From Desulfotomaculum sp. (GTDB taxonomy: Bacteria > Bacillota > Desulfotomaculia > Desulfotomaculales > Desulfallaceae): DNA of 41,784 nucleotides. The position numbers and the translations under genes are program-made. Under the pieces are notes generated by a model. That model was not told the origin of the DNA and did not search any database. It saw nothing but the letters and a program-made list of their open reading frames with translations. This document shows positions 1-41,784 of the stretch, piece by piece. How positions within the stretch are numbered: the stretch's first letter is position 1; every line of letters begins with the position of its first letter. The DNA lies in NCBI GenBank assembly GCA_016841675.1, contig JAENYQ010000018.1, positions 1 through 41,784 on the forward strand, written 5' to 3'.

Positions 1-363
1 CCTAGTTAAATGCGCCCATACAGTGGTTGGATTCATAGCAATGACACGACGCTGTTCAGAAGTCAGAATAAGAAAACCGGCGAAGACATACATTGGAGAC
101 ATTTCCGGGCCTCAAATACCTTAGATCTGAGTACCTTTAAAGGCTTACATGGTGGACGGCGCAATTGTTCGGTTTTTAATCTACCCCAGGTTTTTATAAG
201 ATTATGTAAAATACAGTATCGTCGTAATTCCAATAGCAACGCCTCATGTCATTGTGAAAGTAGTAATGAATCTACAACGTAGCAAATTGGAATGGAAACA
301 CTACCTTATTATGTTTTTTTTATGCTAATATTAAGTGAAGTAATTGCCAAAGGTGGTATTACA
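1..363. other. 5' edge of window, no convincing gene
   Basis: I see no protein-like reading frame here; the frame open at 10-282 has an arbitrary composition and no ribosome binding site. The stretch at 31-47 (ATTCATAGCAATGACAC) matches the short repeats near 14370-14456, so the left part is probably repeat-derived. A weak promoter-like pair TTGGAA (287-292) and TATGTT (310-315), 17 nt apart, could serve the downstream peptidase gene. Confidence 0.4.
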
Positions 364-1485
364 TTGATCAACGAAAAACGGTTAGTGTCCGTTTTTATGG
401 AACTGGTGCAGGTGGACAGCGAAAGCGGTCATGAGGGACAAATGGTTGAAACGCTAAAAAATAAGCTCACCGGGCTTGGTATGGAAGTTTTTATTGACGA
501 CGCAGCCAAGCAAACCGGCACGGAAACCGGCAATCTAATTGCCAGAATGAATGGCAACGTTAACGGACCTACATTGATGTTCTGCGCCCATATGGATACT
601 ATAAAGCCGGGATGCGGTATCGAACCGGTGCTGGAAAACGGTATTATCCGCACGGCGGGTAATACCGTGCTCGGTGCCGATGACAAAGCTGGTATTGCCG
701 CAGTAATTGAAGCGGTTACTGTACTACAGGAAGCAAAGTTACTCCATGGCAACTTGGAATTGGTATTCACCATTTGCGAGGAAACCGGTTTGTCCGGTGC
801 TAAGAACCTGGACTTTTCGCGGCTTGTTGCTGATATGGGGTTTGTTTTGGACTGCGACGGGCCCCCCGGCACCATCGTTAACAAGGGACCATCCCAAGAT
901 AAGATTAAGGCTGAAGTGCTGGGCAAGGCAGCCCATGCTGGAATCAATCCCGAAGATGGAATTAACGCTATCCAGGTGGCGTCCCGCGCCGTAGTGAATA
1001 TGCAGTTGGGCCGCATCGACGAGGAAACCACCGTTAACATCGGACTCATCTCCGGCGGTGTCGCCATAAACGTTGTGCCGGACAGGGTTACCCTACAAGG
1101 TGAAACAAGGAGTTTGCAGGACGAAAAGCGAGTAGTTCAAACCCGGCTCATTTGCGATACCCTAAAAGAAACAGCCCGGGAATCAGGTGCCAGACTAATC
1201 CTGGACGTGAACACAATATACCCGGCCATGCACGTTCCCGAAGATGCCTCAGTGGTTAAACTGGCCGTGCGGGCGGCGGAGCAGATCGGGCTGGATCCGA
1301 TAATCCGCGGTACCGGCGGCGGCAGCGATACACACATATTTAATGACCACGGCATACCTTGCGTCAACCTGGGGATCGCCATGCAAAAAGTTCATACCAT
1401 TGATGAATTCATTCGGGTAGAGGACCTGTCTGCTGTGACTTCTTATGTGCTGGCTATTATCCATGAAGCCGCAAGAGAAGCTTAA
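364..1485 (+). CDS. M20-family aminopeptidase, peptidase T-like (YqjE type)
   Basis: Predicted zinc-dependent cytosolic aminopeptidase/tripeptidase of the M20 family, 373 aa, close to the length I recall for Bacillus YqjE. Visible metal and catalytic motifs are CAHMDT (His76, Asp78), LGADDKAG (Asp106) and CEETG (Glu139/Glu140), with GGGSDTH near the C-terminus carrying the last metal-binding histidine. The central part (about residues 180-290) matches the M20 dimerisation domain. I chose the TTG at 364 because GGTGG at 353-357 precedes it with normal spacing; the frame is open upstream to an ATG at 292, but those 24 residues look non-native. The exact substrate cannot be read from sequence. 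Confidence 0.85.
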   Translation: MINEKRLVSVFMELVQVDSESGHEGQMVETLKNKLTGLGMEVFIDDAAKQTGTETGNLIARMNGNVNGPTLMFCAHMDTIKPGCGIEPVLENGIIRTAGNTVLGADDKAGIAAVIEAVTVLQEAKLLHGNLELVFTICEETGLSGAKNLDFSRLVADMGFVLDCDGPPGTIVNKGPSQDKIKAEVLGKAAHAGINPEDGINAIQVASRAVVNMQLGRIDEETTVNIGLISGGVAINVVPDRVTLQGETRSLQDEKRVVQTRLICDTLKETARESGARLILDVNTIYPAMHVPEDASVVKLAVRAAEQIGLDPIIRGTGGGSDTHIFNDHGIPCVNLGIAMQKVHTIDEFIRVEDLSAVTSYVLAIIHEAAREA

Positions 1486-1532
1486 AAATAAGCTAACGCA
1501 GCACCATCAGAAGGATGAAGATCTGCTTGGAT

Positions 1533-1587
1533 TGTCATTCCGAACGAAGTGAGGAATCTAGATCCTTCACTAACGCTCAGAATGATA
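1533..1587. repeat. Dispersed TGTCATYCTGAGC-type palindrome, copy 1
   Basis: Imperfect palindrome: TGTCATTCCGAACGAAGTG on the left and CACTAACGCTCAGAATGATA on the right, around a GGAATCTAGATCC centre. Related copies lie at 11684-11747, 14073-14131, 25936-25997, 26061-26112, 31018-31070 and 41467-41523. It fills the gap between the peptidase and the DUF3866 gene. Confidence 0.8.
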
Positions 1588-1630
1588 GCATAATGTCTAT
1601 TTCCAGGATATCATCAAAGGAGTTTTGCTT

Positions 1631-2722
1631 TTGATCAGGACCAGGCAGGCTACAGTGACCCAAATATTAAACCGAAGAAATGGCCTAACTGAGCTGCTCA
1701 CTGCCATACCGGGCCAAGGTGACCAAAAAGCATATAACTACGATGGACTGACCGGTCCGGTTGAGGTAGGAGACAGCGTTATTTTAAATACCACCGCGGT
1801 GGCTAAAAAATTGGGCACCGGCGGCGCTCATTTTGTTATGGCCAATCTTACCCGGCCCGAACGGGATGCCGGTGAAGCCGGTCATATTATGAAACTTCGT
1901 TACAGCCCCACCCAGGTAAAGGTACTGGCGGCCGAGGAACCGGAAAGCCCCTGGGCAGCAAGCATTAGCAGCACGGAATCACTTGCAGGCACCCCGGTAA
2001 TTGTGGGCGAACTACACAGCATGCTGGCACCGGCGGCATCCGGTGTCAAGGCGTTTTCCGACGGCCAAGCCAGGGTAGTTTATATAATGACCGACGGGGC
2101 AGCTTTGCCGATTTATCTTAGCAACCTGGTTCACCAGCTTAAGGAATGCGGTTTATTGGATGCTACCATTACCTGCGGACACGCCTTTGGCGGGGACTGG
2201 GAAACGGTCAATATTTATTCCGCTTTGCTTACCGGTGTGGCCACTGCCAAAGCTGATGTGATTATTGTGACCATGGGGCCTGGTATTGTGGGCACCGCAT
2301 CCCGGTATGGGTTCACCGGGGTCGAACAGGGTGAAATAGTCAATGCTGTTAACATCTTGGGTGGCACACCGGTGGCCATACCCAGAATCAGTTTCGCCGA
2401 CCCCAGGGCTAGGCACCGGGGACTAAGCCACCACACAGCAACCGCCCTGGGTAAAATAGCCCTCACTGCTTGCACGGTGGTACTGCCTGAGCTGGACAAC
2501 CCGTCCTGGTCTCAAACAATCTTTAAGCAGATAGCGGCGGCCTGGCCGCCAGAAAAGCACACCCTGGTTTCGGAGGACGGCCGCTCGGCGTTAAGGGAAC
2601 TGGCGAGCAGGGGGGTAAAAATTACATCTATGGGGCGAGCACCGGAGCAAGACCCGGCCTTTTTCCTGGCGGCAGGAGCGGCGGGAATTTATGCGGCACG
2701 GTTGACAGCGGCCGCTAATTAG
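1631..2722 (+). CDS. DUF3866 family protein
   Basis: 363-aa protein recognised as DUF3866, a family of unknown function often found beside peptidase genes in Gram-positive anaerobes. It begins with a small beta-rich region (LTGPVEVGDSVILNTTAV, about 40-58) and continues with a glycine-rich alpha/beta part containing GELHSML, CGHAFGGDWETVN and VTMGPGIVGTASRYGF; a conserved HRGLSHHTATALGK motif near residue 260 holds three histidines that could bind a metal or substrate. No signal peptide or membrane segment is visible. Of two in-frame TTG codons (1625, 1631), 1631 is 8 nt from AGGAG at 618-622 past 1000 and is preferred. Function unknown. Confidence 0.75.
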   Translation: MIRTRQATVTQILNRRNGLTELLTAIPGQGDQKAYNYDGLTGPVEVGDSVILNTTAVAKKLGTGGAHFVMANLTRPERDAGEAGHIMKLRYSPTQVKVLAAEEPESPWAASISSTESLAGTPVIVGELHSMLAPAASGVKAFSDGQARVVYIMTDGAALPIYLSNLVHQLKECGLLDATITCGHAFGGDWETVNIYSALLTGVATAKADVIIVTMGPGIVGTASRYGFTGVEQGEIVNAVNILGGTPVAIPRISFADPRARHRGLSHHTATALGKIALTACTVVLPELDNPSWSQTIFKQIAAAWPPEKHTLVSEDGRSALRELASRGVKITSMGRAPEQDPAFFLAAGAAGIYAARLTAAAN

Positions 2723-2774
2723 CCACTCTGTTTTATGTCAGATCTTTAGCTATCGCTTTAGTGTCCCTACGCTC

Positions 2775-2903
2775 CTAGTGCAGCAGAGAGTGGATGTATT
2801 CCCTCAAAGTGATGCGGGTGCCGGAAAACGGAGCCAGCATTTTTAATAGTTCTCTGGCTGTACCGCAGCAGAAAAATCCATTTCGGGTTACGTATAAGCG
2901 CAT
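2775..2903 (-). CDS. Small conserved-looking protein, 42 aa, minus strand
   Basis: Reading the minus strand, AAAGGAG lies 5 nt before an ATG at 2903 and the frame runs 42 codons to TAG. The peptide starts MRLYVTRNGFFCCGTARELL and ends in EYIHSLLH: a basic N-terminal strand, a CC pair, then an amphipathic helix. It fills a gap between two plus-strand genes that otherwise hold no feature, and it is the only credible minus-strand gene in the window. The strong ribosome binding site and the stop-free compact frame are the evidence; the family is not recognised. Confidence 0.55.
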   Translation of the reverse strand: MRLYVTRNGFFCCGTARELLKMLAPFSGTRITLREYIHSLLH

Positions 2904-2987
2904 CAGAGTCTCCTTTACGTATGCTATTATTTACCAGATTATTATGCTGATAAAAATATGGTTATGACCATAAGCGGAGGTAAAATA

Positions 2988-3650
2988 TTGGCCATACAAA
3001 CTGTTAAAATGACCGTTAACGCCAGTGGAGCCGCGGCAGCAGGTGCCGGCGGGGACGTGGTGGTTATTGTTGATATCATTGATATGTCTACCACCCTGGA
3101 GGCCGCTCTGGACGAGGATGCGCTGGCGGTTTTCGGCGCCGCCCCGGATAAGGCGACGCCGCCGGTGGCTGTTAACCCGGTTAGGATAGGTCAAATAGCC
3201 GGTAAACTGGCGGTGGAAAAGGGTGCCGGTGTGGTAATGGTAGGGGAACCCCGGGTGGGCACCGACGAAGAGCGGCTGGTAAGTATGTCCAAAACTGTGG
3301 CTGGATTGAAACAGGCGGGAGCCGCTGTTGAAGCTGTACTGCCCAATTTAGGGGCCGAAACGGTAAAGCTTTACGATTTGCGGGGCAAGGTAATAATCGC
3401 CGCCACCGGTACCGGGGGGGTAGCCTTTGACGCAGCATTAACTGCCGGCGCCCCGGCGGTAATCACAGGCACCGTGGCTAGAACCAGACATAAGAAAGGC
3501 CATGCTCCGGCACGGGCTGCTGCACAACGGGCCGCTGATATGGCCCGGGAACTGGGCACCGGAATTTCGGTGGTGGCCGCCAGCGGCAACTCCCTGGAGG
3601 ATATCCTAGCAGCAGAGTTTATTACCAGGTTAATTGTAGAAAAATTATAA
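2988..3650 (+). CDS. Alanine-rich protein of unknown function
   Basis: 220-aa soluble protein, very rich in Ala, Gly and Val. The N-terminal part (VVVIVDIIDMSTTLEAALDE, residues about 23-42) faintly recalls the start of 2-phosphosulfolactate phosphatase (ComB-like) proteins, with an Asp-rich strand followed by a helix, and KLYDLRGKVIIAATGTGGVAFDAAL (written here only as a landmark around residues 126-150) resembles the central strand-loop of that fold. The full ComB signature is not convincing, so no function is assigned. TTG at 2988 is preferred over the ATG at 2958 because GGAGG (2976-2980) sits 7 nt before it. The 3' end is followed by the P1 hairpin. Confidence 0.65.
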   Translation: MAIQTVKMTVNASGAAAAGAGGDVVVIVDIIDMSTTLEAALDEDALAVFGAAPDKATPPVAVNPVRIGQIAGKLAVEKGAGVVMVGEPRVGTDEERLVSMSKTVAGLKQAGAAVEAVLPNLGAETVKLYDLRGKVIIAATGTGGVAFDAALTAGAPAVITGTVARTRHKKGHAPARAAAQRAADMARELGTGISVVAASGNSLEDILAAEFITRLIVEKL

Positions 3651-3657
3651 TACTTAG

Positions 3658-3785
3658 TATTCAGTAGTCAGGAGTCAGGAGTCAGAATGAAATACAGAAA
3701 AGAAATTGACTGCAAAAAGGGGACAGGCTGCTTTTTTTGGTTTTTGAAAAAAGATGCCTGTCCCCTTTTTGTTCTGACCCCTGAC
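3658..3785. repeat. Nested palindrome: GAGTCAGG flanks around GGGGACAGGC hairpin (P1)
   Basis: The core hairpin has arms 3713-3728 and 3756-3771 (16 nt, perfectly complementary, containing AAAAAGGGGACAGGC) around a T-rich/A-rich inner stem. It is flanked by TCAGTAGTCAGGAGTCAGGA on the left (from 3661) and TTCTGACCCCTGACTACC on the right (3773-3790), roughly complementary to each other. The right core arm ends in CCCCTTTTTG, so it may also terminate transcription of the preceding gene. Other core copies: 25799-25853, 28290-28359, 39111-39165. Confidence 0.85.
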
Positions 3786-3842
3786 TACCCAAATTGTTAC
3801 TAAACATTTATGTAAAAAGGGTTATAACCAGCATGTCATCGC

Positions 3843-3870
3843 TCATATAAATTAGACATGGACATACCTT
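3843..3870 (+). promoter_or_regulatory. Possible sigma-E-like promoter of spoIIM
   Basis: TCATATAA (3843-3850) and CATACCTT (3863-3870) resemble the sigma-E -35 and -10 boxes. The gap of 12 nt is shorter than the usual 13-15, so this is a weak call, supported mainly by spoIIM being a mother-cell sigma-E gene in Bacillus. Confidence 0.3.
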
Positions 3871-3899
3871 ATTGATCTGATTTAAAGGGAGCGGTTACA

Positions 3900-4532
3900 A
3901 TGGGATATCTGCGTCGGTTATGTTCCGCTTCCCTCCGGCAGGGCTGGCCGCTGTACTTGGCAGTAACCGGCGTTTTGGGCCTGGGCATATTGACGGGGTC
4001 GCTCGGAGCCAATTCACTGCAAGCAGAGCAGGCGGCGGAGCTGCACCGTTATTTACAGACTTTTCTTGCACAAGTCGCAGAAATTGATTTAGATCAGGCA
4101 CAAATGGCCAAAAGCGCGTTATATGACAACCTGCTGGCGGGCGCGATTATTTATATCCTGGGGTTGACGATTATCTGCCTGCCGCTGGTGCTGGCTTTTA
4201 TTTTTATCCGCGGCTTCGTGCTTGGATTTACCGTTGGCTTCTTAGCCACACAGCAAGAACTGCAAGGTTTTTTTATCATATTAATGTCCATGCTGCCACA
4301 CAACATCTTTTTTGTGCCTGCGTTAATCATCGGTGGTACAGCTTCAGTGTCCTTTTCCCTCCTGTTAATCAGAAGATTTTATAATTCACAAACCCCGGTC
4401 TGGCCGGGATTTCTAAGTTATACCTTGATTATGGTCGGCGTGATGGCAGTATTCTTTATTGCTGCCCTGACCGAAGCGTATATTACACCAGAACTGACTC
4501 GTTTTTCGGCTACCTTTCTCGCCGGGTGGTGA
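3900..4532 (+). CDS. spoIIM: Stage II sporulation protein M
   Basis: 210-aa integral membrane protein of the SpoIIM (DUF95) family. In Bacillus it is the scaffold of the DMP (SpoIID-SpoIIM-SpoIIP) complex that drives septal thinning and engulfment. One membrane segment lies near residues 18-36, an amphipathic linker (EQAAELHRYLQTFLAQVAEI) follows, and four hydrophobic segments occupy about 82-205. GGGAGCGG precedes the ATG. Gene order (spoIIM then xerD, deoB, a nucleoside phosphorylase, dacF, spoIIA) resembles Bacillus, which supports the call; the partner spoIIP is at the far end of this window. Confidence 0.9.
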   Translation: MGYLRRLCSASLRQGWPLYLAVTGVLGLGILTGSLGANSLQAEQAAELHRYLQTFLAQVAEIDLDQAQMAKSALYDNLLAGAIIYILGLTIICLPLVLAFIFIRGFVLGFTVGFLATQQELQGFFIILMSMLPHNIFFVPALIIGGTASVSFSLLLIRRFYNSQTPVWPGFLSYTLIMVGVMAVFFIAALTEAYITPELTRFSATFLAGW

Positions 4533-4538
4533 GGATTC

Positions 4539-4688
4539 TTGGGACATAAACAGACAGCGTTATTCCAGGGTAACTGGGATAACGTTTATTTAATTAGCAA
4601 ACGTTTAGCCGTCAGTTTATCAAAGCGCTTTTTTATAACGGCAGGAATTTCCACGTGGCCCGTGGAAAAAATATTAATCTGGAGGTAA
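4539..4688 (+). CDS. Possible small ORF (49 aa) between spoIIM and xerD
   Basis: A TTG at 4539, 4 nt after a GAGG, opens a 49-codon frame whose TAA overlaps the xerD Shine-Dalgarno sequence. The peptide begins MGHKQTALFQGNWDNVYLIS and is basic and hydrophobic. The same DNA contains two hairpins, which argues that the stretch may be only intergenic. I do not recognise the peptide; the call is tentative. Confidence 0.25.
   Translation: MGHKQTALFQGNWDNVYLISKRLAVSLSKRFFITAGISTWPVEKILIWR
4558..4584 (+). terminator. Hairpin after spoIIM, possible weak terminator
   Basis: Arms CGTTATTCCAG (4558-4568) and CTGGGATAACG (4574-4584) form an 11-bp stem with one G-T pair and a 5-nt loop, followed by a broken T-tract (TTTATTTAATT). 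A second hairpin (TTTCCACG/CGTGGAAA, 4648-4668) sits just before xerD. Confidence 0.5.
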
Positions 4689-4692
4689 TCAA

Positions 4693-5580
4693 ATGGACAG
4701 GCACATTAAAAATTTTATTAACTACCTGGCCGTGGAAAGAGGGCTGGCCGCTAACACGGTGATCTCCTATGCCCTGGATTTGAAACAATTTAAAATTTTT
4801 TGCCTGCGGAGACAGATCCGGGACATCAATTCCCTGGACCGGGTCATCATCATGAATTATATACTTGATCTGAAGAAAAAGGGGCGCTCTACTGCCACTA
4901 TTGCCAGGCAGATGGCCGCCCTAAAAGTGTTTAGCCGTTATCTGGTGGATGAAGGATGGCTGGAAAAAGAGCCTACCGAAAACATGGAATCGCCGGGGGT
5001 AAAGAAAAAATTACCCGCCGTACTGGACCAAGAGGAAGTAGCCAGGCTTATGGAACAACCCCGGGTAGGAAACACTCCCGGACTGCGCGATAAAGCTATG
5101 TTGGAGCTGATGTACGCAACGGGCATGCGGGTATCCGAACTGTTATCTCTGGATGTAAACCATGTGGACTGTGAACACGGTTTCGTGCGCTGTATGGGTA
5201 AAGGCTCCAAGGAGCGAATTGTGCCTGTGGGCACCATAGCAGCCAAATTCCTTTCGGAATACCTACGGCGCGGCAGGGCTAAAATAAAAACCAGCTCGAA
5301 TCAAAAAGCCCTTTTTCTAAATATGCGAGGCAAAAGACTTACCAGACAGGGCTTTTGGAAAATATTAAAAAAACACGCCCGAGCGGCCGGCATTGCCATT
5401 GAAATCACTCCTCATACCCTGCGCCATTCCTTTGCCACGCATCTTTTGGAAAACGGCGCGGACCTGCGCTCAGTGCAGGAAATGCTCGGTCATGCGGACA
5501 TTTCCACTACCCAGATATACACGCACCTCACCGACACCAGGCTGAGGGACGAGTTTAAGAAATACCACCCCAGGGCTTGA
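4693..5580 (+). CDS. xerD: Tyrosine recombinase XerD
   Basis: 295-aa site-specific tyrosine recombinase that, with XerC-like partners, resolves chromosome dimers at dif. The N-terminal SAM-like DNA-binding domain covers about 1-100. The catalytic set is complete: Arg146 (MRVSEL), Lys around 170-173, His241 and Arg244 ([10 protein letters not shown]), His267 (LGHADIS) and the nucleophile Tyr276 (TQIYTH). The ATG follows a strong GGAGG. Its place next to deoB matches the Bacillus ripX-drm order, so this is the housekeeping XerD and not an integron or phage integrase. No attachment site is visible nearby. Confidence 0.93.
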
Positions 5581-5612
5581 AAAGCATAGAAGTTATTAAG
5601 GAGGCACTAACA

Positions 5613-6803
5613 TTGCAACAACCACACAAAAAAATAACTATAATCGTTCTGGACAGTGCAGGGATTGGGGCCCTGCCCGATGCCGAGCAATACGGCGATC
5701 ACGGGTGCAACACCTTGGGCAACTGTTCGATGGCCGTGGGTGGCCTGCGAGTGCCTCACCTGGGCAGGCTGGGACTGGGCCTGCTTACAAATCTGGCCGG
5801 CGTACCCGTGGTGGACAAGCCCCTGGCCAGTTACGGTAAAATGATTGAACGCTCACCTGGTAAGGACACCACCACCGGCCACTGGGAACTAGCCGGCATC
5901 ATCCTGGAAAAACCGTTTCCCGTTTACCCTGACGGTTTTCCACCTGAAATCATCGCCCCATTCAAACAGCGAATCGGCAGGGATATCCTGGGCAATAAGG
6001 CGGCCTCGGGCACCGGCATCCTCGAAGAGCTGGGTGAATTGCACATGCAAACAGGCTCCCCCATCGTGTACACCTCGGCCGACAGCGTATTTCAAATCGC
6101 CGCCCACGAGTCAGTGATCCCACTGGAAGAGCTGTACAGCATGTGCCGCACTGCCAGAGAACTGCTCATCGGCAAGCACGAAGTGGGCCGGGTTATCGCC
6201 CGGCCCTTTGTCGGCAATCCCGGAGCCTTTGAACGCACGGCCAACCGCCATGATTTCTCGGTTAAGCCGCCGGCGCCCACGGTTCTGGACTTGCTTTTGG
6301 AAAACGGATTGGACGTGGTGGGGGTTGGTAAAATACAGGACATCTTTGCCGGCGAGGGTGTCTCCAGGGCTATACATACCAGTGGTAATACCGACGGAGT
6401 AAATCAAACCCTGACCTTAATGAAAGAGGATTTCAGCGGTCTAGTGTTTACCAACCTGGTGGACTTCGACCAGATGTACGGCCATCGCAATGATGCCAGG
6501 GGCTACGCCGACGCGTTGGAGGAATTCGACCGGAGACTGCCGGAAATAATGGGTGCCCTTGGGGAGCAAGATGTGCTGTTGCTCACCGCCGATCACGGTA
6601 CCGACCCCACCACTACCGGCACCGATCATACCAGGGAATACGTACCCCTGCTGGTTTACGGACCTAGCTTGAGACCGGGTGTAAACCTGGGGGTACGGGC
6701 CAGTTTCAGCGATGTGGCGGCTACAGTGGCCGAATTGTTTGGCCTAAAATTTAAAATCGGCACTAGTTTCGCGCAAGAAATTCTTCCGGCTGGTGATGCC
6801 TAA
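5613..6803 (+). CDS. deoB: Phosphopentomutase
   Basis: 396-aa metalloenzyme interconverting ribose-1- or deoxyribose-1-phosphate and the 5-phosphate, linking nucleoside breakdown to the pentose phosphate pathway. The alkaline-phosphatase-superfamily metal ligands are visible: [13 protein letters not shown] at the N-terminus, DMYGHRND-like region ([10 protein letters not shown]) and [18 protein letters not shown] near the C-terminus. TTG at 5613 is chosen because AAGGAGG ends 9 nt before it; the frame is open back into the end of xerD but without another ribosome binding site. It is directly followed by the pyrimidine nucleoside phosphorylase gene, with overlap of one base, suggesting a nucleoside-salvage operon. 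Confidence 0.95.
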
Positions 6804-8107
6804 TGCATATGTATGACTTGATTTTGAAAAAAAGAAATGGCGGCGCACTGTCCGGGACCGAGATCGATTTTATTATCTCCGGTTATACCCGGGATGAGAT
6901 ACCGGATTACCAAGTAGCGGCACTGCTTATGGCGGTATACTTTCAAGGCATGAACAGCCGGGAAACCGCCGATCTGACTATGGCCATGGTCAACTCTGGA
7001 ACCAAGATTGACCTGGCCGAAATACCCGGGATTAAGGTGGACAAGCACAGCACCGGCGGGGTAGGGGATAAGACTACCCTGGTGCTGGGCCCTCTGGTGG
7101 CGGCCGCTGGTGTGCCCGTGGCCAAAATGAGCGGCCGGGGGCTGGGTCATACCGGCGGCACCATTGATAAACTGGAATCCATCCCGGGCTTCAATGCCTC
7201 CCTGGAACCGGATACATTCATCAGGCAGGTCAAAGAGATTAACATTGCTCTGATGGCCCAGACCGGTGCGCTGGCCCCGGCTGATAAGAAGCTATACGCG
7301 CTTCGGGACGTAACAGCCACGGTGGACAGCATACCGCTAATCGCCTCCAGCGTGACGTCCAAGAAAATTGCGTCAGGGGCCAACGCCATCCTGCTGGACG
7401 TCAAGTGCGGCAGCGGAGCATTCATGAAGACACGCGAGGACGCTGCAGCCCTGGCCCGGGCGATGGTGGACATCGGCCGCCAGGTGGGCCGGGAAATGAT
7501 GGCCGTGGTGACCGATATGAGCCGCCCCCTGGGCCGTTTCGTGGGTAATGCCCTGGAGGTGCGTGAAGCTCTGGATACACTGCGGGGACAGGGTCCGGAT
7601 GACCTGCGGGAATTATGTCTCACCCTGGGCTCGCACATGCTGATGCTGGGTAAAATAGCTAACTCTTACGAATCTGCCCGAACCAAGGTAGAAAAGGTGT
7701 TGCAAAACGGTGCGGCACTGCAAAAGTTTAAAGCCCTGGTTCATGCGCAAGGGGGCGATCCGGCAGTTGCCGATGACCCGACCATATTACCGGAGGCGTC
7801 TATTAAGCGGTCAGTCCCGTCGCTCCGTTCAGGGTACGTGGTTTCCATTGACGCCATGCAGGTGGGCCGTTCAGCCATGCTGCTGGGTGCCGGCCGGATG
7901 ACCAAGGAAGAGCAAATAGACCATGCCGCCGGTATTGAACTGAAAAAAAAGCCTGGGGACCCCGTCAAGGCAGGAGAACCAGTGGCTGTTTTACACACCA
8001 ACCGGCGGAATACGCTGGATGAAGCAGCGGCGGTAATCGCCGGGGCATTCACCGTCAGCGGCACCCTCCCGGACCCGGCCCCGCTGATATTGGAAACCGT
8101 GTTTTAA
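6803..8107 (+). CDS. pdp: Pyrimidine-nucleoside phosphorylase
   Basis: 434-aa cytosolic enzyme that phosphorolyses uridine/thymidine to base and (deoxy)ribose-1-phosphate, the substrate of the upstream phosphopentomutase. The thymidine-phosphorylase family signature is clear (SGRGLGHTGGTIDKLE, about 113-128) together with KHSTGGVGDK (phosphate binding) and VKCGSGAFMK. The C-terminal beta domain is present. The start ATG overlaps the deoB stop by one base, implying translational coupling. In Bacillus the equivalent position holds a purine nucleoside phosphorylase, so the operon kept the pathway but uses a different base specificity. The gene is followed after 10 nt by hairpin R1. Confidence 0.94.
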   Translation: MHMYDLILKKRNGGALSGTEIDFIISGYTRDEIPDYQVAALLMAVYFQGMNSRETADLTMAMVNSGTKIDLAEIPGIKVDKHSTGGVGDKTTLVLGPLVAAAGVPVAKMSGRGLGHTGGTIDKLESIPGFNASLEPDTFIRQVKEINIALMAQTGALAPADKKLYALRDVTATVDSIPLIASSVTSKKIASGANAILLDVKCGSGAFMKTREDAAALARAMVDIGRQVGREMMAVVTDMSRPLGRFVGNALEVREALDTLRGQGPDDLRELCLTLGSHMLMLGKIANSYESARTKVEKVLQNGAALQKFKALVHAQGGDPAVADDPTILPEASIKRSVPSLRSGYVVSIDAMQVGRSAMLLGAGRMTKEEQIDHAAGIELKKKPGDPVKAGEPVAVLHTNRRNTLDEAAAVIAGAFTVSGTLPDPAPLILETVF

Positions 8108-8117
8108 GCAACGGGGC

Positions 8118-8192
8118 AAAGGGGTCAGGCTCTTAACTTATTAACTTATTTCAGGACGAAATAAGTTAATAAGTTAAGAGCCTGACCCCTTT
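8118..8192. repeat. Long perfect hairpin R1 (GGGGTCAGGCTC family)
   Basis: Perfect 35-nt inverted repeat (8118-8152 with 8158-8192) around a 5-nt loop (AGGAC). The arm reads AAAGGGGTCAGGCTC followed by TTAACTTATTAACTTATTTC. It begins 10 nt after the pdp stop. Because the right arm ends in CCCCTTT it may act as a terminator. Four more copies lie at 9431-9503, 19406-19476, 20952-21024 and 29582-29657. Confidence 0.95.
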
Positions 8193-8194
8193 TG

Positions 8195-8223
8195 GTATAA
8201 CTTTTATTTTGCTCCACATAATA
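8195..8223 (+). promoter_or_regulatory. Candidate forespore (sigma-F/sigma-G) promoter of dacF
   Basis: GTATA (8195-8199) and CATAATA (8217-8223), 17 nt apart, resemble the forespore -35 (GYATA) and -10 (CATNNTA) boxes. Bacillus dacF is transcribed in the forespore, so the position fits. This is a motif match by eye only. Confidence 0.4.
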
Positions 8224-8256
8224 TTTTGAACCAGAAAAAATGGGGAGGAGAATAAA

Positions 8257-9420
8257 ATGAATCACATATTGGTTTTATTGCTTGGATTTTCCATGTGCTT
8301 TTTCCCGATTGGTACATCGCTAGCGGTTGCTGCGGAAGATGGCAGCGCTGCCGCCGTCGGTCTGGAGACCACTGCTGAATCGGCGGTGCTGATGGACGCG
8401 GCCACAGGTGCAGTACTTTGGTCCAAGGAACCGGATAAAGAATTGCCCATGGCCAGTGTAACCAAAATCATGACCCTGCTGTTAGCCAATGAGGCGCTGG
8501 AAAAAAATGAAATTCGTCTGCAAGATCGGGTTACGGTAACCGAAAATGCGTCGGAAATGGGAGGATCACAGGTTTACCTGGAACCGGGTGAGGAAATGAG
8601 TATGAAGGAAATGCTCATTTCAGTAGCGGTGGGTTCGGCTAATGATGCCAGCGTGGCGGTGGCTGAACATATAGCCGGCTCGGAAGAAGCATTTGTAGAG
8701 CAAATGAACCTTCGCGCAAAAAAACTGGGCCTTAAGCATACCCGGTTTGCCAATTGTAACGGGTTGCCGGTGGAAAACCATTATACATCCGCTCACGATA
8801 TGGCCGTAATACTGCGTGAGGCACTGAAACATCCGGTTTTTAAAGAGTATTCATCTATTTACAGGTATGACCTGCGGGGCGGCGATTTTGTACTCTGGAA
8901 TACCAACAAGCTGCTCAAGTGGTACCAGGGGGTTGACGCTGGTAAAACCGGCTGGACCAACGAAGCAAAATATTGCCTGGCCTCCACAGCTGAAAGAGAA
9001 GGGCTGCGCCTGATTACCGTAGTGCTTGGCACCCCTGAGGTAAGAAGCCACTTTCGGGAATCAATAAAAATTTACAATTACGGGTTTGCCCGTTACGAAG
9101 CGGTAAACTTTGCCAGGCAGGGTGATATAATAACCACTGTCAAGGTTAGCAAGGGCACTCTAGACCAGGTAAATGCAATCTCCAGTGCCGACATCGCTAT
9201 GGCTGTGCCCAAAGGAAGTAAAGAAAAATACTCGGGCCGGGCAACATTGCTTAAAGAAGTGGTGGCCCCGGTGAAGAAAGGTCAAAAAGTAGGCGAATTT
9301 ATGGTGACCGAAAAGGAAAAGCAAGTTATGACGGTGCCACTGCTGGCTCAAAATGAAATCAAGCGGGCCTCGATACTACGCCAGATGTACAAAGTTTTGG
9401 ACCAAACTTTGACCAGGTAA
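8257..9420 (+). CDS. dacF: D-alanyl-D-alanine carboxypeptidase DacF (penicillin-binding protein)
   Basis: 387-aa secreted or membrane-anchored DD-carboxypeptidase (S11 family) that trims peptidoglycan stem peptides; in Bacillus DacF acts on the forming spore cortex. A signal peptide occupies about residues 1-27. The active-site triad is complete: SVTK with Ser67 and Lys70, SAN at 127-129, and KTG at 230-232. A C-terminal beta domain and an amphipathic final helix (about 365-387), typical membrane anchor of this class, are present. GGGGAGGAG precedes the ATG. It lies immediately upstream of spoIIA, the conserved order in spore formers, but R2 separates them. Confidence 0.93.
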   Translation: MNHILVLLLGFSMCFFPIGTSLAVAAEDGSAAAVGLETTAESAVLMDAATGAVLWSKEPDKELPMASVTKIMTLLLANEALEKNEIRLQDRVTVTENASEMGGSQVYLEPGEEMSMKEMLISVAVGSANDASVAVAEHIAGSEEAFVEQMNLRAKKLGLKHTRFANCNGLPVENHYTSAHDMAVILREALKHPVFKEYSSIYRYDLRGGDFVLWNTNKLLKWYQGVDAGKTGWTNEAKYCLASTAEREGLRLITVVLGTPEVRSHFRESIKIYNYGFARYEAVNFARQGDIITTVKVSKGTLDQVNAISSADIAMAVPKGSKEKYSGRATLLKEVVAPVKKGQKVGEFMVTEKEKQVMTVPLLAQNEIKRASILRQMYKVLDQTLTR

Positions 9421-9430
9421 CCAGATTCTA

Positions 9431-9503
9431 CGGGGTCAGGCTCTTAACTTATTAACTTATATCGCTTTGCAATATAAGTTAATAAGTTAAGAGCCTGACC
9501 CCG
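9431..9503. repeat. Long perfect hairpin R2 (GGGGTCAGGCTC family)
   Basis: Arms 9431-9462 and 9472-9503 (32 nt, perfectly complementary), loop 9 nt. The loop-proximal bases of the arms are TATAT/ATATA here instead of TATTTC/GAAATA in R1, a paired change. Starts 10 nt after the dacF stop. Confidence 0.95.
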
Positions 9504-9527
9504 ATTGGTTCAATCTAAAGTACATAT

Positions 9528-9556
9528 TTGATTACTTAATAAATATATGGTAGAAT
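9528..9556 (+). promoter_or_regulatory. Promoter candidate of the spoIIA operon
   Basis: TTGATT (9528-9533) and TAGAAT (9551-9556), separated by 17 nt, fit a sigma-A promoter. The -10 region also contains GAAT, as in sigma-H promoters that drive spoIIA in Bacillus, but no AGGA-type -35 box is obvious. Confidence 0.5.
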
Positions 9557-9594
9557 CTAACAAATATAGTTAATGTTAACCGGGGTGACAAGCA

Positions 9595-9933
9595 ATGAAC
9601 TATACAATTAAAAAAGAAAACAACTGCCTGGTGGTTGCACCGACGGGCGAAATCGATATGAGCATTACTGATGCCCTGCGCCGTGACGTGGACCGGGCGC
9701 TGGAACAAAGCCAAGTGTATAATATTATTTTTGATCTGGCCGGGGTTAGCTTTGTGGACAGTTCAGGTCTGGGCGTAATTCTGGGCCGGTATAAAAAAGT
9801 TTCCGCGGCAGGCGGCAGGGTCTTTTTGACCGGCGCCGGCCCACAAGTTAAAAAGGTGCTGGAACTGTCCGGTTTGTTGACGCTGCTAGAGGAACACCCG
9901 TCTGTAGAATATATAATCAGCAAAATCAGCTAG
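9595..9933 (+). CDS. spoIIAA: Anti-sigma-F factor antagonist
   Basis: 112-aa STAS-domain protein. Dephosphorylated SpoIIAA binds SpoIIAB and frees sigma-F in the forespore; SpoIIAB phosphorylates it on a serine. The phosphorylation site motif FVDSSGLGVILGRYK is intact, with the target serine at about residue 57. GGGGTGAC precedes the ATG with acceptable spacing. First gene of spoIIAA-spoIIAB-sigF. Length is normal (Bacillus 117 aa). Confidence 0.95.
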   Translation: MNYTIKKENNCLVVAPTGEIDMSITDALRRDVDRALEQSQVYNIIFDLAGVSFVDSSGLGVILGRYKKVSAAGGRVFLTGAGPQVKKVLELSGLLTLLEEHPSVEYIISKIS

Positions 9934-9982
9934 TTCCCTCTATATTTACTTAACCAACTTGCTCGAAGGAGGATTTTATAAT

Positions 9983-10423
9983 ATGAACAAAGCAGTGCTC
10001 GAATTTTCCAGCCGGGCTGAAAACGTGGCCTTTGCCCGGGTGGCAGTGGCTGCGTTCGTGTCCCAGGTTGACTTCACCCTGCCGGACCTTGAGGAAATCA
10101 AGGTCGTTGTATCCGAAGCGGTGTCCAACGCCATCATTCATGGTTATGAGAACAACCCTGACCAGGTGGTACGCCTGGAAATGAGCATTGCCGATGAATA
10201 CATGGAACTGGTAGTAATAGACCGGGGCAAGGGTATCGAAGATATTCAAAAAGCACTAGAACCCGCTTTTTCTACTGATCCGGAACGAATGGGACTGGGG
10301 TTTTCATTCATGCAGTCATTTATGGACAAGTTCAAAGTGCAGTCCAAGCCGGGCCAAGGTACCCGGGTAAAAATGAGTAGAAGGGCGGGAGCACCCCGCC
10401 GGGCGGTAGTGCCGGAACAATAG
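9983..10423 (+). CDS. spoIIAB: Anti-sigma-F factor (serine kinase)
   Basis: 146-aa GHKL-type ATPase that holds sigma-F inactive and phosphorylates SpoIIAA. The N box (VSEAVSNAIIHGYE, about 40-53), G1 box (VIDRGKGI) and G2 region (ERMGLGFSFM) are all present. The ATG at 9983 follows AAGGAGG at the normal distance; the longer open frame from 9959 is not used. Length equals the Bacillus protein. A 50-nt gap separates it from spoIIAA and 13 nt separate it from sigF. Confidence 0.95.
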   Translation: MNKAVLEFSSRAENVAFARVAVAAFVSQVDFTLPDLEEIKVVVSEAVSNAIIHGYENNPDQVVRLEMSIADEYMELVVIDRGKGIEDIQKALEPAFSTDPERMGLGFSFMQSFMDKFKVQSKPGQGTRVKMSRRAGAPRRAVVPEQ

Positions 10424-10436
10424 GGGGTACGGTTAA

Positions 10437-11213
10437 ATGAGTGGTAAATTAACGGATATGAACCTGCCCCGGTTCCCCCTGCTCAAAGATGCGGAAATGA
10501 AAGAGCTGCTGGATCGCGCCCAAAAAGGGGACGCCCATGCCAGGGAGCGTCTGATTAACTGCAACCTTAAGCTGGTTTTCAACCTGGTCAAGCGCTTTCA
10601 TAACCGGGGTTACGAATTGGAGGACCTGTTTCAAATCGGCTGTATCGGCCTAATGAAGGCTATTGACAAGTTCAATCTTAATTTTAACGTACGGTTTTCC
10701 ACCTATGCCGTACCCATGATCGTGGGAGAAATCCGGCGTTTTCTTAGAGACGACAATCCGATAAAAGTAAGCAGATCAATAAAAGAAACTGCCTACAAGG
10801 TGCAGCAGGGAAGAGAAGCTTTAACCTCAAAAATGGGGCGTGAACCAACCATAAGTGAAATCGCCTCCGAAATTGGCATCTCCCGCGAGGAAGTGGTAAC
10901 CGCCCTGGAAGCGCTTCAGCCTCCTACTTCCATCTATGAAACGCTGCATCAAGATGACGGGGATCCCATATACCTACTGGACCAGCTAAGCGAAGACGAC
11001 GGAGCCATGCTGCCCCATCTGGATACTATAGCAGTTAAGGAAATTCTTAAGCAGCTTCCCGACCGAGACAGGATGATACTGCTGTGGAGGTTTTTTGCCG
11101 ATAAAACGCAGGGCGAAATTGCCGCCAAACTGGGCCTTTCCCAGGTGCAAGTTTCCCGCCTGGAACGGCAAGCGCTAAAAAAATTGCGGGAGATGATGGA
11201 AGCTACCAATTAG
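10437..11213 (+). CDS. sigF: RNA polymerase sporulation sigma factor F
   Basis: 258-aa sigma-70-family factor, the first forespore-specific sigma. Region 2 is clear (LKLVFNLVKRF, then DLFQIGCIGLMKAIDKF and the promoter-melting segment around RFSTYAVPMIVGEIRRFLRD, residues about 43-105), region 3 follows (about 115-160), and region 4 carries the helix-turn-helix (GEIAAKLGLSQVQVSRLERQ, about 225-245). It is the last gene of the spoIIA operon. It will control forespore genes such as dacF and probably spoVAEA-spoVAF via sigma-G. Confidence 0.96.
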   Translation: MSGKLTDMNLPRFPLLKDAEMKELLDRAQKGDAHARERLINCNLKLVFNLVKRFHNRGYELEDLFQIGCIGLMKAIDKFNLNFNVRFSTYAVPMIVGEIRRFLRDDNPIKVSRSIKETAYKVQQGREALTSKMGREPTISEIASEIGISREEVVTALEALQPPTSIYETLHQDDGDPIYLLDQLSEDDGAMLPHLDTIAVKEILKQLPDRDRMILLWRFFADKTQGEIAAKLGLSQVQVSRLERQALKKLREMMEATN

Positions 11214-11320
11214 CATGACCTGATTAACACTGTTTGGAAACAATTTTGACTTTGCATAAAAATCGATGCAGAACAAATAATACAATTGCTGCAAGATATT
11301 TAGCAAAGGAGGTTTTTGTT

Positions 11321-11515
11321 ATGCATGTTAGGGTCATGGAAATGGTCGGAGAATCAGCAGACGGTTGGCGCAGCGCTGTACAATCTGCGATCAGCGAAGC
11401 CAGTAGTACAGCAAAAAACATCGTTGCGGTTGAAGTGGTAAACTTTACTGCCAACGTTGAAAACGGTAAAGTAGTTGAATACAAAGCCAACGTTAAGATA
11501 GCCCACACAAGTTAA
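11321..11515 (+). CDS. Dodecin, flavin-binding protein
   Basis: 64-aa protein of the dodecin family, which assembles as a hollow dodecamer that stores or buffers flavins (FMN/riboflavin). The fold signature is visible: a strand (MHVRVMEMVGES), one helix (GWRSAVQSAISEASS) and two strands (IVAVEVVNFTANV and EYKANVKIAH). Trp at residue 20 region matches the flavin-stacking tryptophan of bacterial dodecins. AAAGGAGG precedes the ATG at 11321. It lies between sigF and spoVAEA, an unexpected place for it. Confidence 0.88.
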   Translation: MHVRVMEMVGESADGWRSAVQSAISEASSTAKNIVAVEVVNFTANVENGKVVEYKANVKIAHTS

Positions 11516-11790
11516 TTTGCCGGGTGCAGGGCTCAAGCCACGCCTTAAAGTACTTTACTTCTTGAATCCTTGCACAGATTAGGTTGAACAACTTCTAATT
11601 TTAATATGGCCAGATAAGTTTCCTAGTAGGCAAGGTTGTAGGGAAAACACTGAAAAAGTCTAGCCGTGTCTTGCTGAATAAATTGGAATGAAGAATCTTG
11701 CCAGCCACTTAAAAACTGAGATTCTTCGCTACGCTCAGCATGACATTCTTGGCTATTGGCCATGTTAATTGACTTTTTTAGTACTCTTGG
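11516..11790. other. Intergenic region with degenerate palindrome
   Basis: No coding frame. At 11684-11747 is a divergent copy of the TGTCATYCTGAGC palindrome (GGAATGAAGAATCTT on the left and AGATTCTTCGCTACGCTCAG on the right). Confidence 0.6.
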
Positions 11791-11792
11791 TA

Positions 11793-11830
11793 GTAAGGAC
11801 ACCTTAAGCGGTGTCTTTACTTTTATTTTC
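11793..11830 (+). terminator. Rho-independent terminator upstream of spoVAEA
   Basis: Stem GTAAGGACACC (11793-11803) with GGTGTCTTTAC (11810-11820), 6-nt loop, followed by TTTTATTTT. It separates the dodecin transcript from spoVAEA. Confidence 0.85.
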
Positions 11831-11877
11831 AATTCGGGGATTTCTTAAAAAGCCACTAACTAATACGGAGGTTACAT

Positions 11878-12471
11878 ATGTCCGTTAACACACCTGTAAA
11901 TATAATCGTTGTTACCGACGGTGACCAGGTGGCGCGCAGAACGGTGGAGACGGCGGCACACAACGTGGGGGCGAGGTGCATATCTGCCTCGGCCGGAAAC
12001 CCCACTCCGCTCACCGGGGAACAAATTGTCAATTTAATTAAAAAGGCCGCCCATGAACCAGTGGTGGTGATGCTGGATGACAAGGGCTATGAGGGTCAGG
12101 GACGCGGAGAATCGGCGCTGGCCTGCCTGGCCGGGCACCCTGATATTAATATCCTGGGCGTACTGGCTGTGGCCTCCAACAGCGGCTTCGACGATGGAGC
12201 CCATGTTAATGTTTCTATCGACCGCCGGGGCCAACTGGTGGACGGACCGGTGGATAAACTTGGCCGCACCGGCGCGCTCCTGGGCGATGAACTAAACGGT
12301 GACACGGTGGAACTGTTGGACAGCCTGAATCTGCCGGTGGTAATTGGTATCGGCGATGTGGGCAAAATGGACGGTGCTGATGATTTCACTACGGGCGCAC
12401 CGCTAACTACCAAAGCGCTGCGCGAAATAATTAGAAGGAGTGGATACAGTAATGGGGCCTGCGGCCATTGA
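11878..12471 (+). CDS. spoVAEA: Stage V sporulation protein AE (SpoVAEA type)
   Basis: 197-aa soluble protein matching the short SpoVAE (SpoVAEA) family encoded in spoVA operons, needed around dipicolinic acid handling and germination in the forespore. Recognisable blocks are VTDGDQVARRTVETAA at the N-terminus, CISASAGNPTPLTGEQIV, VVMLDDKGYEGQGRGE, VLAVASNSGFDDGAHVNVSIDR and VIGIGDVGKMDGADD near the C-terminus. ACGGAGG precedes the ATG. Its stop overlaps the start of spoVAF by 20 nt. The channel genes spoVAC, spoVAD and spoVAEB are not in this window. Confidence 0.85.
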   Translation: MSVNTPVNIIVVTDGDQVARRTVETAAHNVGARCISASAGNPTPLTGEQIVNLIKKAAHEPVVVMLDDKGYEGQGRGESALACLAGHPDINILGVLAVASNSGFDDGAHVNVSIDRRGQLVDGPVDKLGRTGALLGDELNGDTVELLDSLNLPVVIGIGDVGKMDGADDFTTGAPLTTKALREIIRRSGYSNGACGH

Positions 12472-13993
12472 GCATCAAACAAGGCTGAGCAAGGACCTGG
12501 CCACCAATAAGGACCTGCTGGATGAGAAGCTGTCCTTTGATAAAAATTTTGATATTGTCAGACGGGAAATGATCATCGGCGGACGCAAGATGATGATGAT
12601 CTTTGTAGACGCCTTCGCCAATGCCGACTTAATGACCGAGATTTTGCGCAATCTGACGGCACTGAACCGGGAAGACCTTTCGGTGGACGCTTTCCGGAAA
12701 TTATTTGACCGGCATATCAATTACGTGGAAGTGGAAGAGTCCGAGCACCTTGAAGAATTGGTGGAAAAAATGCTCTCCGGTCCGCTGGCGCTGCTCATTG
12801 ACGGTTCCGAAAAGGCCATCCTGCTGGATGTGCGCACTTACCCGGCACGCAGCCCCGCAGAACCGGATTTGGAAAAAGTAGTGCGGGGTTCCCGGGACGG
12901 TTTTACTGAAACGCTGGTGTTCAACACCGCGCTAATCCGCCGGCGCATTCGGGATCCCAAGTTACGTATGGAGTACGCTCAGGCGGGTAACCGCTCCAAG
13001 ACCGATATTGTAATTTGCTACATCGAAGACATCGCCAACGAAAACTTGGTGGACAGTATCCGGGAGAAAATATCCAGCATCAACCTGGACGGCCTGCCCA
13101 TGGCCGAAAAGGCAGTGGAAGAGCTGATTATGCCCGGCAACTACTGGAACCCGTTACCCCGGGTGCGCTACACCGAACGTCCTGATGTGGCAGCCATTCA
13201 TCTGCTGGAAGGTCACGTGCTGGTGTTGGTGGATACTTCGCCCAGCGTGATGATTACGCCGGCCACCTATTTTCACCACCTGCAGCACGCTGAAGAATAC
13301 AGGCAGAGCCCTACCGCCGGAGTGTATTTAAGGTGGGTCAGGTTCGCGGGTGTTGCGATATCCATTTTTCTGCTGCCCCTTTGGCTGCTAGCGGTACTGC
13401 AACCGCAAATCCTGCCCCCGGCCTTAAAATTTATCGGGCCGGATAAAGTTGGTGCCATACCGATATTCGTTCAGTTCCTCATTGCGGAGCTGGCCGTGGA
13501 TATGGTGCGTTTGGCAACTATCCACACGCCCACGGCACTGGCCACCTCCCTTGGTCTGATTGCCGCCCTGCTAATCGGTGATATAGCAGTAACCGTTGGC
13601 CTGTTCAACGCCGAGGTGGTTATGTACACCGCGGCCGCCGTGGTGGGCACTTTTATGACCCCCAGTTACGAGCTGGGTCTGGCCAACCGCCTGATCCGTC
13701 TGTTTTTGCTGATTATGGTGGGACTATTCGGGCTGCCGGGATTTATTATCGGGCTGGTGTTGACTCTGGCCTTAATGATCTTTACCCGTTCCTTCGGGGT
13801 ACCCTACATGTGGCCACTGATTCCATTTAACGGCAAAGCACTGATGGCTATTCTGGTACGCCGCCCGGTACCCACATCCAATATCAGGCCCAGTATGTTA
13901 AAACCACGGGATGCCAGTCGGCAGGCCACACCAGTACCAGCCCGCAAACCTGGGAAAGATGCTACCAGGGAGACCAACAAAAAGGCCAAATAA
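12452..13993 (+). CDS. spoVAF: Stage V sporulation protein AF, GerA-family germination protein
   Basis: 513-aa membrane protein of the GerA/SpoVAF family found in the spore inner membrane and related to A subunits of germinant receptors. A cytosolic N-terminal domain (about 1-285) contains the family motifs (FDIVRREMIIGGRK, ERPDVAAIHLLEGHV), followed by five or so transmembrane segments (about 298-455) and a basic, proline-rich tail. Start ATG at 12452 has AGAAGGAG 8 nt upstream and overlaps spoVAEA, so the two are probably translated together. SpoVAF rather than a GerA receptor is preferred because of the spoVAEA partner and absence of B and C subunit genes. Confidence 0.9.
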   Translation: MGPAAIEHQTRLSKDLATNKDLLDEKLSFDKNFDIVRREMIIGGRKMMMIFVDAFANADLMTEILRNLTALNREDLSVDAFRKLFDRHINYVEVEESEHLEELVEKMLSGPLALLIDGSEKAILLDVRTYPARSPAEPDLEKVVRGSRDGFTETLVFNTALIRRRIRDPKLRMEYAQAGNRSKTDIVICYIEDIANENLVDSIREKISSINLDGLPMAEKAVEELIMPGNYWNPLPRVRYTERPDVAAIHLLEGHVLVLVDTSPSVMITPATYFHHLQHAEEYRQSPTAGVYLRWVRFAGVAISIFLLPLWLLAVLQPQILPPALKFIGPDKVGAIPIFVQFLIAELAVDMVRLATIHTPTALATSLGLIAALLIGDIAVTVGLFNAEVVMYTAAAVVGTFMTPSYELGLANRLIRLFLLIMVGLFGLPGFIIGLVLTLALMIFTRSFGVPYMWPLIPFNGKALMAILVRRPVPTSNIRPSMLKPRDASRQATPVPARKPGKDATRETNKKAK

Positions 13994-14010
13994 AGACCTG
14001 CAACCTACCA

Positions 14011-14050
14011 AACAGCACCGTCGGAACACCGTTCCCCGGTGCTGTTTTTG
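14011..14050 (+). terminator. Terminator of spoVAEA-spoVAF
   Basis: Strong stem AACAGCACCG (14011-14020) with CGGTGCTGTT (14037-14046), with an inner GGAAC/GTTCC helix, followed by TTTTTGTTT. Confidence 0.93.
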
Positions 14051-14072
14051 TTTAGAAAATAGCTTTGGGAAG

Positions 14073-14597
14073 TGTCATCCTGAGCGCAGCGAAGGATCTG
14101 GGCCTTAAGATTCTTCGCTGCGCTCAGAATTATTACGCGTACCCGCACCACGATAAACGAATATAACTTGCTGGCTGTATTCATAACAATGACTATTTTA
14201 GCGTCCCGGGAAAAAGGCTAATTGTAGGGAACGCCCCCTGTGGCGTTCCGTCCACAGGTCAGCGATGTCGTTGGAACGGAACGGCACAGGGGCCGTTCCC
14301 TACGACCCTGCCACGGCGGAGATAATACAAGCCTTGAAGACAAACGGATAAAACATCGGTTACCGGTTATATTCATAGTAATGACAGGATTGTGTATTCA
14401 AAGCAATGACAGGCTTAATGACAAGGTTCTTCACTTGTTGTATTCATAGCAATGACACACGCGACGATGAATCGTTTTTTTATTCTGACTCCTGACTACT
14501 GAATTCTGACTCCTGAGCAGTTCCCGTATATCTATCCTTTTTTTGGTCATACTAAATTGGTATGAACAGCAGTGAATGAACGGGGGCTGATATCAGC
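14073..14597. repeat. Repeat-dense intergenic region (composite repeat, left copy)
   Basis: No gene over about 520 nt. In order it holds: a TGTCATCCTGAGC palindrome (14073-14131); a unique-looking block starting ACGCGTACCCGCACCACGAT (14134-14172); a long imperfect palindrome GTAGGGAACG...CGTTCCCTAC (14224-14303); four copies of TATTCATARCAATGACA-like words (14178, 14370, 14395, 14441); and TTCTGACTCCTGACTACTG words (14483-14517). The blocks at 14134-14172 and 14405-14457 recur in inverted orientation and the same order at 25889-26057. Confidence 0.8.
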
Positions 14598-15572
14598 ATG
14601 TCAATTAAAGTGGGCATACCTAGGGCCCTTCTTTATTACTATTACCATCCTCAGTGGGTTACTTTTTTCCGTCGGTTAGGAGTCGAAACTTTGATTTCGC
14701 AGAAAACCACCCGTGGTTTACTGGATAAGGGTCTTAAATCCACGGTGGACGAAGCCTGTCTGCCCGTCAAACTGGCGGTGGGCCATGTATTGGATCTGCG
14801 TGATCGAGTAGATTATCTCTTCCTGCCACGCATTGTAAGTACCGCCCGGAAAGAATATATTTGCCCCAAGTTCCTCGGTTTTCCCGATATGGTGCGGCAT
14901 ACTATCAATAATCTGCCGCCCATTATTGATTGCAATTTTAACCTTTACCACAAGGGCAGCAGCTCTGCGGATTTTTATTTCCAGGTGGGTAAGTTTTTCA
15001 CCCGCAACCCGGCCAAAATAATCATGGCTTATAACGCTTCCAAGGCGGCGCTGGATAAACATAATCTAGACATGCAGTCGGACTGCCTACCGCAGGAGCA
15101 TGCCGCCGAAGGATCCGCGGATTCCAACGGTATTAATATTGCAGTTATTGGCCACCCTTACGTTATCTACGACAATTACATCAGCATGAACATGATTAAA
15201 CGACTACGAGATAGCGGAGCCCGGGTGCTTACGGCAGATCATCTGCCGGAATCGGTAGTTCGGGAAGAGGCTTATAGACTGCCTAAAAAGCTGTTCTGGA
15301 CAATCAACCAACGCATGGTGGGAGCAGCATACCATTATTTCAGCCGAGAGGATGTACATGGGATCATCCACGTGGCTTCTTTCGGCTGCGGTCCCGATTC
15401 CTTCACCGGGGAATTAACTGAAAGATGCGCCCGCAATGGTTCCAACAAACCCATGTTAAGTTTAACTGTTGACGAACACACTGGAGAAGCGGGTATGGTC
15501 ACCCGCTTGGAAGCCTTTTTAGATATGGTGCGCTGGCGGCGCAACATGGCCGACGCGGCTGCTACTTTATAG
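14598..15572 (+). CDS. 2-hydroxyacyl-CoA dehydratase activase-related protein (DUF2229), first part
   Basis: 324-aa protein of the DUF2229 / CoA-activase-associated family. In many anaerobes this domain is fused to the HgdC-type ATPase in one very large protein; here the parts are separate genes. It begins with the family opening KVGIPRALLYYYYHPQW. Conserved cysteines are in DEACLPVKLAVGH (about 51-63), ICPKFLGFPD (about 98) and FGCGPDSF (about 263), candidates for an iron-sulfur centre. The C-terminal block LTVDEHTGEAGMVTRLEAF is closely similar to the end of the next protein, indicating ancient duplication. The substrate is unknown; no dehydratase subunit genes are nearby. Confidence 0.8.
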   Translation: MSIKVGIPRALLYYYYHPQWVTFFRRLGVETLISQKTTRGLLDKGLKSTVDEACLPVKLAVGHVLDLRDRVDYLFLPRIVSTARKEYICPKFLGFPDMVRHTINNLPPIIDCNFNLYHKGSSSADFYFQVGKFFTRNPAKIIMAYNASKAALDKHNLDMQSDCLPQEHAAEGSADSNGINIAVIGHPYVIYDNYISMNMIKRLRDSGARVLTADHLPESVVREEAYRLPKKLFWTINQRMVGAAYHYFSREDVHGIIHVASFGCGPDSFTGELTERCARNGSNKPMLSLTVDEHTGEAGMVTRLEAFLDMVRWRRNMADAAATL

Positions 15573-15599
15573 ATTATTAACCGAATGGAGCGATAACCT

Positions 15600-16751
15600 T
15601 TGCGTGTCACTTATCCCCACATGGGCCACATGTGGATATGTATCAAAGGCATGCTGGAATATCTGGGCGTAGATGTGGTGATACCGCCGCCATCCAGTAA
15701 AAAAACAATGCAACTAGGCGTCAAGCACAGCCCTGAGTTTGCCTGTATGCCCCTCAAACTTAACCTGGGCAACTTTATGGAAGCGTCCCAAATGGGTGCC
15801 GACACCGTGGTCATGGCAGGTGGGTGCGGTCCCTGCCGGTTTGGTTACTACGCCCAGGTGGAACATGCCATATTGAATGACTTGGGTTATCAATATCAAC
15901 TGGTGGTGCTTGAACCGCCCCAAAAACATATCACCGAATTAATCGGCAAAATACGGTACATCACCCAAAACCGTTCGTGGTTTAAGGTCATTAAAGGCAT
16001 TCGTTTGGGCTACCTAAAAGCTAGTGCCGTAGATAAAGTGGAACAGCGGGCTTACTATTCTCGACCCCGCGAACTTAGGCCGGGTGCTACCGAACAGGCT
16101 GTTAAGAAAGCCCTGGCCAAAATTGTCGCCGCTAGAACCCCGGAAGAAATGCCGGCCGCTTTGGATGCGGCTTTGGAAATCATGAACGGTGTGGCTGTTG
16201 ATCAGCACAGGCCGGTAGTGCGGATCGGTCTGGTGGGTGAAATATTTACCCTGTTGGAACCTTTCGCCAACATGGAAATTGAACGCAAGCTGGGTAACAT
16301 GGGCGTGGAAGTGGATCGTTCAATCCATCTCAGTGAATGGATTAACGACCACCTGTTTATGGGACTGATCAAAAATGAACGCAGCAGCAAACCGGCTCAA
16401 GAAAAAGGACTGGCTTACTTGGGGCACACGGTGGGCGGTCACGGTTTGGAGACAGTTGGGAGCACTATTTTATACGCCGAGCAGGGCTTCGACGGTGTTA
16501 TCCAGTTGTTGCCCTTTACCTGCATGCCTGAAATAGTAGCCCAGAGTATCCTGCCTCAGGTCAGTTCTGATTTGGGCATTCCGGTCATGACTCTTATCGT
16601 AGATGAACAGTCCGGCGACGCGGGCATGATCACTAGGCTGGAGGCATTTGTAGACTTGCTAACAATGAGAGGGGACACACCTCAGCTTAAGGACCGAAAC
16701 TTTGGGGTCGAGGAATGTCCCCAACGTATGAGGGGACACACCTCAGCTTAA
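15600..16751 (+). CDS. 2-hydroxyacyl-CoA dehydratase activase-related protein, second part; C-terminus derived from a repeat
   Basis: 383-aa paralogous partner of the preceding gene. Cysteine motifs: FACMPLKLNLGN (about 48), GGCGPCRFGYYAQ (about 76-79) and FTCMPEIVAQSI (about 306). The expected C-terminal motif IVDEQSGDAGMITRLEAFVD is present, but it is followed by about 32 residues (MRGDTPQLKD... to the stop) encoded by the 61-bp tandem repeat that starts at 16671; the stop TAA at 16749 lies in the second repeat unit. Thus the native end was probably replaced. TTG at 15600 follows GGAG by 9 nt. Encoded between its paralogue and the ATPase gene. Confidence 0.82.
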   Translation: MRVTYPHMGHMWICIKGMLEYLGVDVVIPPPSSKKTMQLGVKHSPEFACMPLKLNLGNFMEASQMGADTVVMAGGCGPCRFGYYAQVEHAILNDLGYQYQLVVLEPPQKHITELIGKIRYITQNRSWFKVIKGIRLGYLKASAVDKVEQRAYYSRPRELRPGATEQAVKKALAKIVAARTPEEMPAALDAALEIMNGVAVDQHRPVVRIGLVGEIFTLLEPFANMEIERKLGNMGVEVDRSIHLSEWINDHLFMGLIKNERSSKPAQEKGLAYLGHTVGGHGLETVGSTILYAEQGFDGVIQLLPFTCMPEIVAQSILPQVSSDLGIPVMTLIVDEQSGDAGMITRLEAFVDLLTMRGDTPQLKDRNFGVEECPQRMRGHTSA

Positions 16752-16790
16752 GGGTCGAAACTTTGGGTCGAGGAATGTCCCCAACGTATA
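16671..16790. repeat. 61-bp tandem repeat, two units, overlapping a CDS end
   Basis: Units begin with GGGGACACACCTCAGCTTAA at 16671 and 16732 (period 61). Each contains CTTTGGG(G)TCGAGGAATGTCCCC, so GGGGACA and TGTCCCC can pair, with CTC/GAG inside. The two units differ at few positions (GGACC/GGGTC and one missing G). The second array, 41618-41784, has the same period and shares GGGGACACACCTC and CTTTGGGGTCGAGG. Confidence 0.92.
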
Positions 16791-16820
16791 AAAAAAGAAA
16801 TCAGGGAGGGAACCGCCTGA

Positions 16821-17795
16821 ATGTATGTATACCTTGGCATTGACGTTGGCTCGGTGAGCACTAATCTGGTGGCCACCGGTGAGGACGGCACCATAAAACA
16901 CAGTATTTACATGCGCACCAGCGGTAAGCCCATTGAAGTGGTACAGAAAGGGCTTAAACTAATGCAAAAATCGCTGCCGATCGGCACCAAGGTGGCCGGC
17001 GTGGGTACCACCGGCAGCGGCAGGCATCTGGCTGGCGTAATGACCGGTGCTGATGTGATCAAGAACGAAATTACCACCCATGCTATAGCTGCATCTAATG
17101 TAGTGCCGGGGGTGCAAACCATCTTGGAAATTGGCGGGCAGGATTCCAAGATTATTATCCTGCGCAACGGAGTGGTATCCGATTTCGCCATGAACACCGT
17201 GTGTGCCGCAGGTACGGGTTCATTTTTGGATCAGCAGGCCTCAAGGTTGAACCTTTCCATTGAGGAGTTCGGGCCGTTGGCGTTGCAGTCAAATGTCCCG
17301 GTTCAGATTGCCGGGCGCTGTGCCGTGTTTGCGGAAAGTGATATGATCCACAAACAGCAGATGGGCTATAACATACCCGATATACTGGCGGGGCTGTGCG
17401 CAGCGCTGGTACGCAATTACATGAATAATGTCGGCAAAAGCAAGGAAATTTTGCCCCCGGTGGTATTCCAGGGCGGTGTGGCGGCCAATGCCGGTATGAA
17501 GTGGGCCTTCGAAAAGGCACTTGAAGTAGAAGTAATCGTGCCTCCTTATTTCAACGTGATGGGAGCCCTTGGCGCAGCCATGCTGGCCCGGGAAAGCACC
17601 AACCGCAGAAAGACCGGCTTTAGAGGATTTCAGGTTGCCGATAGCGATTTTTGCAGCGGCGGTTTTGCCTGTGACGGCTGTCCCAACATATGTGAGGTGG
17701 TGGAAATACAGGAAGGCGGCCGGGTGATCGCCCGCTGGGGTGACCGCTGCGGTCGGTGGAGCAATGCACTGGCTAAGGAAGAAAAAATTAGTTAG
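16821..17795 (+). CDS. 2-hydroxyacyl-CoA dehydratase activator ATPase (HgdC/BadF-BadG family)
   Basis: 324-aa ATPase of the ASKHA fold. Such activators carry a [4Fe-4S] cluster bridging a homodimer and inject one electron, at ATP cost, into dehydratases or benzoyl-CoA-reductase-type enzymes. Phosphate-binding motif GIDVGSVSTNLVATG (7-21), EIGGQDSKII (103-112), and cluster cysteines in NTVCAAGTGSF (Cys128) and GRCAVFAESD (Cys167) are intact. An extra C-terminal cysteine cluster (CSGGFACDGCPNIC, then DRCGRW) is typical of the long DUF2229-linked forms, supporting a working unit with the two genes upstream. AGGGAGGG precedes the ATG. Target enzyme unknown. Confidence 0.85.
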   Translation: MYVYLGIDVGSVSTNLVATGEDGTIKHSIYMRTSGKPIEVVQKGLKLMQKSLPIGTKVAGVGTTGSGRHLAGVMTGADVIKNEITTHAIAASNVVPGVQTILEIGGQDSKIIILRNGVVSDFAMNTVCAAGTGSFLDQQASRLNLSIEEFGPLALQSNVPVQIAGRCAVFAESDMIHKQQMGYNIPDILAGLCAALVRNYMNNVGKSKEILPPVVFQGGVAANAGMKWAFEKALEVEVIVPPYFNVMGALGAAMLARESTNRRKTGFRGFQVADSDFCSGGFACDGCPNICEVVEIQEGGRVIARWGDRCGRWSNALAKEEKIS

Positions 17796-18029
17796 TTTAC
17801 CCCGAACTAATAAACCCCTCACCAAGAATTTTTGTAGAAAAAATGGGTAACTTATCTTGCGAAAAACAACCTCTTAGTCTAAAATAGTTTTATGATTCAG
17901 GTAATCAGAAAATTAATAATCAGCATTCAGAATACTTGAAACGATAAATCGTTCTTTCATTCTGACTTCTGGCTCCTGACTCCTATGTTGTTTATAAACA
18001 GTTTAGCTTAGAGAGGAGTTTGAGAAGAG

Positions 18030-19388
18030 ATGAGCGAAGTTAAAATTCTGCTCACGGAAAAAGAAATCCCTGAGAAATGGTACAATGTAATGGCAGACAT
18101 GCCTAATCTGCCCAAACCGCCGCTGCACCCCGGTACCAAACAGCCCATTGGCCCCGATGATCTGTCGGCCATCTTCCCTATGGAACTGATCAAACAGGAA
18201 GTAAGCCAGGAACGTTGGATTGAAATCCCTGACGAGGTGCGGGAAATCTACCGGTTGTGGCGTCCATCGCCCATGTACAGGGCCCGCCGTCTGGAAAAAG
18301 CCCTGGATACCCCGGCTAAAATTTACTTTAAGTACGAAGGCATCAGCCCGGCCGGCAGTCACAAATTAAATACCGCCGTGCCCCAGGCCTACTATAATAA
18401 GCAGGAAGGTATTATGCGCCTGTCCACTGAAACTGGCGCTGGTCAGTGGGGTATCGCTCTCAGCCAGGCCTGTAATTTTTTGGGCATGGAATGCCGGGTA
18501 TTTATGGTCAGGGTTAGCTACGATCAAAAGCCCTACCGCCGCACCATGATGGAATTATTCGGCGGCAGCGTGTTGCCCAGCCCAAGCACAGACACTGAAT
18601 ATGGCCGCAAAGCACTGGCCGCCGATCCGAACACCCCGGGCAGCCTGGGCATCGCCATCAGTGAAGCGGTGGAAATAGCCGCCCAGCGCGAAGACACCAA
18701 TTACGCCCTGGGTAGCGTGTTGAATCACGTAATCATGCACCAAACAATCATTGGACTGGAAGCCAAGGAACAAATGGCCAAAGCCGGGGATTATCCCGAC
18801 GTGGTTATCGGCTGCTGTGGCGGGGGCAGCAACTTTAGCGGCATCGCCTTCCCGTTTGTTCACGACAAGCTAACCAATAATGCCAAAGTGCGGCTTCTGG
18901 CTGTTGAGCCATCGGCCTGTCCCACATTGACCCGGGGCAAGTTTGCTTACGATTATGGTGATACCGCAGGCTTGACTCCCCTGCTGCATATGTACACCTT
19001 GGGCGCCGAATTCATGCCACCTGGAATACACTCAGGCGGGCTGCGTTACCATGGTGATTCGCCGTTGCTTTGCCAGTTGGTCCACGATGGCATCATCGAA
19101 GCGTCGGCCATCGACCAGACCTCAGTATTTGAAGCGGCCAAGCTATTCGCCCGGAGTGAAGGCATCGTTCCAGCGCCGGAATCATCCCATGCCATCCAGA
19201 GTGCTATTGCTGAAGCACTGGCAGCCAGGGAAGCGGGTGAATCCCGCACTATCCTGTTCAGCCTTAGCGGACATGGCTTGTTGGACATGCCCTCCTATGA
19301 GGCATACCTGAACGGCAAACTGAATGACTATCCTTTACCCGAGGACATCCTGGCTAATTCGCTGCAAAATCTGCCTGACGTCAAATAA
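18030..19388 (+). CDS. trpB: Tryptophan synthase beta chain-like protein, TrpB2 type
   Basis: 452-aa PLP enzyme of the TrpB2 branch, longer than TrpB1 and with a distinct N-terminus, catalysing indole plus serine to tryptophan (or a related beta-replacement). The Schiff-base lysine is Lys112 in [13 protein letters not shown], and the phosphate-binding loop appears in [13 protein letters not shown]. Other family blocks: [13 protein letters not shown] and [16 protein letters not shown]. No trpA or other trp gene adjoins it, consistent with TrpB2 acting alone or as indole salvage. GAGAGGAG precedes the region of the ATG (14 nt before, slightly long). Hairpin R3 follows 17 nt after the stop. Confidence 0.92.
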
Positions 19389-19405
19389 AAATCAAGTTTT
19401 TGGAC

Positions 19406-19476
19406 GGGGTCAGGCTCTTAACTTATTAACTTATTTCAAAAATCGAAATAAGTTAATAAGTTAAGAGCCTGACCCC
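19406..19476. repeat. Long perfect hairpin R3 (GGGGTCAGGCTC family)
   Basis: Arms 19406-19437 and 19445-19476 (32 nt, perfect), 7-nt loop AAAAATC. The inner arm ends in TATTTC/GAAATA like R1, but the loop is unrelated. Confidence 0.95.
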
Positions 19477-19490
19477 ATTCCTTTTTATAA

Positions 19491-19559
19491 TTGACTTGAC
19501 GTTTAAGCCATGTTAAAGTAAATGAGAGAAAATACGCCCCTCATCTAAGACGAGGGGCG
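19491..19559 (+). promoter_or_regulatory. lysA promoter and leader hairpin
   Basis: TTGACT (19491-19496) and TAAAGT (19514-19519), 17 nt apart, form a good sigma-A promoter. The transcript would begin near 19526 and soon fold the GC-rich hairpin CGCCCCTC (19535-19542) with GAGGGGCG (19552-19559). It has no T-tract, so it may protect the 5' end or modulate initiation. The leader, about 70 nt, is too short for a lysine riboswitch and shows none of its motifs. Confidence 0.6.
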
Positions 19560-19596
19560 CGCGATTTACTGCACCCAGAATTGGAGGAACTGTAGC

Positions 19597-20937
19597 ATGA
19601 AATTACATGGCACCATGAAGATTAACGCCAGAGGACACCTGGAAATTGGCGGATGCGATGCCACCGAGCTGGCAGAACGGTTTGAAACCCCACTTTACGT
19701 ACTGGATGAAGTTCATTTTCGGCAAAACTGCCGTAATTATTACCGAGCTTTCACTGAAAAATATGACGGCATTGTTATATATGCCGGCAAAACTTTGCTG
19801 ACCCTGGCCGTATGCCACATGGTAGCCCAGGAGGGACTGGGTCTGGATGTGGTTTCCGGCGGCGAATTGCACACCGCTTGGAAAGCGCGTTTCCCTATGG
19901 ACAGGGTATATTTCCACGGCAATAACAAGTCTAAAAAGGAATTGCAGATGGCTCTGGATTTAAAAGTGGGCCGGTTTATGGTTGATAACCAGCACGAACT
20001 TAAATTACTGGGCCAGTTGGCCCGTGAATCAGGAGTTACCGCCGATATCATATTGCGCCTGACACCCGGCGTGGAAGCCCACACCCATGAATACATCAAG
20101 ACCGGCCAGGTCGACAGTAAATTCGGCATCGTTATTGAAAACGGCCAGGCGCTGGAAACGGTGAAACTTGCCTTGTCCACCGAAGGCGTACGCCTGAGAG
20201 GATTCCATTGCCACATCGGCTCACAGATATTCGAGCTGGATTCATACAGCCACGCTGCTGATGTGATGATGCGTTTTGCTGCCACAGTACACCGGGAGAC
20301 CGGTTGGACACCGGATGAGCTGAATCTGGGCGGCGGGTTGGGTATCTATTACGCCCATGGCGATGAACCGCAACCGGTAGAGTATTATGCCGATACGGCA
20401 ATACAGGCGGTGCGCAGCATAGCCGCTGAATACGGCCTGCCGGCGCCGAGGGTAATGGTTGAACCAGGCCGTTCCATCAGCGGGCCCGCCGGTTCTACAT
20501 TATATACCGTAGGCACAGTGAAAGAGATTCCCGACATCCGCAAATACGTGGCGGTTGACGGCGGCATGGGTGACAATCCCAGACCGGCCATGTACCAATC
20601 GCGCTACGAAGCGCTGCTGGCCAACCGGGCTTCCGAAGAGCCGCAGGAACTTGTTTCCGTGGCCGGTAAATGCTGCGAGTCCGGCGATATGTTAATTTGG
20701 GACATTAAGCTGCCCTCACCGCAGCCCGGCGATATATTGGCTGTTTCCGCCACCGGCGCCTATAATTATTCCATGTCCATGAACTACAACCGTCTACCCC
20801 GGCCCGCCATGGTACTGGTAAAAGAGGGCAACGCCGACATTATCGTAGCCAGGGAAACTTACGACGACCTGCTCCGCAATGATCAAGTACCGGTTCGTTT
20901 ACAGGAAAAGGAAAAGATAGTTAAGCTGGCCAGATAG
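19597..20937 (+). CDS. lysA: Diaminopimelate decarboxylase
   Basis: 446-aa PLP enzyme catalysing meso-diaminopimelate to L-lysine, the last step of lysine synthesis. The alanine-racemase-like barrel carries the PLP lysine in YAGKTLL (Lys65), GGGLGIYY and EPGRSISGPAG for phosphate binding, and the C-terminal beta domain holds the catalytic Cys/Asp motif KCCESGDML and YNYSMSMNYN. TTGGAGG lies 11 nt before the ATG. It has its own promoter and is bounded by R3 and R4, so it seems to be a single-gene unit. Confidence 0.95.
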   Translation: MKLHGTMKINARGHLEIGGCDATELAERFETPLYVLDEVHFRQNCRNYYRAFTEKYDGIVIYAGKTLLTLAVCHMVAQEGLGLDVVSGGELHTAWKARFPMDRVYFHGNNKSKKELQMALDLKVGRFMVDNQHELKLLGQLARESGVTADIILRLTPGVEAHTHEYIKTGQVDSKFGIVIENGQALETVKLALSTEGVRLRGFHCHIGSQIFELDSYSHAADVMMRFAATVHRETGWTPDELNLGGGLGIYYAHGDEPQPVEYYADTAIQAVRSIAAEYGLPAPRVMVEPGRSISGPAGSTLYTVGTVKEIPDIRKYVAVDGGMGDNPRPAMYQSRYEALLANRASEEPQELVSVAGKCCESGDMLIWDIKLPSPQPGDILAVSATGAYNYSMSMNYNRLPRPAMVLVKEGNADIIVARETYDDLLRNDQVPVRLQEKEKIVKLAR

Positions 20938-20951
20938 ATTAAGGATGAATT

Positions 20952-21024
20952 GGGGTCAGGCTCTTAACTTATTAACTTATTGCGAAGTTCATGCAATAAG
21001 TTAATAAGTTAAGAGCCTGACCCC
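20952..21024. repeat. Long perfect hairpin R4 (GGGGTCAGGCTC family)
   Basis: Arms 20952-20983 and 20993-21024 (32 nt, perfect), loop GAAGTTCAT. Loop-proximal bases are TATTGC/GCAATA, another paired change relative to R1-R3. Starts 14 nt after the lysA stop. Confidence 0.95.
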
Positions 21025-21043
21025 GGTTATGCGTTTGAAATAT

Positions 21044-21051
21044 GGTATAAT
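21044..21051 (+). promoter_or_regulatory. Extended -10 promoter for the CCA-adding fusion gene
   Basis: TGGTATAAT is an extended -10 box with a perfect TATAAT at 21046-21051; the -35 region is poor. It lies 46 nt before the GTG start. Confidence 0.5.
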
Positions 21052-21096
21052 ATTTACTTAGTGTAACATTATTCATCAGGCGGAGGTATCAAAAAG

Positions 21097-23739
21097 GTGG
21101 AGATAATCACCACCCACACTAACACTGATATGGACGGGCTGGCCGCTATGGTGGCAGCGTTGCGGTTATACCCGGACGCCAGGCTGGTATTGCCCGGCAA
21201 GCTTTCCCGTAACGTGGAGGAATTTGTCTCGCTGCATAAAGACGCGCTTAATCTGTATAGTATTAAACAAATCGAACTGGACCGGGTGGCCAGGGTCATC
21301 ATAGTGGATACCAAGAGCCCCCGCCGACTGGGTAAAATTGCTGAAATACTGGGCAAGCCCGATGTAGATATACACATATACGATCATCACCCCTGGGCGG
21401 ACGGGGATGTCAGGGGTTCGCTGGAAATGGTGGCTCCAGTAGGTGCATCAACCACTTTACTGGTGGAAAGAATCAGGGAAAACAACATTGAGCTGACTCC
21501 TCTGGAAGCCTCAATTCTTTGCCTTGGCATATACGGCGACACAGGCTCATTGGTATTTACCAGTACGACCCCAAGGGACGTGGACGCCGTTTCGTATCTG
21601 CTTCAACAGGGGGCAAATCTGGCGGTGGTGGCTGATTTTTTAGGCCGGCCCATGACCAATGAACAGAAATCTCTGCTCAAGGTGCTTTTAGTCAATGCCG
21701 ACCGGCACCAGATAAATGGAGCTAAAGTGCTCATTGCCAGAGCCAAAACCGAAGAATTTATTGTTGGATTAGCCCTAATCGCGCATACCATTTCCGAGAT
21801 TGAGAGGCTGGATGTGGTTTTCGTAGTGGCCGAAATGGAAGACCGGGTGCACATTGTAGCCCGCAGCAGCATCCCCCAGGCCAACGTGGGCGAGATTCTC
21901 AAGCACTTTAAGGGTGGCGGTCATGCCTCTGCGGCTTCTGCTACGGTGAAAAAAATTAGCCTGGATGATGTTATCTGGGAACTGTTGGACGTGGTCTATA
22001 AAAAAATACGCCCGCCCCTTAGCGCGGCAGACATCATGTCGGCGCCGGTAAAAACCGTGGCACCGGGGATGACCATCGACGAGGCCGGCCATATTATGCT
22101 GCGTTACGGACACTCCGGCTTGCCGGTGGCCAAAGACGAGAAGATGATGGGCGTCATTTCCCGCCGAGATGCGGAAAAAGCGCTGCATCACGGGTTGGGC
22201 CACGCTCCGGTGAAGGGTTTTATGACCGTAAGAGTGGTTTGTGTGCCCAGTGACATGCCGGTGTCCGAAGTGCAGGAATTGATGATCAGTCATGATATTG
22301 GCCGGGTGCCGGTGGTGGAGAACGACAAGTTGGTGGGTATTGTGTCGCGTACCGACGTATTACGGACACTGCACGGAGATATACAAAACCGGCACCGGAT
22401 GACTTACAATAGTGTAGCGCAAATAACCCAACACCGGCATATCAAAAAGCTGATGCAGCAAAATCTGACCCCCAAGGTGCTTGATATACTTGACGAGGCC
22501 GGGCGCATCGCCGACGAAATGGGTTACAAGGTATACACTGCCGGAGGCCTGGTCCGTGATGTAATGATGGGCCAGGAAAGTTTAGACGTGGACCTGGTGG
22601 TGGAAGGAGAAGGCATCCTGCTGGCTGAGGAACTGGGTAAAAACCACCTGGCCAAGGTAAGATCACACTGGAAATTTGGTACCGCGGAAGTGGTTTATTC
22701 CGGGGAATTTAAGGTGGACGTAGCTACTGCCAGGGTGGAGTTTTATGCTTATCCCGCCGCTCTGCCGCAGGTGGAGAGTTCTTCATTACACCAAGATCTA
22801 TACCGCCGCGACTTTACCATCAACGCTATGGCCGCATCATTAAACCTGGATAATTTTGGTGAACTGGTGGACTTTTTTGGTGGTCGGGAAGACCTGAACC
22901 AGGGGTTGGTCAGGGTTCTGCATAACCTCAGCTTTATTGAGGACCCGACCCGAATCCTCCGGGCCGTGCGGTTTGAACAGCGTTATGGTTTTAATATTGA
23001 ACCACAAACACTGAAACTGCTTAACGAATCTGTGCGTCAGGGAGTACTGGGCAAAGTGACCCCGGAGCGCATCTGGGAGGAGTTAAAGCATATACTGTTG
23101 GAAAGGGAAGCAGCTAAAATGCTGATGCGTCTGGAAAAACTCCAGGTATGGCATTACCTTTTCCCCGGCATTAATTACTGGGAAATAGACCCGATATTAA
23201 AAGAATTGCATCAAGCTATGGAGATTATCAACGAGTGGGGTCTGATGGAACCCACTGAAAAGTGGCTGCCCTACATCATTGCCGTACTGCACTGGTCCGA
23301 TGCTGAATCGGCCGGTAAAATATGCGAGCGGTACAATATGAGCAAAAGGCAGACCGAAAAGGTGCTGGCGGCATTAGCAGGCTGGCGGCAGACGGTGTCC
23401 CTGATCTGGAAAGCACCTCAGGATATCAAGATTAGCAGCCTGGCCAAGGTGCTGTTGAAAATGCCCCGGGAATCATACCCCATGTTAATGGCCATCCTGG
23501 AAGAGGACTGGATTAAGGTTCGGTTCAGACAGCTTTTGGTGACTATCAAGGATAACAAGCCCAGGACAAACGGCAAATATATCAAGGAACTGGGTTACCG
23601 TCCCGGCCCTTTTTACCGGCAAGCGCTGGAAGCGCTGTGGCACGAACGGCTGGACGGTAATGTGGCCACTGAAGAGGACGAAAAAACTTTTATACGCAAT
23701 TACATGGCCCGGGCAACTGAAGGAGGGAAAAATGTTTAA
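21097..23739 (+). CDS. DHH-CBS-CBS-tRNA nucleotidyltransferase fusion protein
   Basis: 880-aa multidomain protein. Residues 1-305 form a DHH/DHHA1 phosphoesterase (NTDMDGLAAM, VDTKSPRR, YDHHPW at 95-100, GDTGSL, and FKGGGHASAAS at 271-281). Residues about 308-430 are two CBS domains (adenine-nucleotide sensing). Residues about 455-880 are a class II tRNA nucleotidyltransferase/poly(A) polymerase with GGLVRDVMMG (483-492) and the catalytic DVDLVV aspartates (497, 499), plus RRDFTINAMA and the RNA-binding helices. The tail most likely adds CCA or A to tRNA 3' ends; the DHH part may be a nanoRNase-like hydrolase. Start GTG at 21097 follows CGGAGG. It overlaps the protease gene by 8 nt. Confidence 0.92.
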   Translation: MEIITTHTNTDMDGLAAMVAALRLYPDARLVLPGKLSRNVEEFVSLHKDALNLYSIKQIELDRVARVIIVDTKSPRRLGKIAEILGKPDVDIHIYDHHPWADGDVRGSLEMVAPVGASTTLLVERIRENNIELTPLEASILCLGIYGDTGSLVFTSTTPRDVDAVSYLLQQGANLAVVADFLGRPMTNEQKSLLKVLLVNADRHQINGAKVLIARAKTEEFIVGLALIAHTISEIERLDVVFVVAEMEDRVHIVARSSIPQANVGEILKHFKGGGHASAASATVKKISLDDVIWELLDVVYKKIRPPLSAADIMSAPVKTVAPGMTIDEAGHIMLRYGHSGLPVAKDEKMMGVISRRDAEKALHHGLGHAPVKGFMTVRVVCVPSDMPVSEVQELMISHDIGRVPVVENDKLVGIVSRTDVLRTLHGDIQNRHRMTYNSVAQITQHRHIKKLMQQNLTPKVLDILDEAGRIADEMGYKVYTAGGLVRDVMMGQESLDVDLVVEGEGILLAEELGKNHLAKVRSHWKFGTAEVVYSGEFKVDVATARVEFYAYPAALPQVESSSLHQDLYRRDFTINAMAASLNLDNFGELVDFFGGREDLNQGLVRVLHNLSFIEDPTRILRAVRFEQRYGFNIEPQTLKLLNESVRQGVLGKVTPERIWEELKHILLEREAAKMLMRLEKLQVWHYLFPGINYWEIDPILKELHQAMEIINEWGLMEPTEKWLPYIIAVLHWSDAESAGKICERYNMSKRQTEKVLAALAGWRQTVSLIWKAPQDIKISSLAKVLLKMPRESYPMLMAILEEDWIKVRFRQLLVTIKDNKPRTNGKYIKELGYRPGPFYRQALEALWHERLDGNVATEEDEKTFIRNYMARATEGGKNV

Positions 23740-24352
23740 TTTACCAAGCCTGACTGAGCTGGCCTTATTACTGCCGGCCATCCTGATTGGACTGACCTTT
23801 CACGAATTTGCTCACGGCTGGGTGGCTGACCGACTGGGTGATCATACCGCCAGGAATCAGGGGCGGCTGACGTTAAACCCCATCGCCCATATTGACCCGA
23901 TGGGATTTCTAATGCTGGTCCTGTTCCGGTTCGGCTGGGCTAAGCCCGTTCCCGTCAACCCGCATAACCTGCGCATGGATCCCGCCAAAGGGATGTTAAT
24001 GGTTTCGTTGGCCGGCCCGGCAGCCAATCTGTTGGTTGCCCTGGCGGCAGCACTGCTGTGGCGCCTGGGCATTCATAATCTGATACCCTACGGTGATATA
24101 TTACTGATTTTAATTATTCAAATTAATGTAGTACTGGCTATATTTAATCTGTTACCGGTTCCCCCGCTGGACGGATCGAAAATACTGGCCGGACTTTTTC
24201 CCAGCCAAGCCCGGTTCATTTATGGCATGGAAACCTACGGCATGATTATACTGCTCCTGCTGATGTTTACCGGTATCATCGGCAATGTGCTGTGGCCGGC
24301 AGTTAATTTCGTGGTAGGAATTTATAAGCAAATCGGTGGAGTACCTTTTTAG
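23732..24352 (+). CDS. Site-2 protease family (M50) membrane metalloprotease, YwhC-like
   Basis: 206-aa intramembrane zinc metalloprotease with several transmembrane segments (about 8-28, 48-70, 90-115, 125-150, 176-200). The zinc motif is HEFAH (His24, Glu25, His28) and the third ligand sits in PPLDGSKIL around residue 143. It lacks a PDZ domain, unlike RseP. Start ATG at 23732 has AGGAGGG at 6 nt and lies within the end of the preceding gene, so translation is coupled. The substrate is unknown. It lies between the CCA fusion gene and trpS; this run is probably one transcript. Confidence 0.88.
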   Translation: MFNLPSLTELALLLPAILIGLTFHEFAHGWVADRLGDHTARNQGRLTLNPIAHIDPMGFLMLVLFRFGWAKPVPVNPHNLRMDPAKGMLMVSLAGPAANLLVALAAALLWRLGIHNLIPYGDILLILIIQINVVLAIFNLLPVPPLDGSKILAGLFPSQARFIYGMETYGMIILLLLMFTGIIGNVLWPAVNFVVGIYKQIGGVPF

Positions 24353-24393
24353 AATACTATATTAGCTTTAATACAGGAAGGAGCCAGGCAACA

Positions 24394-25383
24394 ATGGTTA
24401 ATAAGGGAAGAATTTTAAGCGGGATGCGGCCTACCGGACGCCTGCACATTGGGCACTTAAGTGTCCTGGAAAACTGGGTCAATCTGCAGCATTCCTACCA
24501 GTGCTTCTTTTTCGTGGCGGACCTGCACGCGCTGACCACATCCTTTGATGAAACCGAAAACATCCGGGAGAATATCAGGCAGATGTTGGCGGACTGGCTG
24601 GCGGCCGGCATCGACCCGGAAAAAAGCGTTATCTTTCTCCAATCTAAAATTCCCCAGCACGCCGAACTGCATCTGCTGTTATCTATGATTACGCCTTTAA
24701 GCTGGTTGGAGCGGGTTCCAACCTATAAGGATAGTGTCATTCAACACCGCGAAAGTGGTAAGGATATCGCCACTTACGGCTTTTTGGGCTACCCGCTGCT
24801 GCAGGCGGCAGATATTCTGATGTACCGGGCCGATGCCGTACCGGTGGGTGAAGACCAACTACCCCACCTGGAACTTTGCCGCGAAGTGGCCAGGCGCTTC
24901 AACCACACTTACGGCCACGTCTTTCCCGAACCCCAGGCGTTTTTGTCCAAGGTTGCAATGTTGCCCGGCGTGGACGGGCGCAAAATGAGTAAAAGCTACG
25001 CCAATGTCATTGAGTTGGCCGCTACTGCCAAGGAATTGCAGACCGGGGTGAACTCTATGGTCACCGACCCGGCCAGGATTCGTAAAACAGATCCCGGACA
25101 TCCCGAAGTATGCGTGGTGCACAAGTACCATGGCATCTACCGGGCGGACGAGCTGTCCGGATTAGAGGCCGAATGTAAGGCCGGGGGCATTGGCTGCGTA
25201 GCCTGTAAAAAGATGCTAACCGGCACCCTGGAGGAATTCATGGCTCCGATCAGAGAAAAAAGGGAGTCTATTATCAGCAACCGGAATTACATTGACGATA
25301 TTCTCGAAGAAGGGACCAAAAGAGCAGCTGCAGCGGCCCGGCGGACCATGGATATGGTGTGGCCAAAAGTATTTAAAAGCTAA
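24394..25383 (+). CDS. trpS: Tryptophanyl-tRNA synthetase
   Basis: 329-aa class I aminoacyl-tRNA synthetase. Both signature motifs are present: GRLHIGHLS (HIGH at 18-21) and GRKMSKSYAN (KMSKS at about residue 196). The tryptophan-pocket region LGYPLLQAADILMYRAD is canonical. AGGAAGGAG precedes the ATG. A GCVACKK segment near residue 270 is a cysteine pair common in this subfamily. No T-box leader is visible in the 41-nt gap upstream. Confidence 0.96.
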   Translation: MVNKGRILSGMRPTGRLHIGHLSVLENWVNLQHSYQCFFFVADLHALTTSFDETENIRENIRQMLADWLAAGIDPEKSVIFLQSKIPQHAELHLLLSMITPLSWLERVPTYKDSVIQHRESGKDIATYGFLGYPLLQAADILMYRADAVPVGEDQLPHLELCREVARRFNHTYGHVFPEPQAFLSKVAMLPGVDGRKMSKSYANVIELAATAKELQTGVNSMVTDPARIRKTDPGHPEVCVVHKYHGIYRADELSGLEAECKAGGIGCVACKKMLTGTLEEFMAPIREKRESIISNRNYIDDILEEGTKRAAAAARRTMDMVWPKVFKS

Positions 25384-25443
25384 TCAACAAATTCTTGATA
25401 TAGGCGAGATTTCTGCTTATTAAAGATTATAATTTTGGTGTTG

Positions 25444-25477
25444 GTAAAAGGCTCAGCTGCGTAGTTGAGCCTTTTAC
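25444..25477 (+). terminator. trpS terminator
   Basis: Perfect 12-bp stem GTAAAAGGCTCA (25444-25455) with TGAGCCTTTTAC (25466-25477) and a 10-nt loop. The T-run is inside the 3' arm. It can act in both directions. Confidence 0.8.
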
Positions 25478-25481
25478 ATTG

Positions 25482-25787
25482 TTAACCCAAGTTTCGATTT
25501 AAATGCCCAAAAAGCTTGCGTTTACTGGATTTCTATAATTTTTTCGGTCACTACTTGTAAATTATTGTCATATTTGTAATAATCCTTTCGAAAAATGGTG
25601 TTTTATTTCCTATTTAAGGTTAACAAAGCAAGGATATTGTGGTCAATGGAACCCATTTCCATGGTAATTTTTTTAGGTCACTATTTTTGCACTTTTTTGC
25701 GATTTTGAAGCCGCAAGCCCAGTAATAACGTGATGAAAAAATATTTTTAGGGCGATTTTTATGATGGAAAATCGAAACTTGGGTTAA
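25482..25787. mobile_element. MITE-like element, 306 bp, with perfect 19-bp terminal inverted repeats
   Basis: The ends TTAACCCAAGTTTCGATTT (25482-25500) and its exact reverse complement (25769-25787) enclose an AT-rich, non-coding interior. Sub-terminal GCCC/GGGC words (about 25504 and 25749) extend the symmetry. Both ends carry TTAA, which may be the duplicated target or part of the repeat. No transposase is encoded, so if mobile it depends on an enzyme elsewhere. The AT-rich interior differs from neighbouring coding DNA. Internal near-repeat: TTTTTTCGGTCACTA and TTTTTTAGGTCACTA. Confidence 0.6.
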
Positions 25788-25798
25788 GAAAGTATATC

Positions 25799-25853
25799 AA
25801 AAGGGGATTAGGTTGCTTTTTCCGGCTTTTGGAAAATGATGCCTGTCCCTTTG
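25799..25853. repeat. Degenerate GGGGACAGGC-family hairpin (P2)
   Basis: Left arm AAAAGGGGATTAGGTTGC is mutated relative to the right arm ATGCCTGTCCCTTT; the inner GCTTTTTCC/GGAAAAT stem remains. A decayed copy of the P1 family. Confidence 0.75.
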
Positions 25854-25888
25854 GAGTGCAAAAAAGTTCAATTAGCATGGCAAATAGC

Positions 25889-26112
25889 TGTCATTGCTGT
25901 GAAAACAACGAAGTGAAAAACCTTGTCATTAAGCCTGTCATTCTGAGCGCAGCGAAGAATCTTAAAGCCCAGATCCTTCGCTGCGCTCAGGATGACAAGC
26001 ATAATTGTAATTAACAACCGGTAAGTTGTATTCATTTATCGTGGTGCGGGTACGCGTTGCAGTTCTGAACGAAGTGAAGAATCTAGATCCTTCGCTAACG
26101 CTTAGGATGACA
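25889..26112. repeat. Composite repeat, right copy (inverted relative to 14.1-14.5 kb)
   Basis: Contains an inverted match to 14405-14457 (25889-25942, including CCTTGTCATTAAGCCTGTCA), a TGTCATTCTGAGC palindrome (25936-25997), an inverted match to 14134-14172 (about 26017-26056, ending ATCGTGGTGCGGGTACGCG), and another palindrome copy (26061-26112). A C9 homopolymer follows at about 26118-26126. Confidence 0.8.
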
Positions 26113-26195
26113 GCTCTCCCCCCCCCTGTGCACAATTGTTTGTTTTTTATTTCTGGACCAAGTTTTAAAACTTTGTGCTAATTGTTTATATATAG

Positions 26196-26224
26196 TTAAC
26201 ATATTAACAATAAAGTGATAAGAT
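26196..26224 (+). promoter_or_regulatory. Promoter candidate for the zinc-finger protein
   Basis: TTAACA (26196-26201) and TAAGAT (26219-26224) with a 17-nt spacer in an AT-rich stretch; the gene starts 64 nt downstream. Confidence 0.45.
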
Positions 26225-26287
26225 ATTTTTAAAATCAGTACGCTGCTTTTTAAAATGATATTTGACGTTAAACTGGAGGTGAATTTC

Positions 26288-26656
26288 ATGATCTGTGCAA
26301 AATGCCAGGATGAAATCGAAGTGGGCGATGAGATGCAATTAAATGGACAAACCATATGCGAAGATTGCTTCGTAATTGCTGTTCAGCCGCCGAAAACATG
26401 CGACGTAGCAGCGGTGAACAGCGCTATCACTCACCGTAAAATGGCCGGCCAAAGCGGTACGGATGGGTTAACTGAGCTGCAGAAAAAAATCTATGAGTTT
26501 ATAAAAGAAAAGGGCAAGGTAACCCGCCCGGAAATTGCTGCGCATTTTGATTTAAAAGATTGGGAAATGGAACGAAATTTTGCCGTACTCCGTCACTGCG
26601 AATTGCTAACAGGAACCAAAGAGGGCCAAACCATTTATATTACAACCATGAATTAA
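26288..26656 (+). CDS. LIM-like zinc-binding, winged-helix-like small protein
   Basis: 122-aa protein. The N-terminus has CAKC (residues 3-6) and CEDC (25-28), spaced like one half of a LIM/treble-clef zinc finger, with GDEMQLNGQTICEDC typical of LIM-type domains. After a linker, residues about 60-122 form a winged-helix-like domain (LTELQKKIYEFIKEKGKVTR, then RPEIAAHFDLKDWEMERNFA). It may be a small DNA-binding regulator or adaptor. Start ATG at 26288 follows GGAGG (26275 region) with correct spacing; the frame open from 26255 has no ribosome site. Not assigned to a characterised protein. Confidence 0.65.
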   Translation: MICAKCQDEIEVGDEMQLNGQTICEDCFVIAVQPPKTCDVAAVNSAITHRKMAGQSGTDGLTELQKKIYEFIKEKGKVTRPEIAAHFDLKDWEMERNFAVLRHCELLTGTKEGQTIYITTMN

Positions 26657-26669
26657 TCGGTAGTTTCAA

Positions 26670-26864
26670 GTGAATAAAGTGTTCCTAATCATAAAAAATT
26701 TTGCCCCTTCCTGGTTCGCTAGTGTCATGGGCACAGGTATTGTGGCCATAGCTAGTTTTTATTACTTTCACTACTGGCCCTGGCTACAAAATTTAGCAAC
26801 TGCGCCATTGGTGTTGGCACTATTGCCCTTTACAACTTGGGTCCTGCCAGCGTACCTTTTTTAG
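26670..26864 (+). pseudogene. N-terminal fragment of a TDT-family (TehA/Mae1) transporter
   Basis: The 64 residues encoded from GTG 26670 begin with IIKNFAPSWFASVMGTGIVA, the hallmark start of TehA-like tellurite-resistance/dicarboxylate transporters, and contain two hydrophobic segments. Intact family members are about 300-350 aa with ten helices, so most of the gene is missing. The frame ends TAG at 26862; the following 140 nt (26865-27003) show no continuing transporter sequence. Best read as a deletion remnant. Confidence 0.7.
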
Positions 26865-27003
26865 GCTATCAGGTACTACCGGTGGAGCTATTTTCAGCAA
26901 CCATTAAGAATATCAATGAACATCACCGTAGTTAATCATATTTGAAGAACTCTCTTCGTATATTTTTCCATCCCCCTTGGCAGAATAAGGGACGGGGTGT
27001 AGC

Positions 27004-27684
27004 ATGTGGCTCATAGCAGTAATTGCAGTTACCGTTATGGTGTTGGCGATAATATTAATCTCACCGGTAACAGTGGAAATAAAATATACTTATTATAAGC
27101 TAAACGCTACCCTGGAAGGCACACCTCAGGAATACGTGCCAGACAGGGGCGTTCGTTTTTCATTGCTTTGGGGGTTAATTAACCTGCGCCTGCGGCTTTC
27201 TTATCTCAAGCTGGCACACCAAGCGTTTACCCCGGTATTAAAGCTCAGGGCCAGGTTTAGCAAACACTCCGGACCTACACTGGCCAGGGAAAAAACCAAG
27301 CTCACACCGGGCCGCGCCATTGAGCTATACAGGCAGGCAGTTAGTATTTACCAGGCCACCAAGCCTGCATATCGGTACCTGCTGTCCAGAACAAAACTGC
27401 GCCATTTCAAGTGGAGCACGGTGATTGGTCTGCCGGAAGCCGGGCAAACCGGTATGGCGGTGGGGGCACTGTGGATTATCAAAAGCAATACTACTTCATT
27501 TCTTTACCGGATGCTTGACCATCAAGCACCCAAACCAGAATTGGATGTGGTGCCGGTGTTTGACGGGCAGTTACTGCGGGTTAATTTCGACTGCATATTT
27601 AGCCTTAGTAGCGGTCATATTATTTATACGGGTTTACTGGCGGGCTGGTTTTTTTTAATAAACCGGCGAAAGCTTAGAGTATAA
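27004..27684 (+). CDS. ytfI: DUF2953 domain protein (YtfI-like)
   Basis: 226-aa protein with an N-terminal membrane anchor (WLIAVIAVTVMVLAIILI) and a mostly cytosolic or extracellular domain rich in beta strands and basic residues. The block RTKLRHFKWSTVIGLPEAGQ and the C-terminal DCIFSLSSGHIIYTG with a second hydrophobic segment match DUF2953. In Bacillus the same family (ytfI) sits directly before ytfJ, as here. Molecular function is unknown; linkage to a germination protein suggests a sporulation role. Confidence 0.75.
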   Translation: MWLIAVIAVTVMVLAIILISPVTVEIKYTYYKLNATLEGTPQEYVPDRGVRFSLLWGLINLRLRLSYLKLAHQAFTPVLKLRARFSKHSGPTLAREKTKLTPGRAIELYRQAVSIYQATKPAYRYLLSRTKLRHFKWSTVIGLPEAGQTGMAVGALWIIKSNTTSFLYRMLDHQAPKPELDVVPVFDGQLLRVNFDCIFSLSSGHIIYTGLLAGWFFLINRRKLRV

Positions 27685-27788
27685 TTTCGCATTTGTTCAC
27701 TAAAAGCTAACATTGCACATTTTTAGTGGCCTAACAAAGAGAATCTCCGTTATACATAAAGGATAATTTTAAAAACGAGGGTGATAAA

Positions 27789-28214
27789 ATGGATGAACAA
27801 CAGCACCCCATAGAAGGCTTAATGAGAACCGCCATGGAAAGTATTCAGGAAATGGTCTCAGTAAACTCGGTAGTCGGTGAACCGGTGGAGACGCCGGACG
27901 GTAGTGTAATTATACCGGTTTCCAGGGTTTCCTGCGGTTTTGGAGCCGGGGGCAGCGAGTTTGAAATAACCTGCAAAGGCAACAGCGGTAGTGAAGACGA
28001 ACAACAGTCGCCGGCCTTTGGCGGGGGCAGCGGAGCTGGTATGTCGGTAAAACCGGTGGGTTTTCTGGTGGCCGGCAACGGGCATGTGCGCATGCTTCCG
28101 GTGGACGGTAACGCACTGCTGGATCGATTGATGGATATGACCCCGCAGCTGCTCAGCCAAATCCAGGGCATGTTTGAAAAGACCAAAAAAGATAAAAAAC
28201 CGGAATTAGATTAA
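27789..28214 (+). CDS. ytfJ: GerW/YtfJ family spore protein
   Basis: 141-aa protein matching the YtfJ (GerW) family of spore proteins, needed for lysozyme-independent or germinant-related spore functions in Bacillus. Conserved blocks: HPIEGLMRTAMESIQEMVSV (about 5-24), GEPVETPDGSVIIPVSRVSC (about 28-47), a Gly/Ser-rich stretch (GGGSGAGMSVKPVGFLV, about 78-94) and the C-terminal MTPQLLSQI. Start preceded by AACGAGGGTG. Preceded by ytfI and followed by spmA-spmB, a sporulation cluster. Confidence 0.9.
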   Translation: MDEQQHPIEGLMRTAMESIQEMVSVNSVVGEPVETPDGSVIIPVSRVSCGFGAGGSEFEITCKGNSGSEDEQQSPAFGGGSGAGMSVKPVGFLVAGNGHVRMLPVDGNALLDRLMDMTPQLLSQIQGMFEKTKKDKKPELD

Positions 28215-28250
28215 ATTTTAGAGGTTATATCAAAAAATTGTGCAAAGCGC

Positions 28251-28282
28251 GTGCGATAGCAATCATTGTAGCGCACTTTTTT
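28251..28282 (+). terminator. Probable ytfJ terminator
   Basis: GTGCG (28251-28255) pairs with CGCAC (28272-28276) around an inner loop and is followed by TTTTTT. Modest stem strength. Confidence 0.5.
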
Positions 28283-28289
28283 AACCAAT

Positions 28290-28359
28290 AAAGGGATAGG
28301 TCTACTTTTTTCCTGAGCGAAAGTAAGTAAAGGTAAAAAGTAGCCTGTCCCCTTTTTTT
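28290..28359. repeat. GGGGACAGGC-family hairpin P3 with different inner stem
   Basis: Arms 28290-28310 (AAAGGGATAGG...CTACTTTTT) and 28335-28359 (AAAAAGTAGCCTGTCCCCTT), inner stem differs from P1/P4 yet still pairs. Ends in a T-run, so could terminate ytfJ transcription. Confidence 0.85.
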
Positions 28360-28452
28360 AACTAGTACATATAGGTTGTTAAGGAATTATTTACATATTA
28401 TGTTCGAATTGATCATACCTTTTTATTAGTAATCTTTTTGGAGGATACCGGT

Positions 28453-29043
28453 ATGGTCAACTTTGTCTGGCTTGGCATGATGGTGATCGGCGTTGTGGTA
28501 GCAGGTTTTAACGGACATATTGAGGTGGTCACCAAGGCGGCCCTGGAAGGCGCGCAAATAGGTGTCCAGGTCGCTTTAGATCTGATCGCTATCATCACCT
28601 TCTGGCTGGGGATTATGAAACTTGCTGAGGCCGCGGGGTTGGTGCGGGCGTTGGCTCGTCTGGTCCAACCTGTTACCACCTTTCTCTTCCCCAGCGTACC
28701 CAAGGAACATGCTGCCATGGGTGCTATTGTAATGAACTTGAGCGCCAATATACTTGGCCTGGGCAACGCGGCCACACCGATGGGATTAATAGCCATGCAG
28801 GAACTGCAAAAGCTCAACCGAGGCGACCCTAAAACGGCTAGCGACGCCATGTGTACATTCCTGGCTCTTAATACTTCCTGTATTACACTAATCCCCACTA
28901 CTATTATCGGTATCCGGCTGATTTACGGTTCGGCGGATCCGACGGAGATAGTCGGCACCACCGTATTTGCCACTGCAGCCGGTATGACGGTGGCAATTTG
29001 TGCGGACAGGCTGTTCCGGTACATTTATTCTCGGGGGAGGTAA
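28453..29043 (+). CDS. spmA: Spore maturation protein A
   Basis: 196-aa membrane protein of the nucleoside-recognition (Gate) family. SpmA and SpmB are needed for spore core dehydration in Bacillus. Several hydrophobic segments plus the family blocks FWLGIMKLAEAAGLVRALAR and AMGAIVMNLSANILGLGNAA. The ATG at 28453 (8 nt after GGAGG at 28440) gives a length equal to the Bacillus protein; the upstream TTG at 28438 overlaps the SD and is rejected. Four nt separate its stop from spmB. Confidence 0.92.
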   Translation: MVNFVWLGMMVIGVVVAGFNGHIEVVTKAALEGAQIGVQVALDLIAIITFWLGIMKLAEAAGLVRALARLVQPVTTFLFPSVPKEHAAMGAIVMNLSANILGLGNAATPMGLIAMQELQKLNRGDPKTASDAMCTFLALNTSCITLIPTTIIGIRLIYGSADPTEIVGTTVFATAAGMTVAICADRLFRYIYSRGR

Positions 29044-29047
29044 ACTA

Positions 29048-29581
29048 ATGTTTGGCATTGTATCCGATCTGTCCCGCTGGGCCATTCCTGTTGTTTTACT
29101 ACTGGTGCCTCTTATTGCCGCGGCCAGAAAAGTCAACGTTTTTGAAACCTTTGTCGAAGGTGCTGAAGCTGGTTTTGCCACAGCAATAACAACAATTCCC
29201 TACCTGGTAGCCATGCTGGTAGCCGTCAGTGTTTTCAGAGCCTCCGGAGCGCTGGACTACATGGTTTTGCTTTTCACGCCTGTACTAAGCGCGGTGGGCA
29301 TGCCAGCTGAGGTTTTACCCCACGCCATTATGCGGCCTTTGTCCGGAGGCGCGGCGCTGGGTATTGCTACGGATGTGGTAAAAACCAATGGCCCCGACAG
29401 CTTTATCGGCCGCCTGGTTTCCACTATGCAGGGCAGTTCTGATACTACTTTCTATGTTCTTACCCTGTATTTTGGCTCGGTGGGCATTAGCCGCTACCGC
29501 TACTCCATATTTTCCGGACTGACTGCCGACTTCACCACTCTAATTGCCTCTGTTTACGTTTGCCATAAGGTATTTGGCTAA
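29048..29581 (+). CDS. spmB: Spore maturation protein B
   Basis: 177-aa membrane protein, partner of SpmA. Family blocks: FVEGAEAGFATAITTIPYLV, PLSGGAALGIATDVVKTNGPD and STMQGSSDTTFYVLTLYFGSV. The ATG at 29048 follows GGGGAGG at 29034-29040 and the spmA TAA. Both genes are in the same order as in Bacillus. The stop codon TAA is the last three bases before hairpin R5. Confidence 0.92.
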   Translation: MFGIVSDLSRWAIPVVLLLVPLIAAARKVNVFETFVEGAEAGFATAITTIPYLVAMLVAVSVFRASGALDYMVLLFTPVLSAVGMPAEVLPHAIMRPLSGGAALGIATDVVKTNGPDSFIGRLVSTMQGSSDTTFYVLTLYFGSVGISRYRYSIFSGLTADFTTLIASVYVCHKVFG

Positions 29582-29657
29582 TTGGGGTCAGGCTCTTAAC
29601 TTATTAACTTATTGCGAAATTCAGCAATAAGTTAATAAGTTAAGAGCCTGACCCCAA
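29582..29657. repeat. Long perfect hairpin R5 (GGGGTCAGGCTC family)
   Basis: Arms 29582-29615 and 29624-29657 (34 nt, perfect) around GAAATTCA. Starts directly after the spmB stop codon. Loop-proximal bases TATTGC/GCAATA like R4. Confidence 0.95.
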
Positions 29658-29669
29658 ATGCTTTTTTTT

Positions 29670-29698
29670 TTGGATTTTGCGGTGAATAGTGGTAAAAT
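29670..29698 (+). promoter_or_regulatory. Promoter candidate of rluB
   Basis: TTGGAT (29670-29675) and TAAAAT (29693-29698), spacer 17 nt, with TGG just before the -10 box. The gene starts 19 nt after the -10, giving a short leader. Confidence 0.55.
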
Positions 29699-29716
29699 CT
29701 ATGCGGGTGATTAGAT

Positions 29717-30436
29717 ATGGAGCGATTACATAAATACATGGCTCAAGCCGGTGTGGCTTCGCGTCGGCAGAGTGAGGAACTTATTGCCAAGGGTTTGGTG
29801 AAGGTGAACGGGCAGACCGTCAGCACCCCGGGGTTGAAAATTGATCCACTGTCCGACCGGGTAGAGGTGAACGGCCAGGTATTAACAAAACCGGAGGACC
29901 TGGTTTACATTTTGCTATATAAACCGGTGGGCTGTGTATCTACGGTCAGCGACCCCCAGGGCCGCCCCAAGGTTACCGACTTTCTGCATGACATCAGCCA
30001 GCGGGTTTACCCGGTGGGGCGCCTGGATTATGACTCCGAGGGACTGCTATTGCTGACTAACGACGGCGAACTGACTTACGCCCTGACTCATCCCAGCCAT
30101 GAGGTACCTAAAACATACCTGGCCTGGGTGTCAGGCGTTCCCGGACCGGACAAGCTGAAGGCGCTGGCCCGGGGGGTTGAACTGGATGACGGTCCTACCG
30201 CCCCGGCCAGTGTAGCTCTGGTTGGGACTCAAAACGGGGAAGGGATTTTAAAGATTACCATCCACGAAGGACGGAACAGGCAGGTACGGCGTATGTGCGA
30301 GCACACCGGTCACCAAGTGCAGCACTTGCGCCGGGAGAGTATTGGGCCTCTGCATTTGGGACAGATGAAACCAGGCCAATTCCGGCATTTAAACCCAGGG
30401 GAATTAAGGCAATTGAAAAAAATAGCAAAAATATAA
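29717..30436 (+). CDS. rluB: Ribosomal large subunit pseudouridine synthase B
   Basis: 239-aa RsuA-family pseudouridine synthase that modifies 23S rRNA. An S4 RNA-binding domain (residues 1-60: RLHKYMAQAGVASRRQSEEL) precedes the catalytic domain with the invariant Asp104 in GRLDYDSEGLLLLTNDG, and the C-terminal RNRQVRRMCEHTGH motif. Follows spmA-spmB as in Bacillus. The 14-bp hairpin at 30448-30478 follows. Confidence 0.93.
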   Translation: MERLHKYMAQAGVASRRQSEELIAKGLVKVNGQTVSTPGLKIDPLSDRVEVNGQVLTKPEDLVYILLYKPVGCVSTVSDPQGRPKVTDFLHDISQRVYPVGRLDYDSEGLLLLTNDGELTYALTHPSHEVPKTYLAWVSGVPGPDKLKALARGVELDDGPTAPASVALVGTQNGEGILKITIHEGRNRQVRRMCEHTGHQVQHLRRESIGPLHLGQMKPGQFRHLNPGELRQLKKIAKI

Positions 30437-30447
30437 GCAAAGGCGCC

Positions 30448-30478
30448 CTACTGGCAGGATATTCTATCCTGCCAGTAG
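30448..30478. other. Perfect 14-bp hairpin after rluB
   Basis: CTACTGGCAGGATA (30448-30461) and TATCCTGCCAGTAG (30465-30478) with TTC loop. No T-tract follows, so it is either a poor terminator or a processing/mRNA stability structure. Confidence 0.8.
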
Positions 30479-30515
30479 AAATTAGATAACAAACTCCACC
30501 CGGAGGTGCGCCGTA

Positions 30516-30968
30516 ATGAATGTAGAATTAAGCGAAAACAGCGAATTGAAAGTTAAAATAAGGTTGGATTTTAAAGGCCAAGCCAGGCCTGGACGCTTTT
30601 TATTTGGCGGCAAGCCGGTGGATAAAGTGGCCGAGGAAATCCGCGAACAGCAGGTGGCACTATTTAGAAACGTTCCCGTTCAGGGCGTTCATATAGAAGA
30701 CATCGAAATGAGCGCGGATGTATACACTGTTTGGGATGAATTAAACAACAGTGAAGCCGCTTTCGCACCTGTGCTCCTTACCGTCACAGCCGAAAATATG
30801 GTTGACCTGCTGAGTTTTGTGGCCCGAGAAGAATTCCGTAAAATAGAAGTGATTGAACCGGTGCATCAATACCTGACCAAGTACGATATGGAGCGCCTGA
30901 TGTTCAAAATGCACGAAGAATTTAGGAATTATAGCAACCGTATGGAGAGGAAATACAGCTCGCGCTGA
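30516..30968 (+). CDS. Conserved-looking hypothetical protein
   Basis: 150-aa acidic/basic soluble protein, no signal peptide or membrane segment. An N-terminal beta-rich portion (SELKVKIRLDFKGQARPGRF) is followed by EREEQQVALFR-like helix (EEIREQQVALFR), and a C-terminal helical region with VARE, HQYLTKYDMERLMFKMHEEF. ACCCGGAGGTG precedes the ATG at good spacing. Not recognised. It sits between rluB and the HutP-like gene, separated from rluB by the hairpin. Confidence 0.65.
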   Translation: MNVELSENSELKVKIRLDFKGQARPGRFLFGGKPVDKVAEEIREQQVALFRNVPVQGVHIEDIEMSADVYTVWDELNNSEAAFAPVLLTVTAENMVDLLSFVAREEFRKIEVIEPVHQYLTKYDMERLMFKMHEEFRNYSNRMERKYSSR

Positions 30969-31017
30969 TTTAATTAAAGAGCTACCCTAACTACCCTGAA
31001 AATGAATCGTTAGGTTT

Positions 31018-31070
31018 TATCATCCTGAGCATAGCGAAGGATCTAGATTGTTCACTTTGTTTATCATGAC
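31018..31070. repeat. TGTCATYCTGAGC-type palindrome, copy 6
   Basis: Left arm TATCATCCTGAGCATAGCGA and right arm TTGTTCACTTTGTTTATCATGA; divergent copy before the HutP-like gene. Confidence 0.65.
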
Positions 31071-31107
31071 TATCGGAAAAAGATTAATCCATATGGAGGA
31101 GATATAT

Positions 31108-31527
31108 TTGATACCCATGGGCAGCAGACAAGTAGCCCGGGCTGCTATAAAAATGGCCATTTCTGAAACCCGGGAACAAGAAAAGGAATTCAAAGCCCTA
31201 TTTTTAAAAGATGGTATCAAGACCGCAGCAGTGGATCACGGCGGAGACTTCATCGCTTCGGTAAACAAAATCACTGAACGGGCTGTGGTGGCAGCTAAAA
31301 GGGAAGGCGTTATACGCGAAGTGCATGCCGATGAGGGAGCGGTGGCCGGTGCCACCAGGGAAGCCCTGACCCAGGTTATGCCCAAGGCACTTGGCCTCAA
31401 TGTGGGAGGCAAGATTGGTATTGCCAGGTACCAGGATCACATCAGTGTTGCTGTATTCTTCGGCGTAGGGCTGCTGCACCTGGATGATGTGGCCATAGGA
31501 ATGGGCCACCGGGCTGTTTCATCCTGA
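31108..31527 (+). CDS. HutP-family protein (RNA-binding antiterminator homologue)
   Basis: 139-aa protein of the HutP family. Bacillus HutP binds UAG-type triplets in the hut leader, with L-histidine and Mg2+, and prevents termination. Length and order of blocks fit: an N-terminal helix (VARAAIKMAISETREQEKEF), GIKTAAVDHGGDFIASVN, the AATREAL-like segment (AGATREALTQVM), and the C-terminal ISVAVFFGVGLLHLDDVAIG. By my memory of the Bacillus sequence, the two histidines that coordinate the metal (His73, His77) are replaced by glycines here while the C-terminal one seems retained. TTG 31108 is chosen because GGAGGA lies 7 nt before; ATG 31117 is the alternative. No hut genes are nearby; aroF is the downstream neighbour. 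Confidence 0.7.
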   Translation: MIPMGSRQVARAAIKMAISETREQEKEFKALFLKDGIKTAAVDHGGDFIASVNKITERAVVAAKREGVIREVHADEGAVAGATREALTQVMPKALGLNVGGKIGIARYQDHISVAVFFGVGLLHLDDVAIGMGHRAVSS

Positions 31528-31592
31528 TTATTTTTAATTCGCTACCAATCAACAGTTTTTAGATTCCAGGCCAATGCAGAGCTCCGAACTTG

Positions 31593-31757
31593 GTGCCAGT
31601 GCTTTGTGCCATAAAAGTGGAGATACCGGGAAGCCTGGGCAGATGTATTAGGGCGCTGATGCTGGCAAACACTAATACAAACCAGCGCGATGTCAAGCAC
31701 GTTTACCTGGGGGAAGCTGTAAGCCTACGTCCAGATCCCGGTAACCCGCCGTACTAA
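31593..31757 (+). CDS. Short ORF with coding-like codon use, 54 aa
   Basis: A frame opening at 31593 (GTG) and ending TAA at 31755 encodes about 54 aa ending HVYLGEAVSLRPDPGNPPY. Codon use (CTG, CGC, GGC, GTG) is like the surrounding genes. No ribosome binding site is visible, and the stop-free frame extends 10 codons further upstream (to a TAG at 31560-31562). It may be a gene remnant. The same DNA holds a perfect 8-bp helix (31624-31631 with 31736-31743) and an 8-bp helix (31644-31651 with 31672-31679), so a structured RNA cannot be excluded. Confidence 0.3.
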   Translation: MPVLCAIKVEIPGSLGRCIRALMLANTNTNQRDVKHVYLGEAVSLRPDPGNPPY

Positions 31758-31818
31758 AAACAGCTGCAGGCTAACCGACCGCAGCCCGAATGAGTTCACT
31801 TTTATATGAGAAGACATA

Positions 31819-31847
31819 TTGCACCAAATTATGAAAGGTGTTATCAT
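31819..31847 (+). promoter_or_regulatory. aroF operon promoter
   Basis: TTGCAC (31819-31824) and TATCAT (31842-31847) with the ideal 17-nt spacer. The predicted start site (about 31854) coincides with the first ACGGTAGAATGGT repeat, so the leader begins with it. Confidence 0.7.
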
Positions 31848-31853
31848 GTCCAT

Positions 31854-31990
31854 ACGGTAGAATGGTTTGTATGGTAATTGGCGGGTGTAGGGTCGACGGT
31901 TATGTCGGCATAATGCAGGACGGTAGAATGGTAGGGGGCGTTGGACTATGTTTACATAATCACTCCCAGGGGGGGTTTTTTGCTTTTTTT
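31854..31990 (+). promoter_or_regulatory. Candidate attenuator leader of aroF with UAG repeats
   Basis: ACGGTAGAATGGT occurs at 31854-31866 and 31920-31932; further UAG triplets at 31888 and 31932. A stable small hairpin TTATG-TCGG-CATAA is at 31900-31913. Then two exclusive pairings appear: GGGGG (31934-31938) plus GGACTATG (31943-31950) with CATAATC and CTCCC (31955-31967), an antiterminator-like hairpin, versus ACTCCC (31962-31967) with GGGGGT (31971-31976) followed by T5-GC-T7, a terminator. All of this is folding by eye. Confidence 0.5.
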
Positions 31991-32052
31991 AGGTATCTAA
32001 TCAGACCGGGAAGCTGTTGAAAATAGGCTAGTAAAGCGGAGGTATGTATACT

Positions 32053-33078
32053 ATGATAGTTGTAATGGCACATAAAGCCAGTAAAATAGCGATCGATCGG
32101 GTGTTGGTAAAATTGGATGAAGCGGGATTTAACATTCACCTCTCCCAAGGCGTTGAAAGAACAATTATAGGTGCCATCGGCGACAAGACCAGGTTGAATG
32201 ATCTGGCTTTGGAAGCCATGCCGGGAGTGGAGAAAGTGGTTCCCATACTTCAACCTTATAAACTGGTCAGTAAGGCATACATGGAAGGCCCCACCGTGGT
32301 TAAGGTCGGAAATGTAGAAATTGGCGGAGATAGTATCCAGGTAATGGCCGGCCCCTGCGCGGTGGAAAGCAGGGAACAGTTGCTGGAAGCGGCGGAAATA
32401 GTCCGTCGGGCCGGCGCTACATTACTCCGGGGTGGCGCGTTCAAACCCCGCACCTCGCCGTACTCTTTTCAGGGGTTGGAGCAAAAAGGACTGGAGCTGT
32501 TGGCTGAAGCCAGAGAGAAAACCGGTCTGCCAATAGTTACCGAGGTGATGGACCCCAGAAATTTGGACATGGTGGCGGAATACGCTGATATGCTGCAAAT
32601 TGGAGCTCGCAATATGCAAAACTTTTTCCTGCTACGGGAAGTGGCCCGGGCCGGCAAACCGGTGCTGTTGAAACGTGGGGCTTCGGCTACCATTGAAGAG
32701 TGGCTTTTAGCGGCTGAATATATCCTGGCCGAGGGTAACCGGGACGTAGTCCTTTGTGAACGAGGCATCAGGACTTTTGAAAACTACACCCGCAACACCC
32801 TGGACCTTACAGCAGTGCCGGTAGTCAAATACCTTAGCCACCTGCCCGTGATTGTAGACCCCAGCCATGCCATTGGCAAATGGCGTTTCGTTGAGCCCAT
32901 GGCCCGGGCTGCTATCGCCTCGGGCGCCGACGGGTTGCTGATTGAGGTGCACCCCCATCCTGAGGAAGCGCTTTGTGACGGACCGCAGTCTCTTACTCCG
33001 GATAATTTCAATAATTTGATGCATAAACTTAAGCATATAGCCGAGGTAATGGACCGTAAAATGGGTAGCTTGCAATGA
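32053..33078 (+). CDS. aroF: 3-deoxy-D-arabino-heptulosonate 7-phosphate synthase
   Basis: 341-aa DAHP synthase of the class with an N-terminal ferredoxin-like (ACT-like) regulatory domain (residues about 1-70), as in Thermotoga; it condenses PEP and erythrose-4-phosphate, the first shikimate step. Barrel motifs: [11 protein letters not shown] (about 100), [26 protein letters not shown] and [13 protein letters not shown] at 32053 is preferred to that at 32044 because GGAGG (32038-32042) is 10 nt away from it and only 1 nt from the other. The stop overlaps tyrA by 4 nt. Preceded by the candidate attenuator. Confidence 0.94.
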
Positions 33079-34169
33079 TCAACCGGTGCGCCATAATCGG
33101 TTTGGGCTTGATTGGCGGTTCACTGGGCCTGGCCCTAAACGAACGTCAGCTGGCCAAGCATATTTACGGAGTGGATACCAACCGGGAAAACCTCGAAATG
33201 GCGCTGTCCGCAGAAGCTGTGCATGAGGCAGTCGATTTAAGAGAAGCCGTAAGTGACGTCGAGCTGGTGATACTGGCCGTCCCGGTGGGAGCCGTCCCCG
33301 GCCTGCTTAGGAATATAAATGGTTGGTTAAAGCCCGGCACCGTGGTGACCGATGTGGGCAGTACCAAGCAAGCCATTGTTGACGAAGCAAAAAGTGTTCT
33401 CAGGCCGGATATCCACTTTGTGGGCGGTCACCCCATGGCTGGTTCAGAGACTTCTGGTGTTGCCGGAGCTGACTCGTATCTGTTTGAAAACGCTTTTTAC
33501 CTGTTAACTCCCACCCCTGATACAAACCATGCCGCTATGGACCTGGTCCGCGGCATGGTGAAAGGCATTGGGGCACTGGTAATGGAAATACCGCCGGATG
33601 AACACGATTTAATCACGGCGGCGATTAGCCACCTGCCGCATTTTGTAGCAGCAGCCCTGGTTAACGCGGTAACCAATATGCCCGTTGGAGACCGGGCCCT
33701 GGCCCTTTCAGCCGGAGGTTTCAGGGATACCACCCGCATTGCTGCGGGCAACCCGCAAATGTGGCGAGATATATTCATCACCAACCGGGACCGGGTACTG
33801 GAATCCCTGTCTTTTTTCCGGGCTGCTGTTGAAGAATTGGAAGAGGCCATACGGGCTGGAAAAGGCGCACAAATTTATCACACTTTGAGCGAAGCCAATC
33901 AAGTACGCCGGGAACTGCCCATCAAACCCAGAGGGTACCTGCCTTACATTTATGAGGTGGTGGTAACCGTCCCGGACCGGCCTGGTATTATTGCCATGCT
34001 GGCCAGTCTTTTGGGGGATGCTGGGATAAATATAACAGAAATTGAGATCCTGCACGCCAGAGAAGGTTACGGCGGCACGATTAGGGTGGGTTTTGCCACC
34101 TCCGACGAACAGAATCGGGCCTGCGATCTGCTGCGAGCCAGAAATATCAAATGCCGACCCAAGGCGTAA
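33075..34169 (+). CDS. tyrA: Prephenate dehydrogenase
   Basis: 364-aa NAD(P)-dependent enzyme for tyrosine synthesis, prephenate to 4-hydroxyphenylpyruvate. Rossmann motif [13 protein letters not shown] (about 9-21), substrate-binding block [12 protein letters not shown] and a helical domain with [11 protein letters not shown], plus a C-terminal ACT domain (about 292-364, [18 protein letters not shown]) probably for tyrosine feedback. Overlaps the aroF stop (ATGA), so translation is coupled. Confidence 0.93.
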
Positions 34170-34188
34170 AGTATAGGAGTGTACCTCT

Positions 34189-35475
34189 TTGGAAGTAACT
34201 ATTCTACCGGCCAAGGAACTGCGCGGCCAAGTACGGGTGCCGGGTGACAAGTCAATCTCTCACCGGGCTGTAATACTGGGTGCTCTGGCCTGCGGTGAAA
34301 CAGAAATAGATAATTTCCTGTTTGGTGGTGATTGTCTGTCTACCATCGGGATCATCCGCGCCCTGGGCGTGCAAGTAGTCACTGAAGAAAACCGGGTGGT
34401 TGTACGTAGCGCTGGTATGGATGGGCTGCTGGAGCCTGAAAACATACTAGATGCCGGCAATTCCGGCACCACCACGCGCCTGATGGCCGGAGTGCTGTCG
34501 GGCTGTCCATTTTTCTCCGTGCTCACCGGGGACAATTCGCTGCGCCAACGGCCCATGGGCCGGGTCATTAAACCGCTCACGACAATGGGGGCCCGGATTA
34601 CAGCCCGCAAAGGCAATTCCCTTGCCCCCCTGGCTATCCAGGGCGGCAAGCTGCGGGCTATAGATTACTACTCGCCAGTGGCCAGCGCCCAGGTTAAATC
34701 GGCGGTTATGCTGGCTGGTTTGCTTACCGCAGGGGTAACCACAGTAATTGAACCGGCCCGTTCCAGGGATCATACTGAACGCATGCTTGAATATTTCGGT
34801 GCGCGGGTGGAAGTTGACGGCCAACGGGTGTCCATCTGGGGCAGACCTAATCTGATTGGCAAAAGCATCAGTATTCCCGGCGATATCTCCTCGGCTATGT
34901 TTTTTATCGCCGCCGGTATAACCGTGCCCGGGGCTGAGCTAGAGATACTAAATGTAGGCATTAACCCTACCCGTACCGGCGCACTGGAAATACTAAAGGA
35001 TATGGGCGCCGATATAGTACTACAAAATGTGAGGGAAGTTAACGGTGAACCGGTGGCCGATCTAAAAGTGCACGGCAGCCCACTTAACGGCACGGATATC
35101 GGCGGAGAGATTATCCCCAAGCTAATCGACGAGCTTCCGGTGCTGGCGGTGGTGGCCGCACTAGCCAACGGCGAAACCGTGGTCCGTGACGCTGCCGAAC
35201 TGCGTCACAAGGAATCGGATCGGATCACCGCAGTGGTACGTTTACTTGGCGGTTTGGGAGCCCAGGTCAGTGAAAGGCCCGACGGTTTTGTGGTGCGGGG
35301 AGGCCGACAGCTCATCGGAGCGCCCTGCGACAGTTTCGGTGACCACCGAATGGCTATGGCCGCCGCCGTCGCCGGGTTATCGGCCCGGGGAGCAACCACT
35401 ATTAAAGATGCGGAGTGCATTGATATATCATTTCCCTACTTTATTAATACATTAAATGGCATAATTGTGAAATAA
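34189..35475 (+). CDS. aroA: 3-phosphoshikimate 1-carboxyvinyltransferase (EPSP synthase)
   Basis: 428-aa EPSP synthase, two-domain inverse alpha/beta barrel, joining shikimate-3-phosphate and PEP. PEP/substrate-binding motifs: VPGDKSISHRA (Lys21), DAGNSGTTTRL, SAQVKSAVMLAG, ELPVLAVVAA and GDHRMAMA near the end. Start is TTG at 34189 with AGGAG 9 nt upstream. Gene follows tyrA by 19 nt. With cmk downstream, the order resembles other Firmicutes (aroA-cmk-plsC-ispH). Confidence 0.95.
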   Translation: MEVTILPAKELRGQVRVPGDKSISHRAVILGALACGETEIDNFLFGGDCLSTIGIIRALGVQVVTEENRVVVRSAGMDGLLEPENILDAGNSGTTTRLMAGVLSGCPFFSVLTGDNSLRQRPMGRVIKPLTTMGARITARKGNSLAPLAIQGGKLRAIDYYSPVASAQVKSAVMLAGLLTAGVTTVIEPARSRDHTERMLEYFGARVEVDGQRVSIWGRPNLIGKSISIPGDISSAMFFIAAGITVPGAELEILNVGINPTRTGALEILKDMGADIVLQNVREVNGEPVADLKVHGSPLNGTDIGGEIIPKLIDELPVLAVVAALANGETVVRDAAELRHKESDRITAVVRLLGGLGAQVSERPDGFVVRGGRQLIGAPCDSFGDHRMAMAAAVAGLSARGATTIKDAECIDISFPYFINTLNGIIVK

Positions 35476-35584
35476 TATTTTGGAGTAGTTTACCTTTTGC
35501 GGTTTATTTTTTATATAAAAAAGGATATTAACCTGACATGTCGAAAAAGTTATGGTATTCGTTAAATCATGGAGTGGAACCGGC

Positions 35585-36262
35585 ATGAAACGCCATCCAA
35601 ACATTGCCATCGATGGCCCGGCGGGTGCGGGCAAAAGCACTGCAGCCAGGCTTTTAGCCGCCAAGCTGGGCTTTATATACATTGATACCGGTGCTATGTA
35701 CAGGGCAGTAACATTAAAGGCTTTAATGGATAAAATAAATATGGCCGATGAATTGGCGATTGTCCAAATGGTTGAGGATGCCAAGCTGGAGTTTAAAACA
35801 GATGAAACCGGTAATACCAGGCTGTTTTTAGACGACCGGGACGTAACTGAGGCGATTAGAACGCCGCAGGTTGCCAATCATGTATCTCTTGTCTCCCGTA
35901 TACCGGGTGTGCGGCACAAGATGTCCAGCCTGCAAAGAGCCATGGCATCCCGGGGCGGCGTAGTCATGGAAGGCAGAGACATCGGCACTCATGTGTTGCC
36001 TGATGCAGAGGCCAAGTTTTACTTGACTGCATCCGTGGAGGAAAGAGCCCGGCGCAGGCATGAGGAACTTAAACAGCGAGGTTATGAGATAGAGCTTAGT
36101 GAAGTAATGCGAGATATCAGACAGCGCGATGAAATCGATACCAATAGGTCATTGGCGCCTCTGAAACCGGCCCTGGACGCTGAAATCATTGATTGTTCCG
36201 CTTTCTGCGCCGACCAGGTAATTGAACTTTTGCTGGCCGGGGTTTCGGGGAGGATAGAATAG
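35585..36262 (+). CDS. cmk: Cytidylate kinase
   Basis: 225-aa CMP kinase (CMP/dCMP to CDP/dCDP). P-loop GPAGAGKST near residue 10-18, substrate-binding YIDTGAMYRAVTL and GRDIGTHVLPDA, and the lid RARRRHEEL. ATG at 35585 gives the usual length; the frame extends to 35552 but the GGAG at 35570-35573 fits 35585. The gene's TAG and the plsC GTG share one base. Confidence 0.95.
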   Translation: MKRHPNIAIDGPAGAGKSTAARLLAAKLGFIYIDTGAMYRAVTLKALMDKINMADELAIVQMVEDAKLEFKTDETGNTRLFLDDRDVTEAIRTPQVANHVSLVSRIPGVRHKMSSLQRAMASRGGVVMEGRDIGTHVLPDAEAKFYLTASVEERARRRHEELKQRGYEIELSEVMRDIRQRDEIDTNRSLAPLKPALDAEIIDCSAFCADQVIELLLAGVSGRIE

Positions 36263-36861
36263 TGGTTTACATATTGGCCAAATTTATCTGCCGGACAGTG
36301 CTTTTGGTTATCCGCCGCTGGAAAGTTATTGGTGATTCCCATTTGCTCCCGGGGCAGGGCTTAATATTGGTCGCCAACCACGTCAGTTACTGGGATCCGG
36401 TGGTAATTGGCTGTGCTATAAATAGAAATATCTTTTTTATGGCCAAAACAGAACTGTTTACCATTCCTGTGCTGGCCTGGCTGGTTAAAAAACTTGGTGC
36501 TTTTCCCGTTCAACGGAGCGGGGTGAACCGGACATCTATTAAAAGGGCACTGGAACTGGTTGAAAGCGGCAATGTGGTCGGCATTTTTCCGGAGGGTACG
36601 CGCAGTAAAACAGGCGAGCTGTTAAACCCCCATCTTGGAGCTGCCATGTTGGCCTTAAAAGGGGGTGTTCCTTTGTTGCCGGTAGCGGTCAGCGGGACTA
36701 AAGGGTTTTGGGGCCAGGTGAAAGTTGTTATCGGCAAACCATTGTATTTTGATACCCCTAACCGGCGCAAAGTCTCCAGAGCCGAAATGGAATCGATCAG
36801 TCTGAAGGCTATGGAAGAAATAGGCCGGCTGCTGGCGGTAGTTGAAAATAATAGTAGTTAA
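36262..36861 (+). CDS. plsC: 1-acyl-sn-glycerol-3-phosphate acyltransferase
   Basis: 199-aa membrane-associated acyltransferase making phosphatidic acid from lysophosphatidic acid. The HX4D motif is NHVSYWD (His40, Asp45), with FPEGTRS (about 111) for glycerol-phosphate binding and an N-terminal hydrophobic anchor. GTG start overlaps the cmk stop, with GGGGAGGA upstream. Confidence 0.93.
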   Translation: MVYILAKFICRTVLLVIRRWKVIGDSHLLPGQGLILVANHVSYWDPVVIGCAINRNIFFMAKTELFTIPVLAWLVKKLGAFPVQRSGVNRTSIKRALELVESGNVVGIFPEGTRSKTGELLNPHLGAAMLALKGGVPLLPVAVSGTKGFWGQVKVVIGKPLYFDTPNRRKVSRAEMESISLKAMEEIGRLLAVVENNSS

Positions 36862-36875
36862 AATGCGGTGATGTA

Positions 36876-39023
36876 ATGAAGGTGAAGATTGCTACCAGGG
36901 CAGGTTTTTGCTTTGGTGTAAAACGAGCTGTAGATATTGCCCGCGAGTGTTTAAAAGGCCGCGCCAAACCGGTGTTTACCCTGGGGCCAATTATCCATAA
37001 CCGCCAAGTAACCGATCTGTTGACACAGGAAGGGATCACGGTGGTAGATGATCTTGATCATTTGTCCGGGCCCGGGACGCTGATTATCCGCTCTCACGGA
37101 GTTGCGCCCGATGTTGTACAGCAGGCCAGGGAAAAGGGTCTGAGTATAGTCGATGCTACCTGCCCTTTCGTACGTAAAGTCCAAAATACTGTTCAGAACT
37201 TGGTACGCGAGAACATCCCTGTGGTAGTGGTAGGAGATCCGGAGCACCCCGAAGTACGTGGCATTGTCGGTTGGTCCGATAACCAGGCCCAAGTAATCAG
37301 GGACCCAGAGCAGGCCCGGGGCATGAAATTTCTCCCCAGGGTAGGCATAGTTGCTCAAACGACCCAGCGCCTGAAAAATTTAAATGCTGTGGTCGAAATT
37401 TTGCAAAAAAGCGGAAGCCGGGTACAAGTGTTTAACACCATTTGCCTGGCCACAGCTGAAAGACAAAAAGAAACGCTGGAACTAGCCGGCCAAGTGGATG
37501 CTATGCTGGTGCTTGGCGGCAAGAACAGTGCCAACACTTCAAAGCTGGTTCAAATTTGCGGTGGCTCCGGAATTCCTGTATATTGGATAGAAACCGCAGA
37601 GGAACTGGACCCGGTGTGGATTAAAGGCCTTTCAGCAGTCGGAATTACGGCTGGTGCTTCAACACCCGGCTGGATTATAGAGGAGGTTCACTGTAGAATG
37701 AATGAGTTTAACGAAAACGGCGAAAAGGACATCATGGAAGAAATGGTTGAACAGCAGTCCGAAGTAGAAGAGCAAACCGAACCCGTAGTTGAAACAGAAA
37801 CAACTCCTGAGGAAACAGCTCCTGAGGAAGAGATGCAGCAGGAAATGGATGAATCTATGGAAGTAAGAACTCTTAAACACGGTGAAATTGTCAAGGGTAT
37901 TGTGGTCCAAGTTAACCAGGATGAAGTACTGGTTGATGTGGGTGCTAAAACTGAAGGTGTCATCCCCCTACGGGAATTAACCTGCTATACCGTCAATGAC
38001 CCACAGTCAGTGGTAAAAGTGGGTGATGAAATAGATGTTTTTGTTCTCAAGTCTGAAGACAATGAGGGTAAACTAATCCTTTCCAAGGAAAGGGCCGACG
38101 CAGAAAAATCATGGACCAGCCTGGAAGAAAAAAGGGAAAGCGGCGAACCGGTCACGGGGATGGTCCGCGAAGTAGTCAAGGGTGGTCTATTGGTAGATGT
38201 AGGTGTGCGCGCATTCCTGCCCGCATCACTGGTGGAGATGGGATATGTTGAGGACCTGAGCAAATACCTGAACCTGGATATTGAAACTCGCGTAATTGAG
38301 CTGAACCGTGGCAAACGCAAGGTTATTCTCTCCCGTAAGGCCGTTTTGGAGGAAGAATACACCCGTAATCGGGAAAAGTTGCTTGCAAACTTGGAAGAGG
38401 AACAGGTGGTCAAAGGGGTGGTCAGGCGGCTGACTAACTTTGGCGCTTTTGTGGATATTGGCGGCGTTGATGGATTGATGCACATTTCTGAAATGGCCTG
38501 GTACCGCATTAATCATCCTTCCGATGTCGTTCAGGTTGGCGATGAACTTGACGTGATGGTACTGCGGGTTGACCGGGAAAACGAAAAAGTATCCCTGGGC
38601 CTTAAGCAGGTTCTGGCCAACCCATGGGATGAGGTAGAGGGAAAGTACCCGGTAGGCAGTGTCGTTCGGGCCAAGGTAGTGCGTCTTGCACCCTTCGGCG
38701 CTTTTGTACAGCTAGAACCTGGAGTAGAGGGTTTGATTCATATTTCCCACCTGGCTGACCACCACGTGGCAACTCCGGATGAGGTTGTGCAGGAGGGGGA
38801 AGAAATTGACGTTAAAGTTCTCAGCGTTGAGCCCGATGATAAGCGGATCCGTCTTTCCATCAGGGAAGTAAACAGGGAAGCAAACAAAGAAGCAAACCGG
38901 GAAGCACGCAGACCGCAACCCCGGGAAAACACGACCAAGCAGCCGGAATCCCCAACCAGCGACGGTGGATCGGTCACCATCGGCGAGATGTTCGGGAATA
39001 TCTTTGACGACAAAAAAGAGTAA
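36876..39023 (+). CDS. ispH-rpsA: Fusion of IspH (HMB-PP reductase) and ribosomal protein S1
   Basis: 715-aa fusion. Residues 1-275 are IspH, the [4Fe-4S] enzyme of the last MEP isoprenoid step: Cys12 in GFCFGVKRA, HNRQV, SHGVAPD, DATCPFV, the NTICLAT cysteine and GGKNSANTSKL. An acidic linker (about 276-325, EEEMQQEMDE) leads to four S1 OB-fold repeats (about 330-690), each ending with a variant of LSxR/LGLK, and a charged tail. An internal strong ribosome site lies at 37681-37687 with an in-frame ATG at 37698 (Met275), which would give free S1 protein. The fusion is known from Clostridium and relatives. Confidence 0.93.
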   Translation: MKVKIATRAGFCFGVKRAVDIARECLKGRAKPVFTLGPIIHNRQVTDLLTQEGITVVDDLDHLSGPGTLIIRSHGVAPDVVQQAREKGLSIVDATCPFVRKVQNTVQNLVRENIPVVVVGDPEHPEVRGIVGWSDNQAQVIRDPEQARGMKFLPRVGIVAQTTQRLKNLNAVVEILQKSGSRVQVFNTICLATAERQKETLELAGQVDAMLVLGGKNSANTSKLVQICGGSGIPVYWIETAEELDPVWIKGLSAVGITAGASTPGWIIEEVHCRMNEFNENGEKDIMEEMVEQQSEVEEQTEPVVETETTPEETAPEEEMQQEMDESMEVRTLKHGEIVKGIVVQVNQDEVLVDVGAKTEGVIPLRELTCYTVNDPQSVVKVGDEIDVFVLKSEDNEGKLILSKERADAEKSWTSLEEKRESGEPVTGMVREVVKGGLLVDVGVRAFLPASLVEMGYVEDLSKYLNLDIETRVIELNRGKRKVILSRKAVLEEEYTRNREKLLANLEEEQVVKGVVRRLTNFGAFVDIGGVDGLMHISEMAWYRINHPSDVVQVGDELDVMVLRVDRENEKVSLGLKQVLANPWDEVEGKYPVGSVVRAKVVRLAPFGAFVQLEPGVEGLIHISHLADHHVATPDEVVQEGEEIDVKVLSVEPDDKRIRLSIREVNREANKEANREARRPQPRENTTKQPESPTSDGGSVTIGEMFGNIFDDKKE
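37681..37700 (+). promoter_or_regulatory. Internal ribosome binding site for a separate S1 protein
   Basis: AGGAGGT (37681-37687) is 10 nt before ATG 37698, in frame with the fusion, exactly at the IspH/S1 linker. It could produce an S1-only product of about 441 aa in addition to the fusion. Confidence 0.55.
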
Positions 39024-39051
39024 TATACTGCAGGTTAAATGTAAACCACTA

Positions 39052-39076
39052 AAGAGACTGGAGACAGTCTCTTTTT
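39052..39076 (+). terminator. ispH-rpsA terminator
   Basis: AAGAGACTG (39052-39060) pairs with CAGTCTCTT (39065-39073), GAGA loop, followed by TTT. Strong stem. Confidence 0.88.
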
Positions 39077-39110
39077 CTGTTGAGAAGGACAGTTTACCAA
39101 AAAGTTTACC

Positions 39111-39165
39111 AAAAAGGGGACAGGCGCTTTTTTCAGTTTTTGAAAAAAATGCCTGTCCCCTTTTT
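39111..39165. repeat. GGGGACAGGC-family hairpin P4
   Basis: Arms 39111-39125 and 39151-39165 (15 nt, perfect) with a T/A-rich inner stem like P1. Preceded by two copies of GTTTACCAAAAA (39093, 39105), the second overlapping its left arm. Confidence 0.9.
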
Positions 39166-39185
39166 GTCTTCTCATTGAGAAGGAG

Positions 39186-39348
39186 TCAGGAGTCAGTATT
39201 CAGAATAAAAAAGCGGCGGTACATATTAAGATTTACTGGAAACCAGAAGGCGCGGCTGTTTATTATTGCCAGCCCTTTCTTCTATTTGAAGCGTTTTTTG
39301 AACTTTGAGATATGATATATGGTCTTTATTCTGAATACTGACTCCTGA
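39186..39348. repeat. Inverted-repeat-flanked non-coding segment, MITE-like
   Basis: A perfect 24-nt inverted repeat (39186-39209 and 39325-39348; arm begins TCAGGAGTCAGTATTCAGAA) flanks 115 nt of non-coding DNA. The arms are built from the same GGAGTCAGGAGTCAG words seen at 3658-3688, 14483-14517 and 17926-17986. Confidence 0.75.
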
Positions 39349-39435
39349 ATTCTGACTCCCGAATAGTATATTTACCCTCCGGCGGGGAAGCATAATGCTA
39401 CGAATTAATACTAAATTTGCCCGAGGAGGAGTACC

Positions 39436-40194
39436 ATGACGACGCTGCCTATTGGTATCATCGTACTTCTGGTGGTCTCGGTGCTGATTTACTTTGGACT
39501 GGCCCAACGCGTCCTTGACCGGATGCGGTTGTCGGACCGAGCAGCACTGGCCATCATCGTATTACTGATAGTGGGAAGTTTTATCGATATCCCCCTTGCT
39601 ACCGGACGCTTCGATGTGTCCGTTAATGTGGGTGGCGCTCTAGTTCCGCTGGGGGTAGCCGCTTACTTGTTGTATAAGGCGGGAACATCTAAAGAGTGGG
39701 GCCGAGCCCTGGCAGCAGCGGTAATCACCGGTGCTATTATCTACGGGGTGGGTCATTTCCTGGGTCGCGCTGACGGAGAACCCGGTGGACGGTTTTTTGG
39801 CTATCTGGACTCCCTGTGGGTTTACCCTATCATTGGCGGTTTGGTGGCCTACCTGGCCGGCAGGTCCAGGCGTTCCGCATTTATTGCCGCCACTTTGGGA
39901 CTAGTGTTGGTTGACGTGGCCTACCTGGCCTGGCTGGTTAACACCGGCGCCCCGGCGGGTACGGTAGCCATCGGTGGTGCAGGTGCCTTTGACGGCATTG
40001 TGCTGGCCGGTATTGTGGCTGTTTTACTGGCCGAAATAATTGGTGAAACCAGAGAGAGACTGCAGGGCGGACCGTCAGCTGATCGGCCCCGTGAACTAAT
40101 GGAAGGGCTGCGTAAACCGGTTGAGCCCGATGAAAATGGAAGCAACGATGTAAAAGAAAATGAAGCAAAAGACAGGGAGGGGGACCGGTCATGA
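39436..40194 (+). CDS. DUF1614-like multi-pass membrane protein
   Basis: 252-aa protein with about seven hydrophobic segments (5-24, 38-55, 63-85, 92-108, 123-142, 148-168, 178-205) and a charged cytosolic tail rich in Glu, Asp and Lys. Blocks GSFIDIPLATGRFDVSVNVG and GALVPLGVAAYLLYKAG resemble DUF1614. The ATG follows GGAGGAG. It overlaps spoIIP by 4 nt (ATGA), suggesting coupled synthesis and possibly a role in engulfment or membrane organisation. Molecular function unknown. Confidence 0.7.
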   Translation: MTTLPIGIIVLLVVSVLIYFGLAQRVLDRMRLSDRAALAIIVLLIVGSFIDIPLATGRFDVSVNVGGALVPLGVAAYLLYKAGTSKEWGRALAAAVITGAIIYGVGHFLGRADGEPGGRFFGYLDSLWVYPIIGGLVAYLAGRSRRSAFIAATLGLVLVDVAYLAWLVNTGAPAGTVAIGGAGAFDGIVLAGIVAVLLAEIIGETRERLQGGPSADRPRELMEGLRKPVEPDENGSNDVKENEAKDREGDRS

Positions 40195-41411
40195 GCAGGA
40201 ACCGCTATAAAATAGCAGTAGGTGCCGGGATTTTGGCCCTGGGTATTTCCCTGCTGGCGTATTTCGCGGTGCTGCGCCAGGATAACCCGGTCTGGTCTCC
40301 CGGAGCGCTCTTAAACAGTTCTGTGGAGTCGGATCATATCGACGGCCAGGTTTTCACTATTATGGACAGCAGCAACAAAATGCTGAGCAAAATGTCTCGG
40401 TCTGTAACCGTGGGCGATGAATTAATTCGTGGAGATGGGCGGCGCTATAAGATAAAAACGGTGAATAAATTTGATGCCCGGGCGGAATTTGTCGGTATGG
40501 ATCGGGAACTGCTGGCCATGATTGACGAATATGACAACCTGGCTTTACCGACGGCAGGGCAAACTGAGCAAACCGGTCAGCAGAATTGGAAAAATAGGCC
40601 CATAGCAGTTTATCATACACACAGCGCCGAATCATACATCCCGACAGACGGAACTGAAAGTAAGCCTTATCATGGCGGCATTTTCGCAGTTGGGGATGTC
40701 TTTGCCGAGAAACTCCGTAAAAAAGGGGTTAAGGTTCTGCACGATAAAACCCCTCATGAACCCAGGGACAGCAACGCGTATTACCGTTCCAGGCGTACTG
40801 CGGCGGACATGATGAAAAAAAACCCGGTCACGTTAGTGGATGTGCATCGGGACGGCATACCTGATCCTGAATTCTATACCAAGGACGTATCCGGCGCTAA
40901 CGTGACACAGCTGCGCTTGGTGGTGGGCAGGCAGAACCCCAAAATGCAGTCCAATGTAGAATTTGCCAAACGGGTAATGGCTTCGGCCAATAAAATACAC
41001 CCGGGCATTGTCAAAGAAATTTTTATGGCCCGGGGTAATTACAACCAGGACTTGATGTCTACGGCCATGCTCATAGAAGTCGGCACCCACACCAATTCCC
41101 GTGAAGAGGCTGAAAAAGGCGCGGCCCTGTTTGCCGATGCTTTGCCGACTATACTGGGTGTAGCCGGAACTACACCGGGTGGTGGAGGTTACGGCCCTAC
41201 TTCACAAACTCCTTCGGGGTGGATAACAATAGCTTGGATCCTGGGAGTCCTGATTCTGGGGGGCGGGGCGTTCCTTTTAATCAGTTCCGGTGGCTGGGAC
41301 AAAGCCCGGCAGCGGTTGAGCAGTTTTTGGGGGCAGGAGTTTTCCGGGCTTGGTTCGCCAGCTAAAAAGCCCGGCGAGGAGAATCGGGACAAACCGGAAG
41401 GCGAACAGTAA
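40191..41411 (+). CDS. spoIIP: Stage II sporulation protein P
   Basis: 406-aa membrane-anchored amidase/endopeptidase of the DMP engulfment machine; cleaves peptidoglycan with SpoIID under SpoIIM guidance. N-terminal membrane segment (8-25), a variable region, then the amidase domain (about 135-325) with zinc ligands in YHTHSAESY (His142/His144, Glu147), LVDVHRDGIPD and the C-terminal IEVGTHTNSREE. Unusually, it has a second hydrophobic segment near 340-365 and a charged tail. Spaced by overlap from the membrane protein gene upstream. Confidence 0.93.
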   Translation: MSRNRYKIAVGAGILALGISLLAYFAVLRQDNPVWSPGALLNSSVESDHIDGQVFTIMDSSNKMLSKMSRSVTVGDELIRGDGRRYKIKTVNKFDARAEFVGMDRELLAMIDEYDNLALPTAGQTEQTGQQNWKNRPIAVYHTHSAESYIPTDGTESKPYHGGIFAVGDVFAEKLRKKGVKVLHDKTPHEPRDSNAYYRSRRTAADMMKKNPVTLVDVHRDGIPDPEFYTKDVSGANVTQLRLVVGRQNPKMQSNVEFAKRVMASANKIHPGIVKEIFMARGNYNQDLMSTAMLIEVGTHTNSREEAEKGAALFADALPTILGVAGTTPGGGGYGPTSQTPSGWITIAWILGVLILGGGAFLLISSGGWDKARQRLSSFWGQEFSGLGSPAKKPGEENRDKPEGEQ

Positions 41412-41466
41412 AAGCTGTTGGTTCTCCATCAGGAGTGCTGGCTGAATGTCACCCTGAGCTAGCTGA

Positions 41467-41523
41467 CAGTCATCCTGAGCGTAGCGAAGGATCTTAGATT
41501 CTTCACTTCGTTCAGAATGACAT
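41467..41523. repeat. TGTCATYCTGAGC-type palindrome, copy 7
   Basis: AGTCATCCTGAGCGTAGCGA on the left and TCGTTCAGAATGACAT on the right. A truncated word CCCTGAGCTAG lies just before it (41451). Confidence 0.8.
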
Positions 41524-41617
41524 GCAAGAATGACATAAACCTATTAAATTATAAGAAATGCACCGTTATAATCGAGTTTCCTACGCGCGCGCCTTTCATT
41601 ACATTTTAATTATAAAA

Positions 41618-41784
41618 CACACCTCTGATATGGGGTATATATTTGGGGTCGCGGTATGTCATATCAGTGGAAAGGGGACACACCTCTGATATGGGGTATG
41701 TCTTTGGGGTCGAGGTATGTCATATCAGTGGAAAGGGGACACACCTCTGATATGGGGTATGTCTTTGGGGTCGAGGTATGTCAT
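41618..41784. repeat. 61-bp tandem repeat array, continues beyond window
   Basis: Units start at 41618, 41679 and 41740 (period 61); the third is cut by the window end. Each contains CTGATATG and CATATCAG, which can pair, around a GGGGTATGTCTTTGGGGTCG core, and units 2 and 3 begin with GGGGACACACCTC. Units 2 and 3 are identical over what is seen; unit 1 differs at a few positions (TATAT, GCGG). Same period as 16671-16790. Confidence 0.95.

Follow-up and report, generated by a model that had tools for sequence, protein, structure and literature searches.

Ahead of aroF, in a 41,784-nucleotide stretch of a Desulfotomaculum sp. genome (contig JAENYQ010000018.1; the window), lies what appears to be a conserved RNA switch, probably read by a relative of HutP. 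So far, HutP has been known as a histidine-dependent antiterminator of one operon, hut. The comparisons described here point to a widespread, undescribed system of aromatic amino acid control in Clostridia-like bacteria. An initial annotation of the window had suggested a HutP-like attenuation of aromatic amino acid synthesis at this leader; the link to HutP and the conservation, which extends over many genera, bear this out, but the predicted targets form a regulon (aroF, aroH, a symporter-PaaK-IorA set, and transporters) and not a single leader. From its sequence features, we consider the leader quite likely to be a protein-read attenuator, in which a putative HutP-type reader would recognize an array of NAG triplets and turn expression off when an aromatic end product is plentiful. 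The features of the locus are the following.

31108 to 31527, + strand: hutP homologue (PF09021), the proposed reader of the leader
31572 to 31751, + strand: aroH remnant, 5'-truncated (AroH-type chorismate mutase), between hutP and the leader
31819 to 31847, + strand: promoter of the sigma-70 type, TTGCAC-17-TATCAT, from sequence
31856 to 31865, + strand: first (upstream) unit GGTAGAATGG, with UAG at 31858 to 31860, near the RNA 5' end
31916 to 31934, + strand: three-triplet array, CAG 31916 to 31918, UAG 31924 to 31926, UAG 31932 to 31934, period 8
31934 to 31967, + strand: candidate antiterminator, GGGGG 31934 to 31938 with CTCCC 31963 to 31967, and inner TATG 31947 to 31950 with CATA 31955 to 31958
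31948 to 31959, + strand: mini-ORF ATG TTT ACA TAA (M-F-T)
31962 to 31981, + strand: predicted intrinsic terminator, ACTCCC-AGG-GGGGGT plus a T-run, hairpin (31962 to 31976) of -7.1 kcal/mol
32053 to 33078, + strand: aroF (DAHP synthase; Pfam/NCBIfam), the first gene predicted to be regulated
33075 to 34169 and then 34189 to 35475, + strand: tyrA and aroA, downstream of aroF (Pfam/NCBIfam)

The leader is about 200 nt long (199 nt were analysed) and runs from the GGTAGAATGG unit through a variable stretch to the array (CAG-5-UAG-5-UAG), GGGGG, the mini-ORF, the terminator, and aroF with its own Shine-Dalgarno sequence (SD). The promoter reported in the initial annotation is present, with TTGCAC at 31819 to 31824 and, 17 nt on, TATCAT at 31842 to 31847; relatives have TTGCAC or TTGCGC with a similar -10 element at the equivalent position (by eye). 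Also present are the two reported copies of ACGGTAGAATGGT, at 31854 and 31920, and two more UAG triplets at 31888 and 31932, so that UAG occurs at 31858, 31888, 31924, and 31932 ahead of the terminator. No further copy of ACGGTAGAATGGT occurs on either strand of the window, and the longest exact direct repeat in the leader, of 13 nt, is equalled in only 1 of 1000 doublet shuffles. The GGGGG that runs on directly from the last UAG of the array doubles as an SD-like sequence for the mini-ORF, and the last of the three triplets extends into the stretch complementary to the terminator's 5' arm. Since antiterminator and terminator both use CTCCC, they are mutually exclusive, as had been proposed. 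At gathering score, Rfam matched nothing in the window, and at E<=5 nothing in 31500 to 32100; searched over 20 loci, it gave two matches, neither at an array.

The gene upstream of the leader scores 170.3 bits against the Pfam HutP model (cut-off 25), and it is the only HutP gene found in its genome; its TTG start was chosen from the SD at 31095 to 31099. Its family is thus as first annotated, but it does not lie immediately upstream, since the aroH remnant intervenes (tblastn, 73% identity over residues 62-121 of 125, E 5e-29). At the place of the remnant, eight of the nine relatives inspected have an aroH ORF of 119-125 codons, and the ninth (L035) has none. A candidate 6S-like RNA at 31605 to 31810, a region that contains the aroH remnant, was rejected (fold z -0.23, no Rfam match). 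We place the start of aroF at 32053, not 32044, because of the SD at 32036 to 32042 and the comparison with relatives.

What is conserved in the leader is an element of three NAG triplets with an 8-nt period, (NAGNAYGG)2NAG. The initial annotation had taken UAG triplets as the signal; a triplet signal stands in the form of this period-8 array, but bare UAG shows no enrichment ahead of it (131 versus 122.5 in shuffles), and counting it was dropped. Array statistics were taken over 98 distinct sites picked by the pattern AGNAYGGNAGNAYGGNAG, leaving out the tandem-repeat locus L212. At these sites any letter may precede AG (T 127, C 88, A 50, G 29), runs comprise exactly three units at 81 of the 98, and AG in a fourth phase is found at 8/98 upstream and 10/98 downstream, against a background of 6.5%; because the pattern itself fixes three AGs, these counts show where arrays stop and do not establish three triplets for all targets. 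Further NAGNAYGG units are common upstream of the array (44 versus 3.4 in shuffles), with at least one in 38 of 47 aroF leaders, and in some leaders only, by eye, three triplets are found there. Three leaders (L045, L046, and L047) carry an extra NAG-5-UAG pair between terminator and aroF, perhaps an additional binding site. A long tandem run of the NAGNAYGG unit at L212 1501-1760 is probably a simple repeat; its genome (G134, 6.8 Mb) has no HutP match and carries 24 overlapping matches to the pattern. The array could in principle be a DNA operator for a transcription factor, as the first unit sits at the transcription start. But among 74 aroF and symporter genes with upstream DNA, the array was found in the sense orientation in 58 and in the antisense orientation in 0; it has no dyad, adjoins the antiterminator, and overlaps the SDs of genes inside putative operons, which makes an operator extremely improbable.

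The plan of the leader is kept before aroF in the nine relatives inspected first, and the variable stretch diverges; this conservation across genera places the leader beyond chance. A sequence-only model of the leader core, built on 14 sequences, has a match at E <= 0.1 in 73 of the 113 class genomes. By eye, 29 of 35 inspected model matches precede a DAHP synthase start, some of them unlinked to hutP by contig or distance; the remaining six lie at a DctP gene (L101), tyrA (L116), a LivJ-type gene (L117), inside coding sequence (L119 and L125), and at a contig end (L113). The leader is found upstream of aroF in many families. Array presence tracks the HutP-family gene: in the class, exact arrays occur in 62 of 79 HutP-containing genomes and in 3 of the 34 that lack HutP, and in a sample of 398 genomes drawn over the phylum, in 114 of 247 with HutP and 19 of 151 without (odds ratio 5.95, P 7e-13). 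The reversed pattern, used as a control in the phylum sample, gives 31/247 versus 11/151 (P 0.07). Shared ancestry inflates the class and phylum figures, and the comparison within families of mixed HutP state is fairer and modest (21/46 versus 3/23, stratified permutation P 0.03).

The correspondence has exceptions on both sides. Five genomes, namely G028, G029 (100% complete), G162 (99%, in 2 contigs), G230 (80%), and G398 (91%), have arrays without a detected HutP, judged by the A2 profile in all five and also by the Pfam model in G028 and G029; aroH was not found in these five genomes either. Their arrays lie at aroF (G029, G230, and G162), at a symporter and a transporter (G028), and at an AMP-ligase gene (G398), and may reflect recent loss of hutP-aroH, an assembly gap, or another reader. 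The phylum sample has 19 genomes that carry arrays but no HutP; of the 7 inspected, three (G162, G230, and G398) had arrays at aro-type or AMP-ligase sites, three (G328, G374, and G416) had coding matches, and G134 had the tandem repeat. Conversely, 133 of the 247 genomes with HutP in that sample lack an exact array; in these, HutP may rely on less strict sites or act on different targets.

Among 104 classifiable array sites, 46 were scored before aroF and 8 more were placed there by inspection (one of them, L113, by its leader alone). The next most frequent target is a sodium:solute symporter gene (16 of 104, 11 of them scored on its SD, directly before the start codon), followed by PaaK, AMP-ligase, and DctP genes (3 each), lactate-permease-type and GHMP-type genes (2 each), and single sites at a LivJ-type gene, at tyrA, and on the SD of aroH; three sites lie inside coding sequence. 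The 20 sites first classed as other intergenic comprise the nine of tandem repeat L212, seven aroF leaders that the script had missed (L008, L045, L047, L087, L095, L133, and L227), the aroF-like leader of L113 at a contig end with no visible gene, a frame-disturbed symporter (L167), a GHMP-type gene (L224), and a coding match (L211). Three sites classed as other SDs include an aroF homologue (L244) and a lactate-permease-type gene (L253), besides L213. Pfam confirms the kinds of target (SSF, lactate permease, AMP-binding, DctP, Peripla_BP_6, chorismate mutase, and DAHP synthase). Two or three period-8 triplets are found just upstream of aroH in L054 and L060.

In three loci (L249, L250, and L251), a class I/II aminotransferase gene is followed by a symporter with the array on its SD, a PaaK-type ligase, and an IorA-type gene, each kind with Pfam or NCBIfam support; the best NCBIfam names, phenylacetate-CoA ligase and indolepyruvate ferredoxin oxidoreductase alpha, are both below full-length cut-offs, and the IorA-type match is cut by the locus end. 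In L252 the genes come in the same order, and the array lies 74 nt ahead of the symporter start codon. Formation of aromatic amino acids from arylacetates is a pathway that fits this symporter-PaaK-IorA set. An Rfam match to TwoAYGGAY RNA (49.3 bits, gathering 43) lies between the PaaK-type and iorA-type genes at L250 4501-4565, inside a long hairpin region and unrelated to the array. In L246, the order is hutP-aroH-trpE...trpA-[array, terminator]-aroF, where hutP, aroH, trpE, trpA, and aroF were tested and the remaining genes assigned by eye. A second array in the window's own genome precedes a set of DctP-DctM transporter genes. Within the family there are five extra pattern matches, two in coding sequence (L149 and L151), one shortly before an ORF (L143), and two before DctP (L155 and L156). 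The last two, L156 1498-1515 (own genome, G000:C146:60242-60259) and L155, are array leaders with a terminator-like hairpin before a DctP-type gene in two species of the genus; DctM comes next in the own genome, and the substrate may be an aromatic acid.

In 16 leaders of the family, 95.7% of cells pair in the antiterminator proposed in the initial annotation, against 51-72% when it is slid by 1-3 columns; all cells pair in its outer helix, and the inner AUG:CAU, whose AUG is also the start codon of the mini-ORF, is invariant. An alternative inner helix, with 75% of cells, fits less well and was rejected. The terminator pairs in 92.6% of cells in 16 relatives, and a terminator was called in 49 of 50 aroF leaders (none in L136), wrongly in L084, which was left out of the arm-pairing test because an upstream hairpin had been mistaken for its terminator. 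Across many families (n=48), the third-triplet segment pairs with the terminator arm at a mean of -10.9 versus -7.8 kcal/mol for shuffled arms; complementarity within a leader's own pair is no better than in permuted pairs (368/5000; non-redundant, 2258/20000). The annotation had also called for a covariation check, and covariation could not be demonstrated here: no pair in the 16 family leaders has changes on both sides. The whole-leader fold is no more stable than shuffles (z -0.44).

The mini-ORF is itself conserved in the class. An ATG at +10 to +16 followed by a stop within 12 codons is found in 33 of 39 aroF leaders of the class (mean 2.5 and maximum 8 in shuffles), and this position after the array suggests that the switch may work in part by keeping the ribosome off the mini-ORF. 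One could suppose that attenuation is mediated by the mini-ORF ribosome alone, that the array serves only in structure or to extend the ribosome-binding site, and that HutP is a chance neighbour, an explanation consistent with the retained start and stop and with the arrays that persist in the five genomes without HutP. Its short ORF ahead of a terminator recalls the leader-peptide attenuators of the pheA and trp operons of enterobacteria, but the leader differs from these in that its ORF has few codons, aromatic codons are not significantly enriched, and the array precedes it. An excess of aromatic codons seemed striking by eye and by a binomial test and was given up against composition shuffles, in which 215 of 1000 gave at least the 31 aromatic residues among 132 that are observed. 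Moreover, the start codon in the family also belongs to the invariant inner helix, a clear mini-ORF is missing (by eye) from many of the leaders found outside the class, and the array recurs at the SDs of other genes and tracks HutP. Ribosome-mediated attenuation by itself is therefore quite unlikely.

The mechanism that we prefer is one of binding and occlusion. At high levels of an aromatic end product, a HutP-type oligomer would place the three triplets on one face and could take the upstream NAGNAYGG unit on the other. The bound protein would cover the GGGGG/SD segment, so that neither an antiterminator could form nor a ribosome load on the mini-ORF, and without the antiterminator, the terminator would halt transcription ahead of aroF. 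At aroH and the symporter genes, binding would block translation, and when the signal falls, HutP would leave the RNA and the genes would be expressed. The predicted sign of the switch rests on position, since protein on the array would be expected to cover the antiterminator arm or an SD. The initial annotation had HutP proteins act by preventing termination, as B. subtilis HutP does at hut (PMC7430163), and a homologue reading the array as an on switch would have that known action in its favor. Such a switch is unlikely in this leader, as the array lies upstream of the terminator, with its third triplet abutting the antiterminator arm; the triplets at symporter genes and aroH fall on the SD or start region, so that bound protein would be expected to prevent initiation; and end-product on control makes little sense for a biosynthetic operon. 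A block of antitermination or translation is most likely instead. Extended to the other targets, we lean towards the view that the HutP-type protein is a general RNA-acting aromatic amino acid repressor in Clostridia-like bacteria, TRAP-like and derived from another fold, which would read exactly three NAG triplets at an 8-nt period, sense an aromatic ligand, and act by termination (at aroF and transporter genes) and by ribosome block (at aroH and symporter-PaaK-IorA).

The protein belongs to the HutP family and has its fold, and is too distant in sequence from the solved HutP structures to be recognized directly. Its AlphaFold model (pLDDT 82) retrieves from the PDB 11 matches at E<=1e-3, and all 11 are HutP, including the hut mRNA complex 1wmq; the best is 1vea_B (E 3.4e-9, TM 0.76), and identity in these structural matches is about 20%. 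PDB HutP sequences were not reached from the homologue by phmmer or by its own profile. The homologue is 67-94% identical in the 78 other genomes of the class with HutP, and homologues occur in 247 of the 398 genomes of the phylum sample, some via weak matches. The L-histidine/Mg2+ site of B. subtilis HutP comprises His73, His77, and His138. A weak profile alignment (probability 2.8%) places His73 and His77 opposite invariant glycines, which suggests that two metal-binding histidines have been replaced in the homologue.

The hut sites have a period of 7, and the leader described here a period of 8. The two systems are alike in Pfam family, in fold, in clusters of three NAG repeats, which B. 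subtilis HutP is reported to bind (PMC7430163), and in control at an intrinsic terminator; they differ in that aromatic genes stand in place of hut, in the unit NAGNAYGG, and in the predicted promotion of termination and block of SDs. Control of histidine utilisation genes was not seen among neighbours and targets, which are aromatic pathway and transporter genes. The system is probably TRAP-like in its working and HutP by family and fold, differing from hut HutP in genes, spacing, and probable sign. TRAP (MtrB), as described in PMC7430163, resembles the leader system in that triplets overlap an antiterminator arm, binding leads to a terminator, and translation is controlled elsewhere; it is another protein family and uses 11 triplets at 2-3 nt, where the leader has three at 5 nt.

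TRAP could nevertheless be the reader of this leader, since a TRAP gene coexists with the leader system in 13 of 16 genomes of the family, including the window's own (G000), and TRAP recognizes (G/U)AG triplets. This is very improbable, given the 11 closely spaced triplets that TRAP needs according to PMC7430163; moreover, one fully complete genome (G014, 100%) keeps the leader and has no TRAP match, and TRAP-like GAG-rich tracts are found separately, before trpE-like ORFs (by eye) in L056 and L058. Such tracts, with a period of about 5 nt and followed by terminators, lie after 6420 in L056, before 6826 in L055, and after 6408 in L058, downstream of hutP or hutP-aroH, and the two triplet-reading systems seem to exist side by side.

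We favor the HutP-type reader, and among the matches listed in the literature searched, which left most subscription papers outside, none concerned HutP in aromatic control; the only paper among them with both HutP and 'aromatic amino acid' concerns plant oil. If our reading is correct, many HutP relatives govern aromatic amino acid synthesis and the uptake of aromatic acids, which would supply a function for a large, highly conserved family. Triplet-counting RNA regulation would then have evolved a second time, independently of TRAP, and members of one RNA-binding family would be predicted to act with opposite sign. T-box leaders likewise control amino acid genes through a terminator and an antiterminator; the leader described here is set apart from them by having neither a T-box nor any other Rfam match. 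Elsewhere in the own genome, a sub-threshold T-box match (77.3 bits, gathering 93) lies beside transporter genes, at L248 5959-6210 on the - strand.
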